DNA from: Pyrinomonadaceae bacterium
Lineage (GTDB): Bacteria > Acidobacteriota > Blastocatellia > Pyrinomonadales > Pyrinomonadaceae
Direction of reading: 5' to 3'
NCBI GenBank assembly: GCA_030841105.1
Contig: JAVEDE010000050.1
Location: 1 to 64,000, forward strand
Length of the DNA stretch: 64,000 bases
A program made the translations under genes and the position numbers. Shown piece after piece: positions 1 to 64,000 of this stretch. The notes under the pieces were generated by a model that was not told the DNA's origin, did not search any database, and was given only the letters and a program-made list of their open reading frames with translations. Position 1 is the first letter of the stretch; every line of letters starts with the position of its first letter.

Positions 1-37
1 ATGTGGCGGTGTCTCGCGTCTCGTCCTTATCTCGCGC

Positions 38-3000
38 TCAGACTTTGCCGAAGCGCAGCAGGTATTCGGTCGAGTAGAGGAAGCCCCTGACCATCGTGCG
101 GTAGTCGCCGGGGTGCGTGTTGAGATAGTCGAGCCAGTTGCGGTAGCCGTCCGGCTCAGGGTCGCGGCGCAGGTAGCCGAAGTATTGCATCGCCACAAAC
201 GCCGCGTTGAAATCGCGCGGGTCGTTCGTGATGCGTTCGACGAGGATGCGCAAGACTTCGGCGCGCGTCTTCCGCCCCGTCTCCAAGTCGGCGACGAGCG
301 TGTCGCGCGTGTTGAAGCCGTCGAGCGTCTCCTGCGCCGTGAGGAGCAACTTGTCAACGTACTCGGCGGGCGTCAGCGTGCCGGGGTAGAGCGTTTTGAA
401 GTCGGGGCGCGCGAGCCAATCGCGCGCGAAGTCGTCGCGCCTGACGTAGACCTCCGGGGCGGTCGCGGCCGTGACGCTCGCCATGTCGAGAATGATCTCG
501 TCGTAGCGCGGCAGGCGGCCGAGCGACACCTTGTAGAAGCGATAGACGTAGTAGCCCTTCAACTGAAACTCCGGTGAGCGGAAGAAACTGGACGAGACCG
601 CGATGCGGTCGCAGTTAGGATTCTGGTTCACGTCGGAACAACGGCTCAACACGTTCAGCCACGCTTCGAGTCCGGCCGGTTCGGGTTCGCGCGAGAGGAA
701 GTCGAGATACTGCTGGCGGACGAAAAAGAAGTGGTTGGTGCTGTCGAGGATCGGGTTGGGGGCGTCGGCCGCGTCGTTGTCGGCGATGGTCAAGGTGTGG
801 ACGCCCGGCGCGCCGAGCGTTGCGCCCGCCGGGGCAAACAGTTCGACTCTGAACGTCTCGTCCGCTTCGTCGTGCGCGTCGTCAACGAGCGGGACGTTGA
901 AGGTGCGGCTCGTCTCGCCGGGGGCGAACGAGAGCGTGCCGGTGACGGTGGCATAGTCGCAACGCGCGTAGGCCGTGCCCTGCGGGTAGGGCGCGCCGTC
1001 CGGTCGTCTGGCCGAAGGGTCGCAGGGCACGGTCGCCGGATCGTCGAGCGTGCGGTAGTTGACCGCGACCGCGCCGGACGTGTCGCCGCCGCGCGTGACG
1101 GTGATGTCGGCCGACAACTTGCCCTCCGACCAACGGCTCGCCGCCGTGTCGAACTGAAGCGTGCCCGGCTTGGCGAAGATTTCATAGACCACGCCGTCCG
1201 AGAGCGAGACGACGTAGAGGTTGCCATTGGGCGCGGTCTGGATGTCGGTGGTGATGCCGAAGTCGCGGCCGAACAGGAGGCTCTCGCTTTCGGTGAGGTC
1301 GAACTTGTCTGCGTTGTCGGCGACGAGATCGCCGAGGCGTGGCTCTGCGAAGATGAACTTGCGTCGCTCGCTGGAGAAGTTGAAGCGGAAGAGATAGCCG
1401 CCCGCGAGCGTCGTGCGTGACGCGCCGATGACGAGCGCGCCCTCATTCTGCGCGCCGAGCGCGCGGCCACGGATGAAGCCGAGCGAAGAGGGGGCGACCG
1501 CGTACTTCCAACTGAACTCAGGCTCGGTGTAGATCGCGCCGGGCAGACGGAAGAGACGCGCGCGGGCGTCGGAGGGAAAGTCGGCGATGCGGTCGGGCGT
1601 CCAACGGTTTTGTTGGAGGCCGCCGCTGCGACTCAGTTCAATCGCTTTGTATTCGGCGACGCGCGATGAAGGCCCCATCGTTTGAATCCAGCCGCCGTCG
1701 AACGCAGGCACGACGCGGTTGATCTCGTCGAAGCTGTCGTCGCCGTTCTCCTGCGTCCAGAGTTGGCCGGAGAGGGGGTCGAAGGCCATGCCGAAGCTGT
1801 TGCGGATACCGTAGGCGAAAACTTTTTTGACGTTGGCGGCGGCCTCGCCCGCCAGATTCGTCGCGGCGTTGAAGAAAGGGTTATCGGGTGGCACAGTGCC
1901 GTCGTCGTTGAGACGCAGGACGACGCCCGTGAGATGCGCGTTCTCGGGTTCGGGGCCGCCGAACTGATCGTCGGCCACGGTCGGGCCTTGTGGATTCGCG
2001 GAAGGGCCGAAGGGCAAGTTCTGCAACAGGCCGCGCCGCCCGTTGTCGCCGATGACGATGTAGAGTTTGCCGTCGGGGCCGAAGCGGATGATGCCGCCGT
2101 TGTGGTTGCCGCGCGAAGGCTGCCCCGCGTCCTGTTGCAGCGCGCGCAAGCGGATCAGGTTGCGCTCGAACGTGAGCGTCGCGCCGTCCCAGAGAAAACT
2201 GTCAACGCGGTTGCCGACGAGCGGCACTTCGTCCGTGTTCGACGTGTCCGCGCCCGTGCTGCTTTCCGTCCAGTAGAGATAGACGCGCGGGTTAGACGGA
2301 AACTGCGGGTGCAGCGCGATGCCGAGCAGGCCGCGCTCCGACGCGCTGTTGACGGCGAGGTCGAGCACCGTGCCAGACCCGGCCGTTCCGAGCCGTTGGC
2401 GAATCACCTTGCCCGTCGCCTTCTCCAACACGAAGAAGTCGTTCGCGCCGAGGACGGCGAGGCCAATCGGTTGATTGAAGCCGCCGAGCAGTTTCCGCAC
2501 GCCGAGACCAGCGTCAATCATCGTCGGGCCGGTGACGAGTGTGGCCGTCGCCGTGTGCTGCAAGTTGCCGCTCGCGCCGGTGACGGTCAGGGTGAAGTTG
2601 CCGAGCGGCGCAGTAGCGTCGGTGTTGATGCTCAGAGTCGAACTGCGCGCGGTCGCGTCTGTGATCTGGACGGACGCCGGGTTGAAAGACGCGTTCACTC
2701 CGGCGGGCAGACCGGCGAGACTGAGGTTGACCGTGCCCGTGAAATTGTTCGAGGGCGTGACGGTGACGGTGTACGAGCCGCTCGCGCCGGGGATGATCGT
2801 CTGCGTCGCGGGCGCGACGTTGATGCTGAAGTCGCCCGCAGCGGCGGCGGGCGCGGAGGTGGCGAAGGTGAAATAAATTTGATCGCCGTCGGAGTTGCCG
2901 TTGCCGTTAGCGTGGTTGCCCGCAGCGTAGAAGGTGACGGGGCCGACATCTTCGGCGGGCGCAGTCCAGTTGAACGTCCACGACGCGCCGCCCGTCTGAT

Positions 3001-3445
3001 TGTCGAAGTTGCCGAGCGACGTGTGCTCGATGTACTGGCGCGACGGGAACGGCCCTTGATTGTTGAGCACCTGCGTCAAGCCGTCGCCGGAGGTCGAAAG
3101 CGTGCCCGCTTTGACGTTGATGTCGTCGAGCGCGGTGAGTTGGAAGCCCCAACGCTTGCGCGTCTGATCGGCGTTGGTGTGGACGACGGAGATTTGATAC
3201 GTCTGGCCGGGGGCGTAAGTCGGCGGGACGTTGATGCGGATGTTGCCCGCGCCCGCGTCTTGCGGGAGATGACATTCGCGGCAGGCGTCGGGTTCCTCGC
3301 CGGGCGCGCGCGTGTAGCCTGCGGGCGGCCCGGCGGAGAAGGCGTGGACGGTGCGGTTCGTGAAGTTGTTGGTGACGAGCAAGGCCGCGCCCGCGATCGT
3401 GAAGAGGACGGCGACGGCTAATTTGAGTTGGTAAATCTTTCGCAT
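38..3445 (-). CDS. PQQ-dependent sugar dehydrogenase-like surface protein: N-terminal CxxCH (CRECH) choice-of-anchor V-like domain, beta-propeller, Calx-beta, C-terminal DUF4214
   Basis: 1135-aa ORF with signal-like N-terminus; propeller motifs GLLGIALHPQFPSNPRVYLYWTES and AYGIRNSFGMAFDPLSGQLW; Calx-beta DDAHDEADETFRVELF; DUF4214-like FVRQQYLDFLSREPEPAGLEAWL. Confidence 0.85.
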   Translation of the reverse strand: MRKIYQLKLAVAVLFTIAGAALLVTNNFTNRTVHAFSAGPPAGYTRAPGEEPDACRECHLPQDAGAGNIRINVPPTYAPGQTYQISVVHTNADQTRKRWGFQLTALDDINVKAGTLSTSGDGLTQVLNNQGPFPSRQYIEHTSLGNFDNQTGGASWTFNWTAPAEDVGPVTFYAAGNHANGNGNSDGDQIYFTFATSAPAAAAGDFSINVAPATQTIIPGASGSYTVTVTPSNNFTGTVNLSLAGLPAGVNASFNPASVQITDATARSSTLSINTDATAPLGNFTLTVTGASGNLQHTATATLVTGPTMIDAGLGVRKLLGGFNQPIGLAVLGANDFFVLEKATGKVIRQRLGTAGSGTVLDLAVNSASERGLLGIALHPQFPSNPRVYLYWTESSTGADTSNTDEVPLVGNRVDSFLWDGATLTFERNLIRLRALQQDAGQPSRGNHNGGIIRFGPDGKLYIVIGDNGRRGLLQNLPFGPSANPQGPTVADDQFGGPEPENAHLTGVVLRLNDDGTVPPDNPFFNAATNLAGEAAANVKKVFAYGIRNSFGMAFDPLSGQLWTQENGDDSFDEINRVVPAFDGGWIQTMGPSSRVAEYKAIELSRSGGLQQNRWTPDRIADFPSDARARLFRLPGAIYTEPEFSWKYAVAPSSLGFIRGRALGAQNEGALVIGASRTTLAGGYLFRFNFSSERRKFIFAEPRLGDLVADNADKFDLTESESLLFGRDFGITTDIQTAPNGNLYVVSLSDGVVYEIFAKPGTLQFDTAASRWSEGKLSADITVTRGGDTSGAVAVNYRTLDDPATVPCDPSARRPDGAPYPQGTAYARCDYATVTGTLSFAPGETSRTFNVPLVDDAHDEADETFRVELFAPAGATLGAPGVHTLTIADNDAADAPNPILDSTNHFFFVRQQYLDFLSREPEPAGLEAWLNVLSRCSDVNQNPNCDRIAVSSSFFRSPEFQLKGYYVYRFYKVSLGRLPRYDEIILDMASVTAATAPEVYVRRDDFARDWLARPDFKTLYPGTLTPAEYVDKLLLTAQETLDGFNTRDTLVADLETGRKTRAEVLRILVERITNDPRDFNAAFVAMQYFGYLRRDPEPDGYRNWLDYLNTHPGDYRTMVRGFLYSTEYLLRFGKV

Positions 3446-3463
3446 GTTCCGCGCTTCACAGCC

Positions 3464-4882
3464 TCACGACATGAAGCCGAGGTTCGCCGTGGGGAAGCGG
3501 CCGATGAACGGGAAGACGAGCGGGATGTCGCTGGCCGACAGGCCGTACCAAGCGGCGAGCGTGGCGGCGTACTGCTCGACGGAGGTCGAAGGTATCCAGC
3601 GGCCGCGCGTGTCCGCGTCGTCGGGGCCGCCGACGACGAGCGTGGGGAAGCGGCCGTAGAAGTCGCCGCCGCGCACCGCGCCGCCCATGATGAAATGATG
3701 GTTGCCCCAGCCGTGATCCGAGCCGACCGCCGCGCCCCCGCCCGAAGGTTGAAGCGTGCGCCCGAAGTCGGAGAGCGTAAACGAAGTGACGCTGCTCTGG
3801 ACGCCGAGTTCCACGGTCGCGTCGTAGAACGCCTTCATCGCCTGACTGACTTGCGCCAGCAACGCGCCCTGCCCGTTGGCCGCCATCTGACCGCTGTGCG
3901 TGTCGAAGCCGCCGAGTTGGCAGAAGAAGATTTGACGTTTGACGCTGAGCGTGTCGCGCAGCTTGATGAGACGCGCGACCTGTTCCAACTGGTAGCCGAG
4001 CGTCGTGTCGGGAAAGGCGGTCGTAAGCGTTGAGTTGGTGGTAGCAAGTGCTCGACTTGTCTGTACGGCCTGTTCGGTCACGTCGCCCGAAGCCTTGACG
4101 AGCGTCGCGCCCGAACCCAAACCGCGCAGGGCGTCGAAGGCGGCGCGGCGTGCGTTCACCTGCGCCGTGGTGTAGCCGCTCGCGCCCGGCGGGTTGTTGA
4201 CCGGCAGGACTGAGGCGAGCGACGTGCGCGAGTCGGAGATGCCGAGCGGGCGCGTCTGCGCGCCGGTGGCGAAGAGCGATGTGCCCGCGATGGAGATGAC
4301 CTGCGGGAACGACGCGCCGCCGTTGAGCGGAGCGGCGCGGTCGGCCGTGCGCCCGCCCCAACCCGTCGCGCTGGTGTCGTTCGAGACAGAGGTCTGCCAC
4401 TGCGCGATCTGATCGGCGTGGGAGAAGAGTTGGGAGGGACGTTTGCCGCTGCCGTTGCGGTAAGTGTCGCGCGTCAGCGGTTCGACGAGCGGCCCGACGT
4501 TCGAGACGACGGCGAGTTGGCGGTTGTCGAACAGCGTCTTCAACTCCGGCATGGACGGGTGCAAGCCATACGCGCCGCCGCTCGTCGGGTTGACGGGCAG
4601 CAAGCCCCCTGCGAGACCGGGCGCGGGCAGCGCGAGGCCGTCGGCGGCGCGCACGCTCATGTATTCGTTGAAGCGCGTGGAGTCAACGGGCACGACGGTG
4701 TTGTTGCCGTCGTTGCCGCCGTTGAAGAAGATGCAGACGAGCGCTTTGTAGTCGGTGGCGGCCGCGCCGCCCTGCGCGAGCGCGTGGACGAGGCCGAAGT
4801 CCTCGATGCCCGACATGAGCGCCGCGCCGCCGACGAGCGCGCAGCCCGTCTGCCGTAAGAAGTCTCTGCGTGTTGATGCCAT
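3464..4882 (-). CDS. DUF1501 domain-containing protein with Tat-like signal
   Basis: MASTRRDFLRQTGCALVGG twin-arginine motif; CIFFNGGNDGNNTVVP and SDFGRTLQPSGGGAAVGSDHGWGNHHFIMGG typical of DUF1501; start trimmed to the internal ATG because the longer ORF runs into a repeat. Confidence 0.88.
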   Translation of the reverse strand: MASTRRDFLRQTGCALVGGAALMSGIEDFGLVHALAQGGAAATDYKALVCIFFNGGNDGNNTVVPVDSTRFNEYMSVRAADGLALPAPGLAGGLLPVNPTSGGAYGLHPSMPELKTLFDNRQLAVVSNVGPLVEPLTRDTYRNGSGKRPSQLFSHADQIAQWQTSVSNDTSATGWGGRTADRAAPLNGGASFPQVISIAGTSLFATGAQTRPLGISDSRTSLASVLPVNNPPGASGYTTAQVNARRAAFDALRGLGSGATLVKASGDVTEQAVQTSRALATTNSTLTTAFPDTTLGYQLEQVARLIKLRDTLSVKRQIFFCQLGGFDTHSGQMAANGQGALLAQVSQAMKAFYDATVELGVQSSVTSFTLSDFGRTLQPSGGGAAVGSDHGWGNHHFIMGGAVRGGDFYGRFPTLVVGGPDDADTRGRWIPSTSVEQYAATLAAWYGLSASDIPLVFPFIGRFPTANLGFMS

Positions 4883-4895
4883 AACGTTTCCTTCT

Positions 4896-4965
4896 AGTGG
4901 GCGGTGAGGAGTGAGCAATCAAAACTATTTCCCTAACTGTTCACTGCTTACCGCTCACTGCTTAC
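4896..4965. repeat. heptamer-arm inverted repeat A (GTAAGCA/GTGAGCG units)
   Basis: right arm (reverse complement) GTAAGCA-GTGAGCG-GTAAGCA-GTGAACA-GTTAG pairs with left GCGGTGAGGAGTGAGCA; ends 4 nt before a stop codon. Confidence 0.8.
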
Positions 4966-4969
4966 ATCT

Positions 4970-7147
4970 TCATCTCTGCACTTGATACGGATGCGAAGTG
5001 GCGACCAAGTAGGAGGCCATCAAAACCCGTTTGCGCGCGAAGTTGGCGTCCGTCGCGGGGATGCTGTTGACGGCGGTCGTGACCACGGTGCGCTCGTCTG
5101 CCGAGAGCGTGTTGTGCATGAGCAGCGCGTCGAGCGCGTCTATGAGTTGCGCCGGGTTGCCCGCGAGCGCGTCGAACGCGGCGAAGTTGAGTTGCGTGCC
5201 CGTCGGGTTGTTCGCCCCCGTGGCGATGCCCTGATAGAGCAGTTGGTTGACGGTGTTCGCGCGGCGCAAAGAGGTTGACGTTGACAGAATCTCGAACGCG
5301 GGGCCGACGAGTCCCGTACCGGGCACTTCATAAAGCGGCGTGTAGTAGCTGAAGACGGTCGCGGGCAGGAACAACGGCTGGTCGAGATTGGCGGGCAGGT
5401 CGCCGCCCTGTGAACGGCTGGCAATCACGCCGTCGCTCGTTGCGTTGAAGGCGCGCAGGACGTTCGTTATGAGTTGCACCGGCTCGCGCAGTTTGCCGTA
5501 CCTCGGATCGGTCTTCACGTCGCCGCGCGCTTCGGGGTCGAGCAGGACGGCGCGGACGACCGCGCGCAGATTGCCGCGCGTGTTCGCGCAAGCATCCGGG
5601 TAGAGCGCGTCGCAGTCGTTAATGAAGACGCGCGCGACGCGTTCGACGTAAGCGGGGCTGGGGTTGCTCGTGACGAGGTGCTGGATGAGTTGCTTCGAGA
5701 TGAACGGCGCGGTGTTCGGGTGGTTGAAGATGTTGTCGAGCGCGGCGTTGAGGTCGGCCGCCGAAGGTTGGTTGGGCGCGAGGTTGAAACCGCCGAGCAG
5801 TTGCTTGGCCGCCGTGTCGTGGTTCTGCTCGCGCGAGACGATCATCGGGTCTTGATAGTTGAAGACGTTGACGGGCTGGCCGTTGATCGTGGTCACTTTG
5901 TTCGCCGCCAGATTCCAGCCGGTGAAGACGCGCGCGAAGTTGTTGATCGTGTCCTGCGTGTAGGACGGGATGCGCCGCCCTTGCGCGTCGAGTTTGGGCG
6001 TGCCGTCGAGGTTCAGTTCGTCCGTGCCGATGGAGAAGAGTTGGAGTATCTCGCGCGCGTAGTTCTCGTTGGGGTTCGTGCGCAGGTTGCCGCGCATGTT
6101 CAGGTATTCGCCCATCGCGGGGTTGAGCGTCATCTCTTGGAGGATGGTGCGGTAGTTGCCGAAGGCGTTGCGGTCGAGGATTTGCAGGTAGTAGGCCATC
6201 CACGCGGGGTAGACGATGTCGCGCCCCGAAACGACGAAAATCTGGTGCAGCGCGAACGCGACGCGCTGGCGCAACTGATCCGACTGCGCGGCCGTCGAGA
6301 GTGCGTTCTGGAAGAACTTCACTTGCAGCGGGTACATCGAATAGTTGTCGCGCAGGCAGTTGGCCTGCGTCGCACCGGCCGGGCAGCCGAGCGCCTGATC
6401 GGTCGGGTAGAGCGGCAGGCTCGGATAACCCGACACGGGCGCGTTGAACTGCTCGTTCAAGTAGGCGCGGAAACCCAGAGAGCGCACGCGCGCGACCTCC
6501 GCGTTCGTCGCCCCCCACGTAGCTTGTTCGAGAAAGCGCACGGTGTCTGCGTTGGAGGCGGCTGACGCGCCGTACTGATTGGGCGTCGGCGTCGGGGTGG
6601 GCGCGGGCGGGGTGGCGGGCGCGGGCGCAGGGACAGAGCCGGGGTCGTCGGGCAGACCGCCGCCCGCGTGCCCGACGCTGATGCGCGCGCGGTTGCTCGC
6701 GACGCCGTGCAGGTTGATCCGCACGAGCACGTCGCCCACGTCGCCCATGTCGTCGGCGAGACGCACGACGACTTGTTGCAGCCCGCCGAAACCGGGGACG
6801 CTCAACACGCTTTCGACCGCGAGCACATACTTGCGCCCCGCGCTATCTTCCGCATCGGCGGTCAGGGCGTTCGCGCCCTCGCCCGCAAGCAGTTCGAGGT
6901 TGAGCACGAAGAGAGTGACGCGCGTGCGCGAGTTTGCGCCCACCGTGAAGCCGGGCGTGTTGAGCGGGAACGGGTCGCGCAGTTTCGTCACGCTGTCAAC
7001 GGCGATGGCGCGCGTGGTGGTCGCCTCGGTCAGAATCACGGGGGCGGCGGAGACCGTGCGGAGCGCGCCCGCGACGCACACGAGCGCGCACATGAGCGCT
7101 AACCGGACGAGCGGCGCGCGAAAGCGGCAGGGAGTCGTTTCAGTCAT
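4970..7147 (-). CDS. DUF1800 domain-containing protein
   Basis: 725 aa; FLEQATWGATNAEVARVRSLGF, YLNMRGNLRTNPNENYAREILQLFSIG and FNHPNTAPFISKQLIQHLVTSNPSPAYVERVARVF typical of DUF1800; adjacent to DUF1501. Confidence 0.9.
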   Translation of the reverse strand: MTETTPCRFRAPLVRLALMCALVCVAGALRTVSAAPVILTEATTTRAIAVDSVTKLRDPFPLNTPGFTVGANSRTRVTLFVLNLELLAGEGANALTADAEDSAGRKYVLAVESVLSVPGFGGLQQVVVRLADDMGDVGDVLVRINLHGVASNRARISVGHAGGGLPDDPGSVPAPAPATPPAPTPTPTPNQYGASAASNADTVRFLEQATWGATNAEVARVRSLGFRAYLNEQFNAPVSGYPSLPLYPTDQALGCPAGATQANCLRDNYSMYPLQVKFFQNALSTAAQSDQLRQRVAFALHQIFVVSGRDIVYPAWMAYYLQILDRNAFGNYRTILQEMTLNPAMGEYLNMRGNLRTNPNENYAREILQLFSIGTDELNLDGTPKLDAQGRRIPSYTQDTINNFARVFTGWNLAANKVTTINGQPVNVFNYQDPMIVSREQNHDTAAKQLLGGFNLAPNQPSAADLNAALDNIFNHPNTAPFISKQLIQHLVTSNPSPAYVERVARVFINDCDALYPDACANTRGNLRAVVRAVLLDPEARGDVKTDPRYGKLREPVQLITNVLRAFNATSDGVIASRSQGGDLPANLDQPLFLPATVFSYYTPLYEVPGTGLVGPAFEILSTSTSLRRANTVNQLLYQGIATGANNPTGTQLNFAAFDALAGNPAQLIDALDALLMHNTLSADERTVVTTAVNSIPATDANFARKRVLMASYLVATSHPYQVQR

Positions 7148-7265
7148 AGAGCACCGTCAACAGGTCAAAGGTGAGGCGGCTAATTTGTGTTAGGGCAAAC
7201 GGTGAGGCGAAGTACGCGGACTTTTCCAACAGGGCAATAAAATATACCACACTCCGACCTGCTTT

Positions 7266-7378
7266 GATTGCGGATTCTTCCATGGCGGAATTCGGATGGT
7301 GGATTACAAAGCCGAGCGGGTTCGGTTAACGGCGACTGGTTTTCCAATCCGCACTCCGCAATCCGAATTCCGCAATTG
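7266..7378. repeat. heptamer-arm inverted repeat B (GCGGATT units)
   Basis: right arm (reverse complement) GCGGAAT-TCGGATT-GCGGAGT-GCGGATT-GG pairs with left GCGGAATTCGGATGGTGGATT. Confidence 0.8.
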
Positions 7379-7480
7379 AAAACGCCCGCCGGAGAGGCGC
7401 GCGTTAGCGAGGCGGCGCGTCTCCGGTGAGCGTTAGACGGATAGGTCTCTGAAAAAGTCTATGATTCTTTACTGACTGTT

Positions 7481-7642
7481 TTACTGATTGTGCGATTCTT
7501 CGGCCGTCTCGTCGTCCTCGCCCTCGGCCTTGCCGGGCGTGCGCCCCGGATCGCCCGACTGCTTCTCCGCACCGCCCGATTGCGCCGAGCCGCCGCCCTC
7601 TTGCCCGGCCGTTTGGTTGTCGCCTGTGTTTTCGTCAGCCAT
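7481..7642 (-). CDS. small acidic low-complexity protein, 53 aa (absent from ORF track)
   Basis: MADENTGDNQTAGQEGGGSAQSGGAEKQSGDPGRTPGKAEGEDDETAEESHNQ*; GGGGGAAGGG-type purine-rich RBS upstream on the minus strand. Confidence 0.55.
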   Translation of the reverse strand: MADENTGDNQTAGQEGGGSAQSGGAEKQSGDPGRTPGKAEGEDDETAEESHNQ

Positions 7643-7794
7643 GTTCTAACCCTTCCCCCTCTCGATTATTTACGACACGCGCGCGAGTATACGGCAAGGG
7701 CGATGAACTCGTCACATCAAAAGAAGGCCGCCCGCGAAGCGTCAAACTTCAGCGGGCGGCGTTGCTCTTCGACACGCGTCTCGTGCGCCGTTTA

Positions 7795-10700
7795 TTACTG
7801 GCCGAATCTCAAACGATACTCGACAGAGTTCATAAAGCCATTGACCATCAAGCGCACGTTCCGCTGGTCTTGATTGATCACGCGCAGCCAGTTGTTGTAG
7901 CCGTCCTCTTCGGGCGTGCGGCGCAGGTAGCCGTAATACTGCATCGCCACGAAGGCGCGGTTGAACTCGGCGGCGGCCACCTCGTCCGACTCGACGACGG
8001 CGCGCAAGACCTGCGCCCGCGTCAGGGCTTGCGCGCCCGTGCTGTTGAGCCGTGTGACTAAAGCGTCGCGCGTCAGCGTCACCTTCGCCCCTGTGTCCGG
8101 CTGCTGCGGGTCGGGCGTCGTGATCTGTTGCAGCCCGTAACGTCCCAGCAACGCGTCAACGTAACCCGACGACGGCAGGGCGTCGTAGCGCGTGCGAAAT
8201 TCCGGCCGCTCGCTGAAGACGACGGCGAAGGCGGCGCGCTTCTGGTAGACCTCCTGCTCGGTCGCGCCCGTCACGCTGCGCATGTCGGGGATGATCTCCT
8301 CGTAAGCGGGACGGCGGTCGAAGGCCACGCGGTAGAAGTTGAAGACGTAGAAGCCCTTGAGTTGAAACTCCCGCGAGCCGAAGAAGGCCGCCGAGACGGT
8401 GATGCGGTCGCAGGCCGGGTTGTTGTTCACGTCCGAGCACTTGTTCAGCACGGCCGACCACGGCTCGTCCGCCTCCGGCTCGCGCGAGAGGAAGTCGAGG
8501 TAGTGTTGGCGTACGAAGAAGGGCGTCGTGAAGATCGGGTTCGGCTGCCCCGCCACGTCGTTGTCGGCGATGGTCAGAGTGGCGGTCGAGGGACTGCCGA
8601 GCACGGCCACGCCGCCCGGATGGCTCAAAGTCACCTGCACCGTCTCGTCGCCCTCGATGTGCGCGTCGTCCACGAGCGGGATGTTGATCTCCTTACTCGT
8701 TTCGCCGGGGGCGAACGTCACGGTATCAACCGTCGTGGAGTAATCGCAACGCGCGTAGGCCGTGCCGTTCGCCGTGGAGCAAGGGACGGCGGCCGGGTCG
8801 TCTACGGTCTGATACTGCACGACCGCCGTCGCGGACTGACTGCCAGTGCGCGTGATGATGAGCGTGGCGCGCGCCGTGCCCTCGGAGAAACGATAGGCGG
8901 CCTGTGCGAACTGGACGGTCGGCACTTCGGGCACGACCTCCGGCTGCGTGATGGTGAGCGTCTGCCCCGCGATGGTCGCCGTCCCGACGCGCGGCACGCC
9001 CGAATTGTTCGACGCGATGATGAGCGTCACAGACCCGTTGCCCGAACCGCTCGCGCCCGCAGTGACCGTGATGAAGCCGCTGTTCGTCGCGGCCGTCCAG
9101 TCGCAGCCCGCCTGCGTCGTGACGTTCACGTTCAGAGTTTCGCCCGCCGCCGGGGAAGTCCGGCCGGTGGGGCTGATCGAGTAGGTGCAGGCGGCGCGCG
9201 GGAAGACGTAGGCGAACACGTCGAGCACGTTGTTGGTGTCGGTCGCGACGAGGTCGGTGGCGAAACTGGTGAAGACGACCGTCGAGCCGTCCGCGCTGAT
9301 GGTGATGCCGGACGAACTACTGTTGCCGCCGCGCGTGCGTTGCAGGTTCGGACTCACGAGAGTGGTTTGCGACTGCTGCACATCGCGGACGAACACGTCC
9401 TGCTCATCCCCGCTCTGCATGCCCGCCACCAGATCGGTCGCGGCGCTGTCGAAAGTGACGAAGCGGCCGTCCGCGCTGATGCTCACTTCGTTAGAGGCCG
9501 AGAAAGAGTTGCCGCTGCCCGTTCCCGCCGCGTTCGCGGTAACTAACTTCGTCATGCCCGCGGCCACGTCGCGCACGAACACGTCGTCAATCGTCCCGTT
9601 CGTGTCGTTGCCGACGAGATCGGCCGCGTTGCTGACGAAGGCGATGAAGTTTCCGTTCGCGCTGATCGCCTGCGGCGAGCGCAGGCTCGAACTCTTCCCG
9701 CCGGTCGCTGTGCCTCCCGTGTTGACGCTGACCAGCGTGGTCTTCGCCGCCGCAAGATCGCGCACGAACACGTCGTCCGCGCCATTGGCGTCGTTGAGCG
9801 TGACGAGGTTGGTCGCGCGGCTGTTGAAGACGACGAAGCGGCCGTCGGCGGAGATGGTCGGGATGGAGGATTGATTGTTGCCGCTGCCCGTGCCGCCCGT
9901 ATTCGCGCTGACGAGCGCGGTCGTGCCCGCCTGCAAATCACGCACGAAGATGTCGGCCACCGCGCCGTTCGTGTCGTTTGTGACCAGATTGCTCGCGCTG
10001 CTGGCGAAGGCGACGACGCGGCCGTCGGCACTGAAGGAGGAGAAGGCCGACACGCCGTTGCCGCTCGCCGTGCCCGCGCTGTTGATGCTGACGAGCGTCG
10101 TCACGCCGGTCGTCAAATTGCGCGCGAAGACGTCCGTCGCGTTGTTCGTGTCGTTGGCCGCGAGGTCGTTTGCCACGCTTCTGAAACCGACCACGCCGCC
10201 ATCTGCGGAGAGGTAGGGAAAGGTGGAGTTGCCGTTGCCGCCGCCCGTGCCCGCTGCGTTGACGCTCGCCAGCGTCGTCTTGCCCGTTTCGAGGTCGCGC
10301 ACGAAGACGTCTTCTTTCCCGTTCGCGTCGTTTGCCACCAAGTCGCTCGCCGCGCTGGTGAAGGCGACGAAACGCCCGTTCGCGCTGAGCCAAACGTTGA
10401 TGGCGGGAAAGTCTATGTTGCCGGTGACGCCGGACGGCGCGTTGCCCGCCGACGTGCCCGCGGCGTTGACGCTCACGAGAGTGGTCGTGCCCGTCTTGAG
10501 ATTGCGGACGAACACGTCGTAAGTGGCGTTGCCGTCGGCGAGCGCGGTCAAATCGCTGGCCTTGCTCGTGAAGGCGACGAGTCGCCCGTCCGCGCTGACA
10601 GTGCCGGACGAAGTGAACGACAAGTTGTTGCCGCTGTCCGAGCCGTTCTTATTGACGCTCACTAACTGCGCGTTCTGCGCCGCGGCGAGCGTCGCCCCGC

Positions 10701-10800
10701 ACAGCAGCAACAGGAGCGCAGCCGACATCGTGAATAAATTTTTGAAACTCGTCCCCGTCTCAACGCCGGAGCAGCCCCGTGCATAGGCACACAAACGCAT
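7795..10800 (-). CDS. secreted protein with about 8 TolB/WD40-like repeats, BACON-like domain, Calx-beta and C-terminal DUF4214
   Basis: repeated SADGRFVAFTS..DLVANDTNG..DVFVRDL..GTTTLVSVN units; CTYSISPTGRTSPAAGETLNVNVTTQAGCDWTAATNSGFITVT; FVRQHYLDFLSREPEADEPW. Confidence 0.82.
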   Translation of the reverse strand: MRLCAYARGCSGVETGTSFKNLFTMSAALLLLLCGATLAAAQNAQLVSVNKNGSDSGNNLSFTSSGTVSADGRLVAFTSKASDLTALADGNATYDVFVRNLKTGTTTLVSVNAAGTSAGNAPSGVTGNIDFPAINVWLSANGRFVAFTSAASDLVANDANGKEDVFVRDLETGKTTLASVNAAGTGGGNGNSTFPYLSADGGVVGFRSVANDLAANDTNNATDVFARNLTTGVTTLVSINSAGTASGNGVSAFSSFSADGRVVAFASSASNLVTNDTNGAVADIFVRDLQAGTTALVSANTGGTGSGNNQSSIPTISADGRFVVFNSRATNLVTLNDANGADDVFVRDLAAAKTTLVSVNTGGTATGGKSSSLRSPQAISANGNFIAFVSNAADLVGNDTNGTIDDVFVRDVAAGMTKLVTANAAGTGSGNSFSASNEVSISADGRFVTFDSAATDLVAGMQSGDEQDVFVRDVQQSQTTLVSPNLQRTRGGNSSSSGITISADGSTVVFTSFATDLVATDTNNVLDVFAYVFPRAACTYSISPTGRTSPAAGETLNVNVTTQAGCDWTAATNSGFITVTAGASGSGNGSVTLIIASNNSGVPRVGTATIAGQTLTITQPEVVPEVPTVQFAQAAYRFSEGTARATLIITRTGSQSATAVVQYQTVDDPAAVPCSTANGTAYARCDYSTTVDTVTFAPGETSKEINIPLVDDAHIEGDETVQVTLSHPGGVAVLGSPSTATLTIADNDVAGQPNPIFTTPFFVRQHYLDFLSREPEADEPWSAVLNKCSDVNNNPACDRITVSAAFFGSREFQLKGFYVFNFYRVAFDRRPAYEEIIPDMRSVTGATEQEVYQKRAAFAVVFSERPEFRTRYDALPSSGYVDALLGRYGLQQITTPDPQQPDTGAKVTLTRDALVTRLNSTGAQALTRAQVLRAVVESDEVAAAEFNRAFVAMQYYGYLRRTPEEDGYNNWLRVINQDQRNVRLMVNGFMNSVEYRLRFGQ

Positions 10801-11100
10801 AACATTACCTCGTGAAAACTTACTGGCTATTAGTTGGATTTATTTCGGGAGCGCTCTAGCGGGAACTGCGAGGGGTGGCAGCAGCCGCGAGCACCGTCTT
10901 ATTAACTACTGCGCGCGAAGATAGCACACCCGCCCGACCTCACATAATTTGCACGCGATTTTGGCTGTTAGACTCGAAATGCGAACCCGCGGCCGACCGG
11001 GAAATGCTTCCCGTTTTAGAAGTGTCAACGCCTGCCGGGGTTGCTTACGGTTTGAGGACGATCTTGAGGTAGTTGGCCTGCTGGTTTATGAAGATGTAAA

Positions 11101-11183
11101 GGGAAAGGGGTAAAGAGGGTAAAGGTTAAAACAAGCACACGGCTTTTCTAACCTTTACCCTTTAACCCCTTTCCTTATTCCCT
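11101..11183. repeat. heptamer-arm inverted repeat C (AAGGGTA units)
   Basis: right arm (reverse complement) AAGGAAA-GGGGTTA-AAGGGTA-AAGGTTA pairs with left GGGAAAGGGGTAAAGAGGGTAAAGGTTA. Confidence 0.8.
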
Positions 11184-11189
11184 ACCGGC

Positions 11190-11972
11190 TTAGGCTTTCG
11201 CGCTGCGCCCCGAAGTCTGACCCGTGACGGTCGCCGTCTCGCCCGCCTCCATCAGTTGCTTGAAGCGGCCGAGGTCTTCCGCGATCTGCTGTTCGGGCGC
11301 TTCGCCGAACAACTTCGCCACCCACGCGCCGAGCACGCCCGCGGGCGGATCGTATTTCAAGACGACGCGCACTTCCGTCCCACGCCCTTCCGGCGCGGGC
11401 GTGAAGTGAACCGAACCGGCGTTCGCCACCTGCGATCCTTCGAGCGAACGCCACGCGATGATCTCGTTCTCAACTAGGTTGTAGCTCTCCGCGTCCCATT
11501 CGACGCTCGTGCCCGCAGGCCCTTTCGCCACCCAGTGCGAACGCCCGTCGCCCGTCACGCGCACCTCTTCGAGGTGGTTCATGAAGCGCGGCAGATTCTC
11601 GAAGTTGAGCCAGAAGTTGTACAACTCGCCGGGCGACTTGTTGATCGTCACGCTCTTTTCGACCTTCACGCCGCGCCCGCCTTCGACGCTCACGAACGGA
11701 TTGTCGCCCTCGGCTTTCGCCGTGTTCACGCCCGCCGCGTCGTAGGCGTAGCAGTGGCCGGTCGCGCCGCGGTGGACGAGGCTCGCGCCGAGCAAGGCCA
11801 GCGCGATGCCGCCGTAGCTGCCGCGCGTCAGGCCATAGACGGCGAGCGCGCCGCCGCCGATGGCCGACGCCCAGCGTTCGATTTCGCCGACGTTCACGTC
11901 GCGCGTGTACCCTTGCGGAGCTTCGCCCCGGTCAATCTGCTCCTGCGTCAATGCTGTCTCACTTGTCGCCAT
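11190..11972 (-). CDS. SRPBCC family protein (cyclase/dehydrase-like) with N-terminal YgaP-like membrane segment
   Basis: VKVEKSVTINKSPGELYNFWLNFENLPRFMNHLEEVRVTGDGRSHWVAKGPAG; start chosen at ATG preceded by AAAGGAGACAAGAAG. Confidence 0.85.
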   Translation of the reverse strand: MATSETALTQEQIDRGEAPQGYTRDVNVGEIERWASAIGGGALAVYGLTRGSYGGIALALLGASLVHRGATGHCYAYDAAGVNTAKAEGDNPFVSVEGGRGVKVEKSVTINKSPGELYNFWLNFENLPRFMNHLEEVRVTGDGRSHWVAKGPAGTSVEWDAESYNLVENEIIAWRSLEGSQVANAGSVHFTPAPEGRGTEVRVVLKYDPPAGVLGAWVAKLFGEAPEQQIAEDLGRFKQLMEAGETATVTGQTSGRSAKA

Positions 11973-12103
11973 CTTCTTGTCTCCTTTTGCGTCCCACACA
12001 CTTTTCGGACACGACGCACGCCTCGCGCCCCGCCTCTGTCCGAAAACGGCTCATGTTAACTATGTTCTCAGACTAACTAATCAAAAACCGTGCCGACGCG
12101 AAG

Positions 12104-12192
12104 AAGTGATGAAGGATGAAGGATGAATCAGAAAGCATTCAACTTCGTGAGCGCTTATTCTGATTCATCCCTCATTCCCTCATCCCTTTCCT
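12104..12192. repeat. heptamer-arm inverted repeat D (GGATGAA units)
   Basis: left GTGATGA-AGGATGA-AGGATGA-ATCAGAA pairs with the reverse complement of the right arm; abuts the stop codon of the gene at 12193. Confidence 0.85.
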
Positions 12193-14463
12193 TTAGCCCG
12201 CGCGCTCCTGCAAATGACCGCCGCCACCGGCCGCTACACCCAGCGACGCGAAGCGCGGCTCGCGTTCGTTGAAATAACGCGTGAGAGCGTCTTCGAGCGG
12301 CGGGAGCAACTGCCCGCGCTCGCTCGCGAGTACGCTATATGATGGCCGCGGCGCGGCCAGTTGCATGAAGTGCGTCGGGCGCGCTTCGACCAGATTCGCG
12401 TCGAGTCCGGCGCGACGCGCGGCCGTGCGCGCCAGTTCCGCCCAATCGAGCGCGCCCTCGTTCGCCAGATGCCACACGCCGCGCTCGCCGTCCATCAAGA
12501 GATCGAGCGACGCGTCCACGAGATCGGGAACGTAAGTCGGTGAGACTTGCACGTCGTCCGCCGCGACGAACTTGCGCCCCTCGGCCAAAGTGCGGAGCGC
12601 GTTCGTGATGAAGTTGTGCTCGTCCCACGGGCCGAAGAACGCACTCGTGCGGATGACGAGCGCGGACGGCAGCAACTCCGCAACGCGCCGCTCGGCCTCA
12701 GCCTTACTTCGCCCGTACACGTTCAGCGGCGACACCGCGTCGCTCTCGACATAGGGACTTCCCTTGCGGCCGTCGAAAACCAGATCGGATGAGAACGTCA
12801 GCAACGCCGCGCCGCGCCGCGCGCACGCCGCGGCGAGCGTGGCCGCCCCGTCCGCGTTCTCGCGCATGCACCGCTCGGCCTCGCGCTCGGCGTCGTCAAC
12901 GCGCACGTAACCGGCGGCGTTGACCACCGCCCACGGTTCAAACTCCCCGAGCGCACGCTCGACCGAACGCGCGTCGGCAATGTCCATCTCCGCGCGCGTC
13001 AGGAGGCGGTAGGAGAGGCCGCGCCGTTCGCACAGACGCGCGAACGCGCGGCCGAGCGTGCCCGTCGCGCCGTTAATGATGAGCGGTCGTGCGCTGCCGT
13101 GTCTCATGTCGAGTCCCCTTTTCGCCGTCTCCTTCGTCGCGGGCTGGCGGCGCACCGGCGGGTACTGCAAGCGATCCAGACGACGCCACCAGCCGCGCGA
13201 ATCGAGCGCGGGATGTTCGTGGTCGCCCGTCGCGGCCAGATCGCGGAGCATGTGCGCAAGCGCGGTCGGGCGCGGACGGCCGCCGCGCACGTCGAAGACG
13301 CCCGGCTCGTACCTGCCCGCGCAGCGCGTGAGCAGGCTGCACCAATCGAACGCGCCGAGCAGCGACCACGCCGTCACCGCGCGCAGGTCTACGCCATCCT
13401 CGCGCCTGAGCGTCGCGGCCGCGTCCCACACCTCTTTGAACCAGCGCAGTTGCTCCTCGCGCGTGCAGCCGAGATGCACCTCCGTCACCGCGAGCGGAAT
13501 TTCGTAACGCTCCCACGCCTCGCGCAAGAGCACGCGCGGCCCGGCCGTTCCCTCGGCGCACACGCGCACCGCCTCCACGTCAACGTAACGCTGCCGCCCG
13601 TTGCCGCCGACCGCGCGGTCTGGATAACGTTCGACGCGCTCGTCCAAGAAACGCTCGCTCGTCAGGTAATGATTGATGCCGATGATGTCCGGCGGGCAGG
13701 AATTTTCGCCGAACCAGTAAAGCTCTGACTCTGCGATCCCGCAGCGGCGCGTGAAGTAATTCCACAGCGGATGCTCGCGCGTGACGCGCCCGCACAACAG
13801 ATCGAGACTCGCCCAGCGACGCACGTTCTCAAACTCCGCCTGATAGCGCAGCGCGCGCGTGCTGAAAGTCTTGCCGAGGTCTTCGGTCTGGACGAGCGTC
13901 GCGCGCGGGTTGATCTCACGGACGGCGCGCATCGCCAGCGCGGTGGCGCGACACTGGCCGACGAGTGCGCGCGCGAACGTCGCGGCGTCGCGCCCGTGCG
14001 GATACCAGTGGCCGTAGAGGCCGCTGAAGCGCGCGGTCGTCAGAGGCTCGTTGACGGGCGTGTAGGCATCAATCCACGGGTAGCGTTCGGCCACCGCCCG
14101 CGCGTAGGTTGCCAGTTGAACGGGAAAATCTGGAGCGACTAGGCTCGTATGTCGCGGCCCGCTGCCGTGGTGGAGCAGGCCGACGATGGGACGAATGTTT
14201 AACTCGCGCAGGCGCGCGAGGCGCGCGTCCGGCCAAGTCCAGTCGGCGCGCTCCAAGCCTTCGGGCGCGGTGCGCTCCCACAGGATGGGATAGCGCATCG
14301 CGCTGATGCCGAGTCCGGCGAAGAGCTCGAGGTCTTCGATGCGCTCCGCGTGTCCGTTGCGCTCAAGCTGATCGTAAAACTCGTCGCCGACGCGGTTGAC
14401 GGTACACTCGACGCCCGCCCACAGCTCAAGCGCCGAGGCGGGAAGAGGTTCTCCTCGGCTCAT
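12193..14463 (-). CDS. GH1-like glycosylhydrolase fused to RmlD-like sugar-nucleotide reductase domain
   Basis: 756 aa; N-terminal half GISAMRYPILWERTAPEG..YTPVNEPLTTARFSGLYGHWYPHG (GH1-like); C-terminal half INGATGTLGRAFARLCERRGLSYRLLTRAEMDIADARSVERAL..SSDLVFDGRKGSPYVESDAVSPLNVYGRSKAEAERRV (RmlD/SDR). Confidence 0.82.
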   Translation of the reverse strand: MSRGEPLPASALELWAGVECTVNRVGDEFYDQLERNGHAERIEDLELFAGLGISAMRYPILWERTAPEGLERADWTWPDARLARLRELNIRPIVGLLHHGSGPRHTSLVAPDFPVQLATYARAVAERYPWIDAYTPVNEPLTTARFSGLYGHWYPHGRDAATFARALVGQCRATALAMRAVREINPRATLVQTEDLGKTFSTRALRYQAEFENVRRWASLDLLCGRVTREHPLWNYFTRRCGIAESELYWFGENSCPPDIIGINHYLTSERFLDERVERYPDRAVGGNGRQRYVDVEAVRVCAEGTAGPRVLLREAWERYEIPLAVTEVHLGCTREEQLRWFKEVWDAAATLRREDGVDLRAVTAWSLLGAFDWCSLLTRCAGRYEPGVFDVRGGRPRPTALAHMLRDLAATGDHEHPALDSRGWWRRLDRLQYPPVRRQPATKETAKRGLDMRHGSARPLIINGATGTLGRAFARLCERRGLSYRLLTRAEMDIADARSVERALGEFEPWAVVNAAGYVRVDDAEREAERCMRENADGAATLAAACARRGAALLTFSSDLVFDGRKGSPYVESDAVSPLNVYGRSKAEAERRVAELLPSALVIRTSAFFGPWDEHNFITNALRTLAEGRKFVAADDVQVSPTYVPDLVDASLDLLMDGERGVWHLANEGALDWAELARTAARRAGLDANLVEARPTHFMQLAAPRPSYSVLASERGQLLPPLEDALTRYFNEREPRFASLGVAAGGGGHLQERAG

Positions 14464-14489
14464 GTCGTTACCCCTTGTCTCTGACGTGC

Positions 14490-15608
14490 CTACGACTGCG
14501 GCACATTCGCGTTGTCGCGCTCGCCCGTAATCTTCTTGTAAGTCGTGAGCGCCTGCGCGACCACCTGATCCATGTTGTAGTACTTGTACGTTGCCAGACG
14601 GCCGACAAAGTGAACGCCCTGCGTCTCGTCGGCGAGAGTTTTATACTTCGCGTAGAGTTCCGCGTTTTCGGGACGCGGCACGGGATAATAAGGATCGCCC
14701 TCGGCGCGCGGGTACTCGTAGACGAGGCTCGTCTTGCGGTGCTCCTGCCCCGTCAGGTATTTAAACTCCGTGATGCGCGTGTAGAGGTTGTCGTTCGGGT
14801 AGTTCACCACGGGCGCGCTCTGGTAGACCTCCGTGTCCTTCGTCTCGTGTTTGAATTCGAGCGAACGGTACGGCAGCTTCCCGTGGCGGAAGTCGAAAAA
14901 CTCGTCAACCGGCCCCGTGTAGATCATCTCCTTGTACGGAATGATGCGCTCGATGTCGCGGTAGTCCGTGTTGAGCATGATCTTGATATTCGGGTGATCG
15001 AGCATGTTCTCGAACATGCGCGTGTAGCCGTGCAGCGGCATCGCCTGATACGAATCGGCGAAGTAGCGGTCGTCGCGGTTGGTGCGGATCGGCACGCGCG
15101 CCGTCACCGAGGCGTCCAACTCGGACGGGTCTAAGCCCCACTGCTTGCGCGTGTAGTTGCGGAAAAATTTCTCGTACAACTCGCGCCCGACGCGGTTGAC
15201 CACCACGTCCTCCGACGTGCGAATCTGCTCGCGCTTCTCCGCCACCGAGTTCAAAAATTCTTCGACTTGAAACGAGGTCAGGTTCAGCCCGTAGTATTTA
15301 TTGATCGTGTCGAGGTTGATCGGGATCGGGAGCAACTGCCCGTCCACGCTCGCCAGCACGCGGTGCTCGTACTGCCGCCACTCGGTGAACTGCGACAGGT
15401 ACTCGAAGACCTCGCGCGAGTTCGTGTGAAAGATGTGCGGCCCGTACTTGTGGACGAGCACGCCCGCGTCGTTGTAGTGGTCGTAAGCGTTTCCGGCGAT
15501 GTGCGGGCGGCGGTCGCAGACGAGCACTCGCTTGCCGGCGACGCGCGCCAGCCGCTCGGCCAGCACGCTCCCGGCATACCCCGCCCCGACGATCAAATAA
15601 TCGAACAT
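14490..15608 (-). CDS. glf: UDP-galactopyranose mutase
   Basis: MFDYLIVGAGYAGSVLAERLARVAGKRVLVCDRRPHIAGNAYDHYNDAGVLVHKYGPHIFHTNSREVFEYLSQFTEWR; Glf family N- and C-terminal motifs. Confidence 0.95.
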   Translation of the reverse strand: MFDYLIVGAGYAGSVLAERLARVAGKRVLVCDRRPHIAGNAYDHYNDAGVLVHKYGPHIFHTNSREVFEYLSQFTEWRQYEHRVLASVDGQLLPIPINLDTINKYYGLNLTSFQVEEFLNSVAEKREQIRTSEDVVVNRVGRELYEKFFRNYTRKQWGLDPSELDASVTARVPIRTNRDDRYFADSYQAMPLHGYTRMFENMLDHPNIKIMLNTDYRDIERIIPYKEMIYTGPVDEFFDFRHGKLPYRSLEFKHETKDTEVYQSAPVVNYPNDNLYTRITEFKYLTGQEHRKTSLVYEYPRAEGDPYYPVPRPENAELYAKYKTLADETQGVHFVGRLATYKYYNMDQVVAQALTTYKKITGERDNANVPQS

Positions 15609-15633
15609 TCCTGCTTCTCTCATTCCTTCCTGC

Positions 15634-17049
15634 TTAGTCGGCCGCCGTCGCGCTGGTGCTGCTGCCGGAGGCCGTCGCCGCGCGTGCCGTCACACTCGGC
15701 TGCTGCTTGGTCGTGGGCGCGGGCTTCGACTGCTGCGCCGACGCCGCGATAGTGGCGCGACGCGACGCCGCGACCTCGCCGATCAACTCTGCCATCTCGC
15801 CCCACGTGCGATCCCACGAAATCTTCGCGAGGAACTCGTCCGTGCGCGCGAGCCACGCCACATCGTTGACGCCTTCGTCCATGCCGATCTCGGCGGCGGC
15901 TTTGACGAACTCGGCCGCGTCGTCGGCGATGCGCACGAGTCCGAGTTTGCCGTACGGCCTGACCACGTCGCGGATCGAGGTGGAGACAACAGGCTTGCCC
16001 GCCGCCAAGTATTCCGGCGTCTTCGTCGGGCTGATGAAGCGCGTTGATTCGTTGCGCGCAAAGAGGAGCGCGGCCACGTCCCACCCGGCGAGGTACGAGG
16101 GCAGTTCTTTGTAAGACTTGCCGCCGAGGTAATGGATGTTCGCGCGGCGCGGCAGATCGGCTTCGTTGATCTTCACCACCGGCCCGATGATGACGAAGTT
16201 CCAGTCGGGGCGCGCTTCGGAGATGGCATCAAGCAGTTCGATGTCGAAACGCTCGTCCACCACGCCGAAGAAGCCCATGCGCGGGTGCGGAATGTTCGCC
16301 TGATCCGCAGGGTCTTCCATGATGCTGCGCGCCTGTGCGAAGTGCGCGCGGTCAATGCTCGACGGGAACGCGTAGACGTTCGCGTGCTGATCGCGCTTGG
16401 CCTCGTAGAGACTCTGCCCGCCCGTGAAGACGAGATCGGCGCGGCGGAAGAGTTCGGCCTCGCGGTCGCGCAAAGAGCGCGGCGCGTTCTTAAAGGCCGA
16501 GAGTTCATCCATGCAATCGTAGACGGTCGCGAGCGGCTTCAGGTGGCGCGTCCAACCGAGCGCCATCGGCGTGTAGTACCAAAGCACGTAGTCGCGTATC
16601 TGGTGTTCGGCGAACAGCCGGTCAATCATCGCTTGCTGAATCGCTTCGACCGCCACCTCGCTCGACAAACCTTCGGGCAGGTGCGGCACGACGACATACA
16701 CGCCGTCTTCGCGCTGCGTCACGTCGAGCCGCGACGGGCCTTGACCGAAGATCGGCTCTTCGACGAAGAAGACTCTGCGCTGCTTCGCGCAACGGCTCAA
16801 CAGATGCTGCGGTCTCTGATAAACGAAGTCCCAGCGAAGGTGCGAGAGGCACACCAGATCGGCCTCGAAGTTCTGCATCGGCTGCGTCGGCGTCGTGGCG
16901 TTCGACTGCGCGGCGCGCGCCTGCGCCGTGCGTGTCTGCAAAGAGATGACGTTGCCGACTTCATCCTTAAGGTTGCGTCCCGCGCTTCTCTGCGTCGAAG
17001 TCTCGCCCGCGAGTTCGAGGGGAAGATAATTTTTTTGATTGCGACTCAT
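15634..17049 (-). CDS. glycosyltransferase family 1 protein
   Basis: DLVCLSHLRWDFVYQRPQHLLSRCAK, MGFFGVVDERFDIELLDAISEARPDWNFVIIGPVVKI, TPEYLAAGKPVVST; internal ATG MSRNQKNYLPLELAGE is the likely start. Confidence 0.85.
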   Translation of the reverse strand: MSRNQKNYLPLELAGETSTQRSAGRNLKDEVGNVISLQTRTAQARAAQSNATTPTQPMQNFEADLVCLSHLRWDFVYQRPQHLLSRCAKQRRVFFVEEPIFGQGPSRLDVTQREDGVYVVVPHLPEGLSSEVAVEAIQQAMIDRLFAEHQIRDYVLWYYTPMALGWTRHLKPLATVYDCMDELSAFKNAPRSLRDREAELFRRADLVFTGGQSLYEAKRDQHANVYAFPSSIDRAHFAQARSIMEDPADQANIPHPRMGFFGVVDERFDIELLDAISEARPDWNFVIIGPVVKINEADLPRRANIHYLGGKSYKELPSYLAGWDVAALLFARNESTRFISPTKTPEYLAAGKPVVSTSIRDVVRPYGKLGLVRIADDAAEFVKAAAEIGMDEGVNDVAWLARTDEFLAKISWDRTWGEMAELIGEVAASRRATIAASAQQSKPAPTTKQQPSVTARAATASGSSTSATAAD

Positions 17050-17948
17050 AGTTTCTCTCGTAACCTCTCTCCGTAAAATGGCACACGACGAAGTCAAGAC
17101 TTTCGCCTTCTACCTTGCTTGAATATGCTCGACTCCGTTGGAGTAACCGAACACCTTGAAGTGGAAACCTGTCTCTAGCAGTTTCTACCGGGCGTTTAGT
17201 GTCTTCTAATAGCAAGCACTATGCCCTTGCGCGTCGGGGGTTTATGTGAGTGGTCAGCGCGTATGCACCGAGCCTGAAATTACGGGGGAAAATGCAACCT
17301 ACAGGAATTTCGACAAGCTGATCATAAGATTCCTTCTAACGAACGCATACATTGTTGATTGTACTGAACACGAACGTCGGAACAATCACCGTGTTATGTT
17401 TTTTTGACACTCAACTCATATCAACACAGCGTTGACTTAACGTTAAATTCCACGCGTTTCTTTAGAGTAAAAGAAAGGTGAGCCGTCATCTCTGGCGTAC
17501 TCACCTTCCCTGTCCCCCCTTGTTCGTTTAAGCCGTCAATCCCGCCGCGCTTCGATGAGTGCTCCGAGTCTTAACAACCCGCCCTCAACAGTCCGGCGAA
17601 AACTCCCGTTTCGGGTGCTGCGTAAAGACATTCGACCGAACCTGCAAGTCGGACAACTTTCACGCGCCACGCTGAACCAGTCCGTTAAATTTCTGCTATT
17701 AACCTTGTGCAAATGTTAGATGCGATTTTAGGGTGCATGCGCTTTAAAGTCTGTACGAAGTCGTACTAAATTTATGGAAAAATTGTGTTGAGTTCGAGCC
17801 GTTAAAAGCCTCTCCGGATGGACGAAAAGAGACGTTTGAAACTCGCACGCGCATGAGGTTTCGGGCGACGTGAAAAAATTAAGTTGACGTACCTAAACGT
17901 ACAGACAGACAAGATTCAGATTGCCTACATTACGCACATTCTACGCGT

Positions 17949-17997
17949 GAAAGAGCCTCCTCTTTCGGGGTTGCGGGCACTGAAAAGTCCGCAACCC
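17949..17997 (+). other. two adjacent stem-loops in the intergenic region upstream of a receiver-domain gene; first loop region reads CCTCCT
   Basis: GAAAGAG(17949-17955)/CTCTTTC(17960-17966) and GGGTTGCGG(17968-17976)/CCGCAACCC(17989-17997), both perfect. Confidence 0.5.
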
Positions 17998-18115
17998 TCT
18001 TCACAAAGTTGAAGGGTTCTGAATATCAACTTGTTGTTCGCCCTCTGCCGAGCTTGCAGAAGTTAATCCAACCTTCGCATCGTCCCGGCGAACTCTCGCA
18101 ACAGGAGGTCGCAAG

Positions 18116-18565
18116 ATGGAGCAACGAATCAACAAGGGCACGACGATCCTTGTCGCCGAAGACGACGAAGACAATCGCTTCACCCTGAAACTGCTTTTAG
18201 AGGTGCGCGGCTACCGCGTGTTAACGGCGGCGAACGGACGCGAAGCGATCAGCGTCGCCGAACGCGAACGTCCCGACCTCATCTTGATGGACTTGCGCAT
18301 GCCGGAGTTGAACGGCCTCGCCACCACGCGCCAACTGCGCCAGCACGCCGACGCGCGTCTGCGCCGGATTCCCATCTTCGCCCTGTCGGCCTACGATCCG
18401 GCGCAGCACCGCGCCGTCGCCATCGCCGCCGGTTGCGACGAGTATGTGACGAAGCCCATCAACTATGAACGACTGGAGAAGTTGCTCGAAACTTTCCTGA
18501 GCACGCCGCGCAACGCCCCCGCGCTGCCGGACGCCACCGCGCCGAACGACGTCCTCCACACGTAA
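18116..18565 (+). CDS. single-domain response regulator (CheY-like receiver)
   Basis: TILVAEDDEDNRFTLKLLLEVRGYRV..PDLILMDLRMPELNG..IFALSAYD..YVTKPINYERLEKLL. Confidence 0.92.
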   Translation: MEQRINKGTTILVAEDDEDNRFTLKLLLEVRGYRVLTAANGREAISVAERERPDLILMDLRMPELNGLATTRQLRQHADARLRRIPIFALSAYDPAQHRAVAIAAGCDEYVTKPINYERLEKLLETFLSTPRNAPALPDATAPNDVLHT

Positions 18566-18830
18566 ATCGTCCGGCAAGTAACCTTCATCGAGTTTGCCGA
18601 TGCGACGCCGCAGCCAGTGCGTGTGCGCCACAACCGGAGCACACGCGTCGTGCGCTTCCGACGCCGGGGCGCTCCACGCACTTCGTTAATCGCACCGACA
18701 CGATTCGTTATCAAACTCCGACTCCGCGACGGGTTGTTCCCATCCCGGCCGCACGTTAAGTTTTGCAAGCCGGATAGCGCAGGCATCTCAGGCTCGACGG
18801 TGTTATGATTGAGTTGCTCGAAGGGATGAT

Positions 18831-19241
18831 TTGATAATGGAAACGCAGGTTACAGCAGGACACGTTTTGCACGTCGAGGATCACGACGACACGCGCGTGT
18901 TGATGAGGCTGATGCTGGAGCAGGCTGGATTCACAGTGACCTCGGTCGAGTCGGGCGCGCGCTGTCTGGAACTGGCGCAGAGCGGCCGACGATTCGATCT
19001 CTACCTGCTCAACCACACCTTCCCGGATGCGTCCGGTGTCTCGATCTGCGCCTTGCTTCGCCAACTCGATCCGACGACCCCGATCCTCTTCTACTCCTCG
19101 CGCGCCATGCCGCAAGAGAAAGAGGCCGCCTTGAAGGCCGGCGCGCAAGACTATCTCATCAAGCCGAACGATCTGTTCCACGTCGCACAGCACGTCGCCA
19201 AGTGGATCAAGTCGAACCCGCGTCCGACAGACCCGAACTGA
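18831..19241 (+). CDS. atypical receiver-domain protein lacking the phospho-acceptor Asp (Asn in its place)
   Basis: HVLHVEDHDDTRVLMRLMLEQAGFTV..FDLYLLNHTFPDASG..ILFYSSRA..YLIKPNDLFHVAQHV aligned to the canonical receiver at 18116. Confidence 0.85.
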   Translation: MIMETQVTAGHVLHVEDHDDTRVLMRLMLEQAGFTVTSVESGARCLELAQSGRRFDLYLLNHTFPDASGVSICALLRQLDPTTPILFYSSRAMPQEKEAALKAGAQDYLIKPNDLFHVAQHVAKWIKSNPRPTDPN

Positions 19242-19296
19242 CGGACGCGACTTTCAGAGTCGCTCCACACCGGCGACCGTCAAGTTGTGAAATGAT

Positions 19297-19328
19297 GAGG
19301 GCGGTTAATCGCGAGGGCGGTTAATCGC
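19297..19328. repeat. two perfect tandem copies of GAGGGCGGTTAATCGC
   Basis: direct reading of 19297-19312 and 19313-19328. Confidence 0.9.
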
Positions 19329-19354
19329 GCGGCCTCTGCCTCCGCGTGTTTGGT

Positions 19355-19978
19355 TTATTGCTTCCGGCGCGAACCGGCGAGGTGCTTCGTCGGGTCTTCG
19401 GTGACGCTGAAATTTGGCGAGGCGAATTCAGTAGTGTCGCCGGAGTTTAATAAACGTGGCTCGGCATCAGTCCCTTGACCGTCCAACGTCCCCTGCTTAT
19501 TTTTCGACAACGATCTTCTGCTCTCGATTTCCACAATTTTTTTGCTGATGAAGGTGCCATTGATCATGATGCCGAGGCCGACGAGAAACGGGATCAAACC
19601 GGCGATCCAGATGCGGCTGAGAATCTCGTTGTCGCTGGGCGGGTTTTGGCCGCTCAGGATAATGCCCTGCATCAGGAAGAAGAGAAAGATCATCGCGCCG
19701 AGTCCGACGAGCGAGGTGATGACGCCCGCCTTGATTTCGTTATAGCGTTTCACCTCCGCCGTCACGCCCTTCTCACGCTCAAGCTGGTGATTGCGCCTTT
19801 GCCGCTCCTGCTCGGAGAGAAACATCTCTGCGACCCACGTCTTGCTCCAATCGAACTTCTCGCCCGCCGCCGTCTCGCGCGTCGCCACGGCCTGCCGCAC
19901 GGCCTGCAAATTCGCGCCGCACAAATTACAGAACTTCAACTCTTCGCTTTGATTCGCGCCGCATTGTGGGCAGAACAT
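19355..19978 (-). CDS. zinc-ribbon domain membrane protein
   Basis: MFCPQCGANQSEELKFCNLCGANL zinc ribbon; two hydrophobic segments. Confidence 0.8.
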   Translation of the reverse strand: MFCPQCGANQSEELKFCNLCGANLQAVRQAVATRETAAGEKFDWSKTWVAEMFLSEQERQRRNHQLEREKGVTAEVKRYNEIKAGVITSLVGLGAMIFLFFLMQGIILSGQNPPSDNEILSRIWIAGLIPFLVGLGIMINGTFISKKIVEIESRRSLSKNKQGTLDGQGTDAEPRLLNSGDTTEFASPNFSVTEDPTKHLAGSRRKQ

Positions 19979-20118
19979 AGTGAGACTCCTTCGTCAATCC
20001 GTCTCTCCGCATTACGAAATTATAGACGGAAGGTTCTTACTTTGGACAAACAATTTCACGCGGTTGGAGCACTTGGACGAACGGGCGTGCGGCTTAGTGC
20101 GACGCTCCGACAAACGAA

Positions 20119-20147
20119 AACGGCAGCCACTCTGGTTGGCTGCCGTT
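20119..20147 (-). terminator. intrinsic terminator downstream of tRNA-Pro
   Basis: AACGGCAGCCA/TGGCTGCCGTT 11-bp stem, 7-nt loop, followed on the minus strand by TTCGTTTG. Confidence 0.75.
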
Positions 20148-20162
20148 AACTTCGGATGTTAA

Positions 20163-20239
<77 letters not shown>

Positions 20240-20287
20240 ACAAACTGACTTACTGCTCAGGCATTCTAGGTGCCCCGTGCGCCCGTG

Positions 20288-20986
20288 TCAAACTTGCACG
20301 TCGCCCGCCGCCTTGAGCCGTGCCTTCTCGCGCCTCGATTTGAGGTACTCGTAGAGGGGCGGCAGCAGCGACAGGGCGACGACCACGACGACGACCTTCT
20401 CGATGTGATCTTCGAGTTTGATCCCGAAGGCGCGCTCGACCACGCCGCCGAGGAAATAACCTGCCAAGACCATGCTGAAGACCCAGAGGAAACCGCCGAC
20501 GACGTTGAACGCGACGAACTGCCGGTAAGGCATCCGCGCCGCGCCCGCGACGATGGGGGCGAAGGTGCGCACGATGGGCACGAAGCGTGCGATGATGATC
20601 GTCTTGCCGCCGTACTTCTCGTAAAACCCTTGCGCCCTTTCCAGATGGCTCGGCCGGAACAGCAAAGACTTCTGGCGCGAGAAGATGCGCGGCCCCAGTG
20701 TCAGTCCCGAATAATAGCCGACGGCATCGCCCACCACCGCCGCGACGAACAAGAGGCCGAGCAGCAACGAGACGCTGAGTTTGCCGCTCGCGGCGAACAG
20801 CCCCGCCACGACGAGCAGCGAGTCGCCCGGCAGGAAGAAGCCCATCGCCAGCCCGGTCTCTGCGAAGACGATGAAGGCCAGCCCGGCGTAAGTCAGCGGC
20901 AGCCCTTTCGTCGTCAAAAACTCGATGATGTTTTTGGGATTGAGGTACTCTTTAACGTGGTGAAAAAGTTCGTATAGCGATTCCAT
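20288..20986 (-). CDS. DedA family membrane protein
   Basis: FAETGLAMGFFLPGDSLLVVAGLFAA..GDAVGYYSGLTLGPRIF..GGKTIIIARFVPIVRTFAPIVAGAARMPYRQF. Confidence 0.92.
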   Translation of the reverse strand: MESLYELFHHVKEYLNPKNIIEFLTTKGLPLTYAGLAFIVFAETGLAMGFFLPGDSLLVVAGLFAASGKLSVSLLLGLLFVAAVVGDAVGYYSGLTLGPRIFSRQKSLLFRPSHLERAQGFYEKYGGKTIIIARFVPIVRTFAPIVAGAARMPYRQFVAFNVVGGFLWVFSMVLAGYFLGGVVERAFGIKLEDHIEKVVVVVVALSLLPPLYEYLKSRREKARLKAAGDVQV

Positions 20987-20992
20987 AAAATA

Positions 20993-21072
20993 GGTTTCAG
21001 GTTTCAAGTTTCAGTTTCAAGTTTAAGAAGCTGAAAACCTCAGACTTGAAACTTGAAACCTGAAACCCTTTC
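20993..21072. repeat. heptamer-arm inverted repeat E (GTTTCAA units)
   Basis: 21-bp perfect stem GGTTTCAGGTTTCAAGTTTCA (20993-21013)/TGAAACTTGAAACCTGAAACC (21047-21067). Confidence 0.9.
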
Positions 21073-21076
21073 TTAG

Positions 21077-21760
21077 TTATTGTTCCGACCACCCGTAGCG
21101 ACCGATGAGGGGGACGAAGGCGCACGCGCCGTGGTCTTCGCGCGCGTAGCCGTCAGCGTTGCGGATGACGCGGACGAGCCGTTGCGCGTCGCGCCGCTCG
21201 CCGACCGGCATCACGAGTCGCCCGCCGACTTTCAACTGCGCCATGAGCGGTTCGGGCACTTCGGGGCCGCCCGCCGCGGCGAGGATGGCGTCGTAGGGCG
21301 CATGTGCGCTCCAACCGAGCGTGCCGTCGAAGCACTTGACGGTGGCGTTGTAGATGTTGAGGGCGCGGATGCGCGACTGCGCCACGCGCGCCAGTTCGCT
21401 GATGCGTTCGATGGCGAGGACGCGCCCGGCGAGACGCGCGAGCACCGCCGTCTGGTAGCCCGACCCCGCGCCGATCTCCAACACCGAACTGTCGCTGTCG
21501 AGTTCCAACAACTCGGACATGCGCGCGACGATGTAAGGCTGCGAGATCGTCTGGTTGGCGGCGATGGGGAGCGCGTGGTCGCCGTAGGCATTGCCCTGCA
21601 AGGCTTCGGGCACGAAGTAGTGACGCGGCACTTCGCGCATCGCTGCGAGCACGCGCGCGTCGCGGATGCCGTGGTGCTGGCGCAGGTGTTCGACCATCTG
21701 GTCGCGCTGGCGGCGGAACGCGGACGTCTGCGCCGTTGGAATTTGTGATGCGGAACTCAA
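21077..21760 (-). CDS. pcm: protein-L-isoaspartate O-methyltransferase
   Basis: MREVPRHYFVPEALQGNAYGDHALPIAANQTISQPYIVARMSELLELDSDSSVLEIGAGSGYQTAVLARLAGRV. Confidence 0.95.
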   Translation of the reverse strand: MSSASQIPTAQTSAFRRQRDQMVEHLRQHHGIRDARVLAAMREVPRHYFVPEALQGNAYGDHALPIAANQTISQPYIVARMSELLELDSDSSVLEIGAGSGYQTAVLARLAGRVLAIERISELARVAQSRIRALNIYNATVKCFDGTLGWSAHAPYDAILAAAGGPEVPEPLMAQLKVGGRLVMPVGERRDAQRLVRVIRNADGYAREDHGACAFVPLIGRYGWSEQ

Positions 21761-21825
21761 CAGGTTAAGGCTCCGTGTGCGACAGTGGATAGTTACAGTT
21801 TCGGCGGCGAAAGATGCGTACAGTT

Positions 21826-22617
21826 TCAGACGTGCCCGACCGTCTGGTCTTCGGCGGGGACAAGTTCATCCAGGCGCGGCGAGTTCCAATCCTGCAACGC
21901 GGCGAGCGAACGGTGATCCGTCATGTCGCTGCGCATCGGCGTGACGGACACCAAGCCGTGCTTGACCGCGTAGTAATCCGTGCCCTCCACAGTGTCTTCG
22001 GGAAACACCTCTTCGCCGATCCAGTAATACGCCTTGCCGCGCGGGTCAATCTTCTCCGTGATGATCGGGCGCGCGTTCTTCATGCCCTGACGCGTGACGC
22101 TGATGCCGCCCAGTTCGCCCGGCGGCATGTTGATGTTGAGCAGGATGCCTTCCGGCAAGCCTTCGGCCAAAACTTTCCGCACGATCCGTGCGGCGAACCC
22201 GGCGGCGTGCGTGAAGTCGTAATTTTCGCGCGCGACGAGACTGAAAGCGAGACCTGTGACGCCGAGGATCGTCGCTTCGAGCGCGCCCGCGACCGTGCCG
22301 GAGTACGACGCGTCGTCGCCCAGATTGCCGCCGTGGTTGATGCCGGAGACGCAGATGTGCGGCCACTCTTCGCGCGGCAGAATCTTGTGGAGCGCGAGCG
22401 TCACGCAGTCTGTGGGCGTGCCGTCAACCGTCCAGTGGCGTTCGTCTATGCGGCGGATGCGCAGCGGGCGCGAGAGCGTCAGGCTGTGCGACGCGCCGCT
22501 CATCTCGGAAGCCGGAGCCACCGTGTACACGTCGCCCACCGTGCGTAGAGCTGCTTCGAGTTGGATGAGGCCGTCGGAATGGATGCCGTCGTCGTTGGTT
22601 AAAAGAATACGTGTCAT
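21826..22617 (-). CDS. surE: 5'/3'-nucleotidase SurE
   Basis: MTRILLTNDDGIHSDGLIQLEAALRTVGDVYTVAPASEMSGASHSLTLSRPL. Confidence 0.96.
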   Translation of the reverse strand: MTRILLTNDDGIHSDGLIQLEAALRTVGDVYTVAPASEMSGASHSLTLSRPLRIRRIDERHWTVDGTPTDCVTLALHKILPREEWPHICVSGINHGGNLGDDASYSGTVAGALEATILGVTGLAFSLVARENYDFTHAAGFAARIVRKVLAEGLPEGILLNINMPPGELGGISVTRQGMKNARPIITEKIDPRGKAYYWIGEEVFPEDTVEGTDYYAVKHGLVSVTPMRSDMTDHRSLAALQDWNSPRLDELVPAEDQTVGHV

Positions 22618-22698
22618 AGAAAATCAACCGCAGTTCATTACAACCCAAAGCCCTGAATTATTCAAGGGACGCGCCGAACGGAGTTCGACTGTGAAAGA

Positions 22699-22735
22699 AA
22701 AGCCCCGCGACGCGTTTGCACGTGCGCGGGGCTTT
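22699..22735 (-). terminator. GC-rich hairpin, likely terminator of the downstream-oriented radical SAM gene
   Basis: AAAGCCCCGCG/CGCGGGGCTTT 11-bp perfect stem between 22617 and 22760; T residues follow on the minus strand. Confidence 0.75.
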
Positions 22736-22759
22736 CGAGTCAACTGAGACTTGCTCCGT

Positions 22760-24802
22760 TTAGGCCGAGACGGCGTCTTTACCGTTGCTGCGACTCAAGC
22801 CCTTGATCTGCACGGGCGTGTTCTTCTCCACGTCGCCCGCGCCGAGTTTCTGCTTGAGCACCATCTCCTGATAAAGCTTGCGCATCATCGCCGCTTCCTC
22901 GGCCGCAGTCTTCGGCCCGGCCATTTCGGGACGGTTCGGACGCTGCAAGTCAACTTCGTTCAAGACGCCGGTGAACTCCAACTCGCCCAACTCGACGTTC
23001 TTGCCCTTAGCGAAGATTTCGTGGCGGCCGTGCTCTTTGTACCACTTGGCGATGGTCGCGTTCTGGTGCATCTGCTCGATGATGTTGCGCCAACCGATAC
23101 CCGTGTTGTAGGCGCAGAACGAGATTTCGCCTTCCTGCGTGCCGTAGGGGATGATGCACATCTCCGTGCGGCGGAAGTCGTAGTTGAACAAGTCCTGAAA
23201 CCACATGCCCGCGATGAAGAGGAAGTTCCAAGGGTCGGCGCGGCGTTTCTCGATGTCCTCGAACGTGCGGTCGCCTTCGACCTTGCCATAAGACTTGCCC
23301 GACAGGCCGAACGACTTGTCGAATTTCTTGAAGATGTCCACGAGCGTCAAGCTCTGCGGCGCGCCATAAGGCTGGTAGTTCTTCAAGAGAGCCAAGCCCA
23401 TCATGATGTTCGAGAACCACTTGCCGCGACCGGCGTCCGTGATGCCCGTCATGTCTTTGACGAGGCCGGGGATGTTCAGAAACTCCGGCACGGGCTTCAT
23501 CTCTTTCGTGTTCTTGTTGATCATCACGGCCGTGCCGACGCCGCAGTTCGGATGGCAGCCGCACGAGACCTGACCCCATTCGGCCTCAGGGCCGTGGACG
23601 AGGTCTGCGAAGTCTGCGAACGCGCCCATCAGGGAGAGCGGGAACCAATCGCGCGTCGGCTCGGTGATGCCGACCTGCTTCTTCACGTCGTGCGCGAGGT
23701 GCGACAGCGTGTAACGCTGCGCCATGCGCCGCTCGTCCGTGATCTCCTCGTCGCGGCCGGTGAACGACACGGGCTGGAACGAGATGAAGGCGACCTTCTT
23801 CGGGTTGTCGAGCGCGAAGCGGATGACGGAGCCGACCTGATCGTTGTTGATGTTGTTGACGAGCGTGGTGACGAGCACGATCTCGACGCCCGCTTCGTGC
23901 AGGTTATCAATCGCGCGCAGTTTCACGTCGAAGAGGTTGCCGACCTGTCGGTGCGAGTTCGCGTCGTTGCCGATGCCGTCGAACTGTAGATAGGCGTAGC
24001 GCAGACCGGCGTCGGCGGCGTCGCGGCAGAACTGCTTCGACTTGGCAAACTCGATGCCGTTCGTCGCGCACTGCACGGAGTTATAGCCGACCTTACGTGA
24101 ATACTTGATGGACTCGATGAAGTGCGGCGAGATGGTCGGCTCGCCGCCCGAAAACTGCACCGACATCTGGCGGCGCGGCTTGATCGAGATGGCCTTGTCG
24201 AGAATGTCTTTCACGTCGTCGAAGCTGAGTTCGTGGACGAAGCCGACTTGGTTGGCGTCCATGAAGCACGGGTCGCACATCATGTTGCAGCGGTTCGTCA
24301 GGTCAATCGTCAAGACCGAGCCGCGGCCGTACTTGATGGTGGACGAGCCGTGGTTGTGCAACTTCTCGTCGTTGTGCGCCTGAATGTCGCGGCCGGGAAA
24401 CTGCGCCTCGATGTGCTTGAGGAACGACGAGTCCATCGCCATGATGTCCTCGATGTGGCCGTGCGTGGGGCAGTCCTTGATCATCCAGATTTCGCCGTTG
24501 CGTTCGACGATCTGCGCCTTCACCTCGCCGACCTTCTCGTTGATGAGGATGGCGGGGTCAATCACTTCCTGACTCAAAATCTTGGCGCGCGCCTCGATGA
24601 CGCACTTCGGGCACAGGCTGTCGGTCGTGCGCGGGAAGCCGAGGGGCGGCTTTGACTTCTGCCAAGACTTCAACAGCGGCTTGTCTGACCACTTCGGGAT
24701 GAACGATTCGCTCGGACGATATTTATTGAAAAACTGGACGGTGTTGAACGCGCCCGCCGCGATGGCGGTCAGTCCTCTTTCCACGTGTTTAATGGGTCGC
24801 AT
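22760..24802 (-). CDS. radical SAM protein, resembling Tes/membrane-spanning-lipid synthase family
   Basis: 680 aa; N-terminal LCPKCVIEARAKI, radical SAM CNMMCDPCF, VQFSGGEPTISPHF, QFDGIGNDANSHRQVGNL, CGCHPNCGVGTAVMINK. Confidence 0.75.
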   Translation of the reverse strand: MRPIKHVERGLTAIAAGAFNTVQFFNKYRPSESFIPKWSDKPLLKSWQKSKPPLGFPRTTDSLCPKCVIEARAKILSQEVIDPAILINEKVGEVKAQIVERNGEIWMIKDCPTHGHIEDIMAMDSSFLKHIEAQFPGRDIQAHNDEKLHNHGSSTIKYGRGSVLTIDLTNRCNMMCDPCFMDANQVGFVHELSFDDVKDILDKAISIKPRRQMSVQFSGGEPTISPHFIESIKYSRKVGYNSVQCATNGIEFAKSKQFCRDAADAGLRYAYLQFDGIGNDANSHRQVGNLFDVKLRAIDNLHEAGVEIVLVTTLVNNINNDQVGSVIRFALDNPKKVAFISFQPVSFTGRDEEITDERRMAQRYTLSHLAHDVKKQVGITEPTRDWFPLSLMGAFADFADLVHGPEAEWGQVSCGCHPNCGVGTAVMINKNTKEMKPVPEFLNIPGLVKDMTGITDAGRGKWFSNIMMGLALLKNYQPYGAPQSLTLVDIFKKFDKSFGLSGKSYGKVEGDRTFEDIEKRRADPWNFLFIAGMWFQDLFNYDFRRTEMCIIPYGTQEGEISFCAYNTGIGWRNIIEQMHQNATIAKWYKEHGRHEIFAKGKNVELGELEFTGVLNEVDLQRPNRPEMAGPKTAAEEAAMMRKLYQEMVLKQKLGAGDVEKNTPVQIKGLSRSNGKDAVSA

Positions 24803-24958
24803 GTTCTCTTCCTTCTCTACCGGATAAATTTGTCAGACGCTCTGCCGGTCGGGCGTCGAATCTTGGGTTGAAATTGCTTGATTTGTGACCAGAGTCTTTG
24901 AAGCGAGAGCAGCCGGGGAGCACTTCGAGGCGGACGGTCGGGCTAGAATCTACCCTCG

Positions 24959-25228
24959 TCACACGCTAAATGCAACCTGCGGTTGAACATTCAGGTGTGG
25001 CGGAGCGATTGACCGTTCAACCTTCCGCCACTTCTCAACCCGAACTCTTTCCTGTGGAATTGCCCTCTCCGCTTCAGAGAGATGGATCAACCTATCGCAC
25101 ATAGCAATGACCGTGCCAGCGATGCCTAAAACGTAACTGATTACATATAAAGAGTTATCCGGCTGAGGATTTTTCCGAGGAGATAGTTCGACCAACAAAT
25201 GCGTGTCGTATAAACCCGACAGACTCAA
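24959..25228 (-). CDS. hypothetical small protein with one possible TM segment
   Basis: 89-aa ORF with non-shadow-like composition (SLYVISYVLGIAGTVIAMCDRLI); no RBS or homology support. Confidence 0.3.
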   Translation of the reverse strand: MSLSGLYDTHLLVELSPRKNPQPDNSLYVISYVLGIAGTVIAMCDRLIHLSEAERAIPQERVRVEKWRKVERSIAPPHLNVQPQVAFSV

Positions 25229-25366
25229 TACGGGAAGGCGTGTATCTTTCCGACCCGGAAGCTACGAATCAGCAACCGGGTCGGCCATTTCTGACACGTC
25301 GGGTCGTCCGCAGGGTCTAAATCAAACAGATAATATTGGGAGAGGCGGGGTGGCCGGAAGGCTCAG

Positions 25367-26488
25367 TTAACTGCGCGGGGCGAAGTAGCCGATGCGGGCG
25401 TTGAGGCGCAGGGCGGGGTCGGAGGTCTTGACCTGCACGCGGCGAAACTTCCCGTCGCGCGTCTTGTCGAGCGGCATGTAGTAGAGGGCGTACTGGTGGC
25501 GCAACTCCTCGGCCACCTCTGCGTAGACGCTATCGAGCACGGCGAAACTCTGCGGCCTGAAGAGACGCCCGCCGGTGGATTCGGTCAACCCGGCGAGATT
25601 GCGTTCGCTCGTGTCGAGGACGCGCAGGGATTCGCGCAGGTCGCCGATGCGTAGTTCGTTAAAGCGTCGGGTCGAGAGCGGCTCGGATTGGAGCGTGTCG
25701 AGTTCGGCGCGTTTGCGCGCGCGCTCGATCTCCGTGTTGGAGATGCAATAGACGCTCGCCCCGGCTTCGAGCAGCGCGCCGAGCGCCATCTCCAGAGAGG
25801 CGCGACCGCGACCGCTGTCAATCCCGTCTGTCAGGACGACCACGGCGTGCCGACGCCGCGCGTCTTTGAACTGCTCGCGCGCCGCGAGGTAGAGCGCGTC
25901 GTGGAAGCGCGTGAACATGCCCGGCACGACGCGCTTGAGCGAGCGTCGCAACTGCACGCGGCTCGCCGTCCAGTCCTGCAACAACTCCACGCGGTCGTCG
26001 AACTTCAACAAGCTCACGCGATCCTCCGGCGCGAGCCGCTCGGCAAACTCTTCCGCCGCGCGCCGGAAATCTTCCAGATTGCTCGCCACCGAAGACGAAG
26101 CGTCCACCATCAACAGGACATCCACCGGCACGCGTCGCACACGCAGGTCGCTCAAAGGCTGCTCGCGCCCGTCTTCCCACACCTGAAAATCTTTGCGCTC
26201 AAGCGTCGTCACCAGACGCCCCGCCGCGTCGCGCACCGTCACGGGCAGGAGCACTTCCGTCGTGCTCACCCTGACCACTTCGTCCTCGTCCACTTCCTGT
26301 GATGACGGAGCACTCTTCTCGGCCTTCAACTCCTGCGCGGACCCGACCGGCGCGAGACTCCCGCCCGTCGCGGCAACGAGGAATAGGGAGAGCACGCAAC
26401 ACACAGCCACGCGCGGGAGACAAACTCCCGCCGCGCGGCGTTCAGAGCGCAGGTCGAATATGTTTGGACGCATCAAGCTGACTTTCAA
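25367..26488 (-). CDS. VWA domain-containing protein (acidobacterial VWFA-related family)
   Basis: VLLPVTVRDAAGRLVTTLERKDFQVWEDGREQPL..VDVLLMVDASSSVASNLEDFRRAAEEFAERL..AVVVLTDGIDSGRG; ATG at 26473 is an alternative start. Confidence 0.85.
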   Translation of the reverse strand: MKVSLMRPNIFDLRSERRAAGVCLPRVAVCCVLSLFLVAATGGSLAPVGSAQELKAEKSAPSSQEVDEDEVVRVSTTEVLLPVTVRDAAGRLVTTLERKDFQVWEDGREQPLSDLRVRRVPVDVLLMVDASSSVASNLEDFRRAAEEFAERLAPEDRVSLLKFDDRVELLQDWTASRVQLRRSLKRVVPGMFTRFHDALYLAAREQFKDARRRHAVVVLTDGIDSGRGRASLEMALGALLEAGASVYCISNTEIERARKRAELDTLQSEPLSTRRFNELRIGDLRESLRVLDTSERNLAGLTESTGGRLFRPQSFAVLDSVYAEVAEELRHQYALYYMPLDKTRDGKFRRVQVKTSDPALRLNARIGYFAPRS

Positions 26489-26515
26489 GACTTCGCTGCT
26501 CTCACCGCTTCGCTA

Positions 26516-26568
26516 ACTTTCAAGGCTTCGATGGCTTTCAAGGCTTCGATGGCTTTCAAGGCTTCGAG
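26516..26568. repeat. three tandem copies of an 18-bp unit CTTTCAAGGCTTCGATGG (last copy partial)
   Basis: direct reading; stop codon of the 26556 CDS lies inside the last copy. Confidence 0.9.
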
Positions 26569-27458
26569 TTGGAATCGGTCGCCATGCCCGCGCCCTCTTC
26601 GCCCGACGCGGCGCGCATCGCGGCGATGATCGCGTCGCCCACGCGGCGGCGGCGCAGTTCCGCCAGTTTCGCGGGCGCGAAATCGAACTCGACGGGCGAC
26701 AACTCGATGCGCCGGATGATCGTGCCTTCCGTAAAACCAGCCTCGACCAGTTCGATGACCGACTCGTTCGTCAGCGTCGGCGTGCGTTCGAGTTTGGGTG
26801 CGCCACTACTGTTAGCGCCGCCGGTCTCCGCCGGGGGTCGCAGGATGCGCACGCTCGCGCTGCCGGTCGTCTGCGTGTCGCCTTCGGCCGCGCCGCCGCC
26901 GATGTTCGAGCGCGAACGCCCGCGCACGCCGCCCGACGAACCGAAGATGCTCGTCTCGTTCGGATCACCGCTGCCCTGCCCGTTCGACGGCTTGCCTTCA
27001 CCCGGCGCGCGCGTCTGCCCGTTGCCGCGCGTCCCGTCGAAAAACGGGTCGTCGTCAAACGCGTCGCCCGCGTCGTCGCGCGCCGAAAGCATCTCGCCTT
27101 CCGCGCGCGCCAGCATCGTGAGGATCACTCGCTCGCCGACCCCGTTCTTCTTCAGTTCGATTAGACGATCCGGCGAGAGGTCGAATTGAACGCGGCGCAC
27201 GCGGATGATCGCGATGACGGTCTTCTCGCTAAACTTCGCGCGCACGAGTTTGACGATTGAGGCGTTAGTCAACGGCGCTTCCGCGTCCGACTGCGACGCC
27301 GCGACGCCGCGCGGCTGTGACGACGACGAACCCTGCCCGCGCGACTCGGACGCGACGCCCGCCACCCACACGACGGCGCACATCCCGGCGCACGCGACAT
27401 GCCTTGCCAGCAAACTTCTCATACTCCTCCCGACCGCCGCCTCGAACGCCCGGCTCAA
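26556..27458 (-). CDS. hypothetical secreted protein with two related helical repeats
   Basis: internal duplication TNASIVKLVRAKFSEKTVIAIIRVRRVQFDLSPDRLIELKKNGVGERVI vs TNESVIELVEAGFTEGTIIRRIELSPVEFDFAPAKLAELRRRRVGDAII. Confidence 0.7.
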   Translation of the reverse strand: MSRAFEAAVGRSMRSLLARHVACAGMCAVVWVAGVASESRGQGSSSSQPRGVAASQSDAEAPLTNASIVKLVRAKFSEKTVIAIIRVRRVQFDLSPDRLIELKKNGVGERVILTMLARAEGEMLSARDDAGDAFDDDPFFDGTRGNGQTRAPGEGKPSNGQGSGDPNETSIFGSSGGVRGRSRSNIGGGAAEGDTQTTGSASVRILRPPAETGGANSSGAPKLERTPTLTNESVIELVEAGFTEGTIIRRIELSPVEFDFAPAKLAELRRRRVGDAIIAAMRAASGEEGAGMATDSNSKP

Positions 27459-28504
27459 TACCCCGACACCACCGCTGCGGCTGCTTTACTACTTCCCGAT
27501 GTCGCGGCGTTTGACTTGCTGCTCGCAGTCGTCCGTTCGCTCACGGCGTGCGCCGCGCGCCCGTAGCGACCGCTGATGAGGCGCACGTAATTCCGCGTCT
27601 CACGGTAAGGCGGCACGCGATGGCCGTACTTGATCACCGCGCCCTCGCCCGCGTTGTAACTCGCGAGAACGAGTTCGACGCGCCCGTTGAACCTGCCGAG
27701 CAGTTGCTTGAGAAAGCGCGTGCCGCCCGCGATGTTCTGCGCCGGGTCGTGGACGCGCCGGACGCCGAAGCGCGCCGCCGTCCCCGGCATCAACTGCATC
27801 AACCCGCGCGCGCCCACCGGGCTGACCGCCCCCGTGTTGAAATGCGACTCCTGCTCCATCACGCAAAAGATCAGATACGGGTCAACGCCGTAGCGCGCGC
27901 CGTTCTGCCGTATGAGCGCGTCGAGTTGCGGCCTGCCCGTCGTCCAACGCCGCTCACGCCTGCCGCTCGAACTCGCCGCCGTCTCCTCCGTCTCAGCTTT
28001 CAACTCATCCGACTCTCTTTCAATACGCTCAATGCGCGCGCGTTCGAGAAAGATCGAGAGATTGCCGCGCTTGTACCAGACGCCTTCCGCCGATTCGTTC
28101 GCCTCGTCAACTTCAAAACGCGCGCCGCCCACGAGATAAATCCAGAGCGGCCGCGCCGCGGCGTCGGCGACCTGCGGAGACTTCGCCGTCTCGTTCGCCC
28201 CGGCGTCGCCAGCATCCGACAACTTCGCCACCTGACGCTTCTTCGCGGCGTCTTTCGCGTCCTTCTCTTGCCCCTTGCGCTCAATGGTTTTCACGCGCGC
28301 GCGCTCGACGAAATTCGTCATGCCGCCGCGCCTGTACCACACGCCTTCCGCATCGTCCCACGCCTCGTCAACTTCGAGCGTCGTCCCGTCAACCAGCAGC
28401 ACGCGGTCAGCCAAAGCGACGGCGGGCACGCTGAGGAGGAACAGGAAGGCGAGCGCGGCGACGTGCAAGCGGCGTGCGTGCGTGCGAGAAAAGATTAAAC
28501 TCAC
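27455..28504 (-). CDS. lytic transglycosylase SLT domain-containing protein
   Basis: DALIRQNGARYGVDPYLIFCVMEQESHFNTGAVSPVGARGLMQLMPGTAARFGVRRVHDPAQNIAGGTRFLKQLLGRF; GTG at 28504 before a signal peptide preferred over the 28624 start, which lies in a repeat. Confidence 0.85.
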   Translation of the reverse strand: MSLIFSRTHARRLHVAALAFLFLLSVPAVALADRVLLVDGTTLEVDEAWDDAEGVWYRRGGMTNFVERARVKTIERKGQEKDAKDAAKKRQVAKLSDAGDAGANETAKSPQVADAAARPLWIYLVGGARFEVDEANESAEGVWYKRGNLSIFLERARIERIERESDELKAETEETAASSSGRRERRWTTGRPQLDALIRQNGARYGVDPYLIFCVMEQESHFNTGAVSPVGARGLMQLMPGTAARFGVRRVHDPAQNIAGGTRFLKQLLGRFNGRVELVLASYNAGEGAVIKYGHRVPPYRETRNYVRLISGRYGRAAHAVSERTTASSKSNAATSGSSKAAAAVVSGY

Positions 28505-28610
28505 GCCGGGGCGCGAAGGCGCAAAGAAGGCGCGCGGTTCGTCAGTCAAATGCGCTGCGGCGGTTCGCCTCATAGCGTCTTTCCTTTGCGCCCTTGCGCC
28601 TTCGCGTGAG
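28500..28610. repeat. octamer-arm inverted repeat F (CGCAAAGG units)
   Basis: CTCACGCCGGGGCGCGAAGGCGCAAAG / CTTTGCGCCCTTGCGCCTTCGCGTGAG. Confidence 0.8.
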
Positions 28611-28639
28611 AATTTCCCTGTCATCGTCTTGACACTCGC

Positions 28640-29998
28640 TTACGACACGTCAACCAAATCGCCCACGGTGCGCGCGGTGTCGCCCGCGCCGCGCCGTTCG
28701 GCAGTCTCCTGCGCGAAGCCGTGCGATGTGCCGAAGTAGTTGCGCCACGCGCTGTCTATGACCTTCGGCGTGAGTTCGATGGCCTGCCCCTCGAAGAGGC
28801 AGATGTCGAGCACGCGGTCGAGCAGGTCGCGCGGCTCGCACGCCTTCATCTGGCGGTGCGAGATCATGTAGTTGTTCAAGATGTAGTCGAGACACACCTG
28901 CTCGACGCGCATCCCGCGCGTGTGCGCCGCGCGTTTGAAGATTTCGATGTAGGCGGCGGGCGTCGGCGGTTCGACGCGCGCGCGGTAGCCCATGCGCCGG
29001 AGGAACGCCTCGTCAACGAGGTCTTTGTCTTCGAGGTTCGTCGCGAAGACGACGAGTTGCTCGAACGGCACTTCGATCTTCTTGCCCGTGTGCAGCGTCA
29101 AATAATCCACGCGGCGCTCGAGCGGCACGATCCAGCGGTTGAGCAGATCGGTCGGCGCGACGCGCTGCCGCCCGAAGTCGTCTATGACGAGCGTGCCGCC
29201 GTTCGACTTCATCTGAAACGGGGCTTCGTAAAATCTGGCCGCCTCGCTCCAAGTCAAATCCGCGTTCTCCAAAGTCAACTCGCCGCCGACGATAACGAGC
29301 GGGCGTTCGATGCAGACCCAGCGGCGGTCGTACTCGGCGGGCACGGCTTCGCTCGCGGCCGGGCGATGGTTGTGAGCGTCGAAGACGCGGATGACTTGGC
29401 CGTCAATCTCGATGGCGTAGGGAATCCAGATCGCGCCGGGGAGACTGGCGTTGATGCGTTCGGCGACGGCCGTCTTGCCCGTGCCCGGAGGGCCACTTAA
29501 GAAAAGCGAGCGGCGCGAGTTGACGACGCAGCCGACCGTCTGCATGAGCGAATCGGGCAGCACGAGATCGCGGAAGGCGGCGCGCACCGAGTCCATCGTC
29601 GCGTGGCGCGCGGGCACGGCTTGCAGGCGCATCATGTGCGCGTAGTCGCGAAGGCTGACGGGCGCGGGGCCGTCGTAGCCGCAGAAGGAGCGCGCGCGGG
29701 CGAGTCGTTCCCAGCCGCGGTCGAGCATGCCGTAGCGCGTCGCGCCCATCGCCGCTTGTAGTTTCACCTCGATCAACTTCTCGCGGTAGAGGTGCTGCAA
29801 AATCTCTTCGGTCAGCGCGCGCGGCAGGTGCATGCGCTCGGTGACGTTCGCCGTCGAAGGTTCGGGCAGCGCGGCGACGATCTTGAGCGCGAGGTCGCAC
29901 AGGAAACTCTCCGGCACGTCCGTCTCGGCCAGTTCTTCCGGCACGGGCGGCCCCATGCTCTCCACTTCCATGCGCGTCAGTATGTTGGTTTGCGTCAT
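28640..29998 (-). CDS. AAA family ATPase (MoxR-like)
   Basis: SLFLSGPPGTGKTAVAERINASLPGAIWIPYAIEID Walker A; LVIDDFGRQRVAPTDLLNRWIVPLERRVDYLTL. Confidence 0.85.
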   Translation of the reverse strand: MTQTNILTRMEVESMGPPVPEELAETDVPESFLCDLALKIVAALPEPSTANVTERMHLPRALTEEILQHLYREKLIEVKLQAAMGATRYGMLDRGWERLARARSFCGYDGPAPVSLRDYAHMMRLQAVPARHATMDSVRAAFRDLVLPDSLMQTVGCVVNSRRSLFLSGPPGTGKTAVAERINASLPGAIWIPYAIEIDGQVIRVFDAHNHRPAASEAVPAEYDRRWVCIERPLVIVGGELTLENADLTWSEAARFYEAPFQMKSNGGTLVIDDFGRQRVAPTDLLNRWIVPLERRVDYLTLHTGKKIEVPFEQLVVFATNLEDKDLVDEAFLRRMGYRARVEPPTPAAYIEIFKRAAHTRGMRVEQVCLDYILNNYMISHRQMKACEPRDLLDRVLDICLFEGQAIELTPKVIDSAWRNYFGTSHGFAQETAERRGAGDTARTVGDLVDVS

Positions 29999-30046
29999 TG
30001 GTCAACGTCCTCAATCGGGCGGCGGATGAATCAGCCGCCCATGAAA

Positions 30047-31036
30047 TTATTCCTTACCGGCGACTTGCTCGTTCGACTGACCGGCGAGCGCGCGGCGAGT
30101 TTCTTCGGCGCGGTCGGAGTGGCCGTTGCGCGCGTAGAGTTCGGAGAGACGGCGCAGGACGAACTCCGACTGCGGCTGCGCGCGGCGCGCGGCCTCGTAG
30201 TGTTCGATGGCCTGATCTTCGCGCCCCGCGCGTTCCAGCATGGCAGCGACGTTGAGTCGCCCTTGATACTCGCCGCCGGAACGCGCGAAGCTCTGGTAGG
30301 CGTCGTCGTACTTGCCGAGGCGGCACTGCGCGAGCGCGAGATTGTTCCAGATGCGCTCGTCCGAGGGCGCGAGTTTCGCCGCGCGCTTGAGGCGTGCGAC
30401 GGCCGCGCGGTAGTTGCCGTTCAGGTACAGCGAGTAGCCGAGGTTGTTGAGCGTCTGCGCGTCCGGCTCGTGATCGAGGGCGCGCTCGAAGGACTCACGC
30501 GCGCGGTCGTGCAGACCTTTGCGGTCGTAGGCGACGGCCAAGAGGTTGTGCGCTTCGGACAGACGCGAGTCGAGCGAGACGGCGCGCGACAGTTCCTTGA
30601 CGGCCTCGTTCAGACGGCCTTCGTCCAAGAACGCACGGCCGCGCGCGAGGTAGTCTTTTGCCGTGCCGCCTTCGTCCGTCGTGTCGCCTGCGCGCGCCGT
30701 GCGGCTGTCTTCCACACGCATCAGGGGCGCGCTCTCAAACTTCGCCACGTCCTTCTCGGACATGCGCCGCACCTTGTCGTCGTCGCCGCCGAAGAGTCGC
30801 GCCGCCGCCTTAAAAGGAGCTTTGAAGAAACGCGCGAAGCGGTTGCCCTTCTTCTTCGCTTTCTCTTCGCCGGGCGCGGCCGGGTCTTCCGCCGTGCCCG
30901 TGGGCGAACCGTCGGCGGCGACGATCTCGGCGGCATCGTCGCCGTCGTGCTCGGTCGTCGTGGCCGTCCAGAAAGTCGAGACGCCGACGGTCAGGACGAG
31001 GGCGATCAGAAACGCGTTGATGGTGCGGTTGCGCAT
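30047..31036 (-). CDS. tetratricopeptide repeat protein (TadD-like position)
   Basis: tandem TPRs EAVKELSRAVSLDSRLSEAHNLLAVAYDRKGLHDRARESFERALDHEPDAQTLNNLGYSLYLNG; precedes TadC/TadB. Confidence 0.75.
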   Translation of the reverse strand: MRNRTINAFLIALVLTVGVSTFWTATTTEHDGDDAAEIVAADGSPTGTAEDPAAPGEEKAKKKGNRFARFFKAPFKAAARLFGGDDDKVRRMSEKDVAKFESAPLMRVEDSRTARAGDTTDEGGTAKDYLARGRAFLDEGRLNEAVKELSRAVSLDSRLSEAHNLLAVAYDRKGLHDRARESFERALDHEPDAQTLNNLGYSLYLNGNYRAAVARLKRAAKLAPSDERIWNNLALAQCRLGKYDDAYQSFARSGGEYQGRLNVAAMLERAGREDQAIEHYEAARRAQPQSEFVLRRLSELYARNGHSDRAEETRRALAGQSNEQVAGKE

Positions 31037-31052
31037 GGCTGTGTGTACTCCT

Positions 31053-32000
31053 TTACATCTTGGCGAACGAATCAATGAGATTAAGCGCGGCCGGGCCGAG
31101 GATGGCGATAAAGAGCGTCGGGAACAGAAAGCACGCGAGCGGGAACAGCAACTTGACGGCGGCCTTCTGCGCGGCCTGCTCCGCGCGCTGCCTGCGCTTC
31201 GTGCGCAAGCTGTCGGCGTAGACGCGCACGGCGCGCGCGATTGACGTGCCGAAGCGGTCGGCCTGAATGAGCATCGCGACAAGGCTGCGCAAGTCGTCAA
31301 CGCCCGTGCGCTCCGCCAGATTACGCAGGGCTTCGTCGCGGTCGCGCCCGACGCGGATTTCCAGATTAGTCAACTCGAACTCTTCGCTGATGTCCGGGTG
31401 GACTTCGCGCAACTCTTCGCCGACCTTCACGATGGCGGCGTTCAAACCCAGCCCCGCCTCGATGGAGACGACCATCAGATCGAGCGCGTCGGCCAAGCCC
31501 CAGCGCACGCGCTGCTGCCGCCCCTTGACCATCTTGTTCAGGATGTAACGCGGCAGGAAGAAGCCCTTGATGAACGCGATCAGAATCCAGAGGATCGCGC
31601 TGTTGAGCGGTCGCGCCATGAGCGCGCAACCGAGCGCGACCACGGCGGGATAACCGATGAGCGTGGTGATTTGAATGGCGCGATAGACGATGGGCGCGTT
31701 CGGCGAACGATAGCCCGCCTGCATCAACTTCTTTTGCAGCTTCTTGGCCTCGGCAGCCGAAGGCGGCGCGAGCCGTTGAAAGGGCTTCGCCATGCGCTCG
31801 GCCAGCGCGGCCATGCCGTCGTCCGAAGCGGCGTTCGCGCTCAAGTCAACGCCCGCGCGCACGGCAGAACCGCCGCCCGTCTCGCCCATGCGCCGCAGGC
31901 GTTCGGTCGCCGCGCTCGCCGGGCGAAACATCAGCCAGTAAATCCCCAACACGCCGAGCGTGATGAACGCGAATGTCGAAAGGGTGATGATGAAAATCAT
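31053..32000 (-). CDS. tadC: type II secretion system F family protein, TadC-like
   Basis: WGLADALDLMVVSIEAGLGLNAAIVKVGEELREVHPDISEEFELTNLEIRVGRDRDEALRNLAERTG. Confidence 0.88.
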   Translation of the reverse strand: MIFIITLSTFAFITLGVLGIYWLMFRPASAATERLRRMGETGGGSAVRAGVDLSANAASDDGMAALAERMAKPFQRLAPPSAAEAKKLQKKLMQAGYRSPNAPIVYRAIQITTLIGYPAVVALGCALMARPLNSAILWILIAFIKGFFLPRYILNKMVKGRQQRVRWGLADALDLMVVSIEAGLGLNAAIVKVGEELREVHPDISEEFELTNLEIRVGRDRDEALRNLAERTGVDDLRSLVAMLIQADRFGTSIARAVRVYADSLRTKRRQRAEQAAQKAAVKLLFPLACFLFPTLFIAILGPAALNLIDSFAKM

Positions 32001-32007
32001 AGTTTTT

Positions 32008-32160
32008 AGTGACAGGTGGCAAGTGACGAGTGACGAGCAAGAACAAGTTAAAAGTGTTGCCGTCGTTTGCGACTTTCGTGCGAGTGTCGAGTGACGAGAT
32101 TTAAGACCGAGGCAAGGACTTTGTTTTAACTCGTCACTTGTCACTCGTCACTCGTCACTG
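32008..32160. repeat. heptamer-arm inverted repeat G (AGTGACG units)
   Basis: right arm (reverse complement) AGTGACG-AGTGACG-AGTGACA-AGTGACG-AGTTAAAA; left AGTGACA-GGTGGCA-AGTGACG-AGTGACG. Confidence 0.88.
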
Positions 32161-32163
32161 CTT

Positions 32164-33126
32164 TCAAATCTTGATATTGAGAATTTTCCGAATCACGAGC
32201 ATGCCCGTGATCTGCAAGCCGATGGCGACGGCCGCCAGTTTGTGGCCGCGCGGGTCGTTCCACATGACGCTCATGTATTCGGGGTTCATCACGGTGACGG
32301 CGAGCGCGACGAAGATCGGCAGGCCACAGAGAATCCACGCCGACATGCGCGAACTCGTCGTGAGCGTCCGCAGGTCTTCCATGATGCGGAAGCGTTCGCG
32401 AATGGTGTGCGCCACTTTTTCGAGCACTTCGGCGAGGTTGCCGCCCGTCTCGCGCTGGATGAGGATGGCCGTGATGCACAGTTTCAAGTCTAAGAGCGGG
32501 ACGCGCGCCGCCAGATTGTCGAGCGCGAGCTTGAGCGAGAGGCCGAGGTTTTGCTCCTCGTAAGTTTTGCGAAACTCGGTGGCGATGGGGTCGGGCATCT
32601 CGGTCGCCACCATGTGCAACGCTTCGGCGAAGCCGTGACCGGCGGACAGGCCGCGGCTCATCAGTTCGAGCGTGTCGGGCAGGTCTTCGAGAAACTTGTT
32701 GAGCCGCTTGCGCCGCGCCCACGCGACGTGGACGAACGGCACGGCGGCGGCGACGAGTCCGGCGGCGACGATCAGGATGATCGAGATCGACAGCATCGAG
32801 GCGGCCAGCCCGGCGAGCATCGCCGCCATCAACGAGAACATCAGGAGGCGCGTCACGGTGATGTGCAGGTCGGCCTGATCGAGCATGCGCTTGAGTTTGC
32901 CGGCCACCTGCATGCGCACGAGCACTCGGTCTAAGAGCGGTATCTCGCTCATCAACTCCTGCCGCGCGAGTTGCACCTCCATGTCGGCGTCGTTCGCCGA
33001 ATGCAGGAGGGCGTCCGCGAGTCGCTGCTTCAAACGGGCGCGCTTCTGCTCCGAGCCGCGCGTCGCGAGCAGGTAGCCCGCGAAGGTCAGGAACAAACAG
33101 AAGGCGAAGACGAAAAAGGGGATCAT
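32164..33126 (-). CDS. tadB: type II secretion system F family protein, TadB-like
   Basis: LNKFLEDLPDTLELMSRGLSAGHGFAEALHMVATEMPDPIATEFRKTYEEQNLGLSLKLALDNLAARVP. Confidence 0.9.
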   Translation of the reverse strand: MIPFFVFAFCLFLTFAGYLLATRGSEQKRARLKQRLADALLHSANDADMEVQLARQELMSEIPLLDRVLVRMQVAGKLKRMLDQADLHITVTRLLMFSLMAAMLAGLAASMLSISIILIVAAGLVAAAVPFVHVAWARRKRLNKFLEDLPDTLELMSRGLSAGHGFAEALHMVATEMPDPIATEFRKTYEEQNLGLSLKLALDNLAARVPLLDLKLCITAILIQRETGGNLAEVLEKVAHTIRERFRIMEDLRTLTTSSRMSAWILCGLPIFVALAVTVMNPEYMSVMWNDPRGHKLAAVAIGLQITGMLVIRKILNIKI

Positions 33127-33144
33127 AGTGTCACCGGCTATCAG

Positions 33145-34509
33145 CTATTGGTTCTCTTCAAAAAAGACGCGCGGCAACTGCATGCCGTAGACTTTGAGGC
33201 GTTCGGCGAAGCGCGGGCGCACGCCCGTGGGGCGGAAGCGGCCGATGACGTGGCCGTCCTTGTCAATGCCCTTGCGCTCGAACATAAAAATTTCCTGCAT
33301 CGTGATCGTGTCGCCTTCCATGCCCGTGATCTCGGAGATGGAGACGACGCGGCGCGTGCCGTCCGAGAGGCGCGCGGCCTGTATGACGAGGTTCAAGGCC
33401 GACGCGATCTGCTGGCGCATGGCGCGCTCGGAGAGTTTCATCCCCGTCATTTGAATCATGGTTTCGAGTCGCGCCAACGCGTCGCGCGGGGTGTTGGCGT
33501 GGACGGTCGTCAAAGAGCCGTCGTGGCCGGTGTTCATCGCTTGCAGCATGTCTATGGCTTCGCCGCCGCGCACCTCGCCGATGACGATGCGGTCGGGGCG
33601 CATGCGCAGGGCGTTCTTGACCAAGTCGCGCTGCGTGACTTCGCCGCGACCCTCGATGTTCGGCGGGCGCGTCTCAAGCCGGACGACGTGCGGTTGCTGC
33701 AACTGCAACTCCGCAGAGTCTTCAATCGTGACGATGCGCTGCTCTTCGGGGATGTAGGCCGAGAGCGCGTTCAGAAGCGTCGTCTTCCCCGCGCCCGTGC
33801 CGCCGGAGATCAAGACGTTGAGGCGCGCGTTGACGCACATCTCGAACATGTCTGCGATGTCTTTGGTGAGCGCGCCGATCTCGATGAGCTTCGACATCCG
33901 CAAAGGCTCTGCGCCGAAGCGGCGGATGGAGAGGACAGGGCCGTCGAGTGAGAGCGGCGGGATGATGGCGTTGACGCGCGAGCCGTCCGAGAGGCGCGCG
34001 TCAACCATGGGTGAGGACTCGTCTATGCGGCGGCCGACGGACGAGACGATGCGCTCGATGACGCGCATGAGGTGCTCGTCGTCCTTGAAGGTGACGTTGG
34101 TGCGTTCGAGTTTGCCGCGCCGCTCGATGTAGATGTTCTGCGGCGAGTTGACGAGGATGTCGGAGATGGTCGAGTCGGCGAGTAAGGGTTCGAGCGGGCC
34201 GAGGCCGAACAACTCGTGGCGCACCTCTTCGACCAGACGCTCGCGGTCGCTCGTCGAGAGCGGCATCTTCTCGTCGGCGAGCAGAGCTTCCGCCAGCCGC
34301 GCCACTTCCGAACGAAGCTGCTCGGCGTCGAGTTGGCTGAGCTTCGTCAAGTCCATGCGGTTGATGATCGCGCGGTGCAACCGCGACTTCATCTCTTGAA
34401 AAGTGTGCGCGCCGCCCGCCTGCGTCTCGCCGTCTCCGCTGCCGGAGCGTGCCGCGCCGGGCAGCACCGCCGGGTTGGTTTCCCTGATTAGTCTTTCGCG
34501 TAGTGACAT
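33145..34509 (-). CDS. cpaF: CpaF/TadA family pilus assembly ATPase
   Basis: [110 protein letters not shown]. Confidence 0.95.
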
Positions 34510-34545
34510 GGTGTTGGTCGTCTCTTCCGGTCGGTTAAGAAGGAG

Positions 34546-34650
34546 TCTCACGCAAAGGCGCAAAGGCGCGAAGGAGTAGGGCGACGAGCCTGTTCGCCGT
34601 TCGACGCTTGCGCGGCGTCTGCCTCTGCGCCTTTGCGCCTTTGCGTGAGA
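34546..34650. repeat. octamer-arm inverted repeat H (CGCAAAGG units)
   Basis: 24-bp perfect stem TCTCACGCAAAGGCGCAAAGGCGC (34546-34569)/GCGCCTTTGCGCCTTTGCGTGAGA (34627-34650). Confidence 0.92.
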
Positions 34651-34699
34651 TTCATGCTTTGATTTGTCGTGCTCATGTTAGGCGTTCTTCAAGGCGACC

Positions 34700-35944
34700 T
34701 TAGATCGCGGCGGTCGCCTTGTCTTTGCCGAGCCGCGTGCGCAGACCGGCGTTCGAGATCGCGCCGACGGGGCGGCCGAAGATCGCGCCCCACAGACCTT
34801 TGCGCGGCTCTTTGATCTCCGACTCCACGGTCGCGCCCGTGATGCTCGCCGCGATGTGTCGAATCTCCTGCGCGATGCGCGAGGTGGGGTCGGACTTGAC
34901 GAGCGGCTCGCCGAGGTTGATCGAGTTGACGGCCGTGTTGTAGTCGCTCTGGACGTAGCCCGTGACGCGCTCGCCGAGGAAGCGTTCCACCTGCCGCAGG
35001 TCGAGATCGATCTGCTTGCTCCAGCGGTTGACGACGATGCGTATCTTGTGGCGCGGGTAGCCGAGGCGGTCGAAAAGGGCGAGGGCGCGCTGCGTGCTGC
35101 GGATGGCGGGGATGTCGAGCGTCAGGACGAGCACCACCTCGTCGGCCTGATCGAGCGCGGAGAGCGTGATCGAGTCGAAGGTGTGCTGCGGGTCAATGAC
35201 CACGTAGTCGTAACGTTCGCGCAGGAGTTCGAGCACCTCGAAGATGTGTTCGGGTTCGATATCGTCGGCGAGGTCGGCCTCGCGCGGCGCGGCGAGGAGC
35301 GAGAGGTTCGAGGTGTGCGGCATGACGTAGCTTTTCAGGAGCGAGTCGTCAACGCGCGCGCGGTTCTCGACCAAGTCGGCGATGGAGAATTTCGGTTCGA
35401 GGCCGAGGAAGAGCGAGAGGTCGCCCGCCTGCAAGTTGAGATCAACGAGGACGGTCGGCGCGTCGAGCGCGGCGGCGAGGTTCGTGGCGATGAACGACGT
35501 GCCGCAGCCGCCCTTGCTCGAAAAGACGGCGACGGCGCGGCCGCGCTTCTTCGGCGCGTCAACTTGCGTGGAACAGAATTCGGCGGTGCGCTCGATGACG
35601 GTCTGAAACTCTTCCGCGATGACGGGCAAGCGCAGGAAGTCGCGCGCCCCGGCGCGATAGCTGCGCAGGATGAGGTCGGGCGAGGCGTCGCGCGAGGCGC
35701 AGATGATCGCGGTCTGCGGGCACTCGGCGGCGAGGCGTTCGACAAACTTGAGCGTCCGTTCGGATTCCGCGCCGAGCGTGATGACGGCGGCGTTCGGCCG
35801 GAGGCGGACGATTTCGGGGAACAGTTGTTCGGCGTCGTCGCCGCCCGCTAAGAGGCGCGTGCGTTCGTGCGCGCCGAGCGCGCCGCGCAACTCTTTGAGG
35901 GTTTCGAGGCCGGTGCTGAGGATGACGAATGACAGTTGATTCAT
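34700..35944 (-). CDS. cpaE: CpaE/TadZ-like pilus localisation ATPase
   Basis: N-terminal receiver-like region; AVFSSKGGCGTSFIATNLAAALDAPTVLVDLNLQAGDLSLFLGLEPKFSIADLV deviant Walker A. Confidence 0.9.
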   Translation of the reverse strand: MNQLSFVILSTGLETLKELRGALGAHERTRLLAGGDDAEQLFPEIVRLRPNAAVITLGAESERTLKFVERLAAECPQTAIICASRDASPDLILRSYRAGARDFLRLPVIAEEFQTVIERTAEFCSTQVDAPKKRGRAVAVFSSKGGCGTSFIATNLAAALDAPTVLVDLNLQAGDLSLFLGLEPKFSIADLVENRARVDDSLLKSYVMPHTSNLSLLAAPREADLADDIEPEHIFEVLELLRERYDYVVIDPQHTFDSITLSALDQADEVVLVLTLDIPAIRSTQRALALFDRLGYPRHKIRIVVNRWSKQIDLDLRQVERFLGERVTGYVQSDYNTAVNSINLGEPLVKSDPTSRIAQEIRHIAASITGATVESEIKEPRKGLWGAIFGRPVGAISNAGLRTRLGKDKATAAI

Positions 35945-36051
35945 GTGCGATGCCGTTCTCTCGTGTGGATTAGCCGAATGGTGGATCGTGTCGCTCTAAA
36001 CTTTCGGTTCTCTTCGGGGGCGACTGCCGCAGTCGTTGTCGCCCGCGTCGT

Positions 36052-36513
36052 TCAGGGGATGACGGTGGGTACGTAGCCCGCGTTCTCGGCGGTCAGAGAA
36101 GTCTTGTACGCGGGCAGCGTCATCGTCCGGCTGACGAGCGGGAGCACGAAGCTGAAGTTGTAGTTGTCAATCTCGGCCGTGACCGTGCCCGCGCCGAGTT
36201 CAAAATTCGTGTAAGTGATTTTGACTTGTGACACCGTGAGGTCTTGCACGAGCGGTTGACCCGTGCCCGCCGCGTTGCCGTAGACGGCCATGTTCTTCGC
36301 CCCGGTCTGCGCCGACGTGCTCGTGCCCTGGTTGACAGCGTAGCGCGCGGCGCGGCGCGTGGCGTCAACGAGCGAGTTGTGCACCCAGAGCATCCGCCCG
36401 ACTTCGAGCACGCCGAACATGGCGGACACGAAGATCGTCGCGCCGATGGCGAATTCGAGGAGCGCCGCCCCGCGTTCGCCGTCCTTCATCTGTGTCGCGC
36501 GCATCGCTTTCAT
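36052..36513 (-). CDS. TadE family pseudopilin
   Basis: KDGERGAALLEFAIGATIFVSAMFGVLEVGRMLWVHNSLVDATRRAARYAV; ATG preceded by GGAGG. Confidence 0.85.
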   Translation of the reverse strand: MKAMRATQMKDGERGAALLEFAIGATIFVSAMFGVLEVGRMLWVHNSLVDATRRAARYAVNQGTSTSAQTGAKNMAVYGNAAGTGQPLVQDLTVSQVKITYTNFELGAGTVTAEIDNYNFSFVLPLVSRTMTLPAYKTSLTAENAGYVPTVIP

Positions 36514-36549
36514 GTCGTCCTCCAATTCGCCCCACTACAACAAAAATTA

Positions 36550-37038
36550 CTACTGTGTGATCTGCCGCATCGTGCTTTTCGCGCCGACGTTGACGCTCAG
36601 AGAGAGCGTCGAACTCCGGGTCAGCTTGCCGAGATCGAAGAGGGGGACGTAGGTGAAATTTTGAATCTCGACCGTCTGCGTCTGCGTCGTGCCGCCGGTC
36701 TTGGTCGGCGTGATCTTGACGTTGGCGGTCGTCAGTCCGCTCGCGACGGGCGTGCCCGTGCCCGCCGTGTTGCCGTAGACGAGGAGATTGCGCGCCGCCG
36801 CGTCGCCCGCGCCCGGCGGCTGGCTGCTGAGGTAGCGCGCGGCGGCGCGCGTGCCCTTGAGGAGCGTCGTGTAGGTGTAGAAGAAACGGCCGAACTCGGC
36901 GGTCGCGCCCAACAGGACGAGCATGAGCGGCAGGACGATGGCGAGTTCGACGAGTTGCGAGCCGCGTTCGTCGCGCCACGCGAAGGCGCGGCTGCGGGCG
37001 CGTTTCAGTTGTTGATTGAGTTTCACCTTGATACGCAT
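36550..37038 (-). CDS. TadE/TadF family pseudopilin
   Basis: DERGSQLVELAIVLPLMLVLLGATAEFGRFFYTYTTLLKGTRAAARYLS. Confidence 0.85.
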   Translation of the reverse strand: MRIKVKLNQQLKRARSRAFAWRDERGSQLVELAIVLPLMLVLLGATAEFGRFFYTYTTLLKGTRAAARYLSSQPPGAGDAAARNLLVYGNTAGTGTPVASGLTTANVKITPTKTGGTTQTQTVEIQNFTYVPLFDLGKLTRSSTLSLSVNVGAKSTMRQITQ

Positions 37039-37052
37039 CGCGGGGAATCCTC

Positions 37053-38213
37053 TCAGCGATAAAGAACGGGGATGGTCAGTTCGGGACTCGACGCGCCGCC
37101 CGCAGGGTCGTAGCCGCCGCGGCCGACGACGGTGCGGATGCCGATGTACTCGGCCTTGATGTCGCCGCCGTTGCCGCTGTCAACTTTCGTTTGCAGGAAG
37201 AAGGCCGCGAAGCGATCTATGCGCACGTAGTCGCGCCCCTCGTTGAACTCGCCCTCGCGGATGATCGGGATGAGCACGACGCGGCGGCCGCGCTCGCCCA
37301 CGCCGCGCGACGGCACTTGGAAGGTGTTCGCCGCGGGCGAATTGTCGGCGTCAATGGCCTGCTGCGCGTCGAGGTACTGCTGGTAGTTGATGTTCTCCCG
37401 CACGTTCTCATCGGGCGGGTACTCGTCCGGTTCGAGACCGCTGCCGTATTCGCCGAAGCGCGTGTTGATGCCCTGCCTGACCGCGCCCGACGAGACGCCC
37501 GGCTTGGTCTGCACGTTCGAGCCTGCGCCCAGACAATTCCTGACGCCCTTGCCCAACCCGATGCGGTCGTCGCTCCCGCCCGGCCCGTCAACGGCGAGAA
37601 TCTGATAGTTGCCCGGCGTGACCGCGCCGCCCGGCGGCCGCCGGATCGTGTAGGTCTGCCCCGGCACGAAGTAGACGCTGTCCGAGTCAATCGCGGTGAC
37701 GGGGATGTAGTCGCAGAACTTGTTGAGCGAGACGCTCATGCCTGCCGTCGCGTCGGCCGTGACGTTGCGCGACGCGCCGAGGACGGGCGCGGCGAACGTG
37801 GTGCTTACGGCGGCGGGCGGAATCACGACCTGCACGAAGCGTATGTCTTTGGCCTGCCCCTTTGCCGTCGCCTCGCTCACATAAGGGCCGTTCAAATTTT
37901 TCGCAAACAGCACGTTCGAGCGCGGGATGGTGACGCCCTTCTGGTTGAACTCGTACTTGTTCAAAGACTCGATGGCGTAGTCGGCCGCTTTCGTGATGCC
38001 GCCGTCATCAGAGTTGAGGGCGGACGCGCCCGCGAGGGCGGCGGCGTCGGCGGCGTTCTGCAACTCGCCGCGCACGAGATAGAAGTGGCTGATGTCTATG
38101 CACAGGCCGGTGGCGAGGAGAAAGGCGAGCATGCCGAAGGTGCTGATCGCCAGCACCGAACCGCGCTCGCCGCGTCGCCCGTTTGCGCTCTGCTTCTCAC
38201 ACGTTCTCTTCAT
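37053..38213 (-). CDS. TadG-related pilus assembly protein
   Basis: RGERGSVLAISTFGMLAFLLATGLCIDISHFYLVRGELQNAADAAALAGASALN; ATG preceded by GAGGAGAAAGAGCG. Confidence 0.85.
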   Translation of the reverse strand: MKRTCEKQSANGRRGERGSVLAISTFGMLAFLLATGLCIDISHFYLVRGELQNAADAAALAGASALNSDDGGITKAADYAIESLNKYEFNQKGVTIPRSNVLFAKNLNGPYVSEATAKGQAKDIRFVQVVIPPAAVSTTFAAPVLGASRNVTADATAGMSVSLNKFCDYIPVTAIDSDSVYFVPGQTYTIRRPPGGAVTPGNYQILAVDGPGGSDDRIGLGKGVRNCLGAGSNVQTKPGVSSGAVRQGINTRFGEYGSGLEPDEYPPDENVRENINYQQYLDAQQAIDADNSPAANTFQVPSRGVGERGRRVVLIPIIREGEFNEGRDYVRIDRFAAFFLQTKVDSGNGGDIKAEYIGIRTVVGRGGYDPAGGASSPELTIPVLYR

Positions 38214-38303
38214 CGCTCTTTCTCCTCTCATCCGACAACTTCAACGGCGAGGCGACTCAAACTTCACTGAACAACGGAACTACTGCTTCACTAAGCAACT
38301 GCA

Positions 38304-40010
38304 CTACTGCTTCACGACTGCCTTCGCAGACGCCGCGACGGGCGCGCTCGGCAGTCGGCCGAAATAGTTCAACAGGGCGAGACGCGCCGCGTCGCCCGCG
38401 GGTGGCAACTCCGGCGACGCGTTCGCGGCCTGTTCCTTCACTTCAACTTTCGCCGCTTCCTTCGACGCGTCCTTCTCTTCCTTCACGGCGTCCTTCGCAG
38501 GCGTCGCCACTGCCGGACTCGCGGCAGCAGGCGCGGCCGTCTGCGTCGCGCCGTTCGCTTCGACGGTCGCCGGTGCGGCGGTCGTCGCGCTGCCGCTGTT
38601 ATTCGCGTTCGTGCTCGCAGCGTTGGCATTCACGTTGGCGTCGGTGACGGTCGTCACCTTCGCGCCTTCGCTGCCCGTCGAGTAACCGCTCGCGCCCTTG
38701 ATGCCTTCGCCCTGCGGCTCGATGCCGAGCGGCGAGCCTTTCTTCAACCCGTCGAGGCCGCGCGTCGCGGGCAGCGCGTCGCGATCCACAGGCTTGATGA
38801 TGTTCGTGGTGCAGAAGAAGACGAGTTCCGTCTCGCGCTTCTCGAACGACTTCGACTTGAAGAGCGCGCCGAGGATGGGGATGTTGCTGAGGCCGGGAAC
38901 TTTCGAGAGCGTGCTCGACTCGCTGTTGTCCAACAGACCCGCGAGCGCGAACGACTGCCCGTCGCGCAGTTCGATGCCCGTCTTCGCGCGGCGCGTCTTC
39001 AAGGCGGGGATCAGGTAGCCCTGAAACTTAACGCCGTTCTGAAAGTCAATCGTCGAGACTTCGGGTTCGAGTTCCAGTTGAATGTGATCCTCGTCAATGA
39101 TCGTCGGCTTGAAGTTCAGGCGCACGCCGTACTCTTTGAAGACCACCGTCACGTTCGTGCGCTGGCCGTCAGACTGGATGACCGGGATCGGAAACTCGCC
39201 GCCCGCCAGAAAGCTCGCCTGCTGGCCGCTCATCGCGATCACGTTCGGCTCTGCGAGACTGCGGATCGCGCCCGCAGTTTGCAGCGCGCGAATCTGCGCC
39301 ATCGAGCCGATGCCCGTGTTCGAGATAAAGAGGTTCGCCGTCTCGAACAAAGACGCGAGGCTGTTCGTCGCCGAGAAACTCGTCCCGCCGTTCGACGACG
39401 CCCACGACGAACCCAGTTCGCGCAGCTTCGTGCGGCTGACTTCCGCCACGCGCACCGAGAGTTGCACCTGCGCCATGTTCTTCACCGGCGAGGCCAGCAT
39501 GTTCACCGTCTGGAAGCCCGCGGCCTTCACCACCGCCTCGACCTGCGAAGAGGTCTGCGGCTGCGCGACGCTGCCGGAGATGACGACCGACCCGTTCGCC
39601 TGGCTCAAGCGGATGTCGTCTTTCGGAAAGAGCGCGCGAATCTGCGAATCAATCAGCGAGAGGTTGGCGCGCACGAACACGTCGAAGACGACGAACTTGC
39701 CCGACTCCTTCTCCCACGCGATGAAGTTGACCTGCCCGAACGTCTTGCCGTTGACGAGCACCTGATCCGGAGCGACCAGCACGGCCTCGGCCACTTCCGG
39801 GTTCGACACGGAGAAGCGCCCGATCTTGCGGTCGAAGTTGATCACGCGCGACTGGCCGACGAGCACGTTGATCGCCAGCGGCTCGGCCTGCGCGTTCGCG
39901 AACGACGCGCTCACGCTGGTCTGCTGCGCCTGCGCCGCGCCCGTGACGCCGAACATGAGCGAGGCGCACAGCATCGCGAGAAAGAAGGGGATAAGACGAC
40001 GGGTCTGCAT
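38304..40010 (-). CDS. cpaC: type II/III secretion system secretin, CpaC/RcpA-like
   Basis: RVINFDRKIGRFSVSNPEVAEAVLVAPDQVLVNGKTFGQVNFIAWEK; ANVIAMSGQQASFLAGGEFPIPV; GIELRDGQSFALAGLLDNSESSTLSKVPGLSNIPILGALFKS. Confidence 0.93.
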   Translation of the reverse strand: MQTRRLIPFFLAMLCASLMFGVTGAAQAQQTSVSASFANAQAEPLAINVLVGQSRVINFDRKIGRFSVSNPEVAEAVLVAPDQVLVNGKTFGQVNFIAWEKESGKFVVFDVFVRANLSLIDSQIRALFPKDDIRLSQANGSVVISGSVAQPQTSSQVEAVVKAAGFQTVNMLASPVKNMAQVQLSVRVAEVSRTKLRELGSSWASSNGGTSFSATNSLASLFETANLFISNTGIGSMAQIRALQTAGAIRSLAEPNVIAMSGQQASFLAGGEFPIPVIQSDGQRTNVTVVFKEYGVRLNFKPTIIDEDHIQLELEPEVSTIDFQNGVKFQGYLIPALKTRRAKTGIELRDGQSFALAGLLDNSESSTLSKVPGLSNIPILGALFKSKSFEKRETELVFFCTTNIIKPVDRDALPATRGLDGLKKGSPLGIEPQGEGIKGASGYSTGSEGAKVTTVTDANVNANAASTNANNSGSATTAAPATVEANGATQTAAPAAASPAVATPAKDAVKEEKDASKEAAKVEVKEQAANASPELPPAGDAARLALLNYFGRLPSAPVAASAKAVVKQ

Positions 40011-40038
40011 GATTGGACTCCTTATGGGAAACGGAAAA

Positions 40039-40113
40039 GTTTCAGGTCGCAGGTTTCAAGTTTCAGGTCTGAAGTTTTTTTAACTTGAACCCTGAAACTT
40101 GAAACTTGAAACT
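40039..40113. repeat. heptamer-arm inverted repeat I (GTTTCAA units)
   Basis: GTTTCAGGTCGCAGGTTTCAAGTTTCAGG / CCTGAAACTTGAAACTTGAAAC. Confidence 0.85.
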
Positions 40114-40121
40114 AATGTTGC

Positions 40122-41078
40122 TTACTGTGGGAAATCTACGTTTCGTTTCTTCGCGCCTTCGATCACTTCGACCGAGGAGCGCGGGGGAGCAGGAGCAGCA
40201 GGGGCAACCGGGGGATTGGCCGCCTGCGGCGCGGGTGCGCTGTTGCTGCTCCTGCTGCTGTTGTCGGCGCGCGGGTAGCGGCGAAAGACGGGCGCGCTCG
40301 GCTGCTGCGACGCTTGCGGCTGCTCGCTCTTGAGCGAACCGGCTTCGGGTACGGGCTTGGCGCGTTCGCCGCCGAGCAAGACGCGCTTGTCCACGCCGAG
40401 CGTCTGTTCGTCGCCCTGATCCACCGAGTTGCGCATGACGAGTTGGAGCTTGCCTTCGGTCGAAGCGAGCGCGAGTTTCTCGGCCTGTTCGGGCAAGACT
40501 TGCAGCGTCACGGCCTTGACGCTCTCCGGCTCGCGGTCGTTCTTCGGGCGGTCAATGTTCTGCCCGTTGGCGAGCACCTTGATGTTCTGCAAGACGATCT
40601 TCGAGATCGGATTTTCGCGCCCGTTGTTCTCGACCGGATTGATCACGACCACCACGTCCACGAGCGCGCCCGGCATGACGAAGCCGGAGATGCCCACCAC
40701 GTCGTCCACCTTGACGGTCATCGCGCGGTAGCCTTCGGGGATGACGGCGGAGAGACCGCCCGCCGAGCCTTCCGGCGCGAGCTTGTAATCGGTGACGGGT
40801 TCGCGCGCCGCGATCTGGACGACGGCCACGCGGCCGATCAGTTTGTCGGCCGACTGGAACGTCCCGTCCGGCGTCGCGCCTGCGGGGAACTGCACGCTTT
40901 GGAGTTGCTCCGCGATGATCTTCTCGCCCGGTTGAATGTCCACTTTGGCGACGACGACCGAGTTGAGATTCTTCGCGTAAGCCTGCGTGCCCGACAGGTA
41001 ACGGCTCACCGAGAAGGCCGCGACCAGCCCGAACACCACCGCGCCGACCATCACAAAGACAAGACGTTTATTCCGCAT
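40122..41078 (-). CDS. cpaB: Flp pilus assembly protein CpaB
   Basis: VVVAKVDIQPGEKIIAEQLQSVQFPAGATPDGTF..GYRAMTVKVDDVVGISGFVMPGALVDVVVVI. Confidence 0.93.
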   Translation of the reverse strand: MRNKRLVFVMVGAVVFGLVAAFSVSRYLSGTQAYAKNLNSVVVAKVDIQPGEKIIAEQLQSVQFPAGATPDGTFQSADKLIGRVAVVQIAAREPVTDYKLAPEGSAGGLSAVIPEGYRAMTVKVDDVVGISGFVMPGALVDVVVVINPVENNGRENPISKIVLQNIKVLANGQNIDRPKNDREPESVKAVTLQVLPEQAEKLALASTEGKLQLVMRNSVDQGDEQTLGVDKRVLLGGERAKPVPEAGSLKSEQPQASQQPSAPVFRRYPRADNSSRSSNSAPAPQAANPPVAPAAPAPPRSSVEVIEGAKKRNVDFPQ

Positions 41079-41162
41079 GGTTTCATTCTCCGTTCGAGAT
41101 CAAATTGTCTGGTGTGCGCGCCGGGCGACCTCTGAAGCCCCGGCGTTTTTGTGTGTCGCCTG

Positions 41163-41690
41163 TCAGGCGCGAAAGAGCGCGAGCGAGATGAGACTGCCGA
41201 CCGTGATCGCGACGCCGTAAGGGATCGTGTAGCGGCGTTCGGCCGGGACGGAAAAGCGCGGCATCTCCCAGCCGGGCAAGAACCCGACGAAGATTTGCAC
41301 GACACGCCACAAAGTCTCTCTCACCGTCCCCGCGCGAAACATCGTCACGACGGCGAGCGCGCCGCCCGTCAACACGACGACGAGGAACGTCGGCACGACG
41401 AGCGACGCGCCGACAAGCGAGCCGATGGCCGCGAACAGCTTCACGTCGCCCGCGCCCATCGCGCCGAAGATGTGCAGCATGAACATCAACGCGAACGCCA
41501 GCGCGCAGCCGCCGAGACTGGCGAGCACACCCTGCGTCCCGTTGATGATGGTGTTGACGGAGAGACCGGCGACGAGCGTGGCGAGCACGAACGCGTTCGG
41601 GATGCGGCGATAGCGCGCGTCGTAATAGGTGATGACGACCGCGAGCGGGACGAGTAATGCGCTGCTGACGATGGTTAGAGTGCCTGACAT
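41163..41690 (-). CDS. cpaA: prepilin peptidase CpaA/TadV
   Basis: VVITYYDARYRRIPNAFVLATLVAGLSVN..FGAMGAGDVKLFAAIGSLVG aspartyl prepilin peptidase motifs. Confidence 0.92.
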   Translation of the reverse strand: MSGTLTIVSSALLVPLAVVITYYDARYRRIPNAFVLATLVAGLSVNTIINGTQGVLASLGGCALAFALMFMLHIFGAMGAGDVKLFAAIGSLVGASLVVPTFLVVVLTGGALAVVTMFRAGTVRETLWRVVQIFVGFLPGWEMPRFSVPAERRYTIPYGVAITVGSLISLALFRA

Positions 41691-41832
41691 GTTAAGTATG
41701 AAAATCGGTTGAATTGAATTTTCAAATGCGTGATTGAGCGTTGACTACTGATGAGAAAAACTGGCGGCGCGCTCCGGCTCCTTCGTGCGTTGAAGCGGCG
41801 GGAGCGCGCCGGCCTGAGTGGAAGCCCTTAGT

Positions 41833-41997
41833 TCAAGGGGTTGCGGCGATGGCCGACGCGAGGTTTCCGATCTTCGCGCTGATGTTTCCGCCGAGCGTGG
41901 TGAACGCCCCGATGACGGCCAGTGCGACGAGCGCGGCGGCGACGGCATATTCGGAAAGCTCCAGCCCGGTTTCATCTTGCAAGAATTTCTTGATCAT
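41833..41997 (-). CDS. Flp family type IVb pilin (absent from ORF track)
   Basis: MIKKFLQDETGLELSEYAVAAALVALAVIGAFTTLGGNISAKIGNLASAIAATP*; G/XXXXEY cleavage motif. Confidence 0.93.
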   Translation of the reverse strand: MIKKFLQDETGLELSEYAVAAALVALAVIGAFTTLGGNISAKIGNLASAIAATP

Positions 41998-42036
41998 TTC
42001 GCTGTTCCTTGTAGTGTCGGTGTGTCCCGTGAAAGC

Positions 42037-42201
42037 TTACGGTGTGCCGGCAATCTTGGCCGCGAGGTTGTTGATCTTCGTGCCGATGTTGCCGCCGAGC
42101 GTCGTGAACGCGGTGATGACGGCGAGCGCGACCAGCGCGGCAGCCACAGCGTATTCCGACAGTTCCAACCCGGTTTCGTCGCGGAGGAATTTCTTAATCA
42201 T
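42037..42201 (-). CDS. Flp family type IVb pilin (absent from ORF track)
   Basis: MIKKFLRDETGLELSEYAVAAALVALAVITAFTTLGGNIGTKINNLAAKIAGTP*. Confidence 0.93.
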   Translation of the reverse strand: MIKKFLRDETGLELSEYAVAAALVALAVITAFTTLGGNIGTKINNLAAKIAGTP

Positions 42202-42255
42202 TTTCTTTTGCTCCTATGTCTGGAAGTTAATTTGAGGTTGGTTGCGAAACGACGA

Positions 42256-42420
42256 TTACGGGGTGGCGGAAATCTTGGCGGCCAAGTTGCCGATCTTCGT
42301 GCTGATATTTCCGCCGAGCGTGGTGAAGGCGGTGATGACGGCCAAGGCGACCAGCGCGGCGGCGACGGCGTACTCGGAGAGTTCCAGACCAGTTTCGTCG
42401 CGGAGGAATTTCTTAATCAT
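42256..42420 (-). CDS. Flp family type IVb pilin (absent from ORF track)
   Basis: MIKKFLRDETGLELSEYAVAAALVALAVITAFTTLGGNISTKIGNLAAKISATP*; AAGGAGC RBS upstream. Confidence 0.93.
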   Translation of the reverse strand: MIKKFLRDETGLELSEYAVAAALVALAVITAFTTLGGNISTKIGNLAAKISATP

Positions 42421-42495
42421 GTGTTTGCTCCTTCAAAGCGGGAATGTTGAGTTTGTTGTTTCAGCCACACGGGTAACGCGCGGCCGACGAGACCA

Positions 42496-42702
42496 TCAGA
42501 GAACGGGATGCTTCGACAGGCCGTGCCACGAACCGACGAGCACGCCGCCAATCGCCAGAGCGACGACGAGCCAGCGGCCGTCCGCGCCCTCTGCGGCGAC
42601 CGCCAACGCGCGCTCGCCCGCCAGCAGCGCGATGGCTGCGAAGGGGAGGACGAGTAATCCGGCGGCGACGGTCAAGAGCGTTTTGTTGAGCACAGTTTTC
42701 AT
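42496..42702 (-). CDS. small hypothetical membrane protein
   Basis: 68 aa with two hydrophobic segments: MKTVLNKTLLTVAAGLLVLPFAAIALLAGERALAVAAEGADGRWLVVALAIGGVLVGSWHGLSKHPVL. Confidence 0.6.
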   Translation of the reverse strand: MKTVLNKTLLTVAAGLLVLPFAAIALLAGERALAVAAEGADGRWLVVALAIGGVLVGSWHGLSKHPVL

Positions 42703-43061
42703 TTTCCGAAGTTCCCTTTCGTCCGCCTCTTGATTCGAGTTGCCACACCTTTCATCATTGCTTGCGGACGACAGACCCTATTTCAAGGCGCGTGCCACAC
42801 ACGCGAAACGCGAAGAACGCGGGCAAACACGCCGTTTTCACCACACGCGCCGAAACGCCCTGTTAACGCGGGGCGACAAATTCACGCACCCGACACATGC
42901 GCCCGCGCCCCTCGTTCCCAAACGAAACCGAACCACGAGAAGCACTTAACTCCCTGTCGCTTTCCGTTGACAGACTCGCGCTCAAGTTCAACCGTCGGCG
43001 ACGAATGTTGACGAAGATTAAGGACGATGAAAAAACTTTCAACACGGCGACGCAAAGTTCA

Positions 43062-43115
43062 CGCAGAAGGGGCGCGGAGACTTGAACAACATTCAAGTCT
43101 CCGCGCCCCTCTGCG
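43062..43115. repeat. long hairpin J (inverted repeat)
   Basis: 18-bp perfect GGGGCGCGGAGACTTGAA (43069-43086)/TTCAAGTCTCCGCGCCCC (43092-43109), loop CAACA, extended outward with one bulge. Confidence 0.9.
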
Positions 43116-43182
43116 GCTTAACTCCGCGCCGCGTCGGTCACAGTTTTTACTTCGCTACTGTGGTGAAAGTTTTTTTGCTTCG

Positions 43183-44751
43183 CTACTGTTTGAAGAAGAT
43201 GACCGCCTGACGATCTTCGTAGACGCTTCGCCAGTTTGTGTCTTGCCGGAGCAGACTCGCAAGCGGCGTGTTCGGCTTGATCATCACCGTCCGCACGTCG
43301 TAACGCTCAAGCGGCGCGCGCCATTCGCGCTCGCCCGCCATCGTGCTCAACGCTTCTTCCATGAAGGCGTCGCCGTACACGTCCGCCCGCCCGTCAATGT
43401 AGACCTCGCGCTGCGGGTAAAGTTTCCAGATCAGATAGCCGCCCCAGCCGTACTCGTTATAGATCGCGCCCGACTCCGGGTGCGCGCGCAAAAATTCCAC
43501 GGCCGCCGCCGGGTACTTTTCTCTCTCCACTGTCGCCTGCCGCGCGATCACGTTCGCCACGTTCGCAGCGCACAGCCCGATGGGAATGAACATCAACAGC
43601 ACGACGTTGAGCGTCGCCTGCACCCACGCCTTCCCTCCCGTCTCGCGCCGTTCAGCGACGGTCAACCAACGCCACCACACGCGACTCGTCAACAAATGCC
43701 ACGCGTGTTCGGCCAACAGCGGTATTGCCACCAGCGCGAAAAAAGGGATGTTGCGCCATGCGCGCAGCGACGCGTAAGCCGCAACACACAGCAGCAACAA
43801 CTCGCCGGGGCGCGCACGCTTCGGCGAGAGTGCGAGCGCGGCAAACGTGGCGAAGACGAGGAGCGCGAACGGCTGGCTGATGATGAGGTGAAAATTCGGA
43901 GTGAACCACTCGTCAATGTACGCGTGCATCGCGTGCGAGTTGAGCGTCTCGAACGGGTAGGCGAACATTCGCAGGCCGTTCGGATTCAGCGGCACTACCG
44001 AGAGGCACGCCGCAAACAATAAAAGCAGCGGTCGCAGTCTCAACAGCAGCGGCCGCAGTCTTGACGACAAACGCCGCTCCGCTTTCTCTTCCAACAACTC
44101 GTCGAGCACGACGCCCGCGCCCGTCAGTCCGATTAACGCCAAGCCCAGCGCATAGCCGCCGTGCATGTTCACCCACACGAGCATCAACGGCACGAGCCGC
44201 CACAGACTTTTCGCACGTCCGCCGCGCGCGTAGTTGCCGAGCGCAACGACGTAGACGCTCGTGAAGAGGAACGAGATCATCTGCGGACGCACGCCCCACA
44301 TCGGCGCGGTCGCCAGTGCGCCTATGAGTACGGCCGCGCCCGCCACATACGGATGCGGCGCGAACCTCGCCGCGCCCCTGTACGCGATCCACAGCGCGGC
44401 GGTCATCACGAACGAGAAGGACACCACCAGCCCGCCCCAGCCCGTCCACTTGTAGACCGCGTAGATCAAAACTTCGGCGAGCCATTCGTGCGTGATCCAC
44501 TCTCTGCCCTGCGCCGTGAAAGAGAAGATGTCTGCGTGCGGGATGGCGCGTGTCTCGAAGATGAGTTGGCCGGTGCGCAGGTGCCACCAGAAATCCGGGT
44601 CGGTGATCTGCCCGGCCGTCAGCGTGAAGATGGCGGCGAGGAGGACGAACACCAGCAGCCGGCGCGTCGAGAACACGGCCGCCCACGCGCCGTCGCCCGC
44701 GTGGAGAGTGACCGGCCAAACCGCGTCGCCGACTTTTTCAAACTCTCTCAT
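43183..44751 (-). CDS. polytopic membrane protein (glycosyltransferase-like)
   Basis: multiple TM segments; DPDFWWHLRTGQLIFETRAIPHADIFSFTAQGREWITHEWLAEVLIYAVYK. Confidence 0.75.
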   Translation of the reverse strand: MREFEKVGDAVWPVTLHAGDGAWAAVFSTRRLLVFVLLAAIFTLTAGQITDPDFWWHLRTGQLIFETRAIPHADIFSFTAQGREWITHEWLAEVLIYAVYKWTGWGGLVVSFSFVMTAALWIAYRGAARFAPHPYVAGAAVLIGALATAPMWGVRPQMISFLFTSVYVVALGNYARGGRAKSLWRLVPLMLVWVNMHGGYALGLALIGLTGAGVVLDELLEEKAERRLSSRLRPLLLRLRPLLLLFAACLSVVPLNPNGLRMFAYPFETLNSHAMHAYIDEWFTPNFHLIISQPFALLVFATFAALALSPKRARPGELLLLCVAAYASLRAWRNIPFFALVAIPLLAEHAWHLLTSRVWWRWLTVAERRETGGKAWVQATLNVVLLMFIPIGLCAANVANVIARQATVEREKYPAAAVEFLRAHPESGAIYNEYGWGGYLIWKLYPQREVYIDGRADVYGDAFMEEALSTMAGEREWRAPLERYDVRTVMIKPNTPLASLLRQDTNWRSVYEDRQAVIFFKQ

Positions 44752-44808
44752 CGCCGCCCTCGTCCTCCGCGTCGCCAACTCAACAACTCATTCGCGCCGC
44801 GCCGTTTC

Positions 44809-45303
44809 TCAGAAACCCTGCATCACCAGCGCGATTAACAACGCGAGGCTCGCGCCGCCGCCCGCGATGGTGAATGTCCACTCGACGAGCGCGCTCCGTC
44901 GCTGCATCAACGCGCGCACCAAGACCATGCCGCACTTCCACCCGTCCTGTTGATAAAACGGCAGCAGGTTCGTCGCCGCCAGCAGGTAGTTCATCGCGCC
45001 GAAGATCGTCCCGCTCGCAAGCGACGCCGCGCACAGGTTCACGATGACGCCCGCCAACAGCACCAGCACTTGCTGGCTGAGCGGCCGCTCCTGCAAGCCC
45101 GCCATGTCGAGACGGACGTATGCGCCGATTGGCAACGCGTGCAGTTTGTATTCGACCCCGCCGCACTTGAAGCCGTAGACTTTGCGCCCCCAACCGAGTC
45201 CCAACTCCGTTGCGCCGACGCCGCACGCGCGCGCCGCCACCAGATGACCCAACTCGTGTATCAGCATCGCGACGGCGAAACAGAGGATGTAGGCGAGGAA
45301 CAT
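44809..45303 (-). CDS. M50-type (site-2 protease-like) membrane metalloprotease
   Basis: MFLAYILCFAVAMLIHELGHLVAARACGVG (HExxH) and NLLPFYQQDGWK. Confidence 0.85.
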   Translation of the reverse strand: MFLAYILCFAVAMLIHELGHLVAARACGVGATELGLGWGRKVYGFKCGGVEYKLHALPIGAYVRLDMAGLQERPLSQQVLVLLAGVIVNLCAASLASGTIFGAMNYLLAATNLLPFYQQDGWKCGMVLVRALMQRRSALVEWTFTIAGGGASLALLIALVMQGF

Positions 45304-45310
45304 GGGATTC

Positions 45311-45472
45311 GTTAGTTGTCCGTTGTCCGTGGGTAGTTGTTTGCGAGTCAGTCGTCAGTTGTTCGTTGTCCGTGGTCAATAGTCAGTTGTTTACTAACCG
45401 CCGCGCGTGCCTGCCTTCAGGTATCAACTCGCACGGCCACAAGCTACGGACAACTGACCACGGACAACTGTC
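45311..45472. repeat. heptamer-arm inverted repeat K (GTCCGTT/GTCAGTT units)
   Basis: left GTTAGTT-GTCCGTT-GTCCGTG-GGTAGTT..GTCAGTC-GTCAGTT-GTTCGTT-GTCCGTG; right arm reverse complement AGTT-GTCCGTG-GTCAGTT-GTCCGTA. Confidence 0.85.
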
Positions 45473-45479
45473 TGCTCAT

Positions 45480-47045
<1,566 letters not shown>

Positions 47046-47303
47046 GAAACCCCTGTACTGAATATGACGAGCGGCGGCTTCGAGCGCGCATGATTAGAGG
47101 CGCTCAAACCAAGTTTGTTGGAGTCAGGGCAAGTTTTGGTGACGAGAAGTACGGGGAGTGGCTCGTCCTGCCGAAGAACACATGAGGTGGCTTCGACTCA
47201 AACTAAAATTAGTCTAGACGCCCGACGCGGCGAGTGTCAACAGAATTAAAAATTGCCCCCGTCGGTAAGGGAAAAATGTGCGGCGGGGCTAGCACGGGCG
47301 GCG

Positions 47304-47352
47304 AAAAGAGGGAGTCGAACGGCTGCAAGCATGCCGTTCGACTCCCTCTTTT
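47304..47352 (-). terminator. strong intrinsic terminator downstream of the LysM gene
   Basis: AAAAGAGGGAGTCGAACGGC/GCCGTTCGACTCCCTCTTTT 20-bp perfect stem, 9-nt loop. Confidence 0.85.
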
Positions 47353-47382
47353 GTGTCTTAATTCAGACGGTGGAAACTCAGT

Positions 47383-47871
47383 CTAGGACTTGTTAGGGAT
47401 GTTCAACTCCTGGCCGATCTGAATCTTGTCAGGGTCGTTCAGTTTGTCGCGATTCGCGTAGAAGATCTGCATGTACTCGTGGGCGTCGCCGTAGAATTGT
47501 TTGCTGATCTTCGAGAGCGTGTCGCCGGATTTGACCGTGTAGGTCTGCGAATTCTGGCTGCCGCCGCCCGCCGTCGCGGCCTGCGCGCGGCTCGAATCCA
47601 CGTTGATGTCCGCCGTGATGTCGTCAAGATTCGGGTTGACGAGTTTGATCTGATCCCAGAACTTGCCCTTGGCTTCGTCCGAAGGCGCAGTCCCCTTGAT
47701 GAAAAGTTTATCGTCCTGCACGTGCAGGTTGTGAAATTGAATTTGTTGTTGGTCAGCCGTGTTCAAAACTGACTGATATTTCTGCTTCAACGTATCGAAC
47801 CGCTGCTGCGCGTTCGGCTGTTGCTGCGACTCATTGGCACCGTTGCCAAACATTTTATCCCAAAGACCCAT
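47383..47871 (-). CDS. BON/LysM peptidoglycan-binding domain protein
   Basis: TYTVKSGDTLSKISKQFYGDAHEYMQIFYANRDKLNDPDKIQIGQELNIPNKS. Confidence 0.9.
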   Translation of the reverse strand: MGLWDKMFGNGANESQQQPNAQQRFDTLKQKYQSVLNTADQQQIQFHNLHVQDDKLFIKGTAPSDEAKGKFWDQIKLVNPNLDDITADINVDSSRAQAATAGGGSQNSQTYTVKSGDTLSKISKQFYGDAHEYMQIFYANRDKLNDPDKIQIGQELNIPNKS

Positions 47872-48146
47872 ATAAGAATTCCTCCTCTTAGGAAACGGTT
47901 TTTTTCCAAACACCCTAGGCGTTGTGCGATTTAAGTGTGCAACGTTTATACCACGGAATGGAAAGTTGTCCACGCCTCTTTCACGCCCATGATTACTGAC
48001 TAAATATGCGTAAAACGCTCTGGCGTGCGCTTTGCTAAGTGGTCAGGTGCGACCGATTTCATAGTTTGAAATCGTACAGTTGCCGGTTTCGTGGCTGCTT
48101 TCGGGCAGTTTCGGTATTTCAACAAGATTACTCAGGAGGATGTGAG

Positions 48147-48413
48147 ATGGATATTATTGGAGCGATTATCGTTGGCTTGATAGCCGGGGCGTTGGCGAAG
48201 GCAATTATGCCGGGCAAAGACCCGGGGGGGTTGATTGTCACGATCCTGCTCGGAATTGTCGGCAGCATCATCGGGACTTTCATCGCGCGCGGCTTGTTCG
48301 GCGCGGGTGACGACCAGGGTCTGATCATGCGTATCGTGTTCGCCGTCATTGGAGCGATTATCCTTCTGTTCGGCTATAGACTTATCACTGGCCGCAACCG
48401 CACGACCGTCTAA
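48147..48413 (+). CDS. GlsB/YeaQ/YmgE family stress response membrane protein
   Basis: MDIIGAIIVGLIAGALAKAIMPGKDPGGLIVTILLGIVGSIIGTFIARGLFG; CAGGAGGATGTGAG RBS. Confidence 0.93.
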   Translation: MDIIGAIIVGLIAGALAKAIMPGKDPGGLIVTILLGIVGSIIGTFIARGLFGAGDDQGLIMRIVFAVIGAIILLFGYRLITGRNRTTV

Positions 48414-48452
48414 CTAACGGTCAAACACAAACTCTTTCAGTTTCAATGAAAT

Positions 48453-48497
48453 AGCGGGGACTCCGACGCAAGACGCGCCGGAATCCCCGCTTTTTTT
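48453..48497 (+). terminator. intrinsic terminator after the GlsB-family gene
   Basis: AGCGGGGA..TCCCCGCT hairpin followed by a T-run. Confidence 0.88.
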
Positions 48498-49078
48498 AAC
48501 TGATTTTTTGACCGCGATTATTCCATAAATAGTTGTAAAGATAGCAATTAGGGGTTTCCCTCCTTGACAACGATGGTTGTTACAAAATTCTCTTCACACC
48601 TCGCCCTCAAACCTCGCATCATGAGTTTGTTTATTGATCAACTAATGTTTTCCACACCTGTGCTAGCTCCCGTGAATCTCTATCTAGCTGCAAGATAAAG
48701 CAAATTTCACTCCTTGCCCATGCAGCGGATTTCCGTTCGCTGCCCGTTCGCCATTTTAAGCGCTTAAGCGCCGTTACTTCAAGTAAACGTTGAACTTAGG
48801 CGTATAAATCGTTGTAAAGAAATAGCTTTACAGCATATAGCACGCGTGCTAAATTCCCGCCACTTTGTCGCTAAACATTTGAGCGATAAAGGATTGAACG
48901 TGATCAAAGCACATCCCATTGTAGTGTCCAGAGCTTAGCGGCACACTATCTTGAGCTTTTGACATAAACAGGACACAAACAAGCCCTGAAAGCGGGGCGC
49001 TCCTACGACATTCGGGGTCGGGGTTGCTAGTTCGCATCCGGGTTGAATCTGAATCGGAACAAGAGTTGGAGGTGTTAC

Positions 49079-49495
49079 TTGAACAAGGCCGCAAATACTT
49101 ACTGGACTGACTCGCGTCTCTCCGCGCAACGCCCCGCCGCACGCCCCCTTACGCTGGCCGCGCCGGCGCGCGAAATCTCACGCGAACTCGTCGGCACGCG
49201 CACGGAGGTGCGCCGCCGCGGTGGACTCATTCCCTCTTGGGCAGTGTTCACCATGATCATGCTCGCCACCTTCGCGCTCTGCGTTACCGTCACCATGCGC
49301 ACGCACGCCGAGATGCGCGGCGCGGAGCAGAAGTTTTCGCAACTGCAAACCGAGGTGCAGACGCTCAGCAACACGAACGACTCGCTCAAGCGCGAAGCGC
49401 AGCGTTTGCAAAACGACCCGCGTGCCATCGAGGCCGCCGCGCGCGCGCGTCTCAACATGGTGCGCGCCAACGAGTTTGTCGTGCCCGTTGATTAA
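49079..49495 (+). CDS. septum formation initiator (FtsB/DivIC-like) protein
   Basis: single TM AVFTMIMLATFALCVTVTM followed by coiled coil EMRGAEQKFSQLQTEVQTLSNTNDSLKREAQRLQNDPRAIEAAARARLNMVRANEFVV; TTG start with GGAGG 6 nt upstream. Confidence 0.78.
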   Translation: MNKAANTYWTDSRLSAQRPAARPLTLAAPAREISRELVGTRTEVRRRGGLIPSWAVFTMIMLATFALCVTVTMRTHAEMRGAEQKFSQLQTEVQTLSNTNDSLKREAQRLQNDPRAIEAAARARLNMVRANEFVVPVD

Positions 49496-49612
49496 TCGGG
49501 GCGGATGCCCTTTATCGCAGTGAACAGTGTCGCACTTATACCAAGTTCTGCCGGTCGCCCGCCGCTCGCTGCCCGCTTAGTTTCCGCTTAGCGTTGGTTC
49601 CCTCCAGACCCC

Positions 49613-49645
49613 GCGCGGCTGCTCGATTTAATCGAACAGCCGCGC
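49613..49645 (+). terminator. stem-loop downstream of the DivIC-like gene
   Basis: GCGCGGCTG/CAGCCGCGC plus inner TCGAT/ATCGA; no long T-run. Confidence 0.5.
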
Positions 49646-49798
49646 TACTTCATCTTAAGAATCTCCTTCATTTTGCCGCCGGAACATGCGGTTGACACCC
49701 CCGCAGTGGTCAACTAATATCAAACTCTATTTATCTCGTTATAAATTTTATTGACAGCGAAACCGCAAGCGTCTGGCGCGGGAGAGACGAGTAAAATT

Positions 49799-51481
49799 AT
49801 GTCTGAAGTCAAAGAAATCACATCGCCGGAACAGGCCGCCGCAGAGCGTTGGGAAGAGGAGACGCTCGCGCCCGTGTTGCAGAAGCGTCCCGAACGCAAG
49901 CAGCGTTTCGAGACCGTTTCGCTCGACGCGGTGGAACGACTTTACACGCCCGCCGACGTGCACGACATAGACTTCGACGAAGACACCGCGTTCCCCGGCG
50001 AGTTCCCATACACGCGCGGCATCCACCCGACCGGCTACCGCGGCAAGCTCTGGACGATGCGCCAGTTCGCCGGGTTCGGCACGCCCGAAGAGACCAACGC
50101 ACGCTTCAAATATCTGATGGCGCAGGGACAGACCGGCCTCTCCGTCGCTTACGATCTGCCGACGCTGATGGGCTACGACGCCGACGCGATGCTCTCCGAA
50201 GGCGAAGTCGGCAAGTGCGGCGTCGCCGTCTCGTCGCTCGCCGACATGGAGACTTTGTTCGACGGCATTCCGCTCGAAGGCGTCACCGTGTCGCAGACGA
50301 TCAACGCGCCCGCGTCGGTGCTGCTGGCGATGTACTTGGTCGTCGCGGAAAAGCAGGGCGCGGACTGGCGCAAGATTTCGGGCACGCTGCAAAACGACAT
50401 TCTCAAGGAGTACATCGCGCAGAAGGAGTGGATTTATCCGATCCGCCCGGCGATGAAACTCGTCGTTGACACCTTCGAGTTCTGCACGCGCCACGTGCCG
50501 AAGTACAACCCGATTTCCGTCAGTGGCTATCACATCCGCGAGGCCGGTTCGACCGCCATGCAGGAACTCGCCTTTACCCTGCGCGACGGCATCGAGTATG
50601 TCCAGTGGGGCGTTGATGCCGGTCTTGACGTGGACGAGTTCGTCCCGCGCATCTCATTTTTCTTCAACGCGCATAACGACTTCTTCGAGGAGATCGCGAA
50701 GTACCGCGCCGCGCGCCGCATCTGGTCGCGCACCATGCGCGAACGCTTCAACGCGAAAGACCCGCGCACGCTCCAGTTGCGTTTCCACACGCAGACGGCG
50801 GGCGTCTCGCTCACCGTGCAGCAGCCTTTGAACAACATCGTCCGCGTCGCCATTCAAGCGCTGGCCGGGGTGCTCGGCGGCACGCAGAGTCTCCACACGG
50901 ACGCCTACGACGAAGCCCTCGCGCTGCCGACCGATCAGGCCGCGCTCATCGCCCTGCGCACGCAACAGATCATCGCCGAAGAGACCGGCGTCGTGAACAC
51001 GGTTGACCCGCTCGGCGGCTCTTACTTCCTCGAATCGCTGACGAAGAAGATGGAGGACGGCGCGCTCGACTACTTCGCCAAGATAGATGCGATGGGCGGG
51101 ATGGTGTTTGCGGTGGAGAAGGGCTTCCCGCAGCGCGAGATTCAGGAGTCGGCTTACCAATACCAGAAGGCCGTCGAACGCGGCGAGCAGACTATCGTCG
51201 GTGTCAACAAGTACCAGATCGAGAACGAGCAGTCGAAGATAGACATTCTCGTCATTGACGAGTCAGTGCGCGGCCACCAGATCGCGCGACTCGAAGAGGC
51301 GCGTGCGCGCCGCGACGATGGCGCGGTCGGGAACGCACTCGAAAAGCTGAAACGCGCGGCACAGTCCGGCGACAACACGATGCCCGCCACGATCGAAGCC
51401 GTCCGCGCCTACGCCACCCTCGGCGAAGTGTGCGACGCCCTGCGCGACGTTTACGGTCTCTACGAAGAACCTGCATTTTAA
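49799..51481 (+). CDS. methylmalonyl-CoA mutase large subunit, catalytic domain
   Basis: [101 protein letters not shown]. Confidence 0.95.
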
Positions 51482-51486
51482 AAGCA

Positions 51487-51597
51487 GTGACGAGTGACAG
51501 GTGACGAGTGACAAGTTAAAGCAGAAACTTCGTCTTTAAACTTGTCTTTGATCTCGTCACCTGTCACTCGTCACTTGTCACTGTTTTATTGTCACTG
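51487..51597. repeat. heptamer-arm inverted repeat L (AGTGACG units)
   Basis: 22-bp perfect stem GTGACGAGTGACAGGTGACGAG (51487-51508)/CTCGTCACCTGTCACTCGTCAC (51553-51574). Confidence 0.93.
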
Positions 51598-51604
51598 TTC
51601 TCTT

Positions 51605-52009
51605 ATGACTGAAAGAAAAATTCGCGTACTTGTTGCCAAGCCCGGACTCGACGGTCATGACCGCGGGGCGAAGATCATCGCCCGCGCGTTGCGCGACGCG
51701 GGGATGGAAGTGATCTACACGGGTCTGCGGCAGACGCCGGAGATGATCGCCGCCGCCGCGTTGCAAGAGGACGTTGACGCGGTGGGCGTGTCAATCCTGA
51801 GCGGCGCGCACAACACGCTCTGCCCGCGCATCGTGCAGCTTTTGCAGGAGCGCGGGATGGACGATTGTCTCGTGCTCGTCGGCGGCATCGTGCCGAAAGA
51901 GGATGTGCCGCGCTTGAAGGAGATGGGCGTGGCCGAAGTGTTCCTGCCCGGCACGTCCACCGAAGACATCGTGACTTACCTGCGCGACAACGTGCGCCCG
52001 CGCGCGTGA
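51605..52009 (+). CDS. methylmalonyl-CoA mutase cobalamin-binding subunit
   Basis: [43 protein letters not shown] (B12-binding DxHxxG). Confidence 0.95.
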
Positions 52010-52031
52010 TCCTCTTCTAACAAACTCACGG

Positions 52032-52667
52032 ATGCCAGACGACGAGCAATTAGTCGAGACGCGCCCCGCCGCAGTGGTCGTCGAGACGCGCGAGTCAGTT
52101 GTCGTCATCCGTCTCAATCGCCCCGCCGAACGCAACCCGCTCTCCGTCGCCACGCTCGAAGAATTAGACCAACTCGTCTCCGCACTCTCCGCTCGCACGG
52201 ACATCTACGCGATCATCTTCACGGGCACGGGCGACGCCTTCGCCTCCGGCGCTGATATACGCGAACTCGGCGCGCTCACGGCCGGGACGGCGGTTGAGTT
52301 CGCGCGTCTCGGCCAGTGTCTCATGCAAAGAATCGCGGACGCGCCGCAACTGACCGTGGCCGCCGTCAACGGCTACTGCATGGGCGGCGGTCTCGACCTC
52401 GCGCTCTCCTGCGACTTACGCTGCGCCACGCCCTCCGCCGTCTTCGCGCACCCCGGCGCGCGCCTTGGCATCATCACCGGCTGGGGCGGCACGCAGAGAC
52501 TCCCGCGTCTCATCGGTCAGGCGCGCGCGCTCGAAATGTTCGCGACCGCGCGACGCGTGAATGCCGACGAGGCACACGAGATCGGCTTAGTGAATCGCAT
52601 CGGCGACCCCGTGGTTGAAGTGGCTCACGAACTCGCGCTATCGCTCGGCGGAAACGGCGCGCGTTAA
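52032..52667 (+). CDS. enoyl-CoA hydratase/isomerase family protein
   Basis: YAIIFTGTGDAFASGADIRELGAL..TVAAVNGYCMGGGLDLALSCDLRCATPSAVFAHPGARLGIITGWGGTQRLPRLIG. Confidence 0.93.
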   Translation: MPDDEQLVETRPAAVVVETRESVVVIRLNRPAERNPLSVATLEELDQLVSALSARTDIYAIIFTGTGDAFASGADIRELGALTAGTAVEFARLGQCLMQRIADAPQLTVAAVNGYCMGGGLDLALSCDLRCATPSAVFAHPGARLGIITGWGGTQRLPRLIGQARALEMFATARRVNADEAHEIGLVNRIGDPVVEVAHELALSLGGNGAR

Positions 52668-52707
52668 CCGTCGCCTCCGCGGGGCGCATCACGCTTGAGG
52701 CTGTAAC

Positions 52708-52737
52708 TTGACACCAACCGAGCCGCGCGCTTATTTT
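52708..52737 (+). promoter_or_regulatory. sigma70-type promoter candidate for the phenylalanine hydroxylase leader
   Basis: TTGACA (52708-52713), 18-bp spacer, TATTTT (52732-52737). Confidence 0.55.
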
Positions 52738-52780
52738 AGATTTCGCGCCCCGCAGAGTTTCCGGCGCATATCACAAGACG

Positions 52781-52888
52781 ATGTTGACGCAACCGAACAG
52801 TTCCTATCGCTACGGCTACTATTACGGCTCGCTCTCCGCACGGAGGGATGGGACGGCGAAGGACTGTCGGCGCGTGCTCGTCATGTAG
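52781..52888 (+). CDS. putative tyrosine-rich leader peptide, 35 aa
   Basis: MLTQPNSSYRYGYYYGSLSARRDGTAKDCRRVLVM*; five Tyr codons within seven (52805-52825); ends 24 nt before a terminator; no clear Shine-Dalgarno. Confidence 0.5.
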   Translation: MLTQPNSSYRYGYYYGSLSARRDGTAKDCRRVLVM

Positions 52889-52911
52889 CGCAAACCTGAG
52901 ACGGATTTCTT

Positions 52912-52964
52912 GAACCGGCCACTTTCCTTCCGACGCGGAAAGACAAGTGGCCGGTTCTTTTTTT
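52912..52964 (+). terminator. strong intrinsic terminator between leader ORF and phenylalanine hydroxylase gene (candidate attenuator)
   Basis: GAACCGGCCACTT (52912-52924)/AAGTGGCCGGTTC (52945-52957) 13-bp perfect stem followed by T7. Confidence 0.9.
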
Positions 52965-53003
52965 ATTCCACCTTCAAGCTCACACGGCGACGGAGTTTCA
53001 ATC

Positions 53004-53900
53004 ATGTTGCAGGAACAGCAGCGGCAGTTATCAAACACCTCCCTTCCCGACATCACGGCGCACGGCGACGCAGCGTGTCCCACTCTCTCGAACGGACGGC
53101 GCGCGCTCGTCGAACTCGACCCCGACCATCCCGGCTTCCGCGACCTTGCATACCGCGCGCGGCGCGACGAGATCGCAGAGATCGCCCTCCACTATGAACC
53201 GGGCGCGCCCGTCCCCGACGCGCCTTATACGGATGAGGAGCATCAACTCTGGCGCACCGTCCGCGACGCGCTCGCGCCGCGACACGAGAGCCACGCCTGC
53301 GCCGAGTACCTGACGTGCGTGCGGCAGATCAACCTCTCGCGCGAGCACATCCCGCAGTTACGCGAGGTCTCGGAAAAGGTGCGCGCGTTCAGCGGCTTCC
53401 GGCTCGAACCCGTCGGCGGTCTGGTCGCGCCGCGCGTCTTTTTGGAGTCGCTGGCAAACGGCGTGTTCCTGTCAACTCAATACATCCGCCACCACTCGAC
53501 GCCGCTCTACACGCCCGAACCGGACGTGGTTCACGAACTGCTCGGCCACGCCGTCCTGCTCGCCAGCGAGCCTGTTGCCGAACTCAACCGCCTCGTCGGC
53601 GAAGCCGTCCGGCGCACGACTTCGGACGAAGCGTTGGAACGCCTCGCGCGCGTCTACTGGTTCACTATCGAGTTCGGCATCGTGCGCGAGGCGGGCGAGG
53701 TCAAAGCCTACGGCGCGGGGCTGGTCTCTTCGGCGGGAGAGTTGGAAGCGATGCGGCGCGCGGAACTGCGCCCGCTGGACTTGGAAGCGGCATCCCGGCA
53801 AGAGTTCGACACCACCGATTACCAGCCGGTGCTCTTTTGCGCCGACTCCTTCGAGAGCATGTTCGAGAACTTGCGCGACTACCTGCTGCGCTGGCCTTAA
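53004..53900 (+). CDS. phhA: phenylalanine 4-monooxygenase
   Basis: STQYIRHHSTPLYTPEPDVVHELLGHAVLLASEPVAELNRLVGEA (His/His/Glu iron ligands) and ARVYWFTIEFGIVREAGEVKAYGAGLVSSAGEL; start at ATG 53004 since the longer ORF begins inside the terminator. Confidence 0.94.
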   Translation: MLQEQQRQLSNTSLPDITAHGDAACPTLSNGRRALVELDPDHPGFRDLAYRARRDEIAEIALHYEPGAPVPDAPYTDEEHQLWRTVRDALAPRHESHACAEYLTCVRQINLSREHIPQLREVSEKVRAFSGFRLEPVGGLVAPRVFLESLANGVFLSTQYIRHHSTPLYTPEPDVVHELLGHAVLLASEPVAELNRLVGEAVRRTTSDEALERLARVYWFTIEFGIVREAGEVKAYGAGLVSSAGELEAMRRAELRPLDLEAASRQEFDTTDYQPVLFCADSFESMFENLRDYLLRWP

Positions 53901-53938
53901 ACGCGAACCGGACGCGGGACATTTGCTTTCGCGGGAGT

Positions 53939-54703
53939 TTACTTTTTGAGGAAGCGCGCGATGCCCTGCTGGCAATCGTCGGTCATGCGTGCGATGGCGT
54001 TGAGGTCTGCGCCGGATTGGAGCGCGGCGTCGAACGTCATGCCGTCCATGTGATAGAGCAGTCGCTTGGTGAGCATCACGGCGGAGCGACTCACGCGCTC
54101 GAAACCGGCGACGTACTTTTCGACTTCCGTCTCAAAACTCTCGTCGTCGAAAACGTGGTTGACGAGACCGTAGGCGGCTGCCTCTTCCGCGCTGATCTCC
54201 GCGCCGCGCGTGATGAGTTCAAAGGCGCGTTTCTCCGAGACGTTGCGGCGCAAAATCGCCATCACCATCGCGGGCACAAAACCGATCTTCACTTCCGGGT
54301 AGCCGAAGCGCGCCGAACGCGTGGCGACGACGAGGTCGCAGGCCGTCGCCAGCCCGCACCCGCCCGCCAGCGCGCGACCGCGCACGGCGGCCACGACGGG
54401 CACGCGCACTCTGCGAATCAACGCGAACAACTCCGCGAGCGATCCGGCGTCTTCGAGGTTCTCCGTGATCGAGCTTTCGGAAATTTTTTGCAGCGCGGAG
54501 AGGTCTGCGCCGGAGCAGAAGTCCGCGCCCGCGCCCGTGACGACGACGACGCGCACGGCGTCGCTCGCGTCGGCGCGACGGAGCGCGTCTTTCAGTGCGG
54601 CGATGAGCGCGTCGTTCAGCGCGTTGCGCTTCTCCGGGCGGTTGAGCGTCAGGAGCGCGACCGCGCCCTCCATCGTGTAGATCAATTGTGATGGCTCGTT
54701 CAT
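53939..54703 (-). CDS. enoyl-CoA hydratase/isomerase family protein
   Basis: VALLTLNRPEKRNALNDALIAALKDALRRADASDAVRVVVVTGAGADFCSGADLSAL..VRGRALAGGCGLATACDLVVAT. Confidence 0.94.
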   Translation of the reverse strand: MNEPSQLIYTMEGAVALLTLNRPEKRNALNDALIAALKDALRRADASDAVRVVVVTGAGADFCSGADLSALQKISESSITENLEDAGSLAELFALIRRVRVPVVAAVRGRALAGGCGLATACDLVVATRSARFGYPEVKIGFVPAMVMAILRRNVSEKRAFELITRGAEISAEEAAAYGLVNHVFDDESFETEVEKYVAGFERVSRSAVMLTKRLLYHMDGMTFDAALQSGADLNAIARMTDDCQQGIARFLKK

Positions 54704-54789
54704 CTTCTTTTCACCCGGCCGACAGCGATGCAATCATACTTTCTCCGGCCGCTTTGAAGCGAGCCACGGTTGAGCACGAACGGGTGCTT

Positions 54790-55710
54790 TTATGATTCGA
54801 GGAAACTGAGTAGCGCGGCATTCACTTCGGCGGGCGACTCTTGCTGCACCCAGTGGTTGCTGTGGGCGAGCCGTAGTTCGCGGTAGGGCGCGTCAACGTG
54901 CTTGCCCACGTCGCGCACGCTCTCCGGCCGGATGGCGAAATCGCGCTCGCCGTAGATGAAGAGGGTGGGGACGCGGATGCGCGCGCTGCCGCCGCCGGAC
55001 TTCGACGCGCCGGGCGAACGCGAGAGATTTGCGAAGACGTTGGCGCGGTAGTAGTTGAGAGCGGCGGTGAGCGCGGTCGTGTTCGTTCGTTCGCTTTTCT
55101 GCCGGAGCGCGTTTTTGTAGACGGCGAGGTCTGTGTCGGTGAACGTGCCGGGGCGCGAGGTCTTTTTGAACATGCGTTCGAGACCGGCGAAGTCGTTCGC
55201 GCTGATCTGCCATTCGGGCAGAAACGGAAGTTGGAAGAAGAGCATGTACCAACTGCTCAAGGCTTGCTTGACGGTCATGTTGGCGAACCAGACGGGCAGC
55301 GGCGGCACTTGCAGCGAGGCCACTTTCCAGACGCGTTCGGGGCGTCGCGCGGCCGTCGCCCACGCCACCGCCGCGCCCCAGTCGTGCCCGACCACGGCCG
55401 CGTCACGCGCGCCGAAATGATCCATCAGGCCGACGACATCGCCGACCAACTTCTCCGTCAGGTAGTCTTCCACGCGCGCGGGCTTGTCGCTCAGGTTGTA
55501 GCCGCGCAGGTCGGGCGCGACGACGTGGAAGCGTTCGCCGAGCGCAGCCAACTGATGCCGCCACGAATACCAGCATTCCGGGAAGCCGTGCAGCAAGAGC
55601 ACCAGACGCTCGCCCCGCCGCCCGCACTCCGCGTAATGAAGGCGCACCTCGCCCACCTGCGCGTAGTCGTGGCGCACGCCGGGGACGTTGCTGTCGGATT
55701 CGCGGGTCAT
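54790..55710 (-). CDS. alpha/beta hydrolase, epoxide hydrolase-like
   Basis: LHYAECGRRGERLVLLLHGFPECWYSWRHQLAALGERFHVVAPDLRGYNLSDKP; VVGHDWGAAVAW. Confidence 0.92.
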   Translation of the reverse strand: MTRESDSNVPGVRHDYAQVGEVRLHYAECGRRGERLVLLLHGFPECWYSWRHQLAALGERFHVVAPDLRGYNLSDKPARVEDYLTEKLVGDVVGLMDHFGARDAAVVGHDWGAAVAWATAARRPERVWKVASLQVPPLPVWFANMTVKQALSSWYMLFFQLPFLPEWQISANDFAGLERMFKKTSRPGTFTDTDLAVYKNALRQKSERTNTTALTAALNYYRANVFANLSRSPGASKSGGGSARIRVPTLFIYGERDFAIRPESVRDVGKHVDAPYRELRLAHSNHWVQQESPAEVNAALLSFLES

Positions 55711-55718
55711 CAGAGAAA

Positions 55719-55797
55719 AGTGACGAGTGACGAGATTAAGACAAGTGATGAATTAAAGACGAGTTTGTAGTTTTAACTCGTCACTTGTCACTTGTCC
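55719..55797. repeat. heptamer-arm inverted repeat M (AGTGACG units)
   Basis: AGTGACGAGTGACGAG..AACTCGTCACTTGTCACTTGTC. Confidence 0.85.
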
Positions 55798-56143
55798 CTT
55801 CCTTAATTCCGAGCGAGCGGGCTTCTTCGTCGGGCACTTCGATGAACATGCGTAGGAGGGCGGTGGAGAAAGTCTTGCCCTGCGCGTCGGTCATCAGCGA
55901 GAGCGTGCCGCCGCCGCCGAGCGATTCGTGCAACAGGAAGTTGAGCGCGCCGAGGTTCGCCAGCTCGAAGCGTTCAACCTCGCCCCGGCAGATGCCCTCG
56001 AAATGTTCTCTGACGCGCGCCGCGGTCACTTCGCGGACGAGCAGCGGGTAGTAGTCTTCGCGCAGGGCGATGAGGCCGACGTTGGCCGTGTCGCCTTTGT
56101 CGCCTGAGCGCGCGTGCGCGAGCTTGAGCAGTTGAATTTTCAT
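55781..56143 (-). CDS. AtuA-like ferredoxin-fold domain protein (stand-alone)
   Basis: LLKLAHARSGDKGDTANVGLIALREDYYPLLVREVTAARVREHFEGICRGEVERFELANLGALNFLLHESLGGGGTLSLMTDAQGKTFSTALLRM; last codons lie in repeat M. Confidence 0.85.
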   Translation of the reverse strand: MKIQLLKLAHARSGDKGDTANVGLIALREDYYPLLVREVTAARVREHFEGICRGEVERFELANLGALNFLLHESLGGGGTLSLMTDAQGKTFSTALLRMFIEVPDEEARSLGIKEGTSDK

Positions 56144-56146
56144 AAC

Positions 56147-56782
56147 TTAAACGGCGGGCGCGAGTCCCGCTTGGTGTAACGCGAGCCAGTGGAAGCCGAC
56201 CACGACGAGCGCGTGGTTGATCGAGCCGTCGGCGATGAGCCGCGGGACATCGGCGAGCGGGACGAGCCTGACGACGGTGTGCTCCGTGCTTTCGATCACG
56301 GGCTTCTTCCGCAAACTCACGTCGCGCGCGACGAACGTGTGTATCCAGTTGTTGTGAATCGCCGGGTTGGGTCTGACTTTGCCTAAAGAGACGACATCGC
56401 CCGTGGCTGCGTAGCCCGTCTCTTCCAGCATCTCGCGCGCGGCGGCGTCGCGCGGCGACTCGCCCGCGTCCACCATCCCGCCGGGAATTTCGAGCGTCAC
56501 CTCTTCCGAGCCGTGCCGGTACTGCTCGATCATCACCACCTCGTTGTCTGTCGTTAGCGGGATGATGTTGATCCAATCGCTTGATTCGAGGACGAAGAAG
56601 TTGTGCTCGCTGCCACGGTGCGGGCTGACGCTCACGTCGCGCCGCACCTGAAAGACGCGGCAGTCGGCGATGATCTCGGAACTACGACGACGCCACGAAA
56701 GATCGTGCGTATCGTCGTTCACAGAAAGACCGCGCGCCGCAGCGGCGTCGCCGTCGTTCAACTCTTCCGCGTCCCCGCTCAC
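56147..56782 (-). CDS. NUDIX hydrolase
   Basis: Nudix box [27 protein letters not shown] start overlaps the stop of the upstream AtuA gene. Confidence 0.92.
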
Positions 56783-58146
56783 GCTTCCGTCACCTCGACG
56801 CGAGCGTTGATCTCAGTCTTCGGAATCAGCGCAGGCCAGTAAGCGACGATCTCTTCGACCTTCGGCCGTCCCCCGGCGAAGCCCGTCACGCCCGGCGGCC
56901 CCGTCAGGATGAGCGGCGCGATCTCTTTCGTGAAGCGTTCGACCGCCGCGCGATCCGCGCCGCGTACGCCGATGCGCAACTGAACTTCGGGCAGATCGGG
57001 CGAAGGCTCTCCCGCGAGCCGCCCGTGCGTCGCGTTCGCGCCGACGTACTCGGTCAGAATTTGATCGAAGCGCAGGCCGAGGCGTTCGAGCCGCGCCCGC
57101 AGGATTTGATCGGCCGCGCGCGCCTTCGCGTAAGCGTCAGGCCACGAATAGACGAGCGTGCCGACGGCCTTGTAGCCCGCCGAGTAACTGATCGAGACTT
57201 TCAAAAACTCCGTCGCCGGATGCCCCTTGATGCCGTGGACGCGCACGCGATTCGTCCCCGCGTCTTCGAGTTGGATCGAGGCGAAGTCGGCCACGCAATC
57301 GGGCGTGATGTACTCGTGCGGGTCGCCCATCTCGTAGACGAGTTGTTCTTTGACGGAAGGGATCGAGACGATGCCGCCCGTCCCTTCGTGCTTCGTGACG
57401 ACGAACGTTCCGTCCGGCGCGGCCTCGACGATGGGAAAGCCGACGTTCGCCAGATCGGGGATTGACTGCCAATCGTACTGGCAGTTGCCGCCCGACGACT
57501 GCGCGCCGCATTCGATGATGTGCCCCGCGATTGTCCCGGCCGAGAGCCTATCCCAGTCGTCTTCGCGCCAGCCGAACTCGTTGATGAGCGGGGCGAGCGT
57601 CAGCCCCGTGTCGGTCGCGCGCCCGGTGATAACGACCTGCGCGCCGCCCTGCAAAGCCTCGACCATCGGCCACGCGCCGAGGTAGACGTTCGCGCTCTGG
57701 ATCGCGTCGCGCACTTTCGAGAGCGGTTCATTCGTGTCCATGTTGCGCAGTTCGATGCCGCGCTCAAGAAACTCGTCGAGCCGTCCCATGATGTCGTCGC
57801 CCGTCACCGTGCCGATACGCAGGCGACCGCCGAGTCCGAGTTCGCGCGCCACGTCGCGGACGGCCTCGGCGCACCCGACGGGGTTCACGCCCCCGGCGTT
57901 GGCCGTGACGCGGATGTTGCGCTCCACGCAGTCGGGCAGAATCTCGCGCATGAGCGGCACGAAGTCGCGCGCGTAACCGGCGCGCGGGTCGCGCGCGCGC
58001 TGCTTCTGCATGATGGACATCGTGACCTCGGCCAGATAGTCGAGCATCAAATAGTCTATCTGCCCGCCTTTGACCTGCCGCACGGGCGCGTCGAGCATGT
58101 CGCCCCAAAAGCCCTGCCCGCTCGCGATGCGAATCTTCTCTTTCAT
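56779..58146 (-). CDS. AtuA family protein (DUF1446), N-terminal domain only
   Basis: [85 protein letters not shown]. Confidence 0.92.
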
Positions 58147-58162
58147 CTTTGATCCAAAAAAG

Positions 58163-58248
58163 ATTTCAAGTTTCAGATGTCAAACTTCAGATTCAAGGAC
58201 TGAGGTTGTTCTGTCTCGAACTTGAAACCTGACACTTGAAATTTAAAA
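58163..58248. repeat. heptamer-arm inverted repeat N (GTTTCAA units, degenerate)
   Basis: ATTTCAAGTTTCAGATGTCAAACTTCAG / CTCGAACTTGAAACCTGACACTTGAAAT. Confidence 0.7.
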
Positions 58249-58260
58249 CTTAACTGTGCG

Positions 58261-58334
58261 GCGCAAAGTAAAAAGGTAAAAGTGAAAGCAAGAAGCAGTT
58301 CTCGCTTTTTGCCTTTTACCTTTTCACTCTGCGC
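58261..58334. repeat. heptamer-arm inverted repeat O (AGGTAAA units)
   Basis: right arm (reverse complement) AGTGAAA-AGGTAAA-AGGCAAA-AAGCGAG pairs with left AGTAAAAAGGTAAAAGTGAAAGCAAG. Confidence 0.75.
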
Positions 58335-58396
58335 CGGAGTTTAACTGCGCGGCGCGGCCGACGTTCTTGACGCCGACTCCGCCGCTGCGACAACTA

Positions 58397-59056
58397 CTAC
58401 TGCGAACGCCCGTTGAACTTGAACGAACGCTTCTCGCCGGACACGCTCTGGATGCGCAGGGTGCGCCCCTTGTGCCACGCGCGCGTCGAGACGATGGTGG
58501 CGGGCAGCGTGTCGCCGAAGCGCATCGAGAGAGCGGTGTAGCCCGGCCAACTGCGCGCGCTGAGCGTGCCGCTCGCCGTCGCCGAACCGGCCGTGATCGT
58601 GAACGTGTTGGACGTGAGGGTCAACGTCGCTTCGCCCTCCATGCCGCCCTCCGCGTAACTGACCGTGCCGGTGTACGTGCCGGACAAGTCGGCCACATCG
58701 CCGAACGTGCCCATGCCGGGCGTGCTGCCGCCCTGCTCACCGCCCGCCATGTTCGCGTTCGCGTCGGGCGTGGCCGGCGCGTCGGTCGCCATGTTGGCGT
58801 TCGCGTCGGCGGGCATCTCGACGGGCGTCATGGCGGCGTTGCGGCGCGCGCGGCGGCGTGCGCGACGACGTGCGCGGCGGCGACCGCGACGACCCATGCC
58901 CGTGTTCGCGTTGCCGTTGCTCTGCATCATCGAGTCGCCGGTCGTGCTGCTGTTGCTGTTCTGCGCCGCCGCCGCGGGCAAATCCGCGCCGATGAACACA
59001 GCCGCCACGAACGGGACTAAGAGACAAAGCATTTTGCCTGTGATGTTTCTCTTCAT
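58397..59056 (-). CDS. hypothetical secreted protein with Arg-rich linker
   Basis: signal peptide MKRNITGKMLCLLVPFVAAVFIGADLPAAAAQ; GMGRRGRRRARRRARRRARRNAAM; C-terminal lipocalin-like strand pattern. Confidence 0.65.
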   Translation of the reverse strand: MKRNITGKMLCLLVPFVAAVFIGADLPAAAAQNSNSSTTGDSMMQSNGNANTGMGRRGRRRARRRARRRARRNAAMTPVEMPADANANMATDAPATPDANANMAGGEQGGSTPGMGTFGDVADLSGTYTGTVSYAEGGMEGEATLTLTSNTFTITAGSATASGTLSARSWPGYTALSMRFGDTLPATIVSTRAWHKGRTLRIQSVSGEKRSFKFNGRSQ

Positions 59057-59436
59057 GTTGATCTCACCCTCCGTTGGATTATCGCGTCGCACCTCGCTAT
59101 AGGCCGACGGTTAAGCGTTTCCCGAAAGACGCCAGTGCGACCAGAGTCCCCCAAGCGCTCCATTTAATTCCCGCCCCCGGCCGACGCTCGGACATGCGCC
59201 GCCGGAGAGTTTGCCCGCTGACGCCGCACGCTTCGTTAGCGCCGGTCGCTGGCGCATGACGCGCGCTCCAGGGCGTCGCACAAGTCGCCTTCGCGCCATC
59301 CTCCCGCCAGTTCGCGCGCGAGGGGATGAAAGACTGTTCCGTTTAAGCTGCTAACTTTGCCCGTAGTTTCTCACAAGATGAAAACTGTTGCACGAAAAAT
59401 CGTGCGCCGCGCGACGACCGCGCAGAACTCTTTTGT

Positions 59437-61101
<1,665 letters not shown>

Positions 61102-61285
61102 CTTGACACGCGGCCGCGCGAGCGTGCGCCCGGCAACAGGCACAACCCGGCGGCGTTTCTTCGCTGCTTAAATTTTATCGCCAAAGATGCCCCAACATAA
61201 CATATGAGCGCGACGCGAGACAACGCGCCTCTCATGCGACGCGGCGCGTCGGCGGGGCGATGGATGAGGGACAGAATTTTTGTCC

Positions 61286-62635
61286 TTACGGCGTCGCCAT
61301 AACTTTTTTCAACAACGCGCCCATGTCGGCCTTCTGCGGCACGCCTTCGAGGATGCAGACGCGCGCGCCCTGTCTCTCCATGACGACGAGACCGTCGGCC
61401 GCCGTGTTCCAGACGCGGCGAGTCGCGACGGGGACGCTTGCGCGCGTGTCGGCGACGGCGTTTTTGTAACGTCGTTCGGTGCGTTTGACGTAGGCGTCGA
61501 AGAACTCCGCGGCGTCCTGTTCGGTGTCCCAAGCCGTGAGCTGTGCGAGCAAGACCTGTCGCGTCGCGCGGTGTTCGTAGAGCGCGAAGCGGTCGCCGCC
61601 CCAGCCTTCGGCGGCCTTCTGCGACTCTTTCTCCGTGCGCAAAAATTCGTCTAGGATTTGAAAATAGCTCCACTCGCCGTTCACGTCGTAGTCGAGCCGC
61701 GCCCAACCTTTGCCGAGCAGCACGGCAACGTCGGGCAGGTTGATCTTCACGGGCACTTCGCGGGCGAAATACTTTTCCGCGTGCAGGATTTGCTCGGTTG
61801 ACTGCGGCAAACTTTTGTAGGCTTCGGAGACGAGCGGCCAGCCGCCGCGCCGGTAGACCTGCGACGTCCACTCCATGCCCTGCTTGTAGGGAAAGAGGAG
61901 CGAGTCGCGCAGCACGCGCGGCGCGCGCTCGATCTTTTCGGACGCGCTGCCCGACGCGTTCATGGATTTCATCATCGCCGCGACGCGCTTCAGATCGCGC
62001 ATCACGTAGAAGGTCATGACGAGCGTCGCGTCGCCTTCGACGAGGGCGTGCGCGGCGAGTTCGGCGTCGGAGTCGCCCTTCGGCCAATCCTCGAAGCGGC
62101 GCAGGTTGAAGTGCTGGTCTTGGAGGGCGTGCGTCAGTTCGTGCGCGATGACGGGCTGCTGGCCGTCGAGGTCAATCCAGTCGGCGAGGTAAAACTCCTG
62201 CGTCTTCGGGTCGTAGTAGCCCGCCACCTGCTCGGTCAAAAGTTCGATCAGGAAGGAGCGCATCGCGAAGTCGGCGGGGACGAGTCCGAGTTTCTTGAGC
62301 GCGAGTTCGCTCGCGTGCAGTTCGGCGGGCGTCGTCTGCGCGTCGAGGTTGCGCACCAGCATGCGCTCGATCTCGGCGCGCGACTGCGCCCCGCTCTTGA
62401 CCGCGCGGAGCACTTCGAGTTGCCTGATCTCGCCCGTCTCCTTCAAGACTTCGGCGGTCGCCGACGCCACGCTCGCGCTGCGCGGGTTGACGGCCGCAGC
62501 GGGCGGCATCTGCGGCGCGGCGACCTGTGCCGCAGAGCGCGGCGCGCCCGCCGGTGACAGACCCGCCGTGAACACGAACGCGGCAAGCAGGGCGACGCCC
62601 GCTCTCGCCCGGCCGGACTTATTTCTCTTTGACAT
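61286..62635 (-). CDS. secreted putative zinc metallopeptidase
   Basis: signal peptide; AGYYDPKTQEFYLADWIDLDGQQPVIAHELTHALQDQHFNL (HExxH). Confidence 0.75.
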   Translation of the reverse strand: MSKRNKSGRARAGVALLAAFVFTAGLSPAGAPRSAAQVAAPQMPPAAAVNPRSASVASATAEVLKETGEIRQLEVLRAVKSGAQSRAEIERMLVRNLDAQTTPAELHASELALKKLGLVPADFAMRSFLIELLTEQVAGYYDPKTQEFYLADWIDLDGQQPVIAHELTHALQDQHFNLRRFEDWPKGDSDAELAAHALVEGDATLVMTFYVMRDLKRVAAMMKSMNASGSASEKIERAPRVLRDSLLFPYKQGMEWTSQVYRRGGWPLVSEAYKSLPQSTEQILHAEKYFAREVPVKINLPDVAVLLGKGWARLDYDVNGEWSYFQILDEFLRTEKESQKAAEGWGGDRFALYEHRATRQVLLAQLTAWDTEQDAAEFFDAYVKRTERRYKNAVADTRASVPVATRRVWNTAADGLVVMERQGARVCILEGVPQKADMGALLKKVMATP

Positions 62636-62729
62636 CTCGAACCTTTCGCTTTTATAGTCCGCAGACACGCGGCTCATTTCGGTAGTGTAGATTGTGCTCC
62701 GGCGGAGGGCAATCGGACGGGAGGCTTTT

Positions 62730-63239
62730 ATGATGGCAGAAACTGCTTTGGACGATCCTCTGTTCGACGTGTGGCACGAGACGGACGTGCGCGTGCGCTA
62801 CGCGGAGACGGATAGGATGGGCGTCGTCTATCACGCCAACTACCTTGTCTGGTTTGAAATCGGCCGCACCGAGTTCTGCCGCGCGCGTGGCTTCGCCTAC
62901 CGCGACATGGAAGAAAACTCCGACGCCTTCCTCGTCGTCGCCGAAAGCTACTGCCGCTACAAAGCCCCGGCCTTCTACGACGATGAACTGATCGTGCGCA
63001 CGCACATCACCGAACTTCGCCGCCGCTCCGTCCGCTTCGGTTACGAAATCCTGCGCGCCACGGACGGCCTGATCATCGCCGAAGGCGAGACCGGCCACGT
63101 CGTCACGGACGGCAACGGGCGCGTCAAATCCATGCCCGAACACTATCGCGATCTGCTCTCCGCCGTCCCCGAAGAAGACATCCACGCGTCGCAACTTCCG
63201 CAGCGCATCGAACCCGTCCCAGACAACAGCGCGCCGTGA
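62730..63239 (+). CDS. acyl-CoA thioesterase (YbgC/4-hydroxybenzoyl-CoA thioesterase family)
   Basis: VRVRYAETDRMGVVYHANYLVWFEIGRTEFCRARGFAYRDMEENS; GGGAGG RBS before ATG 62730. Confidence 0.94.
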   Translation: MMAETALDDPLFDVWHETDVRVRYAETDRMGVVYHANYLVWFEIGRTEFCRARGFAYRDMEENSDAFLVVAESYCRYKAPAFYDDELIVRTHITELRRRSVRFGYEILRATDGLIIAEGETGHVVTDGNGRVKSMPEHYRDLLSAVPEEDIHASQLPQRIEPVPDNSAP

Positions 63240-63245
63240 AAAGCA

Positions 63246-63273
63246 GGGATGAAGGATGAGAGATGAGGGATGA
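63246..63273. repeat. single heptamer arm P: GGGATGA-AGGATGA-GAGATGA-GGGATGA
   Basis: four 7-nt units abutting a bidirectional terminator; no opposite arm; same unit family as D. Confidence 0.8.
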
Positions 63274-63313
63274 AAAAAGCGTGGCCGCTCAAGTTGGGCG
63301 GCCACGCTTTTTT
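63273..63313. terminator. bidirectional intrinsic terminator between convergent genes
   Basis: AAAAAAGCGTGGCCGC (63273-63288)/GCGGCCACGCTTTTTT (63298-63313) perfect 16-bp stem. Confidence 0.95.
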
Positions 63314-63406
63314 GGTTTGTGCGCGTCAGGTTGCTATCTACGCTTGCGCGCATTTGCTTCATTGCCACTTGCGCGCGTTGGCTTCCCTGACGCTTGCAGG
63401 CGTTAC

Positions 63407-63985
63407 TTACTTGACGCCGAACTTGCCGGTCATCAGCGCCGTGCCCCAGTGGATTTTGACCTCGCCGTCGCCGTTCGCGTCCGCCACGTTGATTGACAAC
63501 AACTCCGACGTGTCGGCCGACTTCTCAAGTTTCAGCGGCAACTCGGCCACGTAGCCTTCGCGCAGCGGCGGCGCGCCCCAGACGCCCGTCTTCGGGTGGA
63601 ACGCCAGCGTCCACGAGTCGTCGCCCGTGCGACGCACCCAGAGCGAATACTTGCCTGCCTTGAGTTCCTTGCCGCCGACCAGCAGGTCGCCCTCGGTCGT
63701 GATCTCCGTCGCCTGATTCATGCCGACGCGCCAGACCGTGCCGACCGGGGCTTGCGCCAACAGGTCGCGCCCTTTCATGCTGGGGCGGCCGTAGTTGATG
63801 GAAATCTTTTTGCCTTTCACGGTCGCCGCGGCGTCGGCGCGCTCGGCCGGGGCGGGTTTCTGCGCTTGCGCGGACATAGGGGCGTCGTTGTTTGCCGCTG
63901 CGGCGGGCGCGGCAGAGTTCTGCGCCTGCGACGAGCACGCGCAGCAGAGCAACAAGAGCATGGGTAAAAGTGTGCGGGTCTTCAT
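63407..63985 (-). CDS. DUF2911 domain-containing secreted protein
   Basis: KKISINYGRPSMKGRDLLAQAPVGTVWRVGMNQATEITTEGDLLVGGKELKAGKYSLWVRR. Confidence 0.92.
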   Translation of the reverse strand: MKTRTLLPMLLLLCCACSSQAQNSAAPAAAANNDAPMSAQAQKPAPAERADAAATVKGKKISINYGRPSMKGRDLLAQAPVGTVWRVGMNQATEITTEGDLLVGGKELKAGKYSLWVRRTGDDSWTLAFHPKTGVWGAPPLREGYVAELPLKLEKSADTSELLSINVADANGDGEVKIHWGTALMTGKFGVK

Positions 63986-64000
63986 CTAAATCCTCCGTGG

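Follow-up and report, generated by a model that had tools for sequence, protein, structure and literature searches.

The window, a stretch of 64,000 nucleotides of Pyrinomonadaceae DNA, encodes at 18837-19241 on the forward strand a stand-alone receiver-domain protein with Asn at the phospho-acceptor position. Judged from its sequence, it is an orphan, single-domain aspartate-less receiver, or pseudo-receiver, of the Asn type, a kind already described in many bacteria. The Asn receiver is real and conserved, and its most likely role, to which we give a probability of about 0.5, would be that of a phosphorylation-independent docking module or of a competitor or decoy. The preliminary description had proposed a pseudo-receiver working with the canonical receiver encoded by the neighbouring gene. 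The first part of that interpretation stands, since Asn is found in three of the four other full-length orthologues and the gene is under purifying selection; the partnership is not supported, the adjacency of the two genes being confined to one genus.

The acceptor site and the receiver fold

The reading frame gives a protein of 134 amino acids from the ATG at 18837, or of 136 from a TTG at 18831. The ATG is the better-supported start, and we number the acceptor as residue 59 rather than 61 because, in the nearest orthologue (locus L059), no start codon precedes the ATG that matches 18837 in this frame. A profile search found a single PF00072 domain over residues 10-118 (80.3 bits against a cut-off of 30.2) and no output domain. 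The AlphaFold model (mean pLDDT 86.9, pTM 0.84) has the (beta-alpha)5 receiver fold, and the closest folds in the PDB are canonical receivers, several of them in the BeF3-activated form, so that profile and predicted fold both identify a receiver domain.

In an alignment with 18 relatives and the neighbouring canonical receiver (18116-18565, forward strand; stand-alone, PF00072, 96 bits), Asn59 (codon AAC, 19011-19013), at the end of predicted beta-3 (residues 55-59), falls on the Asp of the Asp-type relatives and of the neighbour, with no gap nearby. It is the only one of the five catalytic positions to be altered. The acidic pair Glu14-Asp15 at the metal-binding DD positions (18876-18881), Ser87 at the conserved T/S position (19095-19097) and the conserved Lys109 (19161-19163) are as in canonical receivers, a pattern in which D is absent while DD1, DD2, T/S and K are present, and Pro63 (D+4), Gly67 (D+8) and Tyr106 (K-3, the Y-T coupling position) are kept as well. 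With Asn59 at the aligned Asp position, the protein is an aspartate-less receiver (ALR) in the sense of PMC4395418. The frame, the Asn codon at the phospho-Asp site and the retention of the acidic pair, Ser and Lys had all been noted in the preliminary description, and they are borne out by the sequence, the alignment and the confidently predicted fold. Realignment in search of another phospho-acceptor found none; Asp64 was ruled out, as it lies at D+5, beside the D+4 Pro, where the alignment is free of gaps.

Receivers in the genome

The PF00072 search of the genome gave 91 matches, and the acceptor position was read in about 91 distinct domains: 87 have Asp, and Asn, Glu, Ala and Gly occur once each. 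The Asp-less share, four of about 91 or about 4%, is close to the figure of about 4% published for receivers worldwide (PMC12632262). Asn is the second commonest ALR substitution worldwide, at 16%, and the Acidobacteria rank with the phyla that have the highest numbers of ALRs per genome (PMC4395418). The Glu, Ala and Gly cases either lack other catalytic residues too or match the profile only weakly or in part, which leaves the Asn receiver as the sole Asn case in the genome and its sole Asp-less receiver that is otherwise intact. A profile search for HATPase_c found no match on its contig (C67) and 52 elsewhere in the genome. The protein is therefore an orphan response regulator, in keeping with the earlier statement that neither a histidine kinase nor an output domain is nearby. 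A scan of 17300-19500 for promoters and terminators returned no terminator and one promoter-like site, over the start codon, where 0.8 would be expected by chance.

Conservation and history of the acceptor residue

Four other genomes, all of this family and in public records labelled Pyrinomonadaceae or Acidobacteria, carry full-length orthologues: G064 (96% identity), G063 (88%), G052 (72%) and G061 (63%). The acceptor codon is AAC in G063 and G052 and AAT in G061, all encoding Asn; in G064 it is GAC, encoding Asp, one base away from the AAC of the window gene (G000). Because Asn is shared with one other species of the genus (G063) and with two other genera, it is more than chance or an assembly error. 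The conservation of Asn, which had been suggested as a check, holds for three of the four orthologues and fails in the closest. The preliminary description had counted Asp in orthologues against its reading; Asp is what the nearest orthologue has, but not the clade, in which G064 is nested among Asn sequences.

A tree of 66 receivers unites the five orthologues in one clade (support 99/93), with G064 as sister to G000 inside it (100/89). The G064 sequence is a true orthologue, since the genes around it match the window at 93-99% in the same synteny. Most simply, Asn would be ancestral in the clade and G064 would have undergone a single reversion to Asp, because an Asp ancestor requires four separate losses. 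The Asp state was seen once, G064 and L059 being apparently one record (their contig coordinates agree), and it may be a base-calling error of that single assembly. The genomes compared are all incomplete assemblies, which weakens any claim of absence. One of them, G059, carries the C-terminal half of an orthologue (L048:1504-1707) just after a phospholipase-D-like gene; the N-terminal half with the acceptor site is absent, a rearrangement and an assembly join are both possible, and the fragment gives no acceptor state.

A proposed docking or competitor role

An acyl phosphate cannot form on Asn, and an output switched by phosphorylation of residue 59 is for that reason unlikely in this species. 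Pseudo-receivers do not catalyse Asp phosphorylation, and the mechanisms proposed for them include binding competition and the formation of heterodimers (PMC12632262). In the role that we favour, the receiver fold, with its metal-binding pair and its Ser, Lys and Tyr switch residues intact, would carry no acyl phosphate at position 59 and would presumably stay unphosphorylated. It would bind through its receiver surface to a partner encoded elsewhere, which could be a histidine kinase, an HPt domain or another response regulator. Its effect as a competitor or scaffold would depend on the amount of protein, probably through control of its expression level. That partners still read the receiver surface is suggested by the pocket, which is retained, and by the beta3-alpha3 segment, which is tightly conserved. 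The case for docking is drawn from these retained residues only, and the partner is putative. For part of the clade phosphorylation may be important, given the phosphorylatable residue of the G064 orthologue. It is conceivable, if rather improbable, that the protein is a reversible pseudo-receiver, in which selection would have preserved everything in the phosphorylation site but the acceptor, for use in a decoy or in a deamidation switch, and from which one lineage would have gone back by a single base to a phosphorylatable Asp, restoring canonical signalling.

Among known systems, RitR of Streptococcus pneumoniae (PMC4395418) resembles the window protein in being an orphan with Asn at the acceptor position (Asn53 in RitR). 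However, RitR also contains an output domain that binds DNA, and its pocket is altered at further residues (Lys10, Asp81), whereas the window protein is a single domain with the remainder of its active site intact. The pseudo-receiver of FrzS of Myxococcus xanthus is described as a protein-binding module (PMC12632262), which by that description is like the role proposed here, although FrzS is not an orphan and has a known partner, SgmX. CmrT and other atypical response regulators are considered to be competitors or heterodimer partners in two-component systems (PMC12632262), and as in the window, a pseudo-receiver is encoded beside a canonical receiver gene; CmrT, however, shares an operon with a sensor kinase, while the window protein has no kinase on its contig and its adjacency is not conserved.

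Alternative explanations

After docking or competition, we rank the other readings, in falling order of likelihood, as ligand or redox gating, near neutrality, a local pair and deamidation. A pseudo-receiver gated directly by redox state or by a ligand, as RitR is through a Cys dimer and others are by binding quinones or c-di-GMP, is an unlikely account of the window protein. Such direct mechanisms are known for other pseudo-receivers (PMC12632262), and the five orthologues all have Cys43 and Cys71; however, Cys71 and a Cys at position 43 occur in Asp-type relatives too and do not track with Asn.

The difference between Asn and Asp in two sister species might also be expected if the receiver were decaying or nearly neutral and the state of its acceptor immaterial. 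The substitution pattern makes this less likely still. By Nei-Gojobori counts, in which synonymous sites are saturated for the two distant genomes, dN/dS for the Asn receiver is 0.13 (G000-G064) and 0.15 (G000-G063). The beta3-alpha3 segment, FDLYLLxHTFPDASGV, is invariant in all five orthologues except for Asn or Asp at x, and Asn itself persists in orthologues as distant as 63% identity. Purifying selection acts on the gene, which is not decaying.

Lower again in our estimation stands the possibility that the Asn receiver is dedicated to the canonical receiver at 18116, with which it would form a heterodimer or which it would modulate. The two genes lie on the same strand, 271 bp apart, and the three genomes of the genus all preserve their order. 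Beyond the genus, however, each is found alone. In G052 and G061 the Asn receiver lies amid other genes, and a search at E <= 1e-40 found no orthologue of the 18116 gene; orthologues of the latter in G060, G059 and G133 (64-65% identity) occur in G060 and G133 without a full Asn receiver. Alongside the 18116 orthologue, the G060 block retains the radical SAM, SurE, PCMT, VTT-domain, glycosyltransferase and UDP-galactopyranose mutase genes; it lacks both the Asn receiver and the gene at 19355, so the adjacency is specific to the genus. That block is contiguous, so the absence is firmer there than incomplete genomes otherwise allow. The canonical gene also evolves faster than the Asn receiver (dN/dS 0.17 for G000-G064 and 0.36 for G000-G063). 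Co-occurrence, which had been suggested as a check on the partnership, thus speaks against it, and on this and on synteny we reject a functional pair. In the window, the UDP-galactopyranose mutase and glycosyltransferase genes adjoin a long open reading frame on the reverse strand (12193-14463), in which Pfam recognises a glycosyl-hydrolase-1-like part joined to an RmlD/epimerase part.

Least likely of all is a chemical switch in which Asn59 would deamidate to Asp, or to isoAsp repaired by PCMT, and so become phosphorylatable, with the Asp of G064 as the working end state: the other catalytic residues are all intact, a natural Asp orthologue exists, deamidation of Asn receivers to Asp has been raised (PMC4395418) and the window has a PCMT gene at 21077-21760, 1.8 kb from the Asn receiver, but that gene belongs to a surE-pcm block present in G060 without the Asn receiver, and no PCMT match was found in the G052 and G061 loci that contain the Asn receiver. 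We therefore regard the proximity of PCMT to the Asn receiver as a coincidence of synteny. Our literature search on deamidation and single-domain regulators found no closer precedent.

Related receivers

Searches of the class with DNA patterns encoding FDLYxxN and FDLYxxD drew in receivers mixed with unrelated proteins and served only to collect more relatives. Asp-type single-domain receivers of the same family with FDLYLLD..LPDGSG (L035-L041, L112) belong to the same subfamily, at 42-48% identity, and consist of the receiver only; they differ in keeping the acceptor Asp. The tree of 66 receivers contains two further Asn-type groups, both with additional site losses; of the Asn types in this analysis, only the group of the window protein keeps every other part of the site. 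In one of the two, an Asp receiver is followed in tandem by an Asn receiver (L167:4194-5068 in G129, L168, L169, L047 and L051; five genomes of two genera). The second acidic residue of the Asn copy is replaced by Ser, and in G129 and G130 a carA-like gene comes next on the opposite strand. This tandem pair is a better candidate for a system of canonical receiver and pseudo-receiver than the pair in the window. In the other, a small group marked by NRVCPDGLG (L036 in G140 and L050 in G116), the conserved Lys is changed to Arg or Gln, and the loci contain many hybrid kinases and receivers (L170, L171). Tandem receivers also occur in another family of the class, with Glu at the acceptor position of the second (L038:1507-2492, G155).

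Significance

How bacterial pseudo-receivers are switched on and off has been described as a mystery (PMC12632262). With about 4% of receivers lacking Asp here as worldwide, the Asn receiver is in most respects ordinary; the surprise, and the part worth following, is the return to Asp in its closest relative. The G000 and G064 proteins differ at six residues in all and the rest of the site is intact, so that this pair of Asn and Asp orthologues would provide a clean test of the role of the Asp and of the reversibility of the loss of phosphorylation.
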